Source: Halorussus halophilus (lineage in GTDB: Archaea > Halobacteriota > Halobacteria > Halobacteriales > Haladaptataceae). From it: a stretch of 64,000 nt of DNA. The DNA is taken from NCBI RefSeq assembly GCF_008831545.1, contig NZ_CP044523.1, positions 2,232,001 to 2,296,000 of the forward strand, read 5' to 3'. Of the stretch, positions 1 through 64,000 are shown one piece after another (the first letter of the stretch is position 1; the number at the start of each line of letters is the position of its first letter). A model generated the notes under the pieces. It was given only the letters and a program-made list of their open reading frames with translations. It did not search any database and was not told the DNA's origin. Both the position numbers and the translations under genes were made by a program.

Positions 1-1
1 C

Positions 2-1753
2 ACGTTTAAGGAGCCGAGCATGGAGGAGGCCCAGCAGTTCGAGCGAGCGACCGACGAACTCCCCGCAGAGACCGAGGAGATTCGCCCACACCCCCACGGC
101 GTGGAGTTGGGCACAGTACTCAAGATGCTCGCCGACACCGACTCTCACAGCGTCTCTGGCTTCGTCCAAGAGGAGTTCACGCGCGTGGGTCGCAAGACCG
201 CGAACTCGATTTTGGACAACTTCCGCGACCGTCACTTCGGCCGAGAAGCCGCGTGGAAACCGCCCCAGAAGCACGACGAAGCGGATATCGCCAGAGCCGT
301 GCAAGGTGCTGTCGCAAACAAGGGCGCGACGGCGACCAACGCCTTCGCGGATACCGTAGCGAAACAGGTGGAAGCCCGCAACCGCGTGGCGCACCACGAG
401 TTGGTCGAGATTATCGCTGAAGCGGCCGACTCCGTCGGCGAAAACCACGACACGACGTTCGGTTCGACGGTCCAAGACAACGCAGTCGAGGCCGCGTGGG
501 AGCAACTCACTGCGGACCGAACCAGCGACTTCTACGGACTGGTCGATAAGGCGACCAGCACGCGAAAGGACGACGAGACTGTCCACGGACTCGCCGAGCG
601 CGTCGCCCGGAAGTTCGAGAAGGGCGGCGAGCGCGACCGGGCGACCCACGAGCAGTTAGAAACGTACGTCGCCGACGCCGCCGACGCGACCGAAGAGTAC
701 GACGACGCGACGGTCGGCGACACGGCCCGCGAGAACGTCGTCATGGAAATCTGGAACACGATGGTCACGGTTCCGGACGACGTACCGAAGATCAGCAGTC
801 TCGCCGAGAATCGGGACGCCGCCAGCGACTTGCTGGAGGCGATGACGGAGACCGACATCATCTCGCCGCCGACGAACTGCCTGTCGCCCATCACGGCCGA
901 CCTCGTGAAGGCCGGTCTGAAAAAGGAGTACGACGCGGACTTCTACGCTTCGGCGACACGTGACGCCGACGTTCACGGCGGCGACCCGTTCATCGTGGAA
1001 GCCGGTATCGCCTACGGCGGCGACCTGCCCGCGGAGGGGAAAGCTGAGGTGCTTCGCTTCGCGAACAGAGTACCCCTCGTGTACCAGCGTGGTGCTTGTG
1101 CGACGACCGACGTGGTGAAGAGTATCGGTTGGCGGAACTACAACTTGGACCAACCTGGCGGGTCGGGGATTCCAAATGGGCCTGCCGTCATCATGGTCCA
1201 CGTCGCGTCCACGAACGTCCCGTTCACGAGCGAGAGCAAGGACGCAGTCGCCAACGTCCCGAACATCGAGGACGAAATCGAGTTGGCGATTCGAGAGGCG
1301 GCCCGCGAGTTGAAGTCGTATCTCAACAAGCGCAAGTCGCTCCAGAAACGCAAGAAGAAGCAGAACGTCATCGCGTCGATTCTGCCCCAGATGGCCGAGA
1401 AGCTGGCCGACGTGACCGGACAGGGCCAACCCGAGTACGAGGACGCGTTGGCACGCATCATGAACAACGTGCTGGTCGAGCGCGAAGTCGAGGACGGCAA
1501 AGTGAAATTGGTCGTCGAGAACCACACCAGCACGAACGAGTCGCCCGAGATAACGGACATCGTCAGCGCAGAGCCGACGAACCTCTCGAACGGCGCGAAC
1601 GCCATCGACATGGACGGCGAGTGGTTCATCAAGTGGACCCCGACCGTCGAGAGCGGCGACGAAGCCGTCTTGGAGTACGAGACAGCAGACGACGCATCGT
1701 TCGACGTTAGCGTCGAAGGAATCGAGGACGCGAAACTCACGGTGAACCAATGA
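2..1753 (+). CDS. top6B: DNA topoisomerase VI subunit B, 5' end cut by window edge
   Basis: This is the ATPase subunit of the type IIB topoisomerase that relaxes and decatenates DNA together with Top6A. The frame is open from base 2, so the GHKL ATP-binding domain lies outside the window. The visible part begins in the H2TH region (PHPHGVELG), then shows the transducer signature PPTNCLSPI (about residue 283 counted from the Met at 20) and the switch-lysine loop VPFTSESK. A basic helix and a C-terminal Ig-like beta domain follow. Between H2TH and transducer is a haloarchaeal insertion of roughly 170 residues made of two similar units (see findings). It overlaps top6A by 4 bp (ATGA), so the two are probably co-translated. 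Confidence 0.95.
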
Positions 1754-2841
1754 GCGCAGACAACGAAGAGCGAGCGCGAGAACAGCTCATCGACCTCGCG
1801 GCAGAGTTCTACGACCAGTTCGAGCGTGGGGAGATTCCGACGATGTCCCTGCCCACTCGGACCAAGAGCAACATCGAGTACGACGAAGACGAGCGCGTCT
1901 GGGTGTACGGCGACCGGACGAGCAATCGGAGCGCCAACAGCGTTCGGGGTGCCCGTAAACTCCTCAAGGCAATATACACCATCGACTTCCTCTCCGACCA
2001 GTTGAACGAGGACCGCTCGTCTACCTTGCGTGAGTTGTACTACCTGAGCGAGAGTTGGGACGCGGAGGAAGCGCAGTTCTCCACGCAGGACGAGTCGAAC
2101 CAACTGGTCGAGGACTTAGAAATCGTCTCGGAGGTCACCCGCGAAGACTTCCACATGCGGCCCGAGGAGTCCGGTGCGACCATCATGGGACCGCTCCACC
2201 TGCGCGAGCAGACCCGTCGCGGCGAGCGCGACATCCACTGTCAGGAGGACGTGGGCGAAGGTGGCTACCAGATTCCGAACAACCCCGACACCATCGAGTT
2301 CCTCGGCCACGACGCGGACTTCATCCTCTGCGTCGAGACCGGTGGTATGCGCGACAGACTCGTCGAGAACGGCTTCGACGACGAGTACAACGCAATCATC
2401 GTCCACCTCAAAGGACAGCCTGCACGGGCGACTCGTCGCATCACGCGGCGACTCCACGACGAACTCGGCCTGCCGGTGACGGTGTTCGCTGACGGCGACC
2501 CGTGGTCGTACCGCATCTTCGGTTCTGTGGCCTACGGTTCGATTAAATCGGCACACCTGAGCGACTACCTCGCGACGCCGGACGCCCAGTACATCGGCAT
2601 CCAACCGTCGGACATCGTCGAGTACGACCTGCCGACAGACCCGCTGAGCGACTCGGACATCAACGCGCTCGAAAGCGAGTTGGAGGACCCGCGCTTCCAG
2701 ACCGACTACTGGGAAGAGCAGATAGAGATTCAGTTGGACATCGAGAAGAAGTCCGAACAGCAGTCATTGGCGTCGCATGGTCTCGACTTCGTGACCGACA
2801 CGTATCTGCCCGAGCGACTGACCGATATGGGCGTGCTGTAG
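1750..2841 (+). CDS. top6A: DNA topoisomerase VI subunit A (Spo11 homologue)
   Basis: This is the DNA-cleaving subunit, 363 residues, the usual length. The winged-helix (5Y-CAP) part carries the active-site tyrosine within [11 protein letters not shown] (Tyr97/Tyr98). The Toprim fold shows its acidic metal ligands as VETGGM (Glu196) and the pair in FADGDPW (Asp248, Asp250). The start overlaps the stop of top6B in an ATGA, and no other start fits as well. It acts as an A2B2 heterotetramer with Top6B on chromosomal DNA. The next gene converges on it and its stop codon directly abuts the TAG of top6A. Confidence 0.96.
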
Positions 2842-3723
2842 TCAGGCGAACTCTCGCGTCTTCTCCCGGTCTTCCCGTTCTTCGTCGTCGAAGTCGCCAG
2901 TGAACGGGTCGCCGTTCGCGCAGGACCGACAGTAGTAGTTCTCACCCTCTTCGCTGGTGGCGACGGGAACGCCCGCGACGTATCGACGCTTGCGGTAGGT
3001 TCGCTTGACGCCAGTGTTGACGGGCCGAGCGCAGGCCGTACACGGAACGTCCGGTTCTCGGACCACTTCTTGGGTGGTCTCGTGACCGGGACCGAACGTC
3101 GTAATCGGTTTACGGTCGCCGAGTCGCTCCCGGACCGGTTCGAACAGTCCGACTGCGAGCGCGAGGAGGACGAAGCCGAAGCCGACGGCGAACACCGACC
3201 CGCCGGACGTGACGAATCCGACCCCGACGAGCGCGACGAAGATACTCAGGAGCAGGTTGCCGACGTCCGGCGACGACTCCGATGTCGCGTTCGAGGTGGA
3301 GTTCTTACCGCGGAGGTAGCGTTCGGTTCCGCCCTCCCTGATTTCGATTCTGTCCGGCACCCTGTAGTAGTGGTACCACCCGTAGAAGAGGTTGCCAAGC
3401 CCCCACGTGAACAGGAGTAACAGCACGTGAACGCCAATCGACCCGAAACCGCGGTCCACCATGACGACTCTGTCGCCGTAGTCCTTCTCTACGTCCCACC
3501 CTTCGTCGGTGAGGTCTTCGACGCGCCGCCGGAAGTAGCCCGGGTCACCTGCCTTTCCGGCGTCGAAGCCACCTGCGCGTCCGGCGTCGAAGGAGTCGGC
3601 ACTTGCGCGCGTTCTCGCCGACTCCCCTGCGACCGGCGTCCCGCACTGCGAGCAGAAAGCGTCCCCCTGCGCCAGCGCCGTACCGCACTTCGAACAAAAG
3701 TTCGGTGTCGTACGGGAACCCAT
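2842..3723 (-). CDS. Membrane protein with N- and C-terminal zinc-binding modules
   Basis: The protein is 293 residues and its function is unknown. A zinc ribbon opens the protein (Cys10, Cys13, Cys24, Cys27), followed by a Gly/Ala-rich linker with two short repeats around DAGRAGGFDAGKAG. Three hydrophobic segments lie at about 96-118, 154-176 and 178-195, and a second CxxC pair sits at Cys228/231 and Cys265/268. I chose the ATG at 3723 because the zinc ribbon begins just after it; the longer frame upstream overlaps the divergent Mop-like gene. The cysteines probably bind zinc on the cytoplasmic side. Family membership beyond a haloarchaeal zinc-ribbon membrane protein is not recognisable. 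Confidence 0.85.
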   Translation of the reverse strand: MGSRTTPNFCSKCGTALAQGDAFCSQCGTPVAGESARTRASADSFDAGRAGGFDAGKAGDPGYFRRRVEDLTDEGWDVEKDYGDRVVMVDRGFGSIGVHVLLLLFTWGLGNLFYGWYHYYRVPDRIEIREGGTERYLRGKNSTSNATSESSPDVGNLLLSIFVALVGVGFVTSGGSVFAVGFGFVLLALAVGLFEPVRERLGDRKPITTFGPGHETTQEVVREPDVPCTACARPVNTGVKRTYRKRRYVAGVPVATSEEGENYYCRSCANGDPFTGDFDDEEREDREKTREFA

Positions 3724-3811
3724 GGTTCGAACTTCCGCCGCTATCGGCAAGTACGTTGTGTTGCCGGATTGATTCGAACCTTTAAGGGAGGGTACGTCGT
3801 ACCCCGGTGCC

Positions 3812-4018
3812 ATGCCCCTCAGCGCACGCAACAGACTTTCTGGCACCGTCGAATCAGTAGCGACGGAGGGACTGATAGCCGAAGTCGTCGTCGAAACGGA
3901 CGGCGGACAGTCGGTGACGGCCATCATCACCAGCGACTCGGTAGAGCGCCTCGGCATCTCGGAGGGCGAGGAGGTAGACGCCGTCGTGAAAGCGACCGAA
4001 GTGATGATCGAGAACTAA
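3812..4018 (+). CDS. Single-domain TOBE/Mop (molbindin-like) protein
   Basis: This 68-residue protein consists of one TOBE/Mop domain. The N-terminal SARNRLSGTVESV and the later VTAIITSDSVERLGI match the molybdate-binding Mop fold used in molbindins and in ModE/ModC C-termini. By family knowledge it should oligomerise and bind molybdate or tungstate as a cytoplasmic store or sensor; no mod transporter gene is nearby. A TATA-like stretch (CCTTTAAGG, 3779-3787) lies about 27 bp before the ATG, which fits a leaderless transcript. Its stop overlaps the convergent gene at 4015 by 4 bp. Confidence 0.85.
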   Translation: MPLSARNRLSGTVESVATEGLIAEVVVETDGGQSVTAIITSDSVERLGISEGEEVDAVVKATEVMIEN

Positions 4019-4530
4019 TCTTCGAACCACGAGTCGAGCATGGATTCGACTGCTGAATCCTGTGCGCGGAGGTGTTCGAGTTCGGGGTCGGCCCGCTCGA
4101 CTGGCCAGTACTCTGCGACGGCGACTCGGGAGGCGTCGAGTTTCGCCGCGGCCGCGACTTTCTCGTCGTCCAGCGCGAACGGTCGGCCGTCGCCAGCGGG
4201 AGCAGAGTCGTCTACGAGCGTGTGGGCGTCTTCGAGCGCGTCGATTCCTTCCCCGGTCCAGCACGCCTCGCAACAGCGAAATTCGAGGGTGCCGACGTAG
4301 CCCTCCACGTCGGTCGGTGCGAGACCACCGCGAGTTGCCGCGCCCCAGACGAGGCCGAGCGACGAGAGTGTGAGACTCCGGTCGGTCTCCCGACCGCAAG
4401 CCGCACAGACGGTTGCCTCTGCGGCGTAGGGCCAGTCGTCGGGCGGACGAGTGCTGTCGTCTCGCGGGCGAGCGTCGTCGTCGCGCGAACGCGTGGAATC
4501 GTCCGAGGAACGCGTGGAGGGGTCGGACAT
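4015..4530 (-). CDS. Hypothetical protein with four-cysteine zinc-finger-like core
   Basis: A 171-residue protein with no family I can name. The first 30 residues are low complexity, repeating DDSTR-like units, and are probably disordered. The core holds CAAC and CCEAC motifs about 40 residues apart, spaced as in a zinc-binding treble-clef or ribbon. The C-terminal half is acidic and helical. ATG at 4530 is preferred to the GTG one codon upstream. It sits tail to tail with the Mop-like gene. Confidence 0.75.
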   Translation of the reverse strand: MSDPSTRSSDDSTRSRDDDARPRDDSTRPPDDWPYAAEATVCAACGRETDRSLTLSSLGLVWGAATRGGLAPTDVEGYVGTLEFRCCEACWTGEGIDALEDAHTLVDDSAPAGDGRPFALDDEKVAAAAKLDASRVAVAEYWPVERADPELEHLRAQDSAVESMLDSWFED

Positions 4531-4572
4531 CACGACGGAACTGTCGTCCCGACGGGTAAATAAAACAACTGG

Positions 4573-5043
4573 TCAGTCAGTGAACTCGACCATCTCGACG
4601 AGATTGATTCGCCGTTCGTCGCCGCCGTCGAGCGAAAGTCGTCCAGCTACGAGGACTAAGTACTCTCCTACCTCCGGCTCCCAGTTCGCAAAGGGAACCT
4701 CCTGCGCGTAGGTGTACGAGTCAGTCACCGTAACACGCTCGCCACTACCCAGTCGCCGGGCCATCGAGACGGGGTCCCAGCCCCCCACTCGTTCGTAGAC
4801 GAGCGGGTCCAGTTCCGGCGAGAAGACGAACTCGTTGCCGGTTCGATTCTCCACGGTGAAGGTCAACTCGGCTGGCAGAGAGACCGAAGCAGGGTCGATA
4901 CGCAGTTGAATATCGAGGTCGTGTGCCGGACAGACTTCCTCGCCCTCGAACTTGACCGCGGGACATTGCTTCGGGGCGACACATCCCGTCGTCCAGACGG
5001 GAGTCAGCGAAGCTACCGAAGCGAGGACTGCTCGTCGGTTCAC
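4573..5043 (-). CDS. Secreted lipoprotein, beta-sandwich type
   Basis: A 156-residue protein whose start has an arginine pair (MNRRAVLASVASLTPVW) and a lipobox-like TTGC with the candidate lipidated Cys21, as in haloarchaeal Tat lipoproteins. The mature part looks like an Ig-like beta sandwich, with alternating hydrophobic strands such as AELTFTVENRTGNEFVF and GERVTVTDSYTYAQEV. Two further cysteines, in KQCPAVKF and EEVCPAHD, may form a disulfide. It should be anchored outside the cytoplasmic membrane. The start is GTG. The substrate or partner is unknown. Confidence 0.75.
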   Translation of the reverse strand: MNRRAVLASVASLTPVWTTGCVAPKQCPAVKFEGEEVCPAHDLDIQLRIDPASVSLPAELTFTVENRTGNEFVFSPELDPLVYERVGGWDPVSMARRLGSGERVTVTDSYTYAQEVPFANWEPEVGEYLVLVAGRLSLDGGDERRINLVEMVEFTD

Positions 5044-5085
5044 GCTCGGATTTCCGAACGAACTGTCAAGTATCCTCGGACTGCA

Positions 5086-5907
5086 TCACTCGTTCAGGAA
5101 CGACAGCACCGTCTTGTCGAACGCGCGCTTTCGCTCTTCGAACGCGCCGCGACCGACGCCTGCGAGGAGTTCGATGCGGGCGTTCGGAATCTCCGTTGCC
5201 GTCTCGCGGAGAATCGACTCCGGGAAGAAGTAGTCTTCCGCGCCACCGACGACGAGCGTCGGCGACTCGATGCCGTCGAGGGAGTCGCCCGCGTCGTGGG
5301 CGGCCATCGCGCGACAGGAGACCGCAACGTCGGAGATTTCGGCCGGTTCTTTCAGCAGTGGGCGGCCGACCGTCCGAATCAGCGGCGGATAGAGCCACTT
5401 CCGATACCCAGTGTACGTAACCGGCACGGTGTCGAGGTACACGTCGAACCACCAGCCACGCTCAGCCCAGTCGGCCCACCGCTGGAGGGTTCGGTGGCCC
5501 TCTTCGCCGACGCGACTGCCTGCGACGCCGACGACCAGTCTCCGCACGAGTTCTGGGTGGTCGGTCGCGAGATGCTGGGCGATTTGTCCGCCGAGCGAGA
5601 CACCCAGTACGTTCGCAGGCGAGAGGTCTTCCTCGGCGAGCAGGTCGGCGTACTCGGCGGCCATCTCGCGGGTCGTGACATTTTCCGGGAGTCCACGGCG
5701 ACGGCCGATTACGTAGACGGAAAAGTCGTCGGCGAAGTTTCGGTAGTAGTACCGCTGGAGCAGCAGCGAGAAGAACGAGGACGTAGTTTCTGGCTGGAAC
5801 GCGTCGCTCAGGCCAGTGAAAATCACGAGCGGGCGCTCGCCGGAGCCGAATCTGACGTACGGGTACTCGCCGCGTTCGTGCCTGAAGACGCCCTGTTCGG
5901 GTCCCAT
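5086..5907 (-). CDS. Alpha/beta hydrolase fold protein, catalytic His apparently lost
   Basis: A 273-residue single-domain alpha/beta hydrolase. The nucleophile elbow is GVSLGG with Ser104, and the acid is probably Asp225 in GGAEDYFFP. At the place where the family has a Gly-His motif before the last helix, the sequence reads GVGRGAFEER, with Arg253 where His is expected; the codon at 5149-5151 is CGC, one transition from CAC. Either another His serves, or the protein is inactive or has a non-catalytic role. It precedes the lipoprotein gene on the same strand with a 42-bp gap, and the two may share a transcript. Confidence 0.82.
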   Translation of the reverse strand: MGPEQGVFRHERGEYPYVRFGSGERPLVIFTGLSDAFQPETTSSFFSLLLQRYYYRNFADDFSVYVIGRRRGLPENVTTREMAAEYADLLAEEDLSPANVLGVSLGGQIAQHLATDHPELVRRLVVGVAGSRVGEEGHRTLQRWADWAERGWWFDVYLDTVPVTYTGYRKWLYPPLIRTVGRPLLKEPAEISDVAVSCRAMAAHDAGDSLDGIESPTLVVGGAEDYFFPESILRETATEIPNARIELLAGVGRGAFEERKRAFDKTVLSFLNE

Positions 5908-5926
5908 GCTATCAGTCCGGTCGCGG

Positions 5927-6676
5927 TTATTTCTCGTCCAACACGACCGGGACGCCCCGACTCGCCACGTCGGCCGCGAACGCGCCCGAGTCGGTTTCGA
6001 GCGCCTCGAACGTGTTGTAGTGAATCGGCAACACGAGGTCCGGGTCCAACTCCTCGGCTAGCTCCGCGGCCTCCTTGCGGTCCATGGTGAACGACCCGCC
6101 GATGGGCGGGCAGAACAGCGACACGTCGAGTTCCGCGTGGCCGTCCAAGGCGTCGGAGTCGCCCGGCCAGAACACTTCGGTGTCGCCGAGCGTGAGGTGG
6201 TAACCGACGCCGAAGCCTTCGGGGTGGTGCGGCTCGCCGTCCGACTTGGTGTGGGGGCCGTTCGGTTCGTTGTACGCTTCGACTGGCCGGACGATGACCT
6301 CGCCGAACAGTTGGTCGGTCTCCTCGTTGACCTTCACGACTTCGTAGGGGAGTTCGTCCAAATCGTTTACGTCGCGGTCGATGTTCGGTGGGTACACCGC
6401 GTCGTAGACGACCACGGTGGCGTCCTCGCTCGCCACGCGCTCGATGGCGTCCGAGTCGTAGTGGTGGTCGTGCGTGACCAATACGAGGTCCCCATCTTCC
6501 GGCCGGTAGTCGGTCGGTTTGGGGTGGCCGACGCTCGGCGAATCGGGCGTCCACTCGCCGGTAAGCGTGCCGTAGCGGCCGGGGTCACTGTAGACGACTG
6601 TGCCGTCCGGACCTTCGAGTCGGAGTCCCGCGTAGCCGAGCCAATCGACCAGCAGGTCGTCGTGTCGAATCGTCAT
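5927..6676 (-). CDS. Metallo-beta-lactamase-fold hydrolase (UlaG/YcjX-like MBL family)
   Basis: A 249-residue protein with the MBL-fold metal signature THDHHYDSDA (HxHxxD type). WPGDSD supplies the bridging Asp and LPIHYNTF the late His. It resembles the UlaG-like L-ascorbate-6-phosphate lactonase group, which in archaea is mostly of unknown substrate. Start ATG at 6676 gives the usual short N-terminus (MTIRHDDLLVDWLGYAG); the upstream extension to 6769 has no family character. The next gene on the strand starts 19 bp downstream, so an operon with the hydrolase and lipoprotein is likely. Confidence 0.86.
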   Translation of the reverse strand: MTIRHDDLLVDWLGYAGLRLEGPDGTVVYSDPGRYGTLTGEWTPDSPSVGHPKPTDYRPEDGDLVLVTHDHHYDSDAIERVASEDATVVVYDAVYPPNIDRDVNDLDELPYEVVKVNEETDQLFGEVIVRPVEAYNEPNGPHTKSDGEPHHPEGFGVGYHLTLGDTEVFWPGDSDALDGHAELDVSLFCPPIGGSFTMDRKEAAELAEELDPDLVLPIHYNTFEALETDSGAFAADVASRGVPVVLDEK

Positions 6677-6905
6677 ACTGGTTATTTGGTGCGGTCGGGA
6701 AGTAAACAGTTCGGCTTTGGAGACCGACACCACGGGTTGCCCTCTTGGTCCGTGGGCACCCGAATACACGCCGACCGGAGATATCGAGAGTTATTCTGAT
6801 AGACATAGAATCGGGCTTGATGAACGGGTAAGACGGTAAATCTACGGACGCACTGTGGGAACACATGAGTCAGTACTAAGCAAGATGGGGTCGGGAGTCG
6901 CTCGC

Positions 6906-7967
6906 ATGTCGATCACTGTGACGTTGGCCGATAGCGACATCCTGAGCGACTGGAACGAGAAACTCACAGACTCCCCGCAGTCGAACGTGTTCCACCGACG
7001 TGAAGTCCTCTCGCTGCTCGAAACCACTGCTGACGCCCGTCTCCATCACTTGGTCGGGTACAACGGCGACGAACCGATGGGGTTCTTGCCGATATTCGAG
7101 ACCGACAGACCACCACTGAAGTTGGTGGCCACGTCTCCTAAAGACCTCACTGGGGGACTCGTCTTGGGACCGGTGCTGTTCAACTTCGAGAATCTGAAAC
7201 AGCGAAAGGCCGAGCGATATCGCCACGAGTTCGTCGAGGGGTGTTACGAGTGGATAGACGAGAACGTCGCTCCAGACGTTACCGACGTTCGAACGAACAA
7301 TCGGTTCTCGGACGTGCGACCGTTCCAGTGGCGGGGAAGCGACCTCACGAAGAACCACACGTACATAATCGACCTGACTCCGGGGTGGGAAGAGACGATG
7401 GAAGGATTCGACAAAGAGACTCGGCGACTCATCAGGAACACGAACATCGACGACGACGCGATTACGCAGGGTGGACCAGCAGAGATTCGGACCGTCATCG
7501 AACAGGTGGCAGAGCGCTTCGAAGAGCACGGGGAAACTTACGGTATCGACCCATCATTCGTCGTCTCCCTCTGTGAGAGACTCCCCGACGAGCAGGTGTT
7601 TCCCTACGTGTTTCGTGACGACGGCGAAATACTCGGCGGCCTCATCGCCTTCGAGTTCGGGGACACGGTGTACGCGTGGGAGGGGACTGCGAGAACAGAC
7701 ACGGACGTTCCGGTCAACACGCTACTGTACGGCCACGTGATGAAGGAGGGGATAGGCCGGGGAAGAACTCGGTGTAACATCACGACTGCGGACAATCAGC
7801 GTCTGTGTCGGTACAAATCGAAGTACGGACCGTCGCCGGAACCGTACCACGTCTTTCACGACTACAACTCTCCGATGGCGAAGGTCGGACTGAAGAGCTA
7901 CGAACGGCTTCCGGAGGCGTATCGTGCCCCGGTCGAACGGTTGTCGGCGATAGCACGGTTTCTATAA
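6906..7967 (+). CDS. FemAB/BioF2-like acyltransferase (GNAT superfamily)
   Basis: A 353-residue protein of the FemAB/BioF2-like GNAT family: an N-terminal half with FHRREVLSLLE and GFLPIF, then a second lobe with the helical KETRRLIRNTN segment and a core strand GGLIAFEFGDTVYAWEGT. In bacteria such proteins add amino acids to cell-wall precursors. In archaea, which lack murein, they are usually placed with surface-polysaccharide or lipid-linked sugar modification; the substrate here is unknown. I chose ATG 6906 (MSITVTLADSD), though in-frame starts at 6855 and 6885 are possible. It is more AT-rich in wobble positions than its neighbours and ends 5 bp inside the convergent gene, signs compatible with transfer. 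Confidence 0.82.
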   Translation: MSITVTLADSDILSDWNEKLTDSPQSNVFHRREVLSLLETTADARLHHLVGYNGDEPMGFLPIFETDRPPLKLVATSPKDLTGGLVLGPVLFNFENLKQRKAERYRHEFVEGCYEWIDENVAPDVTDVRTNNRFSDVRPFQWRGSDLTKNHTYIIDLTPGWEETMEGFDKETRRLIRNTNIDDDAITQGGPAEIRTVIEQVAERFEEHGETYGIDPSFVVSLCERLPDEQVFPYVFRDDGEILGGLIAFEFGDTVYAWEGTARTDTDVPVNTLLYGHVMKEGIGRGRTRCNITTADNQRLCRYKSKYGPSPEPYHVFHDYNSPMAKVGLKSYERLPEAYRAPVERLSAIARFL

Positions 7968-8159
7968 ACCAGACGCCGAAGCGGGTCGGAGAGCGACCGG
8001 AACCGACAACGTCGGGGCAACCGATTGCCACAGTAGTAGGCCGATTACGAGCCACGTCACGACGACCAAGGCGGCAACGAACCAACCGACTGTTACGCTC
8101 AATCCGTCGGCATCTGAGACTTCCTCGCGGAGTTGGTGAGCGCGCTCGCGCCAGTTCAC
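7962..8159 (-). CDS. Small single-pass membrane protein
   Basis: A 65-residue protein: a short charged N-terminus (NWRERAHQLREEVSDADG), then one strong transmembrane helix centred on WFVAALVVVTWLVIGLLLW. I prefer the GTG at 8159. It starts 10 bp after the stop of the upstream membrane gene, whereas the longer GTG at 8210 would overlap that gene by 41 bp. It is probably the second gene of an operon with 8170-8637. No family recognised. Confidence 0.65.
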   Translation of the reverse strand: MNWRERAHQLREEVSDADGLSVTVGWFVAALVVVTWLVIGLLLWQSVAPTLSVPVALRPASASGL

Positions 8160-8169
8160 GAACAGAACG

Positions 8170-8637
8170 TCACCCCGCGAGAACTTGCTTGCTTCGCCGC
8201 GACCAGCCACGAATCCAGTAGGCGGCTCCGACCGGCACCATCGAAAGCGCGAGAGCGACCATCGGTTCCCAGAGACCGAACCAGGCGTCTCCCTCTGACC
8301 CTCCGGCGGCGTGGTAGGTCAGAACCCCAGTGAGGACGAGCGTAGTGGCCGCGTACCAGCGCCAGCGTAGGCCGCGGTCCTCGTGACGAGACTGCCCCCC
8401 ATCGACTACGAGGCCCGTGAACGCCGCGACGCCGACGAACGGCGTCGCGTACAGCAGGAAGACGCCGAACGCAGTCGTGACGGGATGAGTCGGTCCGAGC
8501 GTGGTCGAGGACGCGAGCGCGAGGAGTGCGATTGGCAGTTCCGCGACGGCCGCGAGGGCGAGGTAGCGCCACTTCGAACCCTGTCCCGAGGAATCCGACC
8601 GACCGACGTGTCCAGAGTCGGTTGCTCCGCTCGACAT
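8170..8637 (-). CDS. Four-helix integral membrane protein, function unknown
   Basis: 155 residues with a polar Ser/Gly-rich N-terminus and four hydrophobic helices at roughly residues 25-45, 52-75, 92-110 and 125-145. Charged loops (SRHEDRGLRWRW) and the C-terminal RSKQ suggest both termini face the cytoplasm. No domain is recognisable. The gene begins 38 bp before the stop of DNA ligase on the same strand and could be a downstream member of that transcript. Confidence 0.72.
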   Translation of the reverse strand: MSSGATDSGHVGRSDSSGQGSKWRYLALAAVAELPIALLALASSTTLGPTHPVTTAFGVFLLYATPFVGVAAFTGLVVDGGQSRHEDRGLRWRWYAATTLVLTGVLTYHAAGGSEGDAWFGLWEPMVALALSMVPVGAAYWIRGWSRRSKQVLAG

Positions 8638-8675
8638 GTTACAACGTGGAACCTACCGATGCAAAAGGATTCGTG

Positions 8676-10373
8676 CTACTGCTCGTCGGCCAGTCGCTCG
8701 ACTCGCTCCAGCGAATCGGCGCTCCCGGGCGTCTTGTCGTCGCGCACGCCCAAGAAACGCGGGAAGCGAAGCGCGTAGCCAGACGAGTAGGTCGGCGACT
8801 CCTGAATCTCCTCGTAGCCGACTTCGAAGACGACTTCCGGCGAGATATCGACTTCTTGGCCGTCCTGCGACTTGATGTGTGGCTCCAAGAGTTCGGTCAG
8901 TTCCGCGAGTTCCTCGTCGGTGATGCCAGTGGCGACCTTGCCCAGAGTCTCAAATTCTCCTGAATCGGTCCGCGCGGAGAGCAGGAACGTGCCGAGGAAA
9001 CTCGCCCGGCGACCCTCGCCCCACTCTGCGCCCGTGACGACCAAATCGAGGGTCTCCACGTCGGGTTTCCGCTTCAGCCAGTTCTTCCCGCGGCGGCCCG
9101 GAGAGTACGTCGAGTCGGGGTTCTTTAGCATGATGCCCTCGTGGCCTGCTTCGAGGGCGTTGGCCTCGATGTCGGCGATTTCCTCGGGGTCGTCGCTGAC
9201 CCAGAGGGCCGAGGTTCCACCCGAGAGAACGTCCTCCAGTCGCTCGTGACGCTCGACCAGCGGCGTCCGAAGCAGGTCGTCGCCGTCGGCGTGCAGGCAG
9301 TCGAACGCGAACAGGTCGAGTTCGACCTCCTCGCGGGCGCGGGCTACGTCGTGCTTGCGGCGGAATCTGCGCAGGACCTCCTGAAACGGCAGGGGTTCGC
9401 CGTCCTCCATGGCGACCACTTCGCCGTCGAGAATCGCCGGAACATCGAGATGCTCGTGGACGTGTTCGACGATTTCCGGGAGTGGGTCGGTCACGTCCTC
9501 CATGTTGCGCGAGAAGATGGACACCTCCTCGCCGTCGTAGTGCAGTTGGACGCGCGCCCCGTCGAACTTCCACTCGACTGCGGTCTCCTCCCAGTCGTCC
9601 AGCGCGTCGCCGACGGTTCCGGCTTGCGCGAGCATCGCCTGCACGGGGCGGCCGATTTCGAGTTGCATGGCGTTCAGGCCTGTCTCGCCATCTTCGTCGT
9701 CTTCACCCGCTCCTTCCCCGTGGGCGACTCGCGCGACTTCCCCGTAGTCGTTCGAGACTTGCAGGGCGCGCGCGACTGACTCGACGGGGACTTCGAACGC
9801 CGCCGCGATGGCGTCTCGAACCGTTCCCTCGCCGACGCCGATGCGCATCTCCGAGAGGACGATGCGCGCGAGATAGCGCGCTTCGCGGGAACTCGCACGG
9901 TTGAACAGCGCGAAGAGGATGTCTATCTTCTTGTCCTGACTGCCGGAGCCTTCGGCGGCCGCGAGTTCCGCTAGTTTCGCATCGACTTCGCCGACCGTCA
10001 AGTCAGATTGGCCCGACCCACCACCGGACCCGAACGCGCCGAGACCCTGCTGGCCGCCGAAGTCGTAGCTCGCGGCGACTTCGCCGATGTCGCCCACCTC
10101 GGCGAGTTTCGCCTCTACGTCGTCGGCCGAGACGTTCGTTCCGGCCGCCCGCGCGATGGCTTCGTAGCAGTAGTTCGGCCCGATGTCCAGCGTCCGCGAG
10201 GTCCACGCGGGGAAGACGCGACCCTGCACGAACCGGGCGAGGACGGGGAGGTCGTCTCCGTCCTCGTCGCTCGCGGCGCGCTCGAACAGTTCCGTGACGC
10301 GCTCGATTATCTCCGTGTCGGCACTCAACGCTTCGATTTCTGCGGCCGTGTCGGCGAACTCCCCGAACTCCAT
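8676..10373 (-). CDS. ligA: ATP-dependent DNA ligase
   Basis: A 565-residue archaeal class I DNA ligase that seals nicks in replication and repair. An N-terminal DNA-binding domain (about 1-230) is followed by the nucleotidyltransferase core. The adenylated lysine is Lys269 in EWKFDGARVQLH (KxDGxR), with later motifs ILDGEVVAM (III), LDLFAFDCLH, EGIMLKNPDS (IV) and KNWLKRKP (V). An OB-fold follows, with the typical archaeal ending FPRFLGVRDDK. Gly/Ser-rich and acidic insertions near 108-122 and 220-232 are haloarchaeal. It begins 103 bp from the divergent membrane gene, so the short interval holds two promoters. Confidence 0.96.
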   Translation of the reverse strand: MEFGEFADTAAEIEALSADTEIIERVTELFERAASDEDGDDLPVLARFVQGRVFPAWTSRTLDIGPNYCYEAIARAAGTNVSADDVEAKLAEVGDIGEVAASYDFGGQQGLGAFGSGGGSGQSDLTVGEVDAKLAELAAAEGSGSQDKKIDILFALFNRASSREARYLARIVLSEMRIGVGEGTVRDAIAAAFEVPVESVARALQVSNDYGEVARVAHGEGAGEDDEDGETGLNAMQLEIGRPVQAMLAQAGTVGDALDDWEETAVEWKFDGARVQLHYDGEEVSIFSRNMEDVTDPLPEIVEHVHEHLDVPAILDGEVVAMEDGEPLPFQEVLRRFRRKHDVARAREEVELDLFAFDCLHADGDDLLRTPLVERHERLEDVLSGGTSALWVSDDPEEIADIEANALEAGHEGIMLKNPDSTYSPGRRGKNWLKRKPDVETLDLVVTGAEWGEGRRASFLGTFLLSARTDSGEFETLGKVATGITDEELAELTELLEPHIKSQDGQEVDISPEVVFEVGYEEIQESPTYSSGYALRFPRFLGVRDDKTPGSADSLERVERLADEQ

Positions 10374-10476
10374 CGCCGATGGGTAGTCGGTAGCCCCAGT
10401 TAAACCGCCCGACTCTCGTCTTCACTGTCGCGTCTGTCAGCCAAATTTAACTCGTGGGCGTCCGATTGCCGAGGCG

Positions 10477-11253
10477 ATGCCCTCCACCGACGGACGCTCG
10501 TTCATCGACCGACTCGGGTCCGGCTGGCAACGAGCGACCACACATCTCCCGCTGGCGGCAGTTCCCGTACTGACGAGTATCCTCAACATCGACGCGATTC
10601 GGCGGGTCCTCTCGTTCCACGGTGGCCACTTCGGCGTCAAGTTTCCGTTTCCGATGACGGTGGCCAACCTCTGGACGTTCGTGAGTCTGCCGAATCAGGG
10701 TCCCGGCGTCCACGTCTCACAGATACTATGGCTGTTCCCGATTATCGTCGTCGTCCAGTCTGCGCTCGTCGCGGGCTACCTCGGGAGCGTCCACGACTTG
10801 CTAGAGACGGGCGAGTACGACTTCCCCACGAACGTCCGGCGGTACTTCCTCCCCCTGCTGGTCTGGCAGGCGGTCGTCTCACTCCCGACGTTCGCACTCG
10901 CCGGTCTCGGACAAGCGGTGGGACCGCTCGTCCTATTGCTGGTTCCGGCGTACTTCGTCGCGGCGTACCTCTTCTACGCGACACCGTACCTGCTCGTCGT
11001 CGCGGATGCCGACCTCGGGACGGCGCTCTCCCAGAGTCTCGACTGGGCGCTCTCCGGCGGTTCGTACGCTTCGTTCGCCGTGGCCTATCTGCTGTTCGGG
11101 GCGCTGTTCTCGATACTCGTAACCCCGTTCGTGGTCAATCTCGGCGCAATCGGCATCGTCGTCGGTACCGCAGTCACGGCCCCGCTCGCACTCGCGCTGT
11201 CGTTCGCGACGACGGAGTTCGTCGCGGACCTCGCGGCGTCCCAATCGTCGTAG
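10477..11253 (+). CDS. Multi-pass integral membrane protein, function unknown
   Basis: 258 residues with about six hydrophobic helices (for example SQILWLFPIIVVVQSALVAGYLG, PLVLLLVPAYFVAAYLFYATPYL and two near the C-terminus) separated by short polar loops. It fits the general pattern of haloarchaeal membrane proteins with tandem helix pairs. No catalytic motif is visible. A TATA-like AAATTTAAC at 10442-10450 lies about 30 bp before the ATG, indicating a leaderless transcript. The gene upstream (ligase) is divergent. Confidence 0.82.
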   Translation: MPSTDGRSFIDRLGSGWQRATTHLPLAAVPVLTSILNIDAIRRVLSFHGGHFGVKFPFPMTVANLWTFVSLPNQGPGVHVSQILWLFPIIVVVQSALVAGYLGSVHDLLETGEYDFPTNVRRYFLPLLVWQAVVSLPTFALAGLGQAVGPLVLLLVPAYFVAAYLFYATPYLLVVADADLGTALSQSLDWALSGGSYASFAVAYLLFGALFSILVTPFVVNLGAIGIVVGTAVTAPLALALSFATTEFVADLAASQSS

Positions 11254-11330
11254 GATGTTCGTCACGTCGCTCGCGTGGTTCCGAGCCCGTGGCCCGTGGA
11301 TTCAAGGTGTCTTAGGTCCGACTCATCGGT

Positions 11331-12872
11331 ATGCCCGAATCCGACCTCGCGGGGCAGGTCGAAGACGTGCTCGCTGTCGATGCCGATGACTTCCAGTCGC
11401 GGGTCGAGGAGGACGCCGAGGTTATCGTCGAAGAGATAGATGCCGGAACCTTCGACAACCCGCAGGCCATCATCGGCTTCGAGTACGAGTTCTATGCCGT
11501 GGACGCAGAGACGGCCGCGCTCACTCGCGTCCCGCGGCGACTGCTCGAACTCATCGGCTTCGAGAAGGAACTCGGCCTGCACAACGCCGAGATGTCTACC
11601 AGTCCGCAACCGCTGAACGAACACGGCTTGGCCGCCCAGGAGTCTGAAGTCAAGGCGCGCCTCTCGGCCGCCGAAGAGCGAACCGGCGCAGAGGGGATGC
11701 GGTTGGTCAGCGACGGCCTCTGGACGATTCCACCGGAGGGAGAAACTGCTCGCGAGTACCTCACCGACAGCGTCGAAGACAGAGGCGTGCGCATCGCCTC
11801 GAACATGAGCGACTCGGTGCGCTACCACGCGATGGCCAACACCGACGCGCAAGCCGGGATGCAAATCGAGGCTCCACACGTCGAACTCGAAGACGATACG
11901 GTGATGCCCGAGAGCCTCATCACGTCGATTCAGCCCCACTATCAGGTACCCCACGCCCGGGACCTCCCGACGTATTTTACCTACGCAGTGCGAATCGCCG
12001 CGCCTCTGCTCGCGCTCGGAGTCAACTCGCCCTTTTTCCCGCCGGACCTCTATGCGAGCGACGACCCCGACGAGATTCTGGCCGACGGGTGGCACGAGAA
12101 CCGAATCAGCGTCTTCGAAACCGTCCTCAATCGCCGCGACGACGAACCCGGCAAAGTTCGGTTCCCCGACGACGTCGAGTCGGTCGAAGACGCCATACAG
12201 AACGTCGTCAACGACCGGACGCTGGTGCCGATGCCCGTCGAGAGCGCCGACCGCTTCGACGACGAATTCGCCCATTTCCGGATGAAACACGGCACCTACT
12301 GGCGGTGGGTGCGCCCGGTCTTCGGTGGGGCGACTCGCTCGGCCGCGAACGCCCGCATCGAGTTCCGGCCCATCGCGGCCCAACCGACGGTCAGGGACTC
12401 CATCGCGTTTCAGGCGGCGTTCGCGGGACTCCTCGAATCCATGTTCCGGCGCGAGCATCCGGTTCGACACCTCGACTGGGTCGTCGCCAAGGACAACTTC
12501 TACCGAGCGATGGAGGAGGGACTCGGCGCCGACGTGTACTGGATTACGAACGACGGCGAGGAGACGACCGACCACGAGAAGGTGTACAAAGACATCTTCG
12601 CCCACGCCAAAGACGGCTTGCAGTCGCGCGGACTGAGCGACGAGCAGGCCGCGAAGTATCTCTGGCCGCTCCGCCAGCGTGCTCGTCACGGCCTGACGCC
12701 AGCGAGTTGGAAGCGCACACGGGTCCGCGAGCGACTGGACGACGGGTTGAGCCTCGAAGAAGCGATTTCGGGGATGCAACGCGCCTACATCGACCACCAA
12801 TCGATGACCCTCATCGACGGCAGTTTCGCCGACTGGGTCGGCCGCGGCGACACGGAACTGAACCGCGAGTAG
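11331..12872 (+). CDS. Glutamate-cysteine ligase family 2 (GCS2)-like protein
   Basis: A 513-residue protein of the GCS2/GshA-type ATP-grasp-like ligase family. Diagnostic segments are IGFEYEFYAVDAET, MQIEAPHVELED, the helix ending LALGVNSPFFPP, and RIEFRPIAAQPTVRDS. Haloarchaea use gamma-glutamylcysteine as their main low-molecular-weight thiol, so ligation of Glu and Cys in the cytosol is possible. However, this long variant, with an N-terminal extension of about 45 residues and a C-terminal helical part, may be a paralogue with another amine substrate. No redox partner gene is adjacent. Confidence 0.8.
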   Translation: MPESDLAGQVEDVLAVDADDFQSRVEEDAEVIVEEIDAGTFDNPQAIIGFEYEFYAVDAETAALTRVPRRLLELIGFEKELGLHNAEMSTSPQPLNEHGLAAQESEVKARLSAAEERTGAEGMRLVSDGLWTIPPEGETAREYLTDSVEDRGVRIASNMSDSVRYHAMANTDAQAGMQIEAPHVELEDDTVMPESLITSIQPHYQVPHARDLPTYFTYAVRIAAPLLALGVNSPFFPPDLYASDDPDEILADGWHENRISVFETVLNRRDDEPGKVRFPDDVESVEDAIQNVVNDRTLVPMPVESADRFDDEFAHFRMKHGTYWRWVRPVFGGATRSAANARIEFRPIAAQPTVRDSIAFQAAFAGLLESMFRREHPVRHLDWVVAKDNFYRAMEEGLGADVYWITNDGEETTDHEKVYKDIFAHAKDGLQSRGLSDEQAAKYLWPLRQRARHGLTPASWKRTRVRERLDDGLSLEEAISGMQRAYIDHQSMTLIDGSFADWVGRGDTELNRE

Positions 12873-13323
12873 CGAGATTTTACAGGAGTCTCGAAGCGGC
12901 GTCTGCGTGAGCGGAGCGAACGCAGACTCGGAAGACACGGTCGTCTTCCGGTGAAGCCGCGGAGTGAGCGAGGCGCGAACGAGCGACTACTCGTTGCTCG
13001 AAGTCATCGTCAGAGGGGGGTAGAACGCCCCAGCGGGGAGTCGCTGGGGGATGGGGGTGGTAGTGTTACGGGTTACGAACCCGTCGTGGCAGTGACTGAC
13101 ACGCCGCCAGTACTGCAAACAGTAATTCGACCGAATAATCATAAGCGTACCGGTAGTTCAACCGCACGCCAGCAGTAACTTCCGGGTTCTTGGCCGTTGT
13201 TTCGTAAGCCAACCGACTCGACAATTTAGATACAGTTAGTGCGCGGCGAAGCCGTGCGCAGAGAGCGGTAGCAGGGGCGCTAAGCGCCCCGTTGCTATCC
13301 GACGAGAAAAAAAGGTCGCGGTG
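12873..13323. other. Non-coding interval with a series of hairpins
   Basis: No convincing gene; a 75-codon GTG frame at 12951-13178 has no coding character. The interval holds perfect inverted repeats at 12901-12927 (8-bp arms, 11-nt loop GAGCGGAGCGA), 12929-12950 (arms CGGAAGAC/GTCTTCCG), 13068-13084 (ACGGGTT-ACG-AACCCGT) and 13274-13290 (GGGGCGC-TAA-GCGCCCC). A TATA-like ATAATCATAA at 13133-13142 could start a short RNA running towards the last hairpin. The first hairpins are placed to act as terminators of the gene ending at 12872. Confidence 0.5.
13307..13313 (-). terminator. Oligo-T terminator of proteasome beta gene
   Basis: On the minus strand a run of seven T follows the psmB stop codon by 10 bp, as in archaeal T-rich intrinsic terminators. 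The GC-rich hairpin 13274-13290 lies just beyond it. Confidence 0.6.
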
Positions 13324-14049
13324 TTATAGCGCGTCGTCGTAGTCTTCGTAGTCGCTAATCTCGACGCCGTCCTCGGTGATTTCGGCGAGCCACATGCCGT
13401 TGCCGGAGGCAGTGTCGCGTTCGGTCGCGCTCTTCAGACAATCGACGGCAATCTGGCGGCCTTCCGCCATGTCGATGTCTTCGCGGTAGTCCTGTTCGAG
13501 GACACCGAGCGCGAACTGCGAGCCGGAGCCACCGACCGCGTACGTCTCTTCGGTCGCGCCGCCGAGGGCGTCGTAGGAGTAGATGTGAGCGCCTTCCTCG
13601 TCCACGCCGCCGAGAATCGGGACGGTGATGAGGAAGCCACCGGAGCGCAGCAGGTTGCTCGTCAGCGTCGAGAGCGCCTGCATGCTCATGTCCTTGTCGC
13701 GGCGGGTCTCGTAGAGGTTGCTCTCGACGCGGAGCGTGCGAAGGAGCGACTGGGCCGCAGAGACGGACCCGGAGATGGTGAGCGCGCCGCGTGGGTGGAC
13801 TTCCTCGACCTTCTGGGCGTTCTTCGAGGAGACCATGTTGCCGAGGCTCGCTCGCTTGTCAGTGGCGAGGACGACGCCACCGGTGGTCGTCAGACCCACG
13901 GTCGTCGTCCCGGTCTTCATCTCTTCTGCACCCGCATCGCCCTGTGCTTGGGGCATCGAGCCGAACTCCGGCTCGTAGGGGTTCTGCTCGTCGGCCTCGA
14001 AACGCGACAGGTTCTGCGAGAAGTCGGAACCGTGCATTGGGCTACGCAT
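13324..14049 (-). CDS. psmB: 20S proteasome beta subunit
   Basis: This is the catalytic subunit of the archaeal 20S proteasome, 241 residues with a propeptide of about 47. The processing site is KTG/TTTVGL, which exposes the N-terminal threonine nucleophile. In mature numbering Asp17 (ATDKRAS) and Lys33 (NAQK) complete the active site, and later SGSQFALGVLE and SATERDTASGNG are family hallmarks. ATG at 14049 (MRSPMHGSD) resembles known haloarchaeal beta starts. It forms the inner rings with alpha subunits, which are not in this window; the regulatory ATPase PAN is at 39387-40601. Confidence 0.96.
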   Translation of the reverse strand: MRSPMHGSDFSQNLSRFEADEQNPYEPEFGSMPQAQGDAGAEEMKTGTTTVGLTTTGGVVLATDKRASLGNMVSSKNAQKVEEVHPRGALTISGSVSAAQSLLRTLRVESNLYETRRDKDMSMQALSTLTSNLLRSGGFLITVPILGGVDEEGAHIYSYDALGGATEETYAVGGSGSQFALGVLEQDYREDIDMAEGRQIAVDCLKSATERDTASGNGMWLAEITEDGVEISDYEDYDDAL

Positions 14050-14156
14050 TGCCAGACGCTAGGCCGCCAGCACTGATAAAACCAACCCTTCCGGCGGATG
14101 ACCGGACTCGCGGACGAGAGTCGAAAAAGCGGGTGTTCAGACAGCCAATCCGGGGT

Positions 14157-14327
14157 TCAGGCCGTCGTCGCGTCGTAAGCGTTCGCCAGTCGGTTCACCA
14201 CCCGGTGGGCCGGAAGCGGGACGCCAAGCTGTCGGGTGAGAATCGCAAGCGGCAACAGCAGGATGCTGGCTGCGACGCTCGTCTGGTACAGGGCAAACAG
14301 GGTTGCGCGGTGAATCCACGTGAACAT
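14157..14327 (-). CDS. Small conserved-type haloarchaeal membrane protein
   Basis: A 56-residue protein with one hydrophobic segment (RATLFALYQTSVAASILLLP) after a short aromatic N-terminus and a polar tail rich in Arg and Asn. ATG at 14327 is preferred over TTG 14345. A TATA-like CTTTTATAC on the minus strand (14366-14374) stands about 40 bp upstream. The function is unknown. The palindrome at 14391-14412 lies just beyond this promoter. Confidence 0.65.
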   Translation of the reverse strand: MFTWIHRATLFALYQTSVAASILLLPLAILTRQLGVPLPAHRVVNRLANAYDATTA

Positions 14328-14390
14328 CGGACTGTTCTTCCTCAAGCGAAGGGACGACCAATCGAGTATAAAAGAGTTTCTGACAATCTG

Positions 14391-14412
14391 GGAATATAAC
14401 TATTTATATTCC
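14391..14412. promoter_or_regulatory. 22-bp AT-rich palindrome, operator-like
   Basis: Perfect 9-bp arms GGAATATAA and TTATATTCC flank the spacer CTAT. It lies about 20 bp upstream of the TATA-like box of the minus-strand gene starting at 14327, and 243 bp before the plus-strand gene at 14655. It may be a regulator site or a bidirectional core promoter. Confidence 0.45.
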
Positions 14413-14654
14413 GATAACACCTCGACGCCTGCTTGCGATTCAACCACGGTTGGACTACGTCCAAATAGATGAACAATCGTCGGCGCGCAGTCGTACGAGT
14501 AGGTTTGGCGACAGTCGGTGTACGCATAAGTTATGAGCATTATCGGAGTGACGTGCGCACCGCGGCCGCGGTTCGTCGGGGTGTTCCCTGACCACGTCTG
14601 ACACGACCGTCGGGAAACCACAAGACACGACACGACGCAGAACAACGGGCTACT

Positions 14655-15032
14655 ATGAGCAACTACCTCGTTGCGATGGAAGCGGCATGGTTGGTACGCG
14701 ACGTAGAAGACATCGACGACGCTATCGGCGTCGCAGTGAGCGAAGCAGGCAAGCGCCTCAATCAGAAGGACATGGACTACGTCGAGGTCGAAGTCGGCGC
14801 GACGACCTGTCCCGCCTGCGGCGAACCGTTCGACTCGGCGTTCATCGCCGCGGGCACCGCGCTCGTCGGCCTCCTCCTCGAAATGAAGGTCTTCAACGCC
14901 GACGGCGAGGAACACGCCCAGCGCATCGCCAAGAGCGAAATCGGTGGCGCGCTCCGCGACGTTCCGCTCGAAGTGGTCGAGACCATCGAGTTCGCCGAGG
15001 ACGAGGACATCGAGTTCGGCGGCGACGAGTAA
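14655..15032 (+). CDS. UPF0212/DUF555 family protein
   Basis: A 125-residue protein of the archaeal UPF0212 (DUF555) family, recognisable from [17 protein letters not shown] and the [12 protein letters not shown] segment, which supplies a CxxC pair. The C-terminus is acidic. Members are widespread in euryarchaea and have no established function; the CxxC suggests metal or redox chemistry. The start is an ATG 3 codons before the conserved YLVAMEAAW. The 327 bp upstream (14328-14654) hold the palindrome at 14391 and otherwise no gene I can support. Confidence 0.88.
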
Positions 15033-15082
15033 CGCAGTTACCCGATTCTGAACGGAGTAAATCCCAGACAGAAGCTTTATCC

Positions 15083-15097
15083 ATAACCCGTGGTTAT
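15083..15097. promoter_or_regulatory. 15-bp palindrome between TATA box and start of XRE regulator
   Basis: ATAACC-CGT-GGTTAT is a perfect palindrome, lying 8 bp before the ATG at 15106 and directly after the TATA-like GCTTTATCC (15074-15082). The position over the transcription start fits an autoregulatory operator. Confidence 0.5.
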
Positions 15098-15105
15098 CAG
15101 CAGAT

Positions 15106-15645
15106 ATGGAGCTACCGACGCCGCAGGACATCCGCGAGCGGCGGACCGAACTAGGACTCACCCAAAGCGAGTTAGCCGACCGAGCAGACGTCTCTCAGCC
15201 GCTCATCGCCCGCATCGAGGGCGGCGACGTTGACCCGCGACTCTCGACGCTGCGACGCATCGTAGACGCACTGGACGAATCCGAAGGCGACATCGTCCGC
15301 GCGGGCGACCTCATGGCCGAGACCGTCGTGAGCGTGGACCCCGAGGATCACGTCAGCGAAGCCGTCTCGCGCATGCAGGAATCGAGTTACTCACAACTAC
15401 CGGTCATCGACGATGGCGTTCCCGTCGGGTCCATCAGTTTCGAGGACCTGATGAACGTTGACGAAGACGCCCGCGACCAACCGGTCGAGAAGTTCATGGG
15501 TGAGAGTTTCCCGACGAAGTCGCGCAACGCCACGCTGGACGAAATCAGCACCGATCTCGGCCACAATCAGGCCGTCATCGTCACCGAACGCGGCAACACG
15601 GTCGGCATCGTGACGGAAGCGGACATCGCGGCCCGATTATCCTAA
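15106..15645 (+). CDS. XRE-family HTH regulator with two CBS domains
   Basis: 179 residues: an XRE-type helix-turn-helix at about 5-60 (RTELGLTQSELADRADVSQPLIARIEGG), then a CBS pair at about 66-179 (LMAETVVSVDPEDHVSEAV and the second unit from FMGESFP to VTEADIAARL). CBS pairs commonly bind adenine nucleotides, so DNA binding may respond to energy or nucleotide state. The transcript is probably leaderless from a TATA-like box at 15074. The palindrome at 15083-15097 is a candidate self-operator. No adjacent target operon is evident. Confidence 0.9.
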   Translation: MELPTPQDIRERRTELGLTQSELADRADVSQPLIARIEGGDVDPRLSTLRRIVDALDESEGDIVRAGDLMAETVVSVDPEDHVSEAVSRMQESSYSQLPVIDDGVPVGSISFEDLMNVDEDARDQPVEKFMGESFPTKSRNATLDEISTDLGHNQAVIVTERGNTVGIVTEADIAARLS

Positions 15646-15650
15646 ACAAC

Positions 15651-15687
15651 CTTTTTATTGCGAGCGGTCGGCGAGGCCGACCGCTCG
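15651..15687 (+). terminator. Hairpin with flanking T/A tracts
   Basis: CTTTTTATTG precedes an 11-bp perfect inverted repeat (CGAGCGGTCGG / CCGACCGCTCG, 15661-15671 and 15677-15687, 5-nt loop) followed by ATAAAAAC. It begins 5 bp after the stop of the XRE-CBS gene and probably ends its transcript. Confidence 0.6.
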
Positions 15688-15772
15688 ATAAAAACGTTGA
15701 TGAAAATCACGTCGTCACCCTCTCCGTCGCGCTAAAGGCGCTCCTTCGAGGGTTCCTCGGACGCGCTCGCTC

Positions 15773-15799
15773 AACGAGGCGCGCAGAGCGCGCCTCGTT
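15773..15799. repeat. Perfect 12-bp inverted repeat
   Basis: Arms AACGAGGCGCGC and GCGCGCCTCGTT around AGA. The core GAGGCGCGC/GCGCGCCTC recurs at 26679-26700, so this is a dispersed palindromic unit. Confidence 0.65.
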
Positions 15800-16072
15800 T
15801 CTCTCGCGGTGGATTACGGTGTCCAACCGCACGAGGTCAGCCGGGCGAGATGGGTGTTGATTCGGCGGTCAGAACTTTCCTCTATGGTCAGTTGCGCGTT
15901 TCTGCAAGTTGGTCAGTTGGCATACTCCTGCCGGTTGGTTCACCGGCCTATCGCTCGTCTCCGACTCGCTCGCTATAAATCGCGCCAGTCGTCCGTTTTC
16001 GAGGTCAGTCGTGTCCCCTGCTCACGCTCCACAAAGGAAGAATTATCCGCTCCGGTTCCGTGGTTTCGCAGT

Positions 16073-17194
16073 ATGTCAGGCTTTTCGGACAGGGTCGAGC
16101 AGGTCTCTATCAGCGGCATCCGCGAAGTGTTCGAAGCGGCGGGCGAGGACGCCATCAACCTCGGCATCGGACAACCGGACTTCCCGACGCCGGAACACGC
16201 GCGGCAGGCCGCCGTAGACGCCATCGAGAGCGGGAAAGCAGACGCCTACACTGGCAACAAGGGCACCGAATCACTCCGCGAGGCCATCAGCGCGAAACAC
16301 GACCGAGACAACGGCTACGCGGTCGAACCGGGGAACGTCATCGCCACCGCGGGTGGGAGCGAGGCGCTCCACCTCGCTATCGAGGCCCACGTGGACGTAG
16401 GCGAGGAAGTCATCTACCCCGACCCCGGCTTCGTCTCCTACGAGGCGCTGACCCACATCGCGGGCGGTGAACCCAAGCCGGTTGCGTTGCGTGAGGACCT
16501 CACGTTGGACCCCGCCGCAGTCGAAGAGGCCATCACCGACGACACCGCCGCGTTCGTCGTCAACAGCCCTTCGAACCCGACCGGTGCAGTACAGTCGAAA
16601 GAAGACATGCAGGAGTTCGCCCGCATCGCCGACGAACACGACGTGTTGTGCATCTCCGACGAGGTGTACGAACACATCGTCTTCGAGGGTGACCACTACT
16701 CGCCGATGGAGTTCGCAGAAACGGACAACGTCGTCGTCGTCAACGCCTGCTCGAAGTCCTACTCGATGACTGGCTGGCGACTCGGCTGGGTCGCCGGAAG
16801 CAACCGCCGCATCGAGCGCATGCTCCGCGTCCACCAGTACGTCCAAGCCTGCGCCAGCGCGCCCGCACAGTTCGCCGCCGAGGCCGCACTCTCTGGCCCG
16901 CAAGACTGCATCGGCGAGATGACCGCCGCCTTCGAGGAGCGCCGCGACGTACTCCTCGACGGCCTGAGCGACATCGGACTGGAGACGCCGACGCCCCACG
17001 GCGCGTTCTACGCGATGCCGAAGGTGCCGGAGGGCTGGGTAGACGAAGTTCTCGACCGCGGCGTCATCGTCGTGCCCGGCGAGGCGTTCGGCGAACACGG
17101 CGAGGGCTACGCCCGCATCTCCTACGCGACCGACCTCGAACAGATCGAAGAGGCGCTCGACGTGATGGGAGCGGCCGCCGCCGCGGTTCGCTGA
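16073..17194 (+). CDS. Fold-type I PLP aminotransferase (aspartate aminotransferase-like)
   Basis: A 373-residue class I/II aminotransferase. Lys228 in NACSKSYSMTGWRLGW is the Schiff-base lysine, NSPSNPTG (from Asn164) and DEVYE are the cofactor-ring contacts, and the C-terminal ARISYA carries the carboxylate-binding Arg. The start MSGFSDRVEQVSISGIREVF matches archaeal aspartate or broad-specificity aminotransferases; a 264-bp extension to 15809 is rejected. It probably transfers amino groups between amino acids and 2-oxoglutarate in the cytosol; exact substrate not deducible. The UbiA-like gene follows after 54 bp. Confidence 0.92.
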   Translation: MSGFSDRVEQVSISGIREVFEAAGEDAINLGIGQPDFPTPEHARQAAVDAIESGKADAYTGNKGTESLREAISAKHDRDNGYAVEPGNVIATAGGSEALHLAIEAHVDVGEEVIYPDPGFVSYEALTHIAGGEPKPVALREDLTLDPAAVEEAITDDTAAFVVNSPSNPTGAVQSKEDMQEFARIADEHDVLCISDEVYEHIVFEGDHYSPMEFAETDNVVVVNACSKSYSMTGWRLGWVAGSNRRIERMLRVHQYVQACASAPAQFAAEAALSGPQDCIGEMTAAFEERRDVLLDGLSDIGLETPTPHGAFYAMPKVPEGWVDEVLDRGVIVVPGEAFGEHGEGYARISYATDLEQIEEALDVMGAAAAAVR

Positions 17195-17248
17195 CGGAAG
17201 TTCTTGGCGGCCTGAGATTTTATTGTGTACCCCGTCGTGGAGGAATCC

Positions 17249-18100
17249 ATGCCGATTTCGCGCCGGGGGTCCGGTGTCGTTCCAGCGACTCGCGCGCTCG
17301 CCTCGCAAGTCCACCCCGTGTTCATGCTCCCGCCAGTCGCCGCCTCGTGGTCCGGGAGCATGCTCGCGGGTGCGTTCGACCCGTTCGTCGGCGCGCTCCA
17401 CATGACCGCCATCTTCGCCGCGATGTACACCGCACACGTCAAGGACGGCTACGTGGACTTCTACGTCCGCGGCGAGGACGACGACCACCCGCTGACCGAA
17501 GGGGGATGCAGAGTCGTGCTCGGGATTGCGTCGGTCCTCTTTTTCGTCTGTCTCGCTGGCATCTGGGTCGTCGTCGGACCAATCGCGGTCCTGCTCACCC
17601 TGCCGGGGTGGCTCATCGGCTACCACCACGCGCCGCAGCTCGACATGAACCCCGTGACTGCGACGACTGGCTATCCGCTCGGCATCGCGCTGGCGATTCT
17701 GGGAAGCTACTACATGCAGGTCGGAACACTGGAACCGATTGCGCTCGCGTTCGCGCTCGTCTTCCTCGTCCTGCTGTCGGGCGTGAAAGTCGTTGACGAC
17801 GCTCAAGACTTCGAGTACGACCGCTCCATCGACAAGCGGACCATCGCAGTGGTGGTCGGCAAGCGGCGTGCCCGCACTGCCGCCTACGCGCTCATGCTGG
17901 TCGCACTCGCGCTCGTCGTCGCGTTCACCACGCTCGCGGTGTTTCCACCGAGTAGCGTCGCGGCAGTCGCGGGGTTCGGCGCAGTCGCCGTGGTCGCCCA
18001 CCGGGCCGACCCGGAACTAGCGACCATGCTACTCGTCCGGGGGTCGTACGTCTTCCTCGCGCTGTTGCTCGCGGCGGTCTGGTTCCGGCCGCTCGGGTGA
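17249..18100 (+). CDS. UbiA-family prenyltransferase-like membrane protein
   Basis: A 283-residue protein with about eight hydrophobic helices. The two Asp-rich loops of the UbiA superfamily are present but drifted: HVKDGYVDFYVRGEDDD and VVDDAQDFEYDRSIDKRT. It should attach an isoprenoid chain to an acceptor at the membrane face (quinone, lipid or heme precursor); the acceptor is unknown. I chose ATG 17249 because GGAGG at 17239-17243 is a well-spaced ribosome binding site; the GTG at 17225 lacks one. It overlaps nothing but begins close behind the aminotransferase, so co-transcription is likely. Confidence 0.82.
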   Translation: MPISRRGSGVVPATRALASQVHPVFMLPPVAASWSGSMLAGAFDPFVGALHMTAIFAAMYTAHVKDGYVDFYVRGEDDDHPLTEGGCRVVLGIASVLFFVCLAGIWVVVGPIAVLLTLPGWLIGYHHAPQLDMNPVTATTGYPLGIALAILGSYYMQVGTLEPIALAFALVFLVLLSGVKVVDDAQDFEYDRSIDKRTIAVVVGKRRARTAAYALMLVALALVVAFTTLAVFPPSSVAAVAGFGAVAVVAHRADPELATMLLVRGSYVFLALLLAAVWFRPLG

Positions 18101-18159
18101 GGCGATGCAATCGGAACCCACTGCCAATCTTTTTATCAGGTTCCTGTGTCGCTCGGCAC

Positions 18160-18651
18160 GTGCAAAAGACAGTTCTTGGTCCGGGGTTCGGCGAGGTAGA
18201 CTCAGACGAAATCGACCACGCTCGGTTCTCGTTCGGCGTTGCGACCGACCATCCCGACCACAAGCGAGTCGTCCTCTCGGGTCTCGCGGCAGATGGTGAA
18301 ACCGTCGGCGAACAGACGCGAGAGACGCTCGAACTGGTCGAGCGAACCCTCGCAGACGTAGGTGGGTCGATGGACGACCTGGTGACGATGCGCTGGTTCG
18401 TGGACTCCTCGATACTCTCTCGTGAGACACAGACGCGACTGCACGAAGTTCGCGCGGAGTTCTTCGACCCGCCACACTACCCCGCCTCCACGATGGTCGG
18501 CGCGGAACTACTCGGTGACGACGTGCTGGTCGAAATCGAGGCGGAAGCCGAGGTGCCGAACGACGAGTGGAAGACGACCGCAATCGTCGGCCGAGACCAC
18601 GAGGAACTGACCGCCAGCGAGGCCCGGGAGTTACTGTTGGAAGACGAGTAG
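18160..18651 (+). CDS. RidA/YjgF family protein
   Basis: 163 residues starting at GTG, with the RidA trimer fold: FSFGVATDHPDHKRVVLSGL, the helix ETLELVERTLADVG, and HYPASTMVGAELL near the C-terminal Arg/Glu pocket. Canonical RidA proteins hydrolyse reactive enamine/imine intermediates made by PLP enzymes; the pocket here is divergent, so activity is uncertain. A TATA-like CTTTTTATC (18129-18137) lies about 27 bp upstream, which sets a leaderless GTG start. The upstream extension to 18097 is rejected. Confidence 0.82.
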   Translation: MQKTVLGPGFGEVDSDEIDHARFSFGVATDHPDHKRVVLSGLAADGETVGEQTRETLELVERTLADVGGSMDDLVTMRWFVDSSILSRETQTRLHEVRAEFFDPPHYPASTMVGAELLGDDVLVEIEAEAEVPNDEWKTTAIVGRDHEELTASEARELLLEDE

Positions 18652-18746
18652 GCCACGACCGCAGTTAGTCACCGACTGGTTCTGCAGATATTAATTTCTG
18701 ATTTTTTAACCCTAGATTTAATAGATTGAGGATAGATTAAATTCCT

Positions 18747-19439
18747 ATGGCAGACGATAGCCATGACCAAGTGAACCGTAGAAAAGTGCTCTCCGCGGCA
18801 GGCGGGATAGGGTTCGGGTCGATAACCGGAATGTTCGGCTCGGACCTCGGTTCCCGGGAGACCGCCGAGAAGTTCAACAGTCAGACGGGAGTCGAAGAGG
18901 CGTTCGACGTCGTCGGTGACGACCTTCTGACCACGATGAGTCAATCGGAACACGTCGATAGTGGGATCGTTCCCTCGGTTTCCGACTTCGTTCCGACGAG
19001 TGCCGAAGAGTACTTCGAAGCCGAAGAAGGGACGTTGGTCACTCCGATGGTGAAAGACGGCCAAGCCACTGTCCGAATCGAGTACTCCAAGGACATCCCG
19101 GGCGGAGAAGTGGTGTTCAAACTGTTCCCGCTACTCGGGAAAGCCCAAGGACTCGTCGTCAACGCGAACGGCATCTCCGTCTTCAAGAGCGAAGACGGGA
19201 CGATTTCGGAGCAGAACTACGACCCCAAGGTCGAACCGCAAGCCTGTACCGGAAGCAACTGCCTCCAGTCGGAGGTCTGTCGGTGGCAACCGACCCGTCA
19301 CGAACACACGGAACTGTACTGTTGCTACCAGGACGGCGAGATAGTCGATTGCTGTTGGGGAAGTATCCAGTACTACGGCTGTGTTCCCGACTGCGACACG
19401 AACATCTGCGCAGATTACTGCCAGGGGACTTGCGGATAA
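18747..19439 (+). CDS. Tat-exported Cys-rich protein, halocin-like precursor candidate
   Basis: 230 residues. The N-terminus has a twin-arginine signal (VNRRKVLSAAGGIGFGS). Residues about 35-165 form a proregion with few cysteines, none before Cys167. The last 64 residues then hold twelve cysteines (167, 172, 178, 192, 193, 202, 203, 212, 216, 221, 225, 229) and end in TCG. This architecture of Tat signal, long proregion and small disulfide-rich C-terminal domain matches the halocin C8 precursor plan, though I see no residue-level match. A TATA-like GATTTAATAG (18714-18723) lies about 30 bp before the ATG in an AT-rich leader. No separate export or immunity gene is adjacent; in halocin C8 the proregion itself gives immunity. 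Confidence 0.75.
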   Translation: MADDSHDQVNRRKVLSAAGGIGFGSITGMFGSDLGSRETAEKFNSQTGVEEAFDVVGDDLLTTMSQSEHVDSGIVPSVSDFVPTSAEEYFEAEEGTLVTPMVKDGQATVRIEYSKDIPGGEVVFKLFPLLGKAQGLVVNANGISVFKSEDGTISEQNYDPKVEPQACTGSNCLQSEVCRWQPTRHEHTELYCCYQDGEIVDCCWGSIQYYGCVPDCDTNICADYCQGTCG

Positions 19440-19571
19440 TCCGAGTCGAGACGCCCACTTTTCGAGCGGCGTCTCGACGCAGTCGTACCGCGTTCTAATC
19501 GACCATCTATTGCCCCGCCGCAACGACTCGAACTGCGGAACGCTTGACCGTCTGGCACGCCAACGAAGACT

Positions 19572-20465
19572 ATGGCAACCGACGGTCCGTGGACGCACGA
19601 CCAGATACTCGTGAACGGCGTCCGACTGCACTACGTCGAAGCGGGCGAGAAAGACGCTCCTTTGGTCGTCCTCCTCCACGGCTTTCCGGAGTTCTGGTAC
19701 TCGTGGCGAGCGCAGATTCCGGCACTCGCCGACGCGGGGTTTCGCGTCGTCGCGCCCGACATGCGCGGGTACAACGAGTCGGAGAAACCCCACGGCGTGT
19801 CGAGCTATCGGTCCGAAGAACTCGTCGGCGACGTGGCTGGCCTCGTCCGCGAACTCGGCGAAGAGCAAGCCCACGTCGTCGGCCACGACTGGGGCGGCAT
19901 CGTCGCGTGGCAGACGGCGATACGACATCCCGAAATCGTGGACAGACTCGCCGTGCTGAACGCGCCACACCCCGGTGCGTACCGCCGAGAGTTACAACGG
20001 AACACGGACCAACTCCGCCGCTCGTGGTACGCGCTGTTCTTCCAACTGCCGTGGCTTCCCGAGCGACTACTGGGCGCACGAAATTGTGCGGTACTCGCCG
20101 ACTTGCCCGATTCCGCTACGAATCCCGAGGCGTTCACCGAGACGGACGTGCGCCGATACCGCGAGGCCGCCAGTCAACCCGGTGCGCTCAGGTCCGCACT
20201 CAACTACTACCGGGCGGCGTTCCGCGAGAACCTGCGGACCGAACTGCGCGCGCTCGTCGGCGGCGAGCGTCCAGACCAGTCCGTTCGCGCGCCAACACTC
20301 CTGCTCTGGGGTGAGCAGGACCCGGCGCTCTGCGTCGAGTTGACCGAAGAATTGGCGAAGTGGGTGCCCGACGTTCGCGTCGAGCGACTCCCCGACGCGA
20401 GTCACTGGGTGCAGAACGACGCGCCGGACCGAGTGAACGAGGCACTCGTCGAATTTTTGCGATAA
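19572..20465 (+). CDS. Alpha/beta hydrolase, epoxide hydrolase/dehalogenase-like
   Basis: 297 residues. The HGFPEFW oxyanion motif (His36) and the GHDWGG nucleophile elbow with Asp106 instead of Ser mark the epoxide hydrolase/haloalkane dehalogenase branch. The late acid lies in WGEQDPAL and the catalytic His in DASHWVQNDAP. A cap domain occupies about 130-225. The expected reaction is hydrolysis of an epoxide or similar small ring or halide through an alkyl-enzyme ester. It is a single gene, unrelated in strand context to the Cys-rich protein 132 bp upstream. Confidence 0.9.
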   Translation: MATDGPWTHDQILVNGVRLHYVEAGEKDAPLVVLLHGFPEFWYSWRAQIPALADAGFRVVAPDMRGYNESEKPHGVSSYRSEELVGDVAGLVRELGEEQAHVVGHDWGGIVAWQTAIRHPEIVDRLAVLNAPHPGAYRRELQRNTDQLRRSWYALFFQLPWLPERLLGARNCAVLADLPDSATNPEAFTETDVRRYREAASQPGALRSALNYYRAAFRENLRTELRALVGGERPDQSVRAPTLLLWGEQDPALCVELTEELAKWVPDVRVERLPDASHWVQNDAPDRVNEALVEFLR

Positions 20466-20561
20466 GGCAACAGAGAGACAGTCTAAAAACCGACAAGACG
20501 ATGTTGTGATACGTGTCTGACTGAGTTTCTTTAGCTTCGACCACGTAGGTAACGGTTGGAG

Positions 20562-20915
20562 ATGAGCGCACACAGTTTGAACGACACGTACACTTCGAAG
20601 TCCGACGACGACCACGAGCAGCCGGAACGCGTCCACGAGTCGCTCACCGCGGCAGGCGTCCTGTTCTCGCTGGTCGGCGTCTACATCGCTTTCTTCTCCG
20701 ATACGCTGCTGGCCACCGTCGGCTACGTCGCGACCGTCACGCTCGTCTTCGGAGGAATCGGCCTCCTCCTGCTCGCTGGCCGAGACCCGACGACGCTCCG
20801 ACGACTGCTGGAGACCAGTGGTCGCGTCATCGAGACGGTTCGCTCGACGGTCGCCGACGCACGGAGCAACTCGCGGTCCAGTCGCCGCAGTAGCGGTGGC
20901 CGCGACCGCCTCTGA
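20562..20915 (+). CDS. Small two-helix membrane protein
   Basis: 117 residues: a polar N-terminus rich in Asp/Ser, two transmembrane helices (about residues 35-53 and 58-75), and a basic Arg/Ser-rich tail (SNSRSSRRSSGGRDR), unusual in an acidic proteome and probably facing the cytoplasm or binding anionic lipid. ATG 20562 is preferred to the TTG two codons before. No family recognised. Confidence 0.72.
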   Translation: MSAHSLNDTYTSKSDDDHEQPERVHESLTAAGVLFSLVGVYIAFFSDTLLATVGYVATVTLVFGGIGLLLLAGRDPTTLRRLLETSGRVIETVRSTVADARSNSRSSRRSSGGRDRL

Positions 20916-21029
20916 ACCGACCGACTTCGAACGTACCGACCTGAATCGACCCTCGAACTCCCCCGCGGCCTGTCGGCCCCACTTCATCCCGGGTAACCTT
21001 TTTGGGTCCTCGCCACCCTCGACACCACG

Positions 21030-21668
21030 ATGCTACTCGTCCTCGAAAACGAAGTAGACCCGGAGACGCGCTACTTCGTCCCGGAGATTCGTCGCTATCT
21101 CGAAGACTCGGCGGTGTACACCTACGCCGACGAGGGCGGGCAACCGTCGCTGGAAGGCGTCGATGGCGTCGTCGTCAGTGGAAGTACTGCCGGCGTCTAC
21201 GAACGCGAAGCGTACCCGTGGATGGACGACGAGATTGCGCTCGTCCACGAACTCGTTGAGCGCGAGATACCGACCCTCGGGGTCTGTTTCGGCCACCAAC
21301 TCGTCAACACCGCACTCGGCGGCCGAGTCGAACACCACGGACTGACGAACGAACTGGTGCGAGCAAATTTGGACGCCGACCCGCTGTTCGACGGCGTGAA
21401 CGACGTCATTCCGGCCGTCCACGGCGACCACGTGGTCGAACGCGGCGACGGCATGGAACCCATCGCCAGCACGGACTACTACGAGAACTTCGCCACGCGC
21501 CACCGGGACGCCCCAGTCTGGACGGTACAGTACCATCCCGAGTTCACGAGCAACCTGCTCCCGCGAATCGAAGCGGACTTCGGGTGGCAAGAGAACGACC
21601 GCTCGTTCGAAGACGTGAGCGTCGAGCAGACGCTCCGGAACTTCGAAGCGTTGGCGAACGAACGGTAG
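21030..21668 (+). CDS. Class I glutamine amidotransferase (GuaA-N/GATase1-like)
   Basis: A 212-residue stand-alone GATase1 domain with the full triad: Cys86 in GVCFGHQL, and His169 and Glu171 in VQYHPEF. It releases ammonia from glutamine for a partner synthase. Archaeal GMP synthetase has its amidotransferase as a separate protein, but this sequence is longer and diverged, and no synthase gene is next to it, so GMP synthesis is only one option. A TATA-like CCTTTTTGGG (20997-21006) lies about 28 bp upstream. Confidence 0.88.
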   Translation: MLLVLENEVDPETRYFVPEIRRYLEDSAVYTYADEGGQPSLEGVDGVVVSGSTAGVYEREAYPWMDDEIALVHELVEREIPTLGVCFGHQLVNTALGGRVEHHGLTNELVRANLDADPLFDGVNDVIPAVHGDHVVERGDGMEPIASTDYYENFATRHRDAPVWTVQYHPEFTSNLLPRIEADFGWQENDRSFEDVSVEQTLRNFEALANER

Positions 21669-21725
21669 CGTCACTCGACTCCGTAGCCGAGTAACACTTT
21701 TCTACGAGGGGTGAACACGCATGCC

Positions 21726-22130
21726 ATGGACAGACGAGCAGTTTTGATCGCAACTGCGGTCCAGGCGAGTCTCGCAGTCGTCGTCCTCCGAGGGACACTC
21801 GACGTTTCGCTCTGGGTGGTCGTCCCGGTCGGTGGCGTCCTCGTCGGAGCTATCAGTCGAGGTTTCCAGTCGGAGTTGGCTGAAGGATTCCTCGTCGGAA
21901 CGGCAGCGACAGTACTCACAGTCCTCGCGTACTTTTTCGCGTTCGGGGGCTGGGCGGACGCGACATTACTCCTTCGGCAGATGGGAATAGCGTTCGGCTA
22001 CCAGTTATACGTGGTCTTATTTGCAGTATTCTCTACGCCACTCGTCGGACTGGCCAACGCCGCTACTGCGCTCGTCGGGTCGTCACTCCGGCGTCGAGTC
22101 GTGGCCCGACGCGAACGTGCGGAGTCGTAA
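21726..22130 (+). CDS. DUF5518-like four-helix membrane protein
   Basis: 134 residues with four hydrophobic helices; the Gly-rich GGVLVGAISRGFQSELAEGF resembles the glycine-zipper hairpin of haloarchaeal DUF5518-like membrane proteins. The tail is basic (RRRVVARRERAES). I chose ATG 21726 over GTG 21711. Function unknown. Confidence 0.72.
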   Translation: MDRRAVLIATAVQASLAVVVLRGTLDVSLWVVVPVGGVLVGAISRGFQSELAEGFLVGTAATVLTVLAYFFAFGGWADATLLLRQMGIAFGYQLYVVLFAVFSTPLVGLANAATALVGSSLRRRVVARRERAES

Positions 22131-22154
22131 CGACTGCAAAAATTCCACCACGCA

Positions 22155-23087
22155 TCATCCTGACTCGTTCCGGCGCACTCTGTGGGGCCGATACGGCCGA
22201 ACCCACGCCGGAATCTCACAGCCCAGCGCCCGAGAGCGACTCTCTATCGACGGGTGGGTCGCGAACAGCGAGAAGAGCCACGAGCGGTCGGCGTTCCACG
22301 GCACCGGCCCCGCCACGTCCTCGTCGTTGTCGCCCGTAGCGACGGCGGCGATTCGATACAGTGCCTCGGTGAGTTCGGCGGGCGACAGCAGTTGCGCGGC
22401 GAACTCGTCGGCGCGGTACTCTTCCAGTCGATTCGCGTAGCGACTCGCCGCGAGCGCGAGCGGTTCGACGCCTACGCTGAGAACGGCGCGAGCGAATTCG
22501 GCGCGGCGGTCCGAGAGCAGAGCGAGACCGAGGTACAGCGCGCTCCCGAGCGTGGCGACTGTCGGCCCGCTCCCTGCGAGTGCGGCCAGCCAGAACGCCG
22601 AGAAGCCGATAGTCTGTGGGAGGTAGAGCCGAATTGCGTCCGTATGCAAGTCATGTCCGAAGTGGCCGAGTTCGTGGGCGAGGATTGCGCGCAGGCCGGT
22701 CGGACCGACGACCATCAGCAGACGCGGGTCGATTGCGAGCATCGGATCGCCGTCGTCGTAGCCGACGCTCGCACCCGGCACGTCCATCTCGACCAGCATC
22801 GTCTTCGGCACTGGGCGGCCCGCTCGTTCGCAAATCTCGAACAGTGCGTGCTGGATTTCTGGGGTGTTGGTCAGGCGGTGAGTCTTGCCCGACTGGACGT
22901 CGAACTCGAACTGAAAGCGACCGCCGGAACGCCACGCCTGATAGGAGATGTACGCGACGGCAATCACCCCGAACGCGACGTACGGTGCAGGTGCCCCGGT
23001 TCGGAGGAGCGAGTAGATGCCGAAAGCGGCGACTGCGACGAGCGCGAAGGTAATCGTCCAGACGCGCACTGCCAGCGAACGCTCCAT
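22155..23087 (-). CDS. M48-family membrane metalloprotease (HtpX/Ste24-like)
   Basis: 310 residues. Two N-terminal transmembrane helices (about 10-30 and 35-50) precede the zinc site HELGH in AILAHELGHFGH, with the third ligand Glu in EEYRADEFAA. Two further hydrophobic helices follow the HELGH site (SAFWLAALAGSG and the next segment). HtpX-type enzymes degrade damaged membrane proteins with the active site facing the cytoplasm. The C-terminal THPSIESRSRAL is typical of the family. It is convergent with the small membrane gene ending at 22130. Confidence 0.9.
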   Translation of the reverse strand: MERSLAVRVWTITFALVAVAAFGIYSLLRTGAPAPYVAFGVIAVAYISYQAWRSGGRFQFEFDVQSGKTHRLTNTPEIQHALFEICERAGRPVPKTMLVEMDVPGASVGYDDGDPMLAIDPRLLMVVGPTGLRAILAHELGHFGHDLHTDAIRLYLPQTIGFSAFWLAALAGSGPTVATLGSALYLGLALLSDRRAEFARAVLSVGVEPLALAASRYANRLEEYRADEFAAQLLSPAELTEALYRIAAVATGDNDEDVAGPVPWNADRSWLFSLFATHPSIESRSRALGCEIPAWVRPYRPHRVRRNESG

Positions 23088-23175
23088 ATCGACGGCACGG
23101 CGGCGACTGTCGATAAGGTTTTACGTTTCTGCGCGCCGAGAACGCTGCCGCGACCGTTGGAAAATGGAATCGACT

Positions 23176-24021
23176 TCAGCGGTCGAACTCGTGGCCGTCG
23201 AGATAGACGTGGACGCCGTCGTCACAGCGAAGGTCGGTGAGTTCTCCAGTGAACCGGAAACTGTCGCCACCGCCCGCGACGGCACCCGTCACGACGTTGC
23301 CGTCGATGCAGTCTTCCGAATCGACGGTAATCCAACGGTGGTCGATGGCGTCGGGCGCACAACTCTTGGCAGACTTTTCTATGTGGTCGCCCGAGACTGC
23401 GAACTGGTAGTCGAGGACGGTCGAACCACCGCCCCCACAGAAGGTGACGTGGTGTTTCTCGCGGTCTTCGTCTCCCTTGCACTCACAGCGGTCGCGGCGT
23501 TTTTCGTCGTGTTTCTTCTTGCTACGCTTCTCCTCGCCGTATCTCCGAAAGTCGAGGGTGAGCGCGTTCCCGTAGCAGGTGCGCGTGTGGGTGACCGGGC
23601 AGGCGATGAGTCGGCACTTGTACTTCTCGGTCCCGAAGCCAGTGAGCGTGACGGCGACCCGGATGCTCGTCGCGCCGGTGACCACGCTGTGGAAGCCACC
23701 GTACCAGTCGTCTTCGCCGATGCGAGCGACCTGCGCGCCGACCTTGCAACGCCGAGAATCGACCCGGTCCATCCCGCCGATTCGGCCGCGGGTCTTCGCG
23801 CGGTCGCGACTGAGGACTTCGGCGTCGGTAGTTTCGACGTTCAGTGGCGGGCCGTCCTGCGCTCTCGCGGCCCCTGTCGCCGTGAGCAGGGAGCCGCCTG
23901 CCACCGCAGACGCGCTCCATCGCAGGACCGCCCGGCGCGAGGTCAAGTCGGTCGTGAGGCACTCTATGCAGGTCTGCTGTTCGTCTTCTCGCGGTCGTTC
24001 GGTGTTCTCTTCGTCGGTCAT
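23176..24021 (-). CDS. Tat-exported protein with Cys and a Lys/Arg-rich central segment
   Basis: 281 residues. After a polar N-terminus containing CIEC, the twin-arginine motif SRRAVLRW and a hydrophobic stretch ending ARAQDG form a Tat signal. The mature part has about ten cysteines and a basic, charged run around RRYGEEKRSKKKHDEKRRD, uncommon for an exported haloarchaeal protein; repeated His/Asp there could bind metal. It probably folds as a disulfide-stabilised beta domain (STVLDYQFAVSG and later strands). No family recognised. Confidence 0.75.
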   Translation of the reverse strand: MTDEENTERPREDEQQTCIECLTTDLTSRRAVLRWSASAVAGGSLLTATGAARAQDGPPLNVETTDAEVLSRDRAKTRGRIGGMDRVDSRRCKVGAQVARIGEDDWYGGFHSVVTGATSIRVAVTLTGFGTEKYKCRLIACPVTHTRTCYGNALTLDFRRYGEEKRSKKKHDEKRRDRCECKGDEDREKHHVTFCGGGGSTVLDYQFAVSGDHIEKSAKSCAPDAIDHRWITVDSEDCIDGNVVTGAVAGGGDSFRFTGELTDLRCDDGVHVYLDGHEFDR

Positions 24022-24220
24022 AGGCCACCGTATCGTCCGTCTCCGAACGTGTTAACACGATACGAGCGTTCAGTAAATTGACTGGAGTCAACGCCAGTTG
24101 GGGCAACTCGCTGCCGACTTCAGAGCGATTAATCGGGGTTCACGAACGTAACGGGCGTTACCGGTGAGAAACGACCGCGTGAAGAAAAAGGACTGCGTGA
24201 ATTCGACCGACTCCACGAAC

Positions 24221-25141
24221 TCAGAACTCCGCGACGACTTCGGGCACACAACCCACGTCTTCCTTGTAGTAGCCACAGTGGCTCGTCACGGAGTCGGCCA
24301 CGTCGTGGTCCTCGTAGTTGGCTGGCGGCGTGCCGTCACAGCCGACTTCACCCACGGCCTTCCCGAGTTCGTACGTTCCGTAGATGTCCTGCAATACTTG
24401 GTCGTCGCGCTTGTGGAAGTTGTCGAAGGAGGCCGCTGCCGTTTCGACGTCGGTGTGGTACTGATTGCCGTCGGCCACGCTGTGGTCGTCTGCCGCACCG
24501 CCGAGGAGCGAGGCCGACGCGACGAGGTTCTCGTAGCCGTTTTCGGCGAGCCATTCGAGGGTGCTGAGGACGACCCGCGCGCCCAGCGAGTGGCCGACGA
24601 GACGAAGCGTGAGGTCCGAATACCGACTGCGGGTGTCTTCGAGGAAATTACCGAGTTTCGGGCCGTTGCGTACGGCGACCTCCTTGGCCGACTCCCAATC
24701 GCGGTCGGACCCGTAACTGAAGCCGACGAACGATTCGCTGTAGTCGTTCGCGCGGAACGCCTGTTTCGCCGTGTCGAAGATGTCCAGTGCTTCTTGCTCG
24801 GGAACGTTCCATCCGTGGACGAACACGAGCAGTTCCTCGCCGCTGTAGACGCCCGCGAAGTCGCCCGCAGTCTCCCAATCGGTCTTCGTGTGTCCGTCGG
24901 TGAGCGTCACGCCGTCGGTACCGACCGTGAAGTGCCCGCGGGTCGTGACGCGCGGGAACGAGTCCGGACCACCGTCGTTCGAACCGCAGGCGGCGTCGAT
25001 AGTGTCGGCGGAAATGGCAGTTCCGCTCGCCCCGAAGACGCCGAGACCGGCGGTTGCCGTCACACCCACAGAGCGAAGTACGTCGCGGCGAGTGGACGTT
25101 TTCTGCCGCTCGTTTGCTCGGTTAGTTCCAGTATCGTCCAT
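24221..25141 (-). CDS. Tat-exported alpha/beta hydrolase (DUF900-like lipase fold)
   Basis: 306 residues with a Tat signal (STRRDVLRSVGV) and a mature hydrolase fold. VFVHGWN gives the oxyanion motif and LVGHSLGARV carries the Ser nucleophile. The Asp is possibly in LGGAADDHS, and a late His may lie in VTSHCGYY. The HGWN form resembles the DUF900 alpha/beta hydrolases. Six cysteines suggest disulfides outside the cell. Substrate unknown, possibly an ester or lipid. Confidence 0.84.
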   Translation of the reverse strand: MDDTGTNRANERQKTSTRRDVLRSVGVTATAGLGVFGASGTAISADTIDAACGSNDGGPDSFPRVTTRGHFTVGTDGVTLTDGHTKTDWETAGDFAGVYSGEELLVFVHGWNVPEQEALDIFDTAKQAFRANDYSESFVGFSYGSDRDWESAKEVAVRNGPKLGNFLEDTRSRYSDLTLRLVGHSLGARVVLSTLEWLAENGYENLVASASLLGGAADDHSVADGNQYHTDVETAAASFDNFHKRDDQVLQDIYGTYELGKAVGEVGCDGTPPANYEDHDVADSVTSHCGYYKEDVGCVPEVVAEF

Positions 25142-25292
25142 ACTTTGGATTGTGAATCTCGACGGTTTACATTGTTGGCTAGTACAGAAAACGGAGGGAC
25201 GAACGAAGTCGAATCGAGGAACAGAAATCGAGTGGGGGAGCGGAACCCGAACCAGACGACTGGAAATCGAACCGGGCGAGTCGAACGGGCCG

Positions 25293-26474
25293 TTACTTCG
25301 CCGTACTCACGATCTTTATTACGTCGCCCTCTTCCAGTTCGTAGTCGTCGCTGATGTCGCGCTTGCTCTTGGCATCGACTGCGTGCAGGTAGCCGTCGCC
25401 GATGTCGCTGTGGACCGCGTAGGCGAGATCCTTCGGGGTGGAACCTGTCGGCAGGAGGAACGCGTCGGGGAGGACGTTGCCCTTCGCGTCGGTCCACTTC
25501 GATTCGTTCTGAACGGGGTAGGCCGTGATTTGATCTAGCAGGTCGTAGACGGCGTAATCGAGCGCGTCCTGCACGCCGGTGCCGCTCCAATCTTGCATGA
25601 CTTCCCGAATCTTGTTCAGGCCCGCTTCTTGCTCGTCGCTCAACTCGCCCAGAATTTCGAAGTCGTCGTCGCCGGGGTCGTAGTCGATGGCTCCCGCGTT
25701 CTCGGCTTGGCGCAGGGCGAGTTCGCCTTCGGCGGTGGCGGGAATCACGGGCTTGCCGGTCTCCTTGAGTCGCTCGATGTTCTCTTGGGGAGCCACGTCA
25801 GCCTTGTTCGCCACGAGGATGATGGGCTTCGTTCGTTGGCGGATGTCCCGTGCGAGCGCTACCTGATGGTCGTCGGTCCACTCGCGAGGGTCGCTCGGGT
25901 AGTCGAGTTCACGCAGACTCGCGGCCACGTCGTACTCCGTCGCGCCGAAGCCAGTTAGCATGTCCGTCAGCGCCTCGTCGATGTCGAAGTCCGGCGAGCG
26001 AGACTTGCGCTCGACTGACTCCCAGTTTCTCTCGACGATGCTCGTGAGCCACTGGTCCATCTCCTCCTCGATGAAATCGACCTCCTCGACGGGGTCGTAG
26101 CTCCCGACTTCGACTGGTTCGCCCTCCTCGTTGGTCCCGCCGGAGGCGTCCACCACGTTGACGATTGCGTCGGCATTGGTCAGTTCGTCCAAGAACTGGT
26201 TGCCGAGGCCGCGGCCTTCGTGCGCGCCGGGAACGAGTCCGGCCACGTCGAGCAACTCGATTGGGACGTAGCGCTTGCCGTCGTGGCAGTTCTCGTCGCC
26301 ACAGCGTTCGTCGCGTTCGAGACAGGGACATTCCGTCCGAGCGTGGGTGACACCCCGATTCGCGTCGATGGTCGTGAACGGGTAGTTGGCCACGTCCACG
26401 TCGGCCATCGTCGCGGCCTTGTAGAACGTGGACTTGCCCGCGTTGGGTTTGCCCGCGAGCGCGATGGAAATCAT
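25293..26474 (-). CDS. YchF/OBG-related GTPase with TGS domain
   Basis: 393 residues: a P-loop GKPNAGKS at 8-15, switch [28 protein letters not shown] as G4, and a C-terminal TGS domain ([22 protein letters not shown] to EEGDVIKIV). This is the archaeal OBG-like family, which binds GTP or ATP and associates with ribosomes. The Cys-rich segment after G2 ([16 protein letters not shown]) resembles a small zinc insert of archaeal members. It is a single gene, with divergent non-coding DNA upstream. Confidence 0.93.
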
Positions 26475-26602
26475 GGTAAACAGTTCCAGCGTGCTGGGGA
26501 ACTAACTTTCGATATTTCAGGAGACGACGTGTGATGGGGTTTCTACCGATACGCTTTGAACCGCAGAAGTCAACGCAACTGTGACCGGCCAGAAAGCCCC
26601 GG

Positions 26603-26669
26603 CCCTTTCAGTCCCACCTTGTGGTTTGAATCTCCCGCCGAAACGAAGGTTGAGGTGGGACTGAAAGGG
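26603..26669. repeat. 17-bp perfect inverted repeat, 33-bp spacer
   Basis: Left arm 26603-26619 (CCCTTTCAGTCCCACCT) is the exact reverse complement of 26653-26669. The left arm and its continuation (CTTTCAG...ACCTTGTGG...TTGAA, 26605-26630) resemble haloarchaeal CRISPR repeat units, but only one unit is present. Confidence 0.7.
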
Positions 26670-26843
26670 GTGGTCTGCGAGGCGCGCGGTGCGCGCCTCG
26701 ATGCGAAGCGGCGAAGGCGCAGAGCACGCTCGCGCTTGCGTGGTCGTCTGCGCGACCTCTATCCGAGGCGGGCGGTGTGGAGAGCCTCGGATATGTCGCG
26801 CCAGCGACCGGGAGCGGGCGAGGGCTTTCGAAGAAGCCTCAAC
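26649..26843 (+). ncRNA. Candidate structured RNA or mobile element, copy A
   Basis: A 195-nt segment whose ends pair: GTTGAGG (26649-26655) with CCTCAAC (26837-26843), and GAAAG (26663-26667) with CTTTC (26825-26829). The two internal loops have equal length, 7 nt each side. Inside are GC-rich hairpins, including 26679-26700. The same plan recurs at 30248-30361. Strand is set by comparison with that copy, and transcription is not shown. Confidence 0.4.
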
Positions 26844-26944
26844 ACCAAATTCTACAATTCAGATCGAACGAACACAGCCATCTGAAACACCACTTCCGAC
26901 CGGCCAAAAAACGCTACACCCACCTCGTCGTACCCCATGTGCCT

Positions 26945-27154
26945 ATGACGGCAGTAAAGATAATCAAGGTCCTCGGCACCTCCGAAGACTCGTGGCAACA
27001 GGCCGCCGAAGAGGCAGTCATCGAGGCCAACGAGACAGTCGAAGACATCCACGGCATCGAAGTCGAGGACTGGACAGCGAACGTCGAGAACGGCGAGATT
27101 CAGGAATACAAGGCGACGGTCGAAATCGCGTTCCCGGTGCATCACAACCAGTAG
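26945..27154 (+). CDS. Dodecin (flavin-binding)
   Basis: A 69-residue dodecin, which forms hollow dodecamers that bind riboflavin or other flavins in pairs between aromatic rings. VFKIIKV-type first strand (MTAVKIIKVLGTSEDSW), the flavin-stacking Trp in VEDWTANV and the Gln in EIQEYKATVEIAF are visible; haloarchaeal dodecins act as a riboflavin store and photoprotectant. Start ATG 26945 gives the standard length. No riboflavin genes are adjacent. Confidence 0.93.
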   Translation: MTAVKIIKVLGTSEDSWQQAAEEAVIEANETVEDIHGIEVEDWTANVENGEIQEYKATVEIAFPVHHNQ

Positions 27155-27288
27155 TTTCGGGGGGGTCGAACGCGAGACAACAACTCATTTTTCCGCAACT
27201 CACGGCGAGTGAAGAGCGGATCGACAGCGACCGAACACTCTGAAAGATGCACTCGTCCCGACGACCAAAACAATAGTTCGGTTACAGC

Positions 27289-28449
27289 CTATTCACCGAC
27301 GAGCATCAGCGAGCAGTTGACGACTGCGCCCGCCGCTCGTATTCCGCCGAGTTGTTCGTTCACCGGCCCGTCCGGGGCACCACTCTCCAACTGTTCTCGG
27401 CGGAAGGTGGCGATTACGTCCTGATGGCTCGTCAAGCGCCGCCGTTGGCCGTCGTCTATCGCCTGCTGGGTCCACACGACCGGATGAACGTCCCACAGCG
27501 GACTGTAGAACAGCGCGTCGCAGTCGTCGCGGAAGCTCGGGTCGCCGCACTCCTGTTCCTCTGCGACGACGTTCAGTGGACTGCCTTCGCCCGCGACTGC
27601 CGAGCGGAGTCCCTGTCGGTTCGGATTGTCAGAACCCATCGGCCCGTTGACGACCGGAACTATCGATTCGCGTGCAGAGGTCGCGGTGAGGCGGTCGCCC
27701 GCCGCCGGAGCGGCGTTCAGCGCGGGCGCGTACGTCGCCCCTTCGAGCGCCGCGACGTCGGGTGCCGACGCCTCTGTACTGACGTACAGCGTGCGCTCGC
27801 CTTCGTAGAAGCCAGCAGTCAACGCCATCGTCACCTCCATCGCGTCCCGGTCGATGGAGACTACGTTGTCGTGTTCGCCCGTTTCGTTCGCCACGTGGGG
27901 CGCGTTGTACACCACGCCGCGGCGAGTGACGACGAGCGGACTGTACGTTTCGCTCACAGCGCCGGGTTCCGTGTCGGCGGCGAGCGGGAATCCATCCGGA
28001 CCCGGGACGACGTTTCGTTCTGGTGCGAAGTCGGGCGTGGCACGGAACGCGATGCCTGCCGCCGTGCCTGCGTCGCCGCGGTTCCGTGCGCGCGGTTGCC
28101 TGCCATCGACCTGTTGGACGGCGTCGGTTCCGAGCGCGTTGGCCAGTTTCGGCGACCAGTTGATGCCGCGGTTCGTGGCGTGACGGAGGCTGGTCGTTTC
28201 GAGTAGGACGTACAACGCCTCGCCCATCGGTCCTTGGCCACGGTAGAGCGGGAGCGTGACCGTGCTGTTCTCGACGTCTATCTCTATAGCACTCGCGAAT
28301 CGCGGCGGAATCGCGTCTTCGTCATCTTGTCGTCGGACGCTGGACGTAGCGCTACCAGTCGTCGCACCGAGCGCGAGTGCGCCAGCGACGCCCGTCGTTC
28401 GCAGAAAACGACGGCGGGTCTGAGCGTATCGTTGGTTCGAGCGGGTCAT
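27289..28449 (-). CDS. Large Tat-exported protein of unknown function
   Basis: 386 residues with a clear Tat signal (QTRRRFLRTTGVAGALALGA) ending near ATTGSATSS. The mature protein is a long beta-rich domain: alternating strands such as SAIEIDVENSTVTLPLYRGQG, MALTAGFYEGERTLYVSTEAS and a C-terminal DALFYSPLWDVHPVVWTQ. Its few cysteines include a CGDPSFRDDC pair probably in a disulfide. The start is ATG 28449; the extension to 28479 is rejected. It resembles exported haloarchaeal DUF proteins without known ligand. Convergent with dodecin. Confidence 0.82.
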   Translation of the reverse strand: MTRSNQRYAQTRRRFLRTTGVAGALALGATTGSATSSVRRQDDEDAIPPRFASAIEIDVENSTVTLPLYRGQGPMGEALYVLLETTSLRHATNRGINWSPKLANALGTDAVQQVDGRQPRARNRGDAGTAAGIAFRATPDFAPERNVVPGPDGFPLAADTEPGAVSETYSPLVVTRRGVVYNAPHVANETGEHDNVVSIDRDAMEVTMALTAGFYEGERTLYVSTEASAPDVAALEGATYAPALNAAPAAGDRLTATSARESIVPVVNGPMGSDNPNRQGLRSAVAGEGSPLNVVAEEQECGDPSFRDDCDALFYSPLWDVHPVVWTQQAIDDGQRRRLTSHQDVIATFRREQLESGAPDGPVNEQLGGIRAAGAVVNCSLMLVGE

Positions 28450-28718
28450 TGTTCTCCTCCCAGTAGACGAGTACCCCAAACCCCCATTCGGAGTAGTCTC
28501 GAACTACTGCGAGGGCCAGTGCCACGACGACACGTATAGAGTTTTTTCAGAGTTCGGGACCACTCTGGTCGCAGTCGATACCAGAATACGCTGGAATCTC
28601 TTCCAAATCGACGCCGGGGGCTCTGTATTCGCGCATGCAGGGCTGTGGACTATCTCTGAAAGAGCGTGACTACGCCCCTGAAAAATGGAAACGGTCGTGG
28701 CTTCGATGTGACCGACGG

Positions 28719-29450
28719 CTACAACTCCACCGCCATCATCACTTCGTCCACGTACTCGCCGTCGATTTTGTAGTGGTCCTCCCGAACGGCTTCGGTCTCC
28801 CAGCCGTGTTCGGCGAGGAACTCGATGGCCTCCGAGTTCGCGGAGGGAACGCTGTTGTACACCTTCTCGTAGCCGTTCGAGGCGGCCCACTCCAGCCCCC
28901 GGTTGAGCAGGTGACTGCCGATGCCGTGACCGCGGTACTCTTCTAAGACGCCGACGGTGAGTTCTGCGGTGTGGGCCAACTTCTCCAGTTCGGGCGCGTT
29001 GAGGTGGACCCACCCGACCACTTCGTCGCCGACGGTGGCGACGAAGAACATCCGCGACTTGAGTTCGTTGTGTCGGAGCAGCGCCTCCTCGTGGTCGATT
29101 TCGTCGGCGACCGACTCGGCGACGATGTAGGTGCGCTCCTCGGCGACCCGTCGAATCGCCCCGACGATGCCCGAGAGGTCCTCCTGTCGCGCAGGACGGA
29201 TGGTGAACTCTACGTCACCTTCCGCGAACTCTTCTTCGGTGCCCTCTTCGAAGGAGGCGCGCAACTTGCCCTCGTGCTCTTCGAGGTAGCCGTCGCGCTT
29301 GAGGATGGCGACGTGGTGGCGGAACCCGCCGGGGTCTACGTGCAGCACGTCTTGGGCTTCCTTGGAATCTACCTCGCCGTGGCTCTCGACGTATTCGTAG
29401 ATTCGCTTGCGGTCCTCGTGGCCGAACTCCAGTGTCTCCGAGAACTTCAT
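28719..29450 (-). CDS. Winged-helix domain fused to GNAT acetyltransferase
   Basis: 243 residues. The N-terminal 75 residues form a winged helix (RIYEYVESHGEVDSKEAQDVL, HHVAILKRDGYLEEHEGKLR). A GNAT domain from about 85 carries the acetyl-CoA loop in VLEEYRGHGIGSHLLNRGL. Such fusions may combine DNA binding with protein or small-molecule acetylation. Start ATG 29450 begins the winged helix at once. The function in the cell cannot be fixed from context, as both neighbours are unrelated. Confidence 0.88.
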   Translation of the reverse strand: MKFSETLEFGHEDRKRIYEYVESHGEVDSKEAQDVLHVDPGGFRHHVAILKRDGYLEEHEGKLRASFEEGTEEEFAEGDVEFTIRPARQEDLSGIVGAIRRVAEERTYIVAESVADEIDHEEALLRHNELKSRMFFVATVGDEVVGWVHLNAPELEKLAHTAELTVGVLEEYRGHGIGSHLLNRGLEWAASNGYEKVYNSVPSANSEAIEFLAEHGWETEAVREDHYKIDGEYVDEVMMAVEL

Positions 29451-29567
29451 GTTCAATGATAACACACGTCGAACTCACTTAATTGTTTCTCGGAAATTAC
29501 CCTCGGAGACGTGACGAGTCGGGGGACGTTTTTGGTCGTGCCCAGCGTGACACTGGCGGGGGAGAGC

Positions 29568-29987
29568 ATGAATTTCAAAGAGTTCACGGGAAAGGTACAG
29601 CACCGACTCGAACTTTCCGAACAGGGCGAGGCCGTTCGAGCGACGAGAGCCGTATTGACGACGCTCGGCGAGCGACTACAGGAAGGGGAAGCCCGGGACC
29701 TCGCGGGACCACTCCCGATGGAAATCGACTGGTACCTCGAACAGGCGGACTCCAGCCAGCACTTCGACTTCGACGAGTTCGTCACGCGAGTGTGCGAGCG
29801 CCAAGGGAAGGATGCCGGAAACGAGGACAACCGCTCGGACGCCGCCTACCACGGGCGGGCAATCGTCGCGCTACTGGGAGAGCTGGTCAGCGAGAGCGAG
29901 ATGAACCAGATTCGAGAGCAGCTTCCGAGTGACGAGGGCTGGGAAGAGCTGTTTACGCTGGTCGGTGTCGAGGGTGCGTTTGATTAG
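29568..29987 (+). CDS. DUF2267 protein
   Basis: 139 residues consisting of one DUF2267 unit: two four-helix halves starting MNFKEFTGKVQHRLEL and FDEFVTRVCERQG. These small helical proteins occur in bacteria and haloarchaea and sometimes neighbour stress genes; function unknown. GGGGGAGAG at 29558-29566 is a good ribosome binding site for ATG 29568 and decides against the upstream start at 29511. Confidence 0.85.
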   Translation: MNFKEFTGKVQHRLELSEQGEAVRATRAVLTTLGERLQEGEARDLAGPLPMEIDWYLEQADSSQHFDFDEFVTRVCERQGKDAGNEDNRSDAAYHGRAIVALLGELVSESEMNQIREQLPSDEGWEELFTLVGVEGAFD

Positions 29988-30400
29988 GGAATGGGGCGGT
30001 TGGTTCTTTTAGGCTATTTTACATAACCGCAAGCGGAGTTCCTTCGACTGTGACGATGGTGAACCCTCAGTCCGGCGCGCGCTGGTGCGAGCGTATCTCG
30101 CACCGAACTCGTGCGAGGGATGAACGGAACGACCGTAGTCTTCGTGAGCGAAGCGAACGAAGGCTCGTCGGAGCTTGTCTCCGATGATGGGAGTGGAGTG
30201 AATCGGTTGGGGAGGGGTGTGGCTGTCGCGGTTGCGGTGCAGTCGCGGAGACTGAAAGGGGTCGCCCGGTCGGCGAAGGCGGACGACGCTAGGACCGCAG
30301 GCGAAGCCAAGGACTGCAGCGAGTCCCCCGAGTCTCGCGGGCGGGAGGCTTTCGAGGTCTCTACTGATTCAAATCCTGCGTTCCATACCGAGTAGTTCCA
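29988..30400. other. Non-coding region with hairpins and structured element
   Basis: No supported gene; open frames here have biased but non-coding composition. Inverted repeat 30140-30162 (CTTCGT/ACGAAG around GAGCGAAGCGA) shares its loop with 12901-12927. The long-range-stem element 30248-30361 follows. Confidence 0.6.
30248..30361 (+). ncRNA. Candidate structured RNA or mobile element, copy B
   Basis: A 114-nt segment with end pairing GAGAC (30248-30252) to GTCTC (30357-30361) and GAAAG (30254-30258) to CTTTC (30349-30353). GGGCGGGAGGCTTTCGA near the 3' side matches GGGCGAGGGCTTTCGA of copy A at 26815-26830. The inner loop is shorter than in copy A. Expression is not shown. Confidence 0.4.
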
Positions 30401-30805
30401 TCAACCGAGACCAGACGAATCGTCCGTGTTCCACACCCGCCGGATGAGTTCGACGACGCTCAGCACCACACCCAGAACGAGCAACGAGAACAGCAACAGG
30501 TCTCCAGACTCCGAAATCCAAAGATAGAGCGCCCAAGCACCGAAGAAAACCGTGAGACCGGCCGAGAGAAACGGTTCCGCGGCTTCTAGCTTCCGAGCGA
30601 CTACGTCGTCACCGTGTGGCCAGAGTGTCGCGAACAACACCACGAGGTAGACGACGACGGTCATCCCATTTCCGAGTAGTTGGGATATCGTCGTCGGTCC
30701 CCGGAGGAGGTCGGTAATTGCCCAGTAGAGGACCATCAGCATCCCCACCGTGGTGAGGACCTGCCCTGACCTGCCTTCGGACGCCCGCTTCAAGTCGGAT
30801 ATCAT
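30401..30805 (-). CDS. Four-helix membrane protein
   Basis: 134 residues with four transmembrane helices (about 15-35, 45-62, 78-96, 100-120) and a short polar tail. The loop GPHG-like WPHGDD faces outward or inward with no evident catalytic residues. The start ATG 30805 is the only good one. Unknown function. It lies 48 bp from the next gene upstream on the same strand, so it might be the last gene of the etf transcript. Confidence 0.72.
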   Translation of the reverse strand: MISDLKRASEGRSGQVLTTVGMLMVLYWAITDLLRGPTTISQLLGNGMTVVVYLVVLFATLWPHGDDVVARKLEAAEPFLSAGLTVFFGAWALYLWISESGDLLLFSLLVLGVVLSVVELIRRVWNTDDSSGLG

Positions 30806-30853
30806 CTTGGCAGTCGTACGATAGCTTCGGACTTAAGAATGAACTGAGTGAAT

Positions 30854-31216
30854 CTATCTCCGCGCAGGCACACCAGTCAGCAGTTGCGCAGTATCCTTCA
30901 AATCGTAGGTCTTCACGACGAACTCCGCAACTTCCCGAACCGTGACTTCCGGCCGAACGTCCTTGCCGTGACACCGCGCGTACAACTCCAACCAGTCCGC
31001 CAAAGCCCGTTCCAACCGGTCCATCTCCTCGCGATCCAAGCGAACGAACTCCCCAGTCCGCGCCTCGACGTAGACGTTGACGACATCCCCCACACCGTCC
31101 CGGAGATACCCCAGCGCGCGCTCTTCGTCCGGTGGATTCTCGGGCGCGTCGAACGCCCGCTGGTCGGCCCGCGCTCGCGCCGCCAGCGCGTCGATTCGGT
31201 CTCGGAGTTCGCTCAT
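30854..31216 (-). CDS. Small acidic protein downstream of fixCX
   Basis: A 120-residue, mostly helical protein with no recognised family. Segments RIDALAARARADQRAFDAP and MDRLERALADWLELYARCHG are amphipathic, and a VVVNVYVEARTGEFVRL-type strand pair lies between them. It starts 38 bp after fixCX on the same strand, so it is likely in the etf operon and may serve electron transfer or assembly there. Evidence for function is positional only. Confidence 0.72.
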   Translation of the reverse strand: MSELRDRIDALAARARADQRAFDAPENPPDEERALGYLRDGVGDVVNVYVEARTGEFVRLDREEMDRLERALADWLELYARCHGKDVRPEVTVREVAEFVVKTYDLKDTAQLLTGVPARR

Positions 31217-31254
31217 CTTCGTTCGCGTTCCTCACTCGATCCGCTCATCTCTCG

Positions 31255-32919
31255 CTATCCTTCCCTGAACTCCACGCCCTTGCCGCCACGGGGATGCTCC
31301 CACTCCGTATCTGCGACGATGGCGCAGGTGCCACACTCCACGCAGGGTTGGGTGTCGAGGCTGATTAGCTTCTCCTCGCTTCCGTTCGTCTTGACCGTCT
31401 CCTCGCGGTAACAGCCGCCGCCGAAGTCCTTCGCGCTGACCGGGCAGGCCGTCACCGCCGCGCCGCTCGCTTCCACGGAGTTGTCCTGCAGTTCGATGTG
31501 TGGGTTGCCCACGTCGGTGTCGTAGGTCAGGTCGCCGATGCGGTCCAGCAGGCTCTTCGGCTCGACGTCGCTGGTGCCCTCGACGCGTTCGCCCAACTCC
31601 TCGGCGATGACCGTCGGCAACGTGACGTACGGCGTCCGCGTGTCCGGCACGATTTGGGAGAGGTACGGCGAGGAATACAACGATTCGAGTTGACTGCCGA
31701 GCAGTCGCACTGCTCGTCGTCCGACCCCGGAAGTCAGTACCGAATCGACGACGTTCGTCACTGCCTCGTGTTCGCCGAGCGCGCTCGTCACCTTGTAGCC
31801 AGCAGGCCGAAGCTTCTTCATCACGCCTTCGTCGTTCAGTTTTCGCTCGTAGAGTTCGCCAGCGCGCTCCGGCGTGCCGCGCATCGAAGCCTCGGCGAAC
31901 GCCTCACCAGCGAGCGCGCCCGCGCTCACGGCGTGGTTCATCCCCTTGATGATGGGGCCTTGGGCCTGCATCTGCCCGGCGGCGTCGCCGACTAACAGAA
32001 GCCTGCCCTCGTGGGGCGAGGGATGAGCCACCTTCTTCGAGTCCGGCACCAACTTCGCGCTGTACTCCACCTCGTCGTAGTGGCCCTCCATCCAGTCGGC
32101 CAGTAGTGGATGCGTGAGCAGGTTGTCGAGCAGTTCGTGCGGTTCGGCTTCCTCCGCAACGAGACTGTCGAGGTGGAAGACGGTCCCAATCGAGAGCGAG
32201 TCCTCGTTGGTGTAGAGGAACCCGCCGCCGCGCACGTCGTCGAAGAGGTCGCCCGAGAAGAGGTGGGCCGCGCCCTCTCCTTCGGACACGTCGAACCGCT
32301 CGGCGATTACGTCCGATGGAACGTCTACGACCGCTTTGACGCCTTGGAACCACTCTTCTGGCTCTTCCCAGTCCATCAGGCCTGCGTCGCGCGCGAGTTC
32401 GGAGTTGACGCCGTCTGCCGCGACGATAACGTCCGCGCGAATCGGGTCGAGTTCGTCGCAGGTGACGCCGACGATTTCCCCGTTTTCGCGCAGGAGACCG
32501 TTGACTCGTACCTCGGTCAGCAGGCCACCGCCGGTCTCGCTAGTCTTCTCGTGGACTCGTTCGGCGAGCCACGAGTCCATCTTTCGCCGGAGTACTGCGT
32601 CCGACCACGCCGTGTCGTGTTCGTGCAGGTCGGTGATGTCGAACGACTTGACGTTCCGGCCCGCGACGTTGTGCAGGTAGTAGTCCGTGACCGGTCGCTC
32701 GGCGGCCTCCTCGCGGAAGTCGGAGAAGAGGCCGTCGATGGTGTACGGCGCGGACTCTTCGGCGTAGAGTAAGCCCCCGGAGACGTTCTTCGCTCCAGCA
32801 TCGACGCCCCGTTCGAGGACTAATGTCTCGACGCCGTTCTGTGCCAGTGCTGCCGCCGCGGCGGCCCCGCCGGGTCCGGCCCCGACGACGACCGCTTCGT
32901 AGTGTTCGTGCTCAGTCAT
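31255..32919 (-). CDS. fixC: ETF-quinone oxidoreductase FixC fused to FixX-type ferredoxin
   Basis: 554 residues. FAD binding is shown by VVVGAGPGGAAAA at the N-terminus, LVLERG as the ribose-binding end, and LLLVGDAAGQMQAQG. From about 470 a FixX-like ferredoxin domain follows with TACPVSAKDFGGGCYR and QPCVECGTCAIV, supplying the four Cys of a 4Fe-4S cluster. In most bacteria fixC and fixX are separate; fusion fits haloarchaeal electron-transfer flavoprotein dehydrogenases. It passes electrons from EtfAB to menaquinone or another acceptor at the membrane. It overlaps etfA by 8 bp. Confidence 0.9.
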   Translation of the reverse strand: MTEHEHYEAVVVGAGPGGAAAAAALAQNGVETLVLERGVDAGAKNVSGGLLYAEESAPYTIDGLFSDFREEAAERPVTDYYLHNVAGRNVKSFDITDLHEHDTAWSDAVLRRKMDSWLAERVHEKTSETGGGLLTEVRVNGLLRENGEIVGVTCDELDPIRADVIVAADGVNSELARDAGLMDWEEPEEWFQGVKAVVDVPSDVIAERFDVSEGEGAAHLFSGDLFDDVRGGGFLYTNEDSLSIGTVFHLDSLVAEEAEPHELLDNLLTHPLLADWMEGHYDEVEYSAKLVPDSKKVAHPSPHEGRLLLVGDAAGQMQAQGPIIKGMNHAVSAGALAGEAFAEASMRGTPERAGELYERKLNDEGVMKKLRPAGYKVTSALGEHEAVTNVVDSVLTSGVGRRAVRLLGSQLESLYSSPYLSQIVPDTRTPYVTLPTVIAEELGERVEGTSDVEPKSLLDRIGDLTYDTDVGNPHIELQDNSVEASGAAVTACPVSAKDFGGGCYREETVKTNGSEEKLISLDTQPCVECGTCAIVADTEWEHPRGGKGVEFREG

Positions 32920-34447
32920 CGCTCGCCTCCGCTTGCGCCATCGTCAGTTCGCCCGCCTGCAACGATTCGATGAGGCGGGGAAGCACGTCGAAGAGGTCGC
33001 CTTCGATGAAGTAGTCGCTGAAGTCTCGGATTCGAGCCTCGGGGTCGGTGTTGATTGCGACGATAGTGTCGGACTCGTCCATGCCGACCTTGTGCTGAAC
33101 CGCGCCGGAGATTCCGGCAGCGATGTAGAGCGGTGGTTGGACTATTTGGCCAGTCTCGCCGATTTGGCGCTCTTCGGTAACGTAGCTCTCGACGTGGCCG
33201 TCCACGCCGTAGGAGGCAGTGACGACGCCGCGAGAGAGTCCGAGCGCGGCGTCGTCGAAGGCGTCCACCAAATCGATTCCGAGTTCGATGCCCTTCGTCG
33301 GGTCGTCGCCGATGCCGCGGCCGAGCGCCACGACGACTTCGTGACCGGTCAAATCGACGCCGGTGTCGAGGCGGTCCCACTCGGGCACGTCTACGCGGAA
33401 CCAGTCGTCGGGCAGTTCGAGTTCGTGTTCGACGAGTTCGCCTTCGCGCTCGAAGTCCGGGTCGAGCGCGTCGAAACTGCCCGGAATCACCGAGCAACCC
33501 TGCGGGTGGAACTCCCGGTCGGGGTTGTCCAGACAGAGGATAGTCGAGTACTCGAAGCCCGAGAAGTCCGGCCGCTTCATGTGCAGGACGCGCTCGAACT
33601 CGACTTTCTCGCCGGGTTCGCCGGTTTTGACGGGATTCGAGATGAGTTCTTCCTCGATGAACAGGCCCGAACAGTCGCTGGCGAGTCCGGAGTCGAGTTC
33701 GCCCTGCGTCTGGGCGGAGAGGTCCCGGCCGTTGTTCGTCGCCGGGAAGAGGAAGTAGCGTGGCTTGTCGTAGTCGCGCCACTCCGCAGTGGGTTCGGTC
33801 CCCTCCTCTCCAGTAGCCCAATTGGGCGGTTCGGCACCGCCGCGGGCCATGTCCGCAACAATCTCTGTGTACGGTTTGTGCCGGAAGCGTTCGAGTCGGT
33901 CGTCTTCGTGGTAAATCGCCACGTCCGCGCCGTAGGCGACTACTTCCTCTGCGAGCGATTCCATCTCGTCGCCGACGAGGACGCCGACGACTCGCTCCTC
34001 CGAATCGTAGTCGTCGTTGTAGGTGTCCATCAACTCGCGGGCTTTCCCGAGCATCTCCTTGGACACGTCGAGCAACTCGCCGCCTTGGGTCTCGCAGTAG
34101 ACCCACATGTCCTCGTAGTGGCCGTCGTCGAGTGCGCGGACGTGCTTCTTGTCCTTGGTTACGTGGTCGGAGTCTTCGTCAGCGTCTTCTGCTTCGCTTT
34201 CTTCGCTGTCGTCTGCTTCGCTCGTGGCTCCCGATTCGTCGTCGCTCGCGTCCTCGTCACCGTCGCCCGTTTCTGCTTCGGCCTGTACCTCCTCGATTCG
34301 CTCCTGAATCGCCTTCTTTGCAGTCGAGCGGTCTTTGCCCTCCGCTTCGGCGGCCAGCGCGGCGTCCAGCTCCGAGGGGTCTTCGATGGCGTTCAGTTTC
34401 TCGCCGAGTTCCTCGACGGTGTGTTCGCCGGGGTCGAAGTCGGCCAT
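32912..34447 (-). CDS. etfA: Electron transfer flavoprotein alpha subunit with N-terminal extension
   Basis: 511 residues. The C-terminal FAD domain is diagnostic (GQIVQPPLYIAAGISGAVQH and INTDPEARIRDFSDYFIEGD). The N-terminal 105 residues are extra: a helical unit (VEELGEKLNAIEDPSELDAA), an acidic Asp/Glu/Ser run and a basic turn DKKHVR, before the normal EtfA Rossmann-like domain begins at about DMWVYCETQGG. ATG 34447 is one base after the etfB stop, so translation is coupled; GTG 34456 is a less likely start. It forms the heterodimer with EtfB that delivers electrons to FixCX. Confidence 0.93.
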   Translation of the reverse strand: MADFDPGEHTVEELGEKLNAIEDPSELDAALAAEAEGKDRSTAKKAIQERIEEVQAEAETGDGDEDASDDESGATSEADDSEESEAEDADEDSDHVTKDKKHVRALDDGHYEDMWVYCETQGGELLDVSKEMLGKARELMDTYNDDYDSEERVVGVLVGDEMESLAEEVVAYGADVAIYHEDDRLERFRHKPYTEIVADMARGGAEPPNWATGEEGTEPTAEWRDYDKPRYFLFPATNNGRDLSAQTQGELDSGLASDCSGLFIEEELISNPVKTGEPGEKVEFERVLHMKRPDFSGFEYSTILCLDNPDREFHPQGCSVIPGSFDALDPDFEREGELVEHELELPDDWFRVDVPEWDRLDTGVDLTGHEVVVALGRGIGDDPTKGIELGIDLVDAFDDAALGLSRGVVTASYGVDGHVESYVTEERQIGETGQIVQPPLYIAAGISGAVQHKVGMDESDTIVAINTDPEARIRDFSDYFIEGDLFDVLPRLIESLQAGELTMAQAEASDD

Positions 34448-34448
34448 C

Positions 34449-35297
34449 TCAATCACCCCCTGCGAGTGGTGTCATCTCCTCTAGCACTTCGCTCATTCCT
34501 TCCTCGTCTGTCGGTTCGACCATAGTGGCCTCGCGCTCGGCGGGTGCCTTCGGAATCGGGTCTACTGAGGAGACGATGGTCGGCGACCCGTCGAGGCCGA
34601 TGAAGTCGGGGTCTAAGTCCAGTTCCTCGGCACTCCACGTCGTGAGGTGGTCTTCGTAGTTATCGACGCGCTCGTCGGTCTCGGACTTGAGTTGCTTGTG
34701 TCTGAGTCTGTGTTCTGCGCGCCGGTACGAGGGTTCGTACTCGGGGTCGGTCACGACGAACGTGGGGAGCGGCGACTCGACCGTTTCGATTTCGTCTGCG
34801 TCGCCTTCCACGAGTCGTTTGGCGCGTAGTCGGTCGTTCTCCTCGTCTATCTCCATGGAGATGACGTGGGTGACGATTGGCCAGTCGAGACACCAGCAGG
34901 TCTGGGGTCCGGTCTGGCCGGTCTCGCCGTCCGCGGTCTTGAACCCCGCGAAGACGAGGTCTGGTTGCCCGATTTTCTCGATGCCCGCCGACAGCGTGAT
35001 GGCCGTAGACCACGTGTCCGCGGCGGCCATCTCGCGGTCCGACAGGAGATACAGGTCGTCGGCGTAGATGCCCATGGCCTCCTCCAAGACGCTCTCGTAG
35101 CCCGGTGGTCCCATGCTCATCACGCTGACCGTCCCGCCGTGCTTGACCTTCGTCTGGAGCGCGGCCTGCAACGCGTACGCGTCGTTGGGGTTCATCACGG
35201 TCGGGGTGCGCCCGCGTTCGAGGTGGCCGTCCTCGTCGAACGACACCTGTCCCTCGCGGAAGTCCGGGACGCCCTTCGTCAGCACTACCGAGTGCAT
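34449..35297 (-). CDS. etfB: Electron transfer flavoprotein beta subunit
   Basis: 282 residues of the EtfB/FixA family, with VVLTKGVPDFREG start, MNPNDAYALQAAL, AGFKTADGETGQTGPQ (nucleotide-binding loop) and a conserved VVTDPEYEPSYRRAEH. It holds AMP or, in bifurcating forms, a second FAD, and docks to acyl-CoA dehydrogenases. ATG 35297 is preceded by AGGTGGTG, a plausible ribosome binding site; TATA-like AGTGTATATC (plus strand 35340-35349) on the divergent side gives its promoter. It is the first gene of etfB-etfA-fixCX. Confidence 0.93.
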   Translation of the reverse strand: MHSVVLTKGVPDFREGQVSFDEDGHLERGRTPTVMNPNDAYALQAALQTKVKHGGTVSVMSMGPPGYESVLEEAMGIYADDLYLLSDREMAAADTWSTAITLSAGIEKIGQPDLVFAGFKTADGETGQTGPQTCWCLDWPIVTHVISMEIDEENDRLRAKRLVEGDADEIETVESPLPTFVVTDPEYEPSYRRAEHRLRHKQLKSETDERVDNYEDHLTTWSAEELDLDPDFIGLDGSPTIVSSVDPIPKAPAEREATMVEPTDEEGMSEVLEEMTPLAGGD

Positions 35298-35463
35298 CGA
35301 CACCACCTAACAATAGTGAGTCTCATTCCCATGCTTCAGAGTGTATATCATGCTCATCGTTTATTACATTGTCCCTGCCAGTGATGGGCGAGCGGGAACG
35401 GGGATGCTCAGAACGTGTCGAGAGATGTGAAAATACAGGTGGCTCGAATCACTTCCCGAAGAT

Positions 35464-35898
35464 GTGAACGTCGAACGACCCATCTCGGCAGTCGTCGCGG
35501 CAGTCGGTCTCGTCCTCGGGTTCGCCCAGAGTGTGGGCCAGTTCCAACAGATACTGAACCAAGAACTGGCCGTCATGGGCGCGCTGGCTCTCGGAATCGG
35601 CACCGTGAGCTTCCTGCTCTCCCCAGTGCTGGTGTTCAGTCTGGGCTACTGGGCAGGTGGAAAACTAGACGTTCCGGAACACTACGACAGACTCGCGCTC
35701 GTCTTCGGCGCGGTCGGGGGCGTCGCCTTCCTCGGTGGCATGCTCGCGGTCGTGTTAGTCGCGTCGAGTGAATTGCAGAGCCAACACGTCGGGTTGTTGG
35801 TCGTGACCAGCACGTACAACGCCGCGATTCGCGCCGTTGACTTCGCCATCACGGGCGTCGCCGGGGCGGCAATCGCGTACTTCCGCACGAGAGCGTAA
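35464..35898 (+). CDS. Multi-pass membrane protein
   Basis: 144 residues starting at GTG, with four hydrophobic helices (for example AVVAAVGLVLGFAQ, MGALALGIGTVSFLL, LGGMLAVVLVAS, AITGVAGAAIAYF) and a Gln-rich first loop (QSVGQFQQILNQ). No family recognised. The ATG two bases upstream is out of frame. Confidence 0.72.
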   Translation: MNVERPISAVVAAVGLVLGFAQSVGQFQQILNQELAVMGALALGIGTVSFLLSPVLVFSLGYWAGGKLDVPEHYDRLALVFGAVGGVAFLGGMLAVVLVASSELQSQHVGLLVVTSTYNAAIRAVDFAITGVAGAAIAYFRTRA

Positions 35899-35944
35899 GC
35901 TATCGAGGCAACGAAAACTGGAAAAACACCGACTCACGGCCGCG

Positions 35945-37144
35945 CTACTCTTCTGCTTTGACTTCCGCCTCGGTGTCGGTGTCAGCGTCGTCGTCCGAAT
36001 TCTCGTCGGGAGAGACGATTTCGATTTCGACTTCGTCGTTCGGCGATTCGGGGTCGTCCACCGACTCCACATCGTCGCCGTCCTCCTCGTCCACCGTCTC
36101 GACTTTGTCTGCATCGTCGGTCGGTTCCGTCTCCTCGTCGGCGTCGTCCGCATCGACTTCGACGGGGTCGCTCGTCTCGTCTTCCGCGTCGTCGCCAGCG
36201 TTACTCTCCGCGTCGTCGCTCGTCTCTTGTCCAACGTCTTCGCTCGCGCGCTCTTCGGACTTGCCTTCCTTGCGGCCACCGTCGCCGTCGGCCGCGATTT
36301 GCTTGCGCGCGCCCGCCTGTACCATCGTCATCTCGCCACCGGCGCGCATGGTCCCTTCGACGGTCGCGCCTTCGTGGAACTCTAAATTCTCACAAGAGAC
36401 GTCGCCACGGACTTGCACGCCGTCGGCGAGCGTGACGGTTCCGCTGCGGGTCGTCACGTCGCCGTAGATGACGGTGTCCTCGGCGACGGCAATGTCGCCG
36501 CGGCCCCGCAGACTTCCGAACACGTCGTTGCGCTTGCCCACGTCGATGGTCTCGGCGCGGATGTTGCCGTGGAGACGGCAGTCGTCGCCGATGGTCGCGG
36601 GCGTCGAGACGCGCCACGAGTCGTCGCTGACGTGGCCGTTTCGCGGAATGACGACCGGGTCCGCGTCGGCGTCGCTCTCGATGAGTTCCGAAATTGCCTC
36701 TTCGGCGGCTTCCTCCTCGCCGATGCGGAGCAGTTGTGAGAGGTAGACGAACAGGAAGACGATGGTCGGCATCGGGTTCCGGATGACGATCCAACCGTTC
36801 GCTTCGAATCCTCTCTCTATGTCTACGTCGTCGCCGATGTCGAGGTCGCCGCTGACCAGCAACTGGCCAGCGATGTGGACGCGTTCGCCGAGGTAGGCGT
36901 CGCGACCGACGAGTACCTCGCCGTCTACGTCGCACCACATGTCGAGGCGGCAGTCGGCCTCGGCCTCGATGTGGCCGCCGAACTGCACGCGCTCGCCCGC
37001 GACGACGTTGTGACCGCGCACGCCGAACTCTACGGTACTCTGACCGCCGACGAACACGTCGCCGTCGGTCACTAAGTCGTGTTCTTCGACGGTCGTTCCA
37101 TCGGGAATCGCGAGTTCGTCGAGCGGGTCAGAGCGAAGCGGCAC
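35945..37144 (-). CDS. Bactofilin-like beta-helix protein with central hydrophobic helix and acidic tail
   Basis: 399 residues. Two right-handed beta-helix halves (about 18-112 and 165-275) show the periodic hydrophobic/Gly pattern of polymer-forming cytoskeletal (bactofilin) proteins, for example VFVGGQSTVEFGVRGHNVVA and GDVTTRSGTVTLADGVQVRG. Between them is a hydrophobic stretch (PTIVFLFVYLSQLL, about 126-139) that may be a membrane anchor. Residues 290-399 are an Asp/Glu-rich tail. Haloarchaeal bactofilin relatives (halofilins) affect cell shape, so a role in envelope shape is plausible but unproven. GTG 37144 lies 28 bp after a TATA-like TTTATTAC on the minus strand. Confidence 0.75.
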   Translation of the reverse strand: MPLRSDPLDELAIPDGTTVEEHDLVTDGDVFVGGQSTVEFGVRGHNVVAGERVQFGGHIEAEADCRLDMWCDVDGEVLVGRDAYLGERVHIAGQLLVSGDLDIGDDVDIERGFEANGWIVIRNPMPTIVFLFVYLSQLLRIGEEEAAEEAISELIESDADADPVVIPRNGHVSDDSWRVSTPATIGDDCRLHGNIRAETIDVGKRNDVFGSLRGRGDIAVAEDTVIYGDVTTRSGTVTLADGVQVRGDVSCENLEFHEGATVEGTMRAGGEMTMVQAGARKQIAADGDGGRKEGKSEERASEDVGQETSDDAESNAGDDAEDETSDPVEVDADDADEETEPTDDADKVETVDEEDGDDVESVDDPESPNDEVEIEIVSPDENSDDDADTDTEAEVKAEE

Positions 37145-37275
37145 ACCCCGTATTCACCCGTTCATCTGTAATAAACCCGCGTCAGACGCACATATGACAC
37201 TCGACAGGTTCGCTGACAGGTCTGCGTTGGCGGCAGTTCTGAGGGTTTTTATCTCGCGCGCCCAAATCCGGTGCT

Positions 37276-37473
37276 ATGACGACGCTCGCCTTCGACGAGA
37301 CCGGTGTGGACGTAGTGTATCAGGGGACCGAGTTTCGTCTCTCGAAAGACCTCATCGAAGACGCGACCGAGAAGTCCTACATGGACGTGACCGACCACGA
37401 GGTGCTTCGCATCGTGGAGAAGAATCCCGACTTGCAGGGGCAAGCGCGGCGCATCGGCGACATCATCGCGTAA
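37276..37473 (+). CDS. Small haloarchaeal protein (DUF5800-like)
   Basis: 65 residues, one compact alpha/beta domain: AFDETGVDVVYQGTEFRLSK and the helix MDVTDHEVLRIVEKNP. It resembles the haloarchaeal DUF5800 group; no function known. TATA-like TTTTTATCT (37244-37252) precedes the start by about 28 bp. Confidence 0.8.
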   Translation: MTTLAFDETGVDVVYQGTEFRLSKDLIEDATEKSYMDVTDHEVLRIVEKNPDLQGQARRIGDIIA

Positions 37474-37542
37474 CTAGTTCGGCAGCGAAGCGCCAACGGA
37501 GACTCGGCGGGATTTAAGACCCGACGCCGCAACTGCTCACGT

Positions 37543-37671
37543 ATGACCGACTTCGAACACCCCTCGTGGCGAACCGCACTCGGGACGCTCGCGGGGTACA
37601 GCGCGATTCTGCTGGCGATGTTCGTCCTGTTGTTCCTCGTCCCATACGGCGTTTTCGTGATGCTCGGGTAA
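37543..37671 (+). CDS. 42-residue single-pass membrane protein
   Basis: Short polar N-terminus (MTDFEHPSWRTALG) then one long hydrophobic stretch (ILLAMFVLLFLVPYGVFVML). Too short for usual gene calls but it has a TATA-like GATTTAAGAC at 37511-37520, 23-32 bp before the ATG, and full codon bias of the neighbours. Probable leaderless real gene; function unknown. Confidence 0.65.
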   Translation: MTDFEHPSWRTALGTLAGYSAILLAMFVLLFLVPYGVFVMLG

Positions 37672-37714
37672 CAGCTAAGACGCTCGCCGTCGCCACTCTG
37701 TCGGGGTGGGAAAT

Positions 37715-38755
37715 ATGGCAGACAACCCGTGGACGACGAGAACGACGACCGACCACGAAACGATACAGAAGTGGGCCGAAAGCCGCGACGCGGCCCCGGC
37801 ACACGTCGAGGGAACCGGCGGCGGCGACGACCCCGGCGTGTTGCGACTCGACTTCCTCGAACCCGAAGAAGACGAAGGACTCGGCGAGATTTCCTGGGAC
37901 GACTTCTTCGAGAAGTTCGAGTCGGCCGACCTCGCGTTCCGCTTCCAAGACGAAAAGAAGAGCGGTGAACAGAGCTATTTCCACCGATTCGTCAGTCGAG
38001 ACGTGATGCCCGGTCGGACCAAGACGACGACCGACCACGAGACGATTCGCAAGTGGGCCGAGCGCCGAGACGCGACGCCCGCGCACGTCCTCGGTACCGG
38101 TGACGACGAAGACGTGGGCGTTCTCAGACTCGACTTCCCGGAAGAAGAGCCAGACGCCAACCTCGAAGAAATCTCGTGGGACGACTTCTTCGAGAAGTTC
38201 AACCGCGAGAACTTGGCGTTCAGGTATCAAGACCAGAAGAAGAGCGGCGAGGAGAGCTACTTCCACCGGTTCGTCCAGCGCGAGGAGACCGGCGTCGCGG
38301 AAGTCGTTGAGGAAGAGGTGTCGATAGTCGCCGTCGGAACTGTACCGATGGAAGAGGTCGTCCCGGAAGCAACCTCCGAGTTAGCCGCAGACGAGATGCG
38401 GATGGAAGCAGAGCGAGGGCTGGCCGTCGGCCTCGTCGTGGACGAGATTCACGAAGACGCGTTCGGCTACGACCACTGGAACCGCAACGACGAGTATCTC
38501 GTGTTCCGAAACGACGGCGACGAACCGCTCGACCTCGGCGGGTGGACGGTCAGGAACGAAGACGACCACGCCTACGAGTTCCACGAGGGATTCGTCCTCG
38601 AACCGAAGCGCGCGGTGACCCTCCACACAGGTGAGGGGAAAGACACCGACGAGAACGTCTACTGGAACTCCACGCGCGCCATCTGGAAGAACACCGGCGA
38701 CGTGCTGACGGTGGAAGACGACGAAGGACGACAGGTCATCCACGAGTCGTACTGA
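37715..38755 (+). CDS. Tandem-repeat protein with C-terminal lamin-tail domain
   Basis: 346 residues. Two closely similar units at about 11-94 and 105-188 (each starting TTTDHETI-KWAE, with LRLDF, EISWDDFFEKF and SYFHRFV) are followed by a linker and a lamin-tail domain at about 239-346 (HWNRNDEYLVFRNDGDEPLDL, GWTVRNEDDHAYEF). The repeat unit occurs singly in haloarchaeal proteins and is thought to be a small helical module; the LTD is a beta sandwich found in nuclear lamins and bacterial surface or nuclease proteins. No signal peptide, so cytoplasmic. ATG 37715; GTG 37706 is rejected. Confidence 0.82.
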   Translation: MADNPWTTRTTTDHETIQKWAESRDAAPAHVEGTGGGDDPGVLRLDFLEPEEDEGLGEISWDDFFEKFESADLAFRFQDEKKSGEQSYFHRFVSRDVMPGRTKTTTDHETIRKWAERRDATPAHVLGTGDDEDVGVLRLDFPEEEPDANLEEISWDDFFEKFNRENLAFRYQDQKKSGEESYFHRFVQREETGVAEVVEEEVSIVAVGTVPMEEVVPEATSELAADEMRMEAERGLAVGLVVDEIHEDAFGYDHWNRNDEYLVFRNDGDEPLDLGGWTVRNEDDHAYEFHEGFVLEPKRAVTLHTGEGKDTDENVYWNSTRAIWKNTGDVLTVEDDEGRQVIHESY

Positions 38756-38816
38756 GGCCGTCTCTTTTTACTTCGAGAGAGAACGTATTTGTAGGTTCTC
38801 CGAGTAGTTCGTGTGA

Positions 38817-39362
38817 ATGTCCGATACGTACGACGCCGTCGTGTACGACGCCATCGTGTACGACCTCGACGGAACGCTGGTCCAACTCGCCGTCGATTGG
38901 AAAGCGGCCGCCGAACGAATCAAGCCGATACTTCGAGACTACGGAGCCGACGCCGAGGCGGACGACGCACTCGATTTGCTCCCCGTCGCAGAGGACCTCG
39001 GTGTCGCCGACGAAATCGAGCCACATCTCGCAGCGGCGGAGCGAGAGGGAGCGCGCGACTCGGAGCGACTGCCGTTGCTGGACGAGTTCGTAGACCAGCC
39101 CCTTCCAGTCGGCATCTGCTCGCTCAACTGCGAAGCGGCGTGTCGAGAAGTACTCGACACACACGATATCTCGAAAGACGTGGCAATTATCGTCGGCCGC
39201 GATTCAGTCAGTGAGCGAAAACCGCATCCAGAACCACTGCTCACAGCCGTCGAGGAGTTAGGCACTGCTCCGGAGCGAACGCTATTCGTCGGCGATTCGG
39301 ACAGCGACGAACTGACCGCTCGGCGAGCGGGAACAGCGTTTCGACGGGTCGAAAAACGGTAG
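38817..39362 (+). CDS. HAD-superfamily hydrolase
   Basis: 181 residues with the HAD motif I YDLDGTL (nucleophile Asp), motif II in GICSLNCE, motif III Lys in SERKPHPEPLL and motif IV GDSDSDELTA. It resembles phosphoglycolate-type or beta-phosphoglucomutase-like phosphatases with a small cap. A 15-bp near-perfect tandem duplication at the start (encoding YDAVV-YDAIV) looks like replication slippage that kept the frame. TATA-like CTCTTTTTAC precedes the gene. Confidence 0.9.
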   Translation: MSDTYDAVVYDAIVYDLDGTLVQLAVDWKAAAERIKPILRDYGADAEADDALDLLPVAEDLGVADEIEPHLAAAEREGARDSERLPLLDEFVDQPLPVGICSLNCEAACREVLDTHDISKDVAIIVGRDSVSERKPHPEPLLTAVEELGTAPERTLFVGDSDSDELTARRAGTAFRRVEKR

Positions 39363-39386
39363 AACGCAGGAGTCGCAGGGAGGAGC

Positions 39387-40601
39387 TTAGGCGAACGTCT
39401 TGGAGATGTCTTCGTCTTCTTCTTCGGCCTCGGTCTTGGCCTTCGCTTCCTCGAAGTCCTCCATCGTAATCTCCGTGCGGTCGTCGCGGATGGCGAACAT
39501 CCCTGCTTCCGTGCAGATTGCCTTGATGTCCGCACCGGAGGCGTCTTCGGCCTCGCGGGCCAGTTTCTCGAAGTCAACGTCGTCGGAGACGTTCATGCCA
39601 CGGGTGTGAATCTTGAAGATTTTCTCGCGGCCTTCGAGGTTCGGCTTGGGCACTTCGATGAGTCGGTCGAAGCGACCCGGACGCAGAATCGCGCGGTCGA
39701 GCATGTCGAAGCGGTTGGTCGCCGCGATGATCCGAATCTCGCCGCGGTCCTCGAAGCCGTCCATCTCCGACAGTAGTTGCATCATCGTCCGCTGGACCTC
39801 CGCGTCGCCGGAGGTCTTCGAGTCGGTACGCTTCGACGCAATTGCGTCGATTTCGTCGATGAACAGCACGGCGGGTTCGTGCTGACGAGCGACCTCGAAG
39901 AGGTCGCGGACGAGTTTCGCGCCCTCGCCGATGAACTTGTGGACCAGTTCCGAGCCAGCCATCTTGATGAAGGTCGCGTCGGTCTGGTTGGCGACAGCTT
40001 TCGCCAGCATCGTCTTGCCCGTGCCCGGCGGGCCGTAGAGCAGGACGCCGCTCGGCGGTTCGATGCCCACGGTGTCGAACATCTCGGGACTCTCCAGCGG
40101 CATCTCGACGGTCTCGCGCACTTCGTTCATCTGCTCTTCGAGGCCGCCGATGTCCTCGTAGGAGACTTCGGGGCTTTCCTCGACCTGCATGACGCGGGCA
40201 CGCACGTCGGTCTCGTTTTCGAGCGTCTTCACGATAGAGAGAGAGTTGTTCACGGCGACGCGCGCGTCGGGTTCGAGGTCCTCGCGCATCTCGTCGGTCA
40301 CTTCCGTGACCGCCTCTTGGTTGTTGCCGTGTTGTTTGATGATGACGCCCTCGTCAGTCATCTCTTGGACGGTAGCGACGAACAGCGGAGACTGCTTGAG
40401 CTTCTTGTTCTCGTGAGTCAGTCGCTCTAGCTTCTGTTGGTACTTGTTGTTTTCCGCGTTCGCGTCGAGGAGCTTGTCGCGCATCTCCTCGTTCTGCGAC
40501 TCCAAGACCTCCAAACGCTCCTGCAACGCGTCTATCTTGTCGTTCTGGGACGCGTTCTCCTCGTCGTATGGGAGGTCAACGTCATCCACAGTATCGGTCA
40601 T
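39387..40601 (-). CDS. pan: Proteasome-activating nucleotidase (PAN)
   Basis: 404 residues. An N-terminal coiled coil (DALQERLEVLESQNEEMRDK, about 20-70), an OB domain, and an AAA+ module with Walker A GPPGTGKT, Walker B FIDEID, and the second region of homology AILRPGRFDR. It unfolds substrates and feeds them to the 20S proteasome, whose beta subunit is at 13324-14049. The C-terminus is SKTFA; the gate-opening HbYX tail of PAN normally has Tyr as the penultimate residue, here Phe. Start ATG 40601; TTG 40604 rejected. Confidence 0.96.
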   Translation of the reverse strand: MTDTVDDVDLPYDEENASQNDKIDALQERLEVLESQNEEMRDKLLDANAENNKYQQKLERLTHENKKLKQSPLFVATVQEMTDEGVIIKQHGNNQEAVTEVTDEMREDLEPDARVAVNNSLSIVKTLENETDVRARVMQVEESPEVSYEDIGGLEEQMNEVRETVEMPLESPEMFDTVGIEPPSGVLLYGPPGTGKTMLAKAVANQTDATFIKMAGSELVHKFIGEGAKLVRDLFEVARQHEPAVLFIDEIDAIASKRTDSKTSGDAEVQRTMMQLLSEMDGFEDRGEIRIIAATNRFDMLDRAILRPGRFDRLIEVPKPNLEGREKIFKIHTRGMNVSDDVDFEKLAREAEDASGADIKAICTEAGMFAIRDDRTEITMEDFEEAKAKTEAEEEDEDISKTFA

Positions 40602-40774
40602 CAAAACGGTCTAGGCCCCTTGCTCATAAGAGGCTTCGGGTAGGTGTGACGCGTGTCGTACACCCTCATACTTTTTTCGGCCGACAGCGTGGGGACGACG
40701 CCCGACGAAACTCCGGGAGAAATTCATGATGGTAATATATCGAAAGAGAAAATATTATTACGCTGTATCCGAGA

Positions 40775-40785
40775 GTACAGTGTAC
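40775..40785. promoter_or_regulatory. 11-bp palindrome before wHTH gene
   Basis: GTACA-G-TGTAC is perfect and ends 1 bp before the ATG at 40787. A TATA-like ATATTATTA (40752-40760) lies upstream, so the palindrome covers the transcription start, as expected for an autorepressor. Confidence 0.5.
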
Positions 40786-40786
40786 G

Positions 40787-41062
40787 ATGAGCACGTCAGA
40801 GTCAGTACAGACCGAGGAGCGCAGACTAACGGGCGAACAAGTAACCGATTCGATTCGAGAACTACCACCGAGCGCGAAGTTGGTCGCCAAGGTGCTCGAA
40901 TACAACGAGACGTTGACCCAGAGCCAGATTGCCGACGAGACGCTCCTCCCCGACCGCACGGTCCGCTACGCGCTCAACCGACTCGACGAGGAGGGTGTCG
41001 TGGACTCCCGATTCTCCTTCTCCGACGCGCGCAAGCGACTGTACACCCTCGACCTCGAATAA
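40787..41062 (+). CDS. MarR/TrmB-type winged-helix regulator
   Basis: A 91-residue one-domain winged helix: LTQSQIADETLLPDRTVRYALNRL holds the recognition helix, and EEGVVDSRFSFSDARKRLYTL the wing. No effector domain or cysteines, so DNA binding must be controlled through dimerisation or another factor. The start lies 27 bp after TATA-like ATATTATTA. Divergent from pan, with 185 bp between, so it could regulate both. Confidence 0.85.
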   Translation: MSTSESVQTEERRLTGEQVTDSIRELPPSAKLVAKVLEYNETLTQSQIADETLLPDRTVRYALNRLDEEGVVDSRFSFSDARKRLYTLDLE

Positions 41063-41196
41063 CGAGGACACCCGTCTTCCCGACTCCCTTTCGACTCCCC
41101 GCTTCACGAACTTTTTTACCGCAAGCCGCGGCCACTCGATAGCATGTACGACTGCTCGCGGAACGTCTTTAGGGTCCGGATGCAAAGGCCACGTCA

Positions 41197-42621
41197 ATGA
41201 CACGGGTGATACATACGGGGGACACCCACATCGGGTACCAGCAGTACCACTCCCCCGAGCGACGAGCGGACTTTCTCGACGCGTTCGAGCAGGTAATCGA
41301 CGACGCGATAGCGGACGACGTAGACGCCGTCGTCCACGCAGGCGACCTGTTTCACGACCGTCGTCCCGGTCTCGCCGACCTCCACGGAACAATCGAGATA
41401 CTGCGCAAACTGAGGGACGCCGACATCCCGTTTCTCGCTATCGTCGGCAACCACGAGGGGACGCGCGGCCGTCAATGGCTCGACCTCTTGGAGATGCTGG
41501 GTCTCGCCACGCGACTCGGCGACGACCCCACCGTCGTCGGCGACACCGCCTTCTACGGACTCGACCACGTTCCCAAGTCGAAGCGCGACGACCTCGACTA
41601 CCAGTTCACAGTCCACGACCAACCGCACGCCGCGCTCGTCGGACACGGACTGTTCGACCCGCTAACGCGCGGCGAGTGGGACGCGGAGGAGGTGCTGACG
41701 GAATCGAACCTCGATTTCGACGCGTTCCTCCTCGGCGACGAACACAAGCCCGGTAAACAAGAAATCGCCGAGACGTGGGTCACCTACTGCGGTTCGACCG
41801 AGCGTGCCAGTACCGCGGAAGTCGAAGACCGCGGCTACAACATCGTGGAGTTCGACGGCGAGGTGTCCATCGCCCGCCGTGGACTCCCAGTCACTCGTGA
41901 CTTCGAGTTCCTCTCTGTCGAACTCGGAGAGACAGAGGGAATCGAACGCGTGCGCGAAACGATTCGAGAATACGACCTCGAAGACGCCGTCGCAGTCGTG
42001 GAAATCGACGGCGACGGGACGGACGTAACCCCCGCCCGCGTCGAGGAGTTCGCGCTGGACGAAGGCGCGCTCCTCGTCCGGGTCAAGGACCGCCGCGAGC
42101 AGACAGAGACCGACGGCGAAGTCGAGGTGTCGTTCGCCGACCCCGACGATGCCGTGCGCGAACGAGTCAGGGACCTCGGCCTGAGCGAGGCGGCCCGCGA
42201 CATCGACGAGACGGTACGAGAAAGCAAACTCGCGGACGCGAACGTCCGCGAGTCCGTCGAAAAGCGCGTCGGCGCGCTGATAGACGAAGACGACGTCAGC
42301 GCGTTCGAGAGCGCACCGGAGGACGCGAGTGGGGACACCGAGGAGACCGAATCGGCACAAGCGGCCGATTCGGCCGACGCGACAGACTCGGATGCGGCCG
42401 TCGAATCGACCGAACCCACGGACCCAACCGAAGCGACTGCCGACGGCGGTTCGGAGTCGCCCGAACCCACGAGCGACGAGACCGACACGCGGGAGTCCGA
42501 TACTCCGCAAGGCGAGGAACAGCAGACCGACGACCCGAAACCCAACGACAAGCGAACTGACGACCAACAAACCAACGACCAACAAATCGACGGTCAGTCC
42601 TCGATGGAGGAGTACCTATGA
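41197..42621 (+). CDS. mre11: Mre11 nuclease
   Basis: 474 residues. The phosphoesterase core carries the metal ligands in [27 protein letters not shown] and LVGHGLFD / LGDEHKPG. The C-terminal third is acidic, low complexity and rich in Thr/Asp/Gln, and the last eight residues (467-474) are QSSMEEYL, a match to the PCNA-interacting peptide pattern. Mre11 processes double-strand ends with Rad50, whose start codon overlaps the mre11 stop in an ATGA. TATA-like CTTTAGGG (41169-41176). Confidence 0.95.
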
Positions 42622-45284
42622 AGTTCGAGCGCGTCCGACTGAAGAACTTCAAGTGCTACGCCGACGCCGACCTCGAACTTGACGACGGCGTCACCGTCAT
42701 CCACGGCCTGAACGGTAGCGGGAAGTCCTCGCTGCTGGAAGCCTGCTTCTTCGCGCTGTACGGCGCGAAGGCGCTCGACAAGACGTTAGACGACGTCGTG
42801 ACCATCGGTGCCGAGGAAGCCGAAATCGAACTGTGGTTCGCCCACGGCGGCGAGAACTACCACATCCACCGCCGGATTCGAGCGACAGGCGAGCGTGCCC
42901 AGACTGCCAAGTGCGTCCTCGAAACGCCCGACGACTCGATAGACGGCGCGACCGACGTGCGCAAGACGGTCGTCGAACTCCTGCGCATGGACTCGGAGGC
43001 GTTCGTCAACTGCGCCTACGTCCGGCAGGGCGAGGTCAACAAACTCATCAACGCGACGCCGGGCCAGCGCCAAGACATGATTGACGACCTGCTCCAACTC
43101 GGCAAGTTGGAGGAGTACCGCGAACGGGCCAGCGACGCACGCCTCGGCGTGAAGTCAGTGCTGGACGACAAACGCGGTAGTCTCTCCGAACTCGACGCGC
43201 AAATCGAAGCCAAAGAGGACGAAGACCTACACGGGACGCTGAACGCCCTCGAATCCGAGCAGGAAGAAGTCGAGAGCGAAATCGAGCGGTTCGAGGAGAA
43301 CGAAGCCAACGCGGAGCAGACCCGTGACGACGCCGTCGAAGTCCTCGACACCTTCGAGGAGAAGCGCGAGGAACTGACGCAACTCGACGAGGACATCGAC
43401 GACCTCCAGAGCGAAATCAGCGAGACGGAGCAGGTTCGCTCTCAACACCGGGAGAAGGTACAGCAACTGCGCGAGCGAATCGAAGAGAAAGAGAGCGAGG
43501 TCGAAAATCGGCTGGAAGAGACGAACCTCGACTCTGCCGAGGAAGACGCCATCGAAAAACGGCTGACCGAACTGGACGAACGGGACGAGGAACTCGCCGA
43601 AGAACTCTCGGAGACGCGCCAGCAGGCGACGATGTTCGCCAATCAGGTCGAACGACTCGGCGAGCGCGCCGAGGAGTTCGAACAGCGAGCGAGCGAGAAG
43701 CGCGAGCGAGCGGCCGAACTCGAATCGGAGGCCGACGACATCGAGTCGCAACTGGCCGAGCGGCGCGAAGACCTCGAAGAGCTAGCGAACAATATCGAGG
43801 AAAAGCAGGCCGAGTTCGAGGACGCCCCCGTGGAGTTCGGAGATGCTCAGTCTTATCTCGACGCGCGGGAGGACGAACGCGACGAACTCCGCGAGCGCGA
43901 GAGCGACCTGACCGCGGAACTGAAGAGTGCCCGCGACAGCGTCGAAGAGGCCGAAGCACTGCTGGAGGAAGGCAAATGTCCCGAGTGTGGCCAGCCAGTC
44001 GAGGACTCGCCGCACGTCGATTCCGTCGAATCGGACCGCGAGCGAATCGCGGACCTCGAAGCCGAACTCGAAACGATTCAGGAGAAGCGCAAATCAGTCG
44101 AGCAGAAAATCGAACGAGGCCAACGACTTCGCGAGGCAGAGCGCGAGGTGTCGAACAAGCGCGAGCAACGCGATAGCTTCCAACAGTTGGTAGACACCAA
44201 GGCCGACACTGTCACCGAGAAGCGAGCGGAAGCCGAGTCGCTCCGCGAGGAGGCCGACGAGTTGGAAGCCGACGCCGAGGGGAAACGCGAAGACGTGGCC
44301 GACCTGCGAGAGAAGGCCGAGAACCACGAGGAGAAAGCCGGCGAACTCGAATCGGAGCGCGAGCAAGTCGCGGAGTCAGAAGAGAGATTGGAGGCGATTC
44401 AGGACCTCCGCGACTCTATCTCCGACGCCGAAGACGACGTGGAGCGCCACCGCGAGAAGCGGAGTCACCTCGAAGAGATGAACGACCAGCGCCGCGAACG
44501 CCTCTCGGAGAAGCGCGAGCGCCGGTCCGAGCTTCGAGACGCCTACGACGAGGAGAAGGTCCAGTCGGCCCGCGAGGACAAACAGCGCGCCGAGGACTAC
44601 CTCGAAAAGGTCGAAGCGAAGTTGGACGAACTCCGGGAACAGCGCGACTCGCTCATCGACCGCATCGGCGGCGTGAAATCCGAGATTCAGGAACTGGAGG
44701 AGTTGCGCGAGCGCCGCGACGAGATTCGAGCGAAGGTCGAAGCACTCGAATCGCTCCACGACGAGTCCGTGGAGTTACAGGAGATGTACGGCGACTTGCG
44801 CGCAGAACTGCGCCAGCGGAACGTCGAGAGCTTAGAGCAGATGTTGAACGAGGTGTTCGACCTCGTCTACCAGAACGACTCGTACGCGCGCATCGAACTC
44901 GACGGCGAGTACGAGTTGACGGTGTATCAGAAAGACGGCGAGCCGCTCGACCCAGAACAGCTTTCTGGTGGGGAGCGTGCGCTGTTCAACCTGAGCCTGC
45001 GGTGTGCAATCTACCGACTGCTCGCCGAAGGCATCGAGGGCAACGCCCCGATGCCGCCGCTCATTCTCGACGAACCGACGGTGTTCCTCGACTCGGGGCA
45101 CGTCTCGCAACTGGTCGAACTCGTCGCGTCGATGCGCGAGTTGGGTGTCGAGCAAATCGTCGTCGTCAGTCACGACGACGAACTCGTCGCGGCGGCCGAC
45201 GACGTGGTGTGGGTCGAGAAAGACTCGGTGACGAACCGCTCGCAGGTCGAGCGTCGGGACGCGCTGGCAGAGGTCGCCGATTGA
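42618..45284 (+). CDS. rad50: Rad50 ATPase
   Basis: 888 residues. Walker [10 protein letters not shown] at 30-38; a long antiparallel coiled coil with the zinc hook KCPECGQP (Cys454, Cys457) at its tip; signature [16 protein letters not shown]; Walker [13 protein letters not shown]. It tethers DNA ends and powers Mre11. Length and hook position are normal for archaeal Rad50. Translationally coupled to mre11. Confidence 0.96.
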
Positions 45285-45290
45285 GTTCGC

Positions 45291-45716
45291 CTACTCGTCT
45301 CGCAAAACTGCCAACCCGGCCGACGCTTCTTCGGTCGTCTCGTAGCCGCGTTCGCCAGCGACGCGCGTCTCCGTGAGGAGTCCGGCCGCGCGAAACTCCG
45401 TCAGCACACCGAGAAGGTCGCTCTCACAGAGGTCCGTCGCGTCGAGGAGGTACCGGACCGAGAACGGTCCGCGGGCGTCGAGTTCGAGGAGGAGGCCGAG
45501 CGCGCGCTCGTCGGGGACGGCAGTGAGTATCTTGCGGACAGAACTTGGGACGGCTCCTGCGGCGGTTTCGAGCGGCGAGTCGTCTTCGAGAATGTCGAGT
45601 TCCTCGTTGTCGAGATAGGTCGTCTCGTCGGTCTCGGGGTCTCGAACCTTGCTCGACTCCGCGGAGTGCTTGAGGAGCAAGTAGCGGTTCCCGTCGTCGT
45701 CCCGTACCGTTCGCAT
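45291..45716 (-). CDS. Small haloarchaeal protein with winged-helix-like C-terminus
   Basis: 141 residues starting MRTVRDDDGNRYLLLKHS, a form seen in a group of haloarchaeal proteins of unknown function. The C-terminal half (RALGLLLELDARGPFSVRYLLDATDL to AAGLLTETRVAG) looks like a winged-helix domain. ATG 45716 is preferred over 45830. Convergent with rad50, with only 6 bp between stops. A downstream member of the 46113 transcript is possible. Confidence 0.78.
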   Translation of the reverse strand: MRTVRDDDGNRYLLLKHSAESSKVRDPETDETTYLDNEELDILEDDSPLETAAGAVPSSVRKILTAVPDERALGLLLELDARGPFSVRYLLDATDLCESDLLGVLTEFRAAGLLTETRVAGERGYETTEEASAGLAVLRDE

Positions 45717-45774
45717 AGACGGTGGTTGGTGAGACGCGCGGTTAGCCCTTCCGGAGAGTAAGTGCAGTTGGAAG

Positions 45775-46113
45775 TCACTCCGCGGTGGCCTTCTTGTACC
45801 CCCACCAACCGCGCAGGAACGAGACGACACCCACGAGGAATATCGACCCGCCGAACGTCCAGCGCCCTTCGAAGCCGATGAGCATCAGTCCGAGGGACAT
45901 TGCGAACAGCGCGACGTTGAAGATGAGAACGAGCGACCAGAACTGCTTGCTCAGTTCGGGGTCCACGTCGTTCTTCGAGGTGTCGCGGACCTGCGGAATC
46001 TCCACGCCGAACTTCTCGGAGGGGTCGTCGGGGAGGAGGTCCTTCTCGGGTTCGTCGATACCCTCAGGTGTCGGGTCGTTCGGAATCTCGTCGTCTTCGT
46101 CCTCTGTCGGCAC
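45775..46113 (-). CDS. Two-helix membrane protein (DUF7322-like)
   Basis: 112 residues: an acidic N-terminus (about 1-55, with VEIPQVRDTS), then two hydrophobic helices (FWSLVLIFNVALFAMSLGLM and WTFGGSIFLVGVVSFLRGWW) and a short basic tail. It starts at GTG. The helix pair with acidic tail fits small haloarchaeal membrane proteins of the DUF7322 type; no role known. Confidence 0.76.
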   Translation of the reverse strand: MPTEDEDDEIPNDPTPEGIDEPEKDLLPDDPSEKFGVEIPQVRDTSKNDVDPELSKQFWSLVLIFNVALFAMSLGLMLIGFEGRWTFGGSIFLVGVVSFLRGWWGYKKATAE

Positions 46114-46196
46114 TACGACTCTCTCGGTGGGGAGCGGGAAAAAACGGTTCGGTGTAGTTTACTGCCGCGTTCGAATTGGTGGTTACGCCTGGTCGC

Positions 46197-46382
46197 TTAC
46201 ACTTGCTCTTTGAGCGTGAGTGTCCGACCTGCTTTCAACCACGCGAGCGGGTTCTGGGCGTCGTAAAATACGACACCGTCCTCCGTCTCGTATGCCTCGA
46301 TGGCCTCCGTCGGCTCCGCTGCCTCGGGGAGCGCCGCTTCTGCACTGTCCAGCTCGTCACCAGCTTTAGCGTGGTCGGACAT
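46197..46382 (-). CDS. Small acidic protein (DUF7331-like)
   Basis: 61 residues; the core YETEDGVVFYDAQNPLAWLKA is typical of a small haloarchaeal family (DUF7331-like). Helical Ala/Glu-rich N-terminus. The ATG is 46382, and TATA-like ATATATTATGC in minus orientation (plus 46414-46424) is about 35 bp upstream. Shares the intergenic region with polB. Confidence 0.75.
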   Translation of the reverse strand: MSDHAKAGDELDSAEAALPEAAEPTEAIEAYETEDGVVFYDAQNPLAWLKAGRTLTLKEQV

Positions 46383-46452
46383 TAGCGTCACCTCACCCCA
46401 TGATATGTGTTAGCATAATATATGCCTTTCCATCGGACAAACTTCTCCGGGG

Positions 46453-46476
46453 GGTAAAAAGGAGAGAGTTTTTACC
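46453..46476. promoter_or_regulatory. Dyad overlapping the polB promoter
   Basis: Perfect 8-bp arms GGTAAAAA and TTTTTACC separated by GGAGAGAG. The right arm (TTTTTACC, 24-31 bp before ATG 46500) is also the best TATA-like box, so a bound regulator would block TBP. Confidence 0.45.
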
Positions 46477-46499
46477 GGAAAGCACCAAAGCGAGGATAC

Positions 46500-49238
46500 A
46501 TGAGCGATTCGGGGTCCACCGAGACGCAATCTGCTCTCTCTGAGTTTTCCGGCGACGACGCCGAGCGCGACGTCACAGCAGAGGCGCGTGCCGTGGCCGG
46601 GGGCCAGCGTCAAGACGCCGACACGGTCGTCGGCGACGCAGACTGGCTTCCGGACGCGAACGGCGAAGTCGAGATGGCAGTGATACAGGTCGATTACACA
46701 GTCGAAGGATCTGGCAGCGACGAGCATCCGGTCGTCCACGTGTTCGGTCGCACGCCCGAAAACGAACTCGAGCACGTCCGCGTGTTCGGCTTCCGGCCGT
46801 ACTTCTACGCGCCGACCGCGAGTCTCGAAGACGGCGACTTAGACATCGACAGCATCACCGGTCACGCCGAAGTAGACGAGAACGGCGACCCCTACGAGAG
46901 CATCCGCGGCGAGAAGTTGACTAAGGTTTTCGGACGCACGCCCCGCGACGTTGGTAACATCCGAGACCGGTTCGACCACTACGAAGCCGACATCCTCTTT
47001 CCCAACCGCTTCCTCATCGACAACGGCATCAAGAGCGGCATCCGGATTCCCGAACGGCGCGACGAGAATGGCGACCTCTTCTTCCACGACGGCGAAGACG
47101 AACTCGAAACCGTAGACGTGCAAGGCTCGCCACGCGTCAACTACTTCGACATCGAGGTAGACGACCGCTCGGGCTTCCCCGAAGACGGCGAGGAGCCGAT
47201 TATCTGCCTGACGAGCTACGACTCCTACGACGAGGAGTACATCGCGTGGCTCTACGAGGCTCCGGAAGGCGACGGAGAGATTCCGGACTCGCTGCCCGAC
47301 TACGACCCCATCGAAGACATCGACCTCGACGTTCGGACGTTCGAGCACGAGGAGGCGATGTTGGCGGCGTTCTTGGACTACATCGACGAGACTGACCCGG
47401 ACATACTCACTGGCTGGAACTTCGACGACTTCGACGCGCCGTACTTCATCGACCGACTGGACGAACTCGCTGGCCCGCACGAGTACGACCTCGACTCCGA
47501 CCGACTCTCCCGTGTCAACGAAGTCTGGGACTCCGACTGGGGCGGTCCCACGGTGAAAGGTCGCATCGTCTTCGACCTGCTGTACGCGTACAAGCGCACC
47601 CAACGCTCGGAACTCGAATCGTACCGACTCGACGCCGTCGGGGAAGTCGAGTTGGGCGTCGGCAAGGAACGCTACGCGGGCGACATCGGTGACCTCTGGG
47701 AGCAAGACCCCGAGCGACTGCTGGAGTACAACGTTCGGGACGTGGAACTCTGTGCGGAACTCGACCGCAAGCAGGACATCGTCTCGTTCTGGCAGGAAGT
47801 CGCCTCCTTCGTCGGCTGTAAGTTAGAGGACGCTACGACGCCCGGCGACGCGGTGGACGTGTACGTCCTCCACAAAGCCTACGGTCGATTTGCACTGCCG
47901 TCGAAGGGAAAACAGGAGAGCGAAGACTTCGAAGGCGGTGCCGTCTTCGAACCGATTACCGGCGTCAAGGAGAACGTCACCGTACTGGACCTGAAGAGCC
48001 TCTACCCGATGTCGATGACGACGATAAACGCGTCGCCAGAGACGAAAGTGGACCCCGAAGAGTACGATGGAGAGACCTATCGTGCACCGACGGGTACCCA
48101 CTTCCGGAAGGAACCGGACGGCATCATACGCGAAATCATCGACGAGACGCTGGACGAACGCGAAGAGAAGAAAGCACTGCGGAACGAGCACTCTCCCGAA
48201 AGTTCGGAATACGAGCGGTTCGACCGCCAGCAAGCCGCGGTGAAGGTGATTATGAACTCGCTCTACGGCGTCTCGGGCTGGGACCGCTTCCGACTCTACG
48301 ACAAGGAGGCGGCCGCCGCGATTACCGCGACCGGTCGAGACGTCATCGAGTTCACCGACGAGACGGCGTCGAATCTCGGATACGAGGTCGCGTATGGCGA
48401 CACCGACTCGGTGATGCTCGAATTAGGAAGCGACATCGAGAAACAGGACGCCCTCGACCAGTCGTTCGATATCGAGTCCAAAATCAACGACGCCTACGAC
48501 GACTTCGCGCTCGAAGAACTCAACGCCAAGCAACACCGCTTCCAAATCGAATTCGAGAAGCTCTACCGGCGGTTCTTCCAAGCAGGCACGAAGAAACGCT
48601 ACGCTGGCCACATCGTCTGGAAGGAGGGCAAAGACGTAGACGACATCGACATCACCGGCTTCGAGTACAAGCGCAGCGACATCGCGCCGATTACGAAGGA
48701 AGTCCAGCGCGAGGTCATCGAGAAAATCGTCCACGGCGAGGACATCGACAACGTGAAAGACTACGTCCACGACGTTATCGAAGACTTCCAAGCGGGGAAC
48801 GTCGATTACGACGACGTGGGTATTCCCGGCGGCATCGGCAAGCGACTGGACGCCTACGACACCGCGACGGCACAAGTTCGGGGTGCCCAGTACGCGAACC
48901 TCCTGTTAGGAACGAATTTCCAGCGCGGGAGCAAGCCCAAGCGCCTCTACCTCGACGGCGTCCATCCGGACTTCTGGAAACGAATAGAGTCCGAACACGG
49001 ATTCGACCCGAGTGGAACTTCGAAAGAGGACCGCCTCTACCGGGAGTTCAAGCAGGACCACGACGTCATCTGCTTCGAGTACTCCGACCAGATTCCCGAG
49101 GAGTTCGACGTGGATTGGGACAAGATGCTCGACAAGACACTCAAAGGCCCTATCGAGCGCGTCCTCGAAGCACTCGGCGTCTCGTGGGACGAGGTCAAGA
49201 CCGGACAGGAACAGACTGGTCTCGGCAGTTTCGTTTAA
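46500..49238 (+). CDS. polB: Family-B DNA polymerase
   Basis: 912 residues. Proofreading exonuclease motifs: YFDIEVDD (I, from 215), GWNFDDFDAPYF (II) and YNVRDVEL (III). Polymerase motifs: LKSLYPMSM (A), VIMNSLYGVSG (B) and YGDTDS (C, 632-637). No intein interrupts A, B or C, though haloarchaeal polB genes often carry one. The last eight residues QTGLGSFV fit a PCNA-interacting peptide. The N-terminal 55 residues are acidic and disordered. The main or repair replicase with sliding clamp; leaderless from TTTTTACC. Confidence 0.96.
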   Translation: MSDSGSTETQSALSEFSGDDAERDVTAEARAVAGGQRQDADTVVGDADWLPDANGEVEMAVIQVDYTVEGSGSDEHPVVHVFGRTPENELEHVRVFGFRPYFYAPTASLEDGDLDIDSITGHAEVDENGDPYESIRGEKLTKVFGRTPRDVGNIRDRFDHYEADILFPNRFLIDNGIKSGIRIPERRDENGDLFFHDGEDELETVDVQGSPRVNYFDIEVDDRSGFPEDGEEPIICLTSYDSYDEEYIAWLYEAPEGDGEIPDSLPDYDPIEDIDLDVRTFEHEEAMLAAFLDYIDETDPDILTGWNFDDFDAPYFIDRLDELAGPHEYDLDSDRLSRVNEVWDSDWGGPTVKGRIVFDLLYAYKRTQRSELESYRLDAVGEVELGVGKERYAGDIGDLWEQDPERLLEYNVRDVELCAELDRKQDIVSFWQEVASFVGCKLEDATTPGDAVDVYVLHKAYGRFALPSKGKQESEDFEGGAVFEPITGVKENVTVLDLKSLYPMSMTTINASPETKVDPEEYDGETYRAPTGTHFRKEPDGIIREIIDETLDEREEKKALRNEHSPESSEYERFDRQQAAVKVIMNSLYGVSGWDRFRLYDKEAAAAITATGRDVIEFTDETASNLGYEVAYGDTDSVMLELGSDIEKQDALDQSFDIESKINDAYDDFALEELNAKQHRFQIEFEKLYRRFFQAGTKKRYAGHIVWKEGKDVDDIDITGFEYKRSDIAPITKEVQREVIEKIVHGEDIDNVKDYVHDVIEDFQAGNVDYDDVGIPGGIGKRLDAYDTATAQVRGAQYANLLLGTNFQRGSKPKRLYLDGVHPDFWKRIESEHGFDPSGTSKEDRLYREFKQDHDVICFEYSDQIPEEFDVDWDKMLDKTLKGPIERVLEALGVSWDEVKTGQEQTGLGSFV

Positions 49239-49398
49239 ATTTCGCCCGCCGCGGAGGGGTTTCGTTCGGCTCCGTTCTGCGCGATATATTTTCCACTTCT
49301 GAAAAGTTATTTTCCGCCGTGAGAAAGCAATTACGTGGGAATGCGAAAGCATTATGGGTCGCACGCCCCCACCATCAGGTGACTAGGTGAACCTAACA

Positions 49399-50307
49399 AT
49401 GGCAACGCTAGAACTCAAAAATCTACACGCTGAGGTCGTCGAGGCCGACGAGAAGATCCTCGACGGAGTCGACCTCGAAGTACGCTCCGGCGAGATTCAC
49501 GCCCTGATGGGTCCCAACGGCAGTGGGAAGTCCACGACGGCGAAAGTCATCGCGGGCCATCCGGCCTACGAGGTGACGGATGGGGAAGTTCTCCTCCACC
49601 TCGAAGCAGGTGACTTCGGCGAGAACTTCGAGATTCCCGAGGATGACCGCACGTGGAACCTCCTCGACTTGGAACCGAACGAGCGCGCGGCGCTCGGCAT
49701 CTTCCTCGGCTTCCAGTACCCCGCGGAAATCGAGGGCGTCACGATGGTCAACTTCCTCCGTCAGGCACTCAACGCCAAACTCGACGAGCGCGAAGAGCTC
49801 TTCGAGGACGAGGAGGAAGCAGACGACGAAGACGAGGAAGCTGGCTACGACACCTCCCCGATGGAGGGTCCCGCAGACGACGGCGAAGTCGGCGTCGCGG
49901 AGTTCCAGCAGATTCTCAGCGAGAAGATGGAACAGCTCGACATGGACGAGAAGTTCGCCCAGCGATACCTCAACGCTGGCTTCTCCGGCGGGGAGAAGAA
50001 GCAGAACGAGGTCCTGCAAGCGGCGATTCTGGAGCCGTCCATCGCGGTGCTGGACGAAATCGACTCCGGACTCGACATCGACCGACTGCAGGACGTGTCG
50101 AACGGCATCAACGCCCTGCGCGACGAGCAGGGTACCGGTGTCCTCCAGATTACCCACTACCAGCGCATCCTCGACTACGTCGAGCCAGACCACGTTCACG
50201 TCATGCTCGACGGTCAGATCGTCAAGAGCGGCGACGCGTCGCTCGCCGAGGAACTGGAAGACAAGGGGTACGACTGGGTCCGAGAGGAAGCGTACCAGAC
50301 GGCGTAA
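49399..50307 (+). CDS. sufC: Fe-S cluster assembly ATPase SufC
   Basis: 302 residues. Walker A GPNGSGKST, signature FSGGEKKQNE and Walker B IAVLDEIDSGLDID. A haloarchaeal acidic insertion of about 30 residues lies at 134-165 between the Q-loop region and the signature. SufC drives the SufB2C2D2-type scaffold. ATG 49399 rather than GTG 49387. sufB starts 18 bp downstream. Confidence 0.96.
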   Translation: MATLELKNLHAEVVEADEKILDGVDLEVRSGEIHALMGPNGSGKSTTAKVIAGHPAYEVTDGEVLLHLEAGDFGENFEIPEDDRTWNLLDLEPNERAALGIFLGFQYPAEIEGVTMVNFLRQALNAKLDEREELFEDEEEADDEDEEAGYDTSPMEGPADDGEVGVAEFQQILSEKMEQLDMDEKFAQRYLNAGFSGGEKKQNEVLQAAILEPSIAVLDEIDSGLDIDRLQDVSNGINALRDEQGTGVLQITHYQRILDYVEPDHVHVMLDGQIVKSGDASLAEELEDKGYDWVREEAYQTA

Positions 50308-50325
50308 TCACCACTACCTACAATC

Positions 50326-51756
50326 ATGAGTTCAGACCAAGACCACCTCAAAGAAACCGACACCGAGGAGCGCTTCGAGTTCAAGAAGGAAGAGCGTGCC
50401 GCGGTCAAGTCCGACAAGGGCCTCACCGAAGAAGTGGTGCGGCTCATCAGCGAGGACAAGGACGAACCGGAGTGGATGCTTGACCGGCGTCTCCGTGCGC
50501 TGGAGCATTACCAGAACATGCCGATGCCGACCGACTGGCCCGGCCAGCCGGACCTGACGGAACTCGACGTGGAGGAGATCGTCCCGTACATCCGCCCCGA
50601 CGTAGAGAAGCGCGAGGGCGCAGATAGCTGGGACGACCTCCCCGAAGAGATTCAGGACACCTTCGAGAAACTGGGCATCCCGGAAGCCGAGCGTAAGGCA
50701 CTCTCGGGCGTCGGCGCACAGTACGAGTCCGAAGTCGTCTACCAGAACATGCAGGAGCAGTGGGAAGAGAAGGGCGTCGTGTTCTGCAACATGGACGAAG
50801 CCGTCCAAGAACACGAAGAGCTAGTGAAGGAGTACTTCATGACCTCCTGTGTGCCCCCGAGCGACAACAAGTTCGCCGCACTGCACGGTGCAGTGTGGTC
50901 CGGCGGGTCGTTCGTCTACGTCCCCGAGGACGTGACCGTCGAGATGCCCGTGCAGGCGTACTTCCGGATGAACAGCGAAGGGATGGGCCAGTTCGAACAC
51001 ACCCTCATCATCGCCGAGGAGAGTTCGGAAGTCCACTACATCGAAGGCTGTTCCGCGCCGAAGTACGGTTCGCACAACCTGCACTCCGGCGGCGTCGAAG
51101 TGTTCGTGGGCGAAGACGCTCACGTTCAGTACTCGACCGTGCAGAACTGGTCGAAGAACACCTTCAACCTCAACACCAAGCGCGCCCTCGTGGAGAAGGG
51201 CGGCCGCATGGAGTGGGTCTCGGGGTCGATGGGGTCGAAAGCGACGATGCTGTACCCCTGCTCGATTCTGAAGGGTCGCGGAGCCTCCGCGAACCAGATT
51301 TCCATCGCCTTCGCGGGCGAGGGCCAGAACATCGACACGGGCGCGAAGGTCTACCACAACGCGCCCCACACCAACTCGACCATCGAGTCGAAGTCCATCA
51401 GCAAGGACGGCGGCCGCACGAACTACCGCGGTCTCGTCCACATCAGCGAAGGTGCCGAACACTCCTCCACGTCGGTCGAGTGTGACGCGCTGATGTTCGA
51501 CAACGAGTCCACCTCCGACACCATGCCGTACATGGAAATCGACGAAAGCAAGGTGGACGTCGCCCACGAGGCGACCGTCGGCAAAATCGGCGACGAGGAC
51601 GTGTTCTACCTCCAGAGTCGCGGACTGGACGACGACGACGCCAAGCAGATGATCGTTTCGGGCTTCATCGAGCCGATTACGGAAGAACTCCCGATCGAGT
51701 ACGCGGTCGAACTCAACCGCCTCATCGAACTCGAAATGGAGGGCAGTCTCGGATGA
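50326..51756 (+). CDS. sufB: Fe-S cluster scaffold SufB
   Basis: 476 residues; the beta-helix core and the cluster-assembly residues Cys in SVECDALM and Glu in HEATVGKIGDED, both conserved in bacterial SufB. Accepts sulfur and iron to build the nascent cluster. The acidic N-terminus is haloarchaeal. Overlaps sufD by an ATGA. No sufS or sufE lies nearby, so the sulfur donor is elsewhere. Confidence 0.96.
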   Translation: MSSDQDHLKETDTEERFEFKKEERAAVKSDKGLTEEVVRLISEDKDEPEWMLDRRLRALEHYQNMPMPTDWPGQPDLTELDVEEIVPYIRPDVEKREGADSWDDLPEEIQDTFEKLGIPEAERKALSGVGAQYESEVVYQNMQEQWEEKGVVFCNMDEAVQEHEELVKEYFMTSCVPPSDNKFAALHGAVWSGGSFVYVPEDVTVEMPVQAYFRMNSEGMGQFEHTLIIAEESSEVHYIEGCSAPKYGSHNLHSGGVEVFVGEDAHVQYSTVQNWSKNTFNLNTKRALVEKGGRMEWVSGSMGSKATMLYPCSILKGRGASANQISIAFAGEGQNIDTGAKVYHNAPHTNSTIESKSISKDGGRTNYRGLVHISEGAEHSSTSVECDALMFDNESTSDTMPYMEIDESKVDVAHEATVGKIGDEDVFYLQSRGLDDDDAKQMIVSGFIEPITEELPIEYAVELNRLIELEMEGSLG

Positions 51757-52964
51757 GCGCCGCGACGGTACACGAGACCATCTCGGAGGAGACTGTTCGG
51801 CAGATTTCCGACGAGTTGGGCGAGCCAGAGTGGCTCCTCGAAACACGTCTGGACGCACTCGACGCGCTCGACAGCGTCGAGATGCCGGACGTAATTCGGA
51901 CGCCGGGCCGCGACTGGACGAACCTCGACGCGCTGGACTACGAAGGCTTCGTGGACCCGCTGAACGCCGCCGAGGAGAAAGACCAAGTCGGTCCCGAGGA
52001 AGCGGAAGTGCTTCCGATTTCGGAGGCCGTCTCTGAGCGCGAAGACCTGCTCAAGGAACACTTCGGCTCCGTCATCGACCCCGAGGAGAACTACCTGACC
52101 GCGCTCTCGACGGCGCTGTTCAGCACTGGAACCGTCATCTACGTCCCGAAGAACGTCGATGCGGAGGATGTGACGATTCGGACCACGCAGCACTCCCAGT
52201 CGCTGTTCAACTACACGCTGGTGATTACCGAGCAGTCCTCCTCGGTCACCATCCTCGAACGGCAGGACACTGGTGACGATATCGAAGGAGAGCGCTACTA
52301 CAGCGGCCTCGTGGAAGTTTCGGCAGGCGAGAACAGCCACGTGCAGTACGGCTCCCTCCAAGATTTGGACGAGGAGACGTACAACTACACGCTCAAGCGC
52401 GGCAACACCGACGACTACGCGACCATCAACTGGATCGAGGGCAACATCGGCTCTCGGCTCACGAAGTCCTCCGTCGAGACGAACCTCGACGGCGAGGGTT
52501 CGGAGACGAAGACTGTCGGCGCGTTCTTCGGCCACAACGACCAGCACTTCGACGTGGCCGCGCGCGTCTGGCACAACACCGAACACACGACTGCTGACCT
52601 CGTGACCCGCGGCGTACTCGACGACGAAGCGCGCTCGGTCTACGAGGGCGTCCAAGACGTCGGCCGCGACGCGTGGGACACGAGTTCCTACCAGCGCGAG
52701 AACACGCTGATGCTGAGCGACGAGAGCGAGGCCGACGCCTCGCCGAAGCTCATCATCAACAACCACGACACCGAAGCCAGCCACTCCGCGACGGTCGGTC
52801 AAATCGACGACGAGGAGATGTTCTACATGACCTCTCGCGGATTGGACGACGAGACCGCACGGAACATGCTGGTCGAAGGCTTCTTCGTGCCGGTCTTCGA
52901 GGAAATCGAAGTCGAGGAGTTCTCCGAGGACCTCGAATCGAAGATTCAGGCGCGCCTGCGGTAG
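51753..52964 (+). CDS. sufD: Fe-S cluster assembly protein SufD
   Basis: 403 residues, paralogous to SufB in the beta-helix. The conserved His in ASHSATVGQIDDEE is the residue needed for iron entry in bacterial SufD, and the C-terminal YMTSRGLDDETARNMLVEGF is standard. It replaces one SufB in the complex. The start overlaps sufB and no other start is reasonable. Confidence 0.95.
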   Translation: MSAATVHETISEETVRQISDELGEPEWLLETRLDALDALDSVEMPDVIRTPGRDWTNLDALDYEGFVDPLNAAEEKDQVGPEEAEVLPISEAVSEREDLLKEHFGSVIDPEENYLTALSTALFSTGTVIYVPKNVDAEDVTIRTTQHSQSLFNYTLVITEQSSSVTILERQDTGDDIEGERYYSGLVEVSAGENSHVQYGSLQDLDEETYNYTLKRGNTDDYATINWIEGNIGSRLTKSSVETNLDGEGSETKTVGAFFGHNDQHFDVAARVWHNTEHTTADLVTRGVLDDEARSVYEGVQDVGRDAWDTSSYQRENTLMLSDESEADASPKLIINNHDTEASHSATVGQIDDEEMFYMTSRGLDDETARNMLVEGFFVPVFEEIEVEEFSEDLESKIQARLR

Positions 52965-53094
52965 ACGGTCGGTCTCCGGATTTTCTTCTTTCGTTGCTTC
53001 GGTTTCGATACCCACGAGTGGATAGGCATAATACGCTCCCCCAATTATCGTGCCGCATGGACACGACGAGGAGTCAGATCGGGTGGTGGTCGGG

Positions 53095-60943: not shown

Positions 60944-62137
60944 TTAGATCCCCTTGCCCATGAGGTGACTGCGAAGCACGTCGTCGTCCTTGTTGCCCGC
61001 GCCAGTGTTGAGCAGGACGATGGTGTCGTCTTCGCCGAACTCGCCCTCCTGAGCGAGGTCCCACGCGCCGCTGGCGGCCGCCGCGCAGGTCGCGCCCATC
61101 TCCAAGCCCTCGTGCTGGGCGACGGTGACCGCACTGTCTAAGATAGCCTCGTCGCTGGTTGCGACAGCACCGCCGTCGCTCTCGCGCAGGGCTTCGAGAA
61201 TCAAGGGACTCGCGCCGGGGTCCGGAATCTCGATGCCACCGCAGATGGTGTCGGGGGTTTCCCACGTCTCGTGGACCGCCTTTCCTTCTTCGAACGCCTC
61301 GACGATTGGTGCACAGCCTTCGGCTTGGGCGGCGTACATCGACGGAATTTCGTCGGTGAGACCGAGGTCCCTGAGTTCTTTTGCGGCCTTGTGCATGCCG
61401 ACGAGACCGACGCCGCCTCCCGTGGGGTAGACCACGGCGTCGGGAACCTCCCAGTCGTTCTGCTCGACGATTTCGTAGAGCATCGTCTTCTTGCCCTCGT
61501 GGCGGTACGGCGTGACGAACGTCTTCACGGAGTACCAGTCGTCGTTGTCTGCCATCGCGTCTTCGTAGGCGGCCCCGGCGTCGCCGATGCGACCTTCCAC
61601 GATTTTCATGTCGCCGCCGTGGACGTTGACCATCGCCTTGTTCGTGAACCCTGCGCGCGAGGGGAGGAAGACGTGCGAGTCGAGTCCGGCGCGAGCGGCG
61701 TAGGCCGCGGCGGCCTGTCCCGCGTTGCCCGCCGAGTTGAGCGCCACGTCGGTCGCGCCGTGCTGGGCCGCCGCCGTGATGGCGGCCGTCTGGCCACGGT
61801 CCTTGAACGTCCCAGTCGGGTTCCGGCCCTCGTCTTTGAGGAGGACGCGGCCGACGCCCAATTCGTCGGCGAGTTTCGGACACTCCACCAGTTGGGTCGC
61901 CCCCTCGTCCATCGAGACGGCCGACTCGCGGGTGAACGGCAACAACTCCTCGTAACGCCACATCGAGTCGAATCGCCGCGATTCGAGGTCCTCGCGGGTG
62001 AGGTCGATGGCGTCGTAGTCGTACGTCGGGTCCAGTATGCCCCCACACTCCGGGCAACGATGAGTCGCTTCCTCGGCGTCGAACTGCTCGCCACAGTCCA
62101 CGCACCGGAGGCCGTCGAACGCGTCGGTAGTCTCCAT
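60944..62137 (-). CDS. thrC: Threonine synthase
   Basis: 397 residues. N-terminal zinc ribbon (Cys12, Cys15, Cys28, Cys31); PLP lysine Lys112 in NPTGTFKDRG; phosphate loop TGGGVGLVG. Converts O-phosphohomoserine to threonine in the cytosol. The form with zinc ribbon is the common archaeal type. Monocistronic; divergent from the regulator at 62282. Confidence 0.95.
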   Translation of the reverse strand: METTDAFDGLRCVDCGEQFDAEEATHRCPECGGILDPTYDYDAIDLTREDLESRRFDSMWRYEELLPFTRESAVSMDEGATQLVECPKLADELGVGRVLLKDEGRNPTGTFKDRGQTAAITAAAQHGATDVALNSAGNAGQAAAAYAARAGLDSHVFLPSRAGFTNKAMVNVHGGDMKIVEGRIGDAGAAYEDAMADNDDWYSVKTFVTPYRHEGKKTMLYEIVEQNDWEVPDAVVYPTGGGVGLVGMHKAAKELRDLGLTDEIPSMYAAQAEGCAPIVEAFEEGKAVHETWETPDTICGGIEIPDPGASPLILEALRESDGGAVATSDEAILDSAVTVAQHEGLEMGATCAAAASGAWDLAQEGEFGEDDTIVLLNTGAGNKDDDVLRSHLMGKGI

Positions 62138-62281
62138 GTGCGGCAGTTACGACCGGAGCGACTAATCCCCTGCTGTTCCGGACTGCTGGTTCGCCCTGTC
62201 GTCCCGGGCTATTGGTTCGCCCTGCTGTCCGAGACCGCTGGTTCGGGACGTTTATTATCCCCACCGCAGTTGACAGGACTG

Positions 62282-63166
62282 ATGAACGACGAATCGAACG
62301 CCGCGGCCGCGTTCGGTCTGGTAGCCGACGAGACGCGCCTCTCCATCCTCTGGGCTCTCGGGAGCGCGCCCTACGAGGAGTACGGCAGTTCGTTGCGCTT
62401 TTCGGAACTCCGCGAACGCGCCGAGGTCCGCGACAGCGGGAAGTTCAACTACCACCTCCAACAGTTGGTCGGGCCGTTCGTCCGCGAACGCGACGATGGC
62501 TATAGCTTGAACTACGCGGGCGAACTGCTGTACCGAACCGTGGTCGCTGGTTTCTTCACCGACGAGGTGGACTTGGAGGGCTTAGAGTCGGACAGTCGCT
62601 GTTTGAACTGTGACACGCCGCTCACTGCACGCTACGAAGACAACCGCCTCCGGGTCGCGTGTTCGGACTGCGGCCGCGAGTATCAAGACGTTCCGTTCCC
62701 GCCGAGTGCGGTCGAGACGTGGGACGACGATGAGTTGTTGGAGGCCTTCGACCAGTGGGGTCGCCACAACATCCTGCTGTTCAACCGCGGCATCTGCAAG
62801 TGGTGTGGCGGGCCGATGCCGGGGGAGTTCGACCGAGTCTCAGATTCCCATCTGACTGGCGAACGCGAGTCGGCGGTCTACGTCGCACGCACATGCGAGA
62901 ACTGTCACGGATTCATGTTCACGACACCGGGTGAGAGCGTCTTGAACCATCCCGCAGTCGTCTCGTTCTTCTACGAGCGCGGCATCGACGTGACGACGCG
63001 ACCGCTCTGGGAACTGGATTTCGTCGCTGACGGCGTCCGCGAGGTCCACTCGGAGGACCCGTGGGAGGTCGAAGTCGCCGTCGCTCACGAGGGCGACGAA
63101 CTGCGATTCGTGCTGGACGAGGACATCGAAGTCGTCGAGACGGAACTGCGAGAGGGCGTCGAGTAA
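62282..63166 (+). CDS. ArsR-type regulator with C-terminal zinc-ribbon domain
   Basis: 294 residues. N-terminal ArsR-like winged helix (FGLVADETRLSILWALG, FNYHLQQLVGPFVRER), then two or three CxxC pairs (CLNC, CSDC, CKWC, CENC) in a domain of the haloarchaeal DUF7351 type. It may sense a metal or thiol. TATA-like TTTATTATC (62250-62258) about 28 bp upstream sets ATG 62282; the long ORF from 61271 is a shadow of thrC. Confidence 0.86.
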   Translation: MNDESNAAAAFGLVADETRLSILWALGSAPYEEYGSSLRFSELRERAEVRDSGKFNYHLQQLVGPFVRERDDGYSLNYAGELLYRTVVAGFFTDEVDLEGLESDSRCLNCDTPLTARYEDNRLRVACSDCGREYQDVPFPPSAVETWDDDELLEAFDQWGRHNILLFNRGICKWCGGPMPGEFDRVSDSHLTGERESAVYVARTCENCHGFMFTTPGESVLNHPAVVSFFYERGIDVTTRPLWELDFVADGVREVHSEDPWEVEVAVAHEGDELRFVLDEDIEVVETELREGVE

Positions 63167-63186
63167 CCGAAGGCGAAGAAACGCAC

Positions 63187-63492
63187 TCAGACGGCGACTT
63201 TGAACAGTATCGCCCCGACGAACGCGACGACGAACGTGAATTGGAGCACGCGCCAGAGCGGCATTCCGAACCAGAACAGCACGGCGAGCGCGGCGACGAG
63301 GACGCCGAAGAAACCGACTGCGACTGCGCGGTTCACTCTTCGGAAGAATCGGGCACGTGCTATCTCCCCGGGGTCGAGCGGCGGTTCTGCGTCGAGTCCC
63401 GCTTCGAAGACGTGCCAGTTCCGGTCGAGAATCGCCCGCGGTATCGAGTAGACGCCCTGCGAGGCGATTCGTTTCTCGACGCCCGGCGTCAT
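63187..63492 (-). CDS. Small two-helix membrane protein
   Basis: 101 residues. N-terminal soluble part (about 55 residues), helices AVAVGFFGVLVAALAVLFW and LWRVLQFTFVVAFVGAILF. Starts 6 bp after the stop of the gene at 63499 on the same strand, so co-transcribed with it. No family. Confidence 0.72.
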   Translation of the reverse strand: MTPGVEKRIASQGVYSIPRAILDRNWHVFEAGLDAEPPLDPGEIARARFFRRVNRAVAVGFFGVLVAALAVLFWFGMPLWRVLQFTFVVAFVGAILFKVAV

Positions 63493-63498
63493 CGACAG

Positions 63499-64000
63499 TC
63501 AGAGTAGCGCGTCGTCACCGGTGTTCACGCGGTGGACGCTCGACACCATTCGGAGGTCCAGCTCGCGCCACTGCCCGTATCGGTAAGTTCTGAGCGTCAG
63601 CGACTCGGCGTCGAGTTCGCCCTTCGAACTCAGTGCGCCCGCGAGTGCGTTGCACGCTGCGGCGACGAACAGTAGCTCGAACCAGTACGAGAAAGCCTCG
63701 GACTGCGGCAGTCGGAGTCCGTGCTGGTCGAGCGCGAGCAGGCCGACGCCGAGGAGAAGCGTGATGGCGACGAGTATCGAGGGCCGATACACCGACAGCC
63801 AGTCGCGCAGCAGCCACCACCGCTCATGTGATTCGTCTCGAATCGCCCGCCGGAACCAGAGCCAGAACGACGCCCAGCGAGCGAGCGCGAGGACTAACAC
63901 TGCACCGACTGCCAGCACCCACCGATTCCCTGCGAGCAGGTCAGGGAGGACCAACTGCCCGCCAGCGACGACCCAGAACAAGAGCAGTCCGCCGAGGGAC
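63499..64000 (-). CDS. Membrane protein, 5' end cut by window edge
   Basis: The frame is open to the window end (codons reading SLGGLL before the TTG at 63981), so the start is outside. The visible part has four hydrophobic helices (VVAGGQLVLPDLL, WVLAVGAVLVLALARWA, ILVAITLLLGVGLLAL, FELLFVAAACNALAG) and a soluble C-terminal tail (LDAESLTLRTYRYGQWRELD). Function unknown. Confidence 0.7.
   Translation of the reverse strand, partial: SLGGLLLFWVVAGGQLVLPDLLAGNRWVLAVGAVLVLALARWASFWLWFRRAIRDESHERWWLLRDWLSVYRPSILVAITLLLGVGLLALDQHGLRLPQSEAFSYWFELLFVAAACNALAGALSSKGELDAESLTLRTYRYGQWRELDLRMVSSVHRVNTGDDALL

Follow-up and report, generated by a model that had tools for sequence, protein, structure and literature searches.

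The gene at 18747-19439 of the window, by which we mean the whole analysed stretch of 64,000 nucleotides of Halorussus halophilus DNA, encodes a 230 aa preproprotein (P0001) that is very probably the precursor of an exported, disulfide-rich peptide. The protein is one of a large haloarchaeal family that is absent from Pfam and NCBIfam. The function of such a peptide might be antagonistic: we put the odds of this at about even, and somewhat better than even once the exported disulfide-rich precursor is granted. For the whole chain, leading from an exported proprotein through a six-disulfide peptide to an antagonistic, halocin-like action on other cells, we arrive at a probability of about 0.48. 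The parts of the gene and its neighbours, in window coordinates, are as follows.

18097-18651: RidA-type gene, named from its match in annotated records
18717-18723, + strand: TTTAATA, putative TATA box centred at -27 from the ATG, as read from the sequence
18747-19439, + strand: whole gene for P0001, ATG start; supported by the orthologue match and purifying selection
18747-18854, + strand: residues 1-36, predicted twin-arginine export signal with NRRKVL; from the sequence, the RR of the family and the Tat-model matches of relatives
18855-19244, + strand: residues 37-166, cysteine-free proregion; supported by the near-absence of cysteine in pooled family proregions
19245-19436, + strand: residues 167-230, cysteine-rich tail with 12 Cys and a net charge of -7; from the sequence, the cysteine parity of the family and the identity with the H. 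mediterranei tail
19572-20465: alpha/beta hydrolase, named from its match in annotated records

The preliminary description of this locus had proposed 230 residues with a Tat-type N-terminus, a Cys-free middle of 130 residues and a 64-residue tail with 12 cysteines, and this anatomy proved exact. The cysteines occupy positions 167, 172, 178, 192, 193, 202, 203, 212, 216, 221, 225 and 229; residues 1-166 contain none, and the tail, of exactly 64 residues, has a GRAVY of -0.40. The window has 337 stop-to-stop frames of 100 codons or more, and the runner-up among them has 7 cysteines in its final 64 residues, so the Cys-rich tail of P0001 is not a product of chance. The twin arginines are residues 11-12, and the h-region has a GRAVY of 1.0. 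The twin-arginine motif is thus present, but P0001 itself matches no Tat-signal model of Pfam or NCBIfam, and inspection of its sequence revealed no clear AxA cleavage site. We therefore base the Tat assignment on the relatives: RR is invariant across 66 aligned members, and 22 and 8 of the 66 match the Tat models TIGR02811 and PF10518, respectively.

The leader had rightly been called AT-rich, since the 95 bases upstream of the ATG have a GC content of 37% against 62% for the window (57% for the P0001 gene itself). The position of TTTAATA would fit a leaderless haloarchaeal transcript, and a T/A-rich box is found at a similar position upstream of the Haloferax mediterranei orthologue (see below). 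The earlier remark that no dedicated exporter is adjacent also holds: the flanks are the RidA-type gene and the alpha/beta hydrolase, and no transporter, protease or immunity-like gene adjoins. Elsewhere in the window, 23176-24021 (-) and 24221-25141 (-) encode two more proteins with Tat-type signals, the latter being alpha/beta hydrolase-like with a VHGWN motif. P0001 has no match in Pfam, NCBIfam, PHROGs or PDB, and a single-sequence AlphaFold model gave no confident fold (mean pLDDT 36.5). Weak matches to fucose-binding lectins (E 0.03-0.5) and to cysteine synthase (E 0.05 or worse) were at chance level, and we rejected kinship with either.

The nearest relative of P0001 is WP_014732775.1, a hypothetical protein encoded on the megaplasmid pHME505 of Haloferax mediterranei ATCC 33500. 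The two proteins are 63% identical over 100% coverage with all 12 cysteines aligned, identity being 78% in the tail and 58% in the proregion. The codon comparison gave an overall dN of 0.25 against synonymous sites near saturation; the P0001 gene is therefore genuine, and purifying selection acts on it. The tail is its most constrained part (dN 0.155, compared with 0.29 for the proregion). Only the gene itself is common to the window and pHME505: the plasmid copy has different neighbours, encoding a halocyanin-domain protein and an HTH protein, and the window gene lies on the largest contig of its genome.

A 13-member profile (A1) was searched over 392 haloarchaeal genomes, accepting matches at E ≤1e-10 that extended past the Tat signal. 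Family members, often several copies each, were found in at least about 45 of these genomes, a lower bound obtained with seven candidates scored per genome. All 83 distinct members collected share the plan of signal, proregion and Cys-rich tail. The genome of Halorussus halophilus harbours three family members (C1:2250756, 3525858, 2412391). Distant relatives, of 21-30% identity, turned up in the 28 genomes of the window's taxonomic family, and within the genus there were distant members only. When the draw was widened to the phylum, family matches were confined to the haloarchaeal order, and the viral contigs scanned yielded no relative. Apart from the Tat-signal models, no Pfam or NCBIfam match recurred among the 66 members scanned. 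The preliminary description had counted homologues across many genera with conserved enzyme-like residues against itself; the many genera are indeed there, but the near-invariant residues, namely the cysteines, RR, L15, P128 and A135, make up no enzyme active site. We found no existing description of the family in the literature, where an earlier mention among archaeal toxins is possible; a 2019 survey of archaeal toxins and archaeocins in mBio is said to list candidate archaeocin families.

The GC content of the family genes is below that of their flanks in 71 of the 83 loci. Together with the fact that the gene alone is common with the plasmid, this would fit a spread by single-gene transfer. 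Tandem copies occur in L064, L103 and L137. The L103 array (3185-5496, +) consists of three members with tails of 10, 8 and 14 cysteines and is followed by a protein that carries NRCLPC close to its N-terminus, has a probable membrane segment and matches no NCBIfam model. At L082 (G004:C2:669000-682000; the gene is that of L003), a member proregion continues into an unrelated Cys-free end while a cysteine-rich tail can be read in an overlapping frame, which marks a frameshifted or broken copy.

The neighbourhoods of other members offer a partner that the window gene lacks. At no fewer than nine loci, members directly adjoin the gene for a surface lipoprotein that carries the peptidase motif HExxH (L064, L065, L070, L075, L076, L078, L098, L119 and L181). 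Since there is roughly one such peptidase gene per genome in the window's taxonomic family, its adjacency in 8 of 77 loci greatly exceeds the chance expectation. The association, though real, is partial, because most peptidase copies elsewhere do not adjoin family members and no copy was found at halocin C8 loci. According to a poorly resolved proregion tree, peptidase adjacency changed at least five times. P0001 falls into a seven-member group (SH-aLRT 91, with a long-branch warning on one join) that includes the members of L064 and L065, both with an adjoining peptidase; the Halorussus halophilus genome has two such peptidase genes, both away from the window gene. HExxH is intact in L064, L065, L070, L078, L098 and L181, while the second zinc histidine is lost in L075 (HELSD, 7409-8560), L076 (HELSS, 5011-6240) and L119 (HELGG, 3523-4713). 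Copies that had changed from protease to binder would be well suited to immunity. The L098 peptidase is akin to NF038145, the Hvo_1808 family of surface proteins, with which it shares a lipobox and surface location, but it is not a member (E 2.4e-23, 83 bits against a family cut-off of 200), and the three adjoining copies named above are HExxH-degenerate. Hvo_1808 itself, which has a lipobox, was recovered mostly from the cell-associated fractions of Haloferax volcanii (PMC2945643).

Other neighbours gave less. A DrrA-type ABC ATPase directly adjoins members in L120, L145, L099 and L101, and in L125 a permease lies between them; an ABC-2-like permease accompanies the ATPase in those loci, which fall into two clades. 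The pair is reminiscent of peptide-immunity transporters, but given the two clades and the commonness of ABC genes, we consider it a weak lead. We dropped TatC as a family neighbour because several instances represented the same conserved chromosomal site in synteny or lay 2-3 kb off. At L188 (2313-3188, -) and L185 (near 2983, -), in G024:C1 and G014:C1, respectively, an unrelated precursor is encoded directly downstream of the HExxH lipoprotein. Its last ~65 residues contain 10 cysteines and are rather hydrophobic, and it does not match the halocin C8 model TIGR04449; the L188 copy is a 292-codon frame giving 282 aa from the likely Met, with a Tat-type signal. This precursor may represent another candidate microhalocin family.

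A further property of the family is the parity of its cysteines. Tails carry 6-22 of them. All members but one (82 of 83; binomial p 2e-23) have an even number, and when the proregions are clustered at 40% identity, this holds for 54 of 55 representatives; inside clusters, counts shift by two or four. The search profile might be biased towards Cys-rich tails, but it has no means of preferring even numbers. The odd exception, L078, has 11 cysteines in a genuine reading up to the stop; its genome is of 62% estimated completeness, and the adjoining peptidase gene is distributed over more than one frame. In the proregions of the 83 members, 11,130 residues in all, there is a single cysteine, whereas the cysteine rate of ten window genes would predict ~81. 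Taken together, the even counts, the Cys-poor proregions and the 40 even counts (of 82) that cannot be divided by four argue for all-paired extracellular disulfides rather than Cys4 metal sites, and point to the tails being exported, fully disulfide-bonded peptides. The preliminary description had left the choice between a new antimicrobial class and a disulfide-rich surface peptide, and it is the extracellular, disulfide-rich character common to both that the even-cysteine rule supports. The median tail has a GRAVY of -0.34 and a charge of -6. Several other cross-genome orthologue pairs likewise have a tail better conserved than the proregion; in some tandem paralogues of one genome, it is the tail that has diverged further (the L137 pair is 59% identical in the proregion and 35% in the tail). 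The junction between the two parts is D/G-rich and followed by a weak V-[TS]-x-Q-x-C pattern; at this junction, Q is enriched in the last six residues (33 of 83 members against 15 expected).

The resemblance to a halocin C8-type preproprotein suggested earlier survives as a layout, kept in all 83 members, but not as kinship. Halocin C8 of Natrinema, made as ProC8, likewise combines a Tat signal, a Cys-free proregion and a C-terminal Cys-rich peptide in one gene, and it has a similarly patchy spread among haloarchaea. Its hydrophobic peptide, however, is ~76 aa long with 10 cysteines, unlike the 64 aa, 12-Cys, acidic and hydrophilic tail of P0001, and the same difference separates the families: halocin C8-type tails are hydrophobic (median GRAVY +0.75, charge -3) and mostly have 10 cysteines, whereas the tails described here are hydrophilic and vary in cysteine number. 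A search with the sequence of the HalC8 peptide led to one genome, with 100% identity over 76 residues; the precursor there has 283 aa, the published length of ProC8 (PMC11509114), and is therefore a sound positive control. TIGR04449 matched this control at E 1.9e-15 and had no match to P0001 at E up to 10 or to the 66 family members at E 0.01. The earlier caution that the sequence of P0001 is not close to halocin C8 was justified.

One might still suppose that P0001 does belong to the halocin C8 family, with a HalI-like immunity proregion, but has diverged so far as to be unrecognisable. Beyond the same order of parts, such a relationship could draw on a weak co-linear alignment of 83 family proregions with 21 halocin C8-type ones (hhalign score 16.8, above the maximum of 12.8 among 30 column shuffles), but the hhalign probability was 1% and a reversed control scored higher (20.3). 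The family profile gave 27.8 bits with the Tat signal of ProC8 alone and less with the whole of ProC8, so that match is owed to the signal peptide. Likewise, the one halocin C8-type protein drawn in by an iterated profile was not significant once its Tat signal was removed, and we rejected this candidate link. With the negative TIGR04449 searches and the opposite tail chemistry added, we find common descent improbable: there is no detectable homology in tail or proregion, and the P0001 family would work on the halocin C8 plan without membership in that family being demonstrable.

Among the other readings, metal binding by a metallothionein-like or zinc/copper-binding secreted protein is suggested by the extreme cysteine density of some tails, for instance that of L133 with 22 Cys in 57 residues. 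Metallothioneins and zinc-binding proteins have a cysteine number set by their metal sites, often a multiple of four, and the parity described above, export by a Tat-type route into an oxidising milieu and the lack of any metal-protein match in Pfam, NCBIfam or PDB make this reading very improbable. We give slightly less credit still to a small disulfide-rich subunit of an extracellular enzyme. It has a precedent in the methylamine dehydrogenase light chain, which combines Tat-type export with a small six-disulfide domain, but neither P0001 nor the family profiles have a match in PDB, no constant partner gene stands beside the members, and their cysteine number is not fixed. A more serious competitor, to which we assign a minor though appreciable share of the probability, is a surface or secreted disulfide-rich peptide that does not kill and whose tail binds a partner on the same or a neighbouring cell as a ligand, adhesin, kin-recognition or signalling molecule. 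The hydrophilic, acidic tail, the solitary window gene devoid of an immunity-like neighbour, the conservation of orthologous tails across genera and the divergence of the L137 tandem tails, as in recognition repertoires, would all agree with it. However, no constant receptor-like partner gene accompanies the family, and the patchy single-gene spread fits weapons too.

For the whole chain up to an antagonistic peptide, we counted the anatomy of P0001, the even cysteine numbers and Cys-poor proregions, the better conserved tail of orthologues, the patchy distribution (the nearest relative on a Haloferax megaplasmid, distant members only in the genus and unshared flanks), the tandem copies and the adjacency of the HExxH lipoprotein. 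Against it stand the acidic and hydrophilic tail, given that hydrophobicity is reported for the halocins known to date (PMC11509114), the window copy devoid of a dedicated flanking immunity or transport gene and the absence of a confident fold in the AlphaFold single-sequence model. On the antagonistic reading, P0001 would leave the cell by the Tat route, and the Cys-free proregion would accompany the tail, probably holding it or aiding its folding; a conserved proregion would hardly be the specific immunity partner of such different tails. The tail would oxidise into a compact hydrophilic peptide of ~64 residues with six disulfides, would probably be cut off outside the cell near the EPQ-A-C junction and, once released, would most likely act on other cells as a halocin-like antagonist.

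Such a plan has parallels. HalC8 is released as the C-terminal peptide of its precursor, and a serine protease activates HalH4 and HapP once they are outside the cell (PMC12893001). The plan proposed here for the P0001 family is that of HapP (HFX_0892) and HalH4, secreted as inactive precursors and activated by a protease outside. The nearest counterpart of the window gene comes from their host, H. mediterranei, too, as a separate gene on pHME505; the activity of HapP, by contrast, lies in its N-terminal helices. Unidentified antagonistic precursors remain in H. mediterranei after hapP deletion (PMC12893001), and we propose the pHME505 orthologue as a candidate for one of them.

It is tempting to go further and to imagine that haloarchaea widely share an arsenal of disulfide-rich weapon peptides without kinship to halocin C8, in which one conserved proregion serves very different even-Cys tails, and in which the HExxH lipoprotein of some loci would be a maturation protease or, where the zinc site is lost, a tail-binding immunity protein. 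We offer this extended scenario tentatively and hold the odds to be against it.

To our knowledge, sequences are available for no more than a few peptide antibiotics of archaea. The family adds dozens of defined candidates, including one orthologue in the genetically tractable H. mediterranei. If the peptides do not kill, they would, by virtue of the even-cysteine rule, still form a large group of proteins, so far uncatalogued, that are extremely rich in disulfides and are produced at very high salt.
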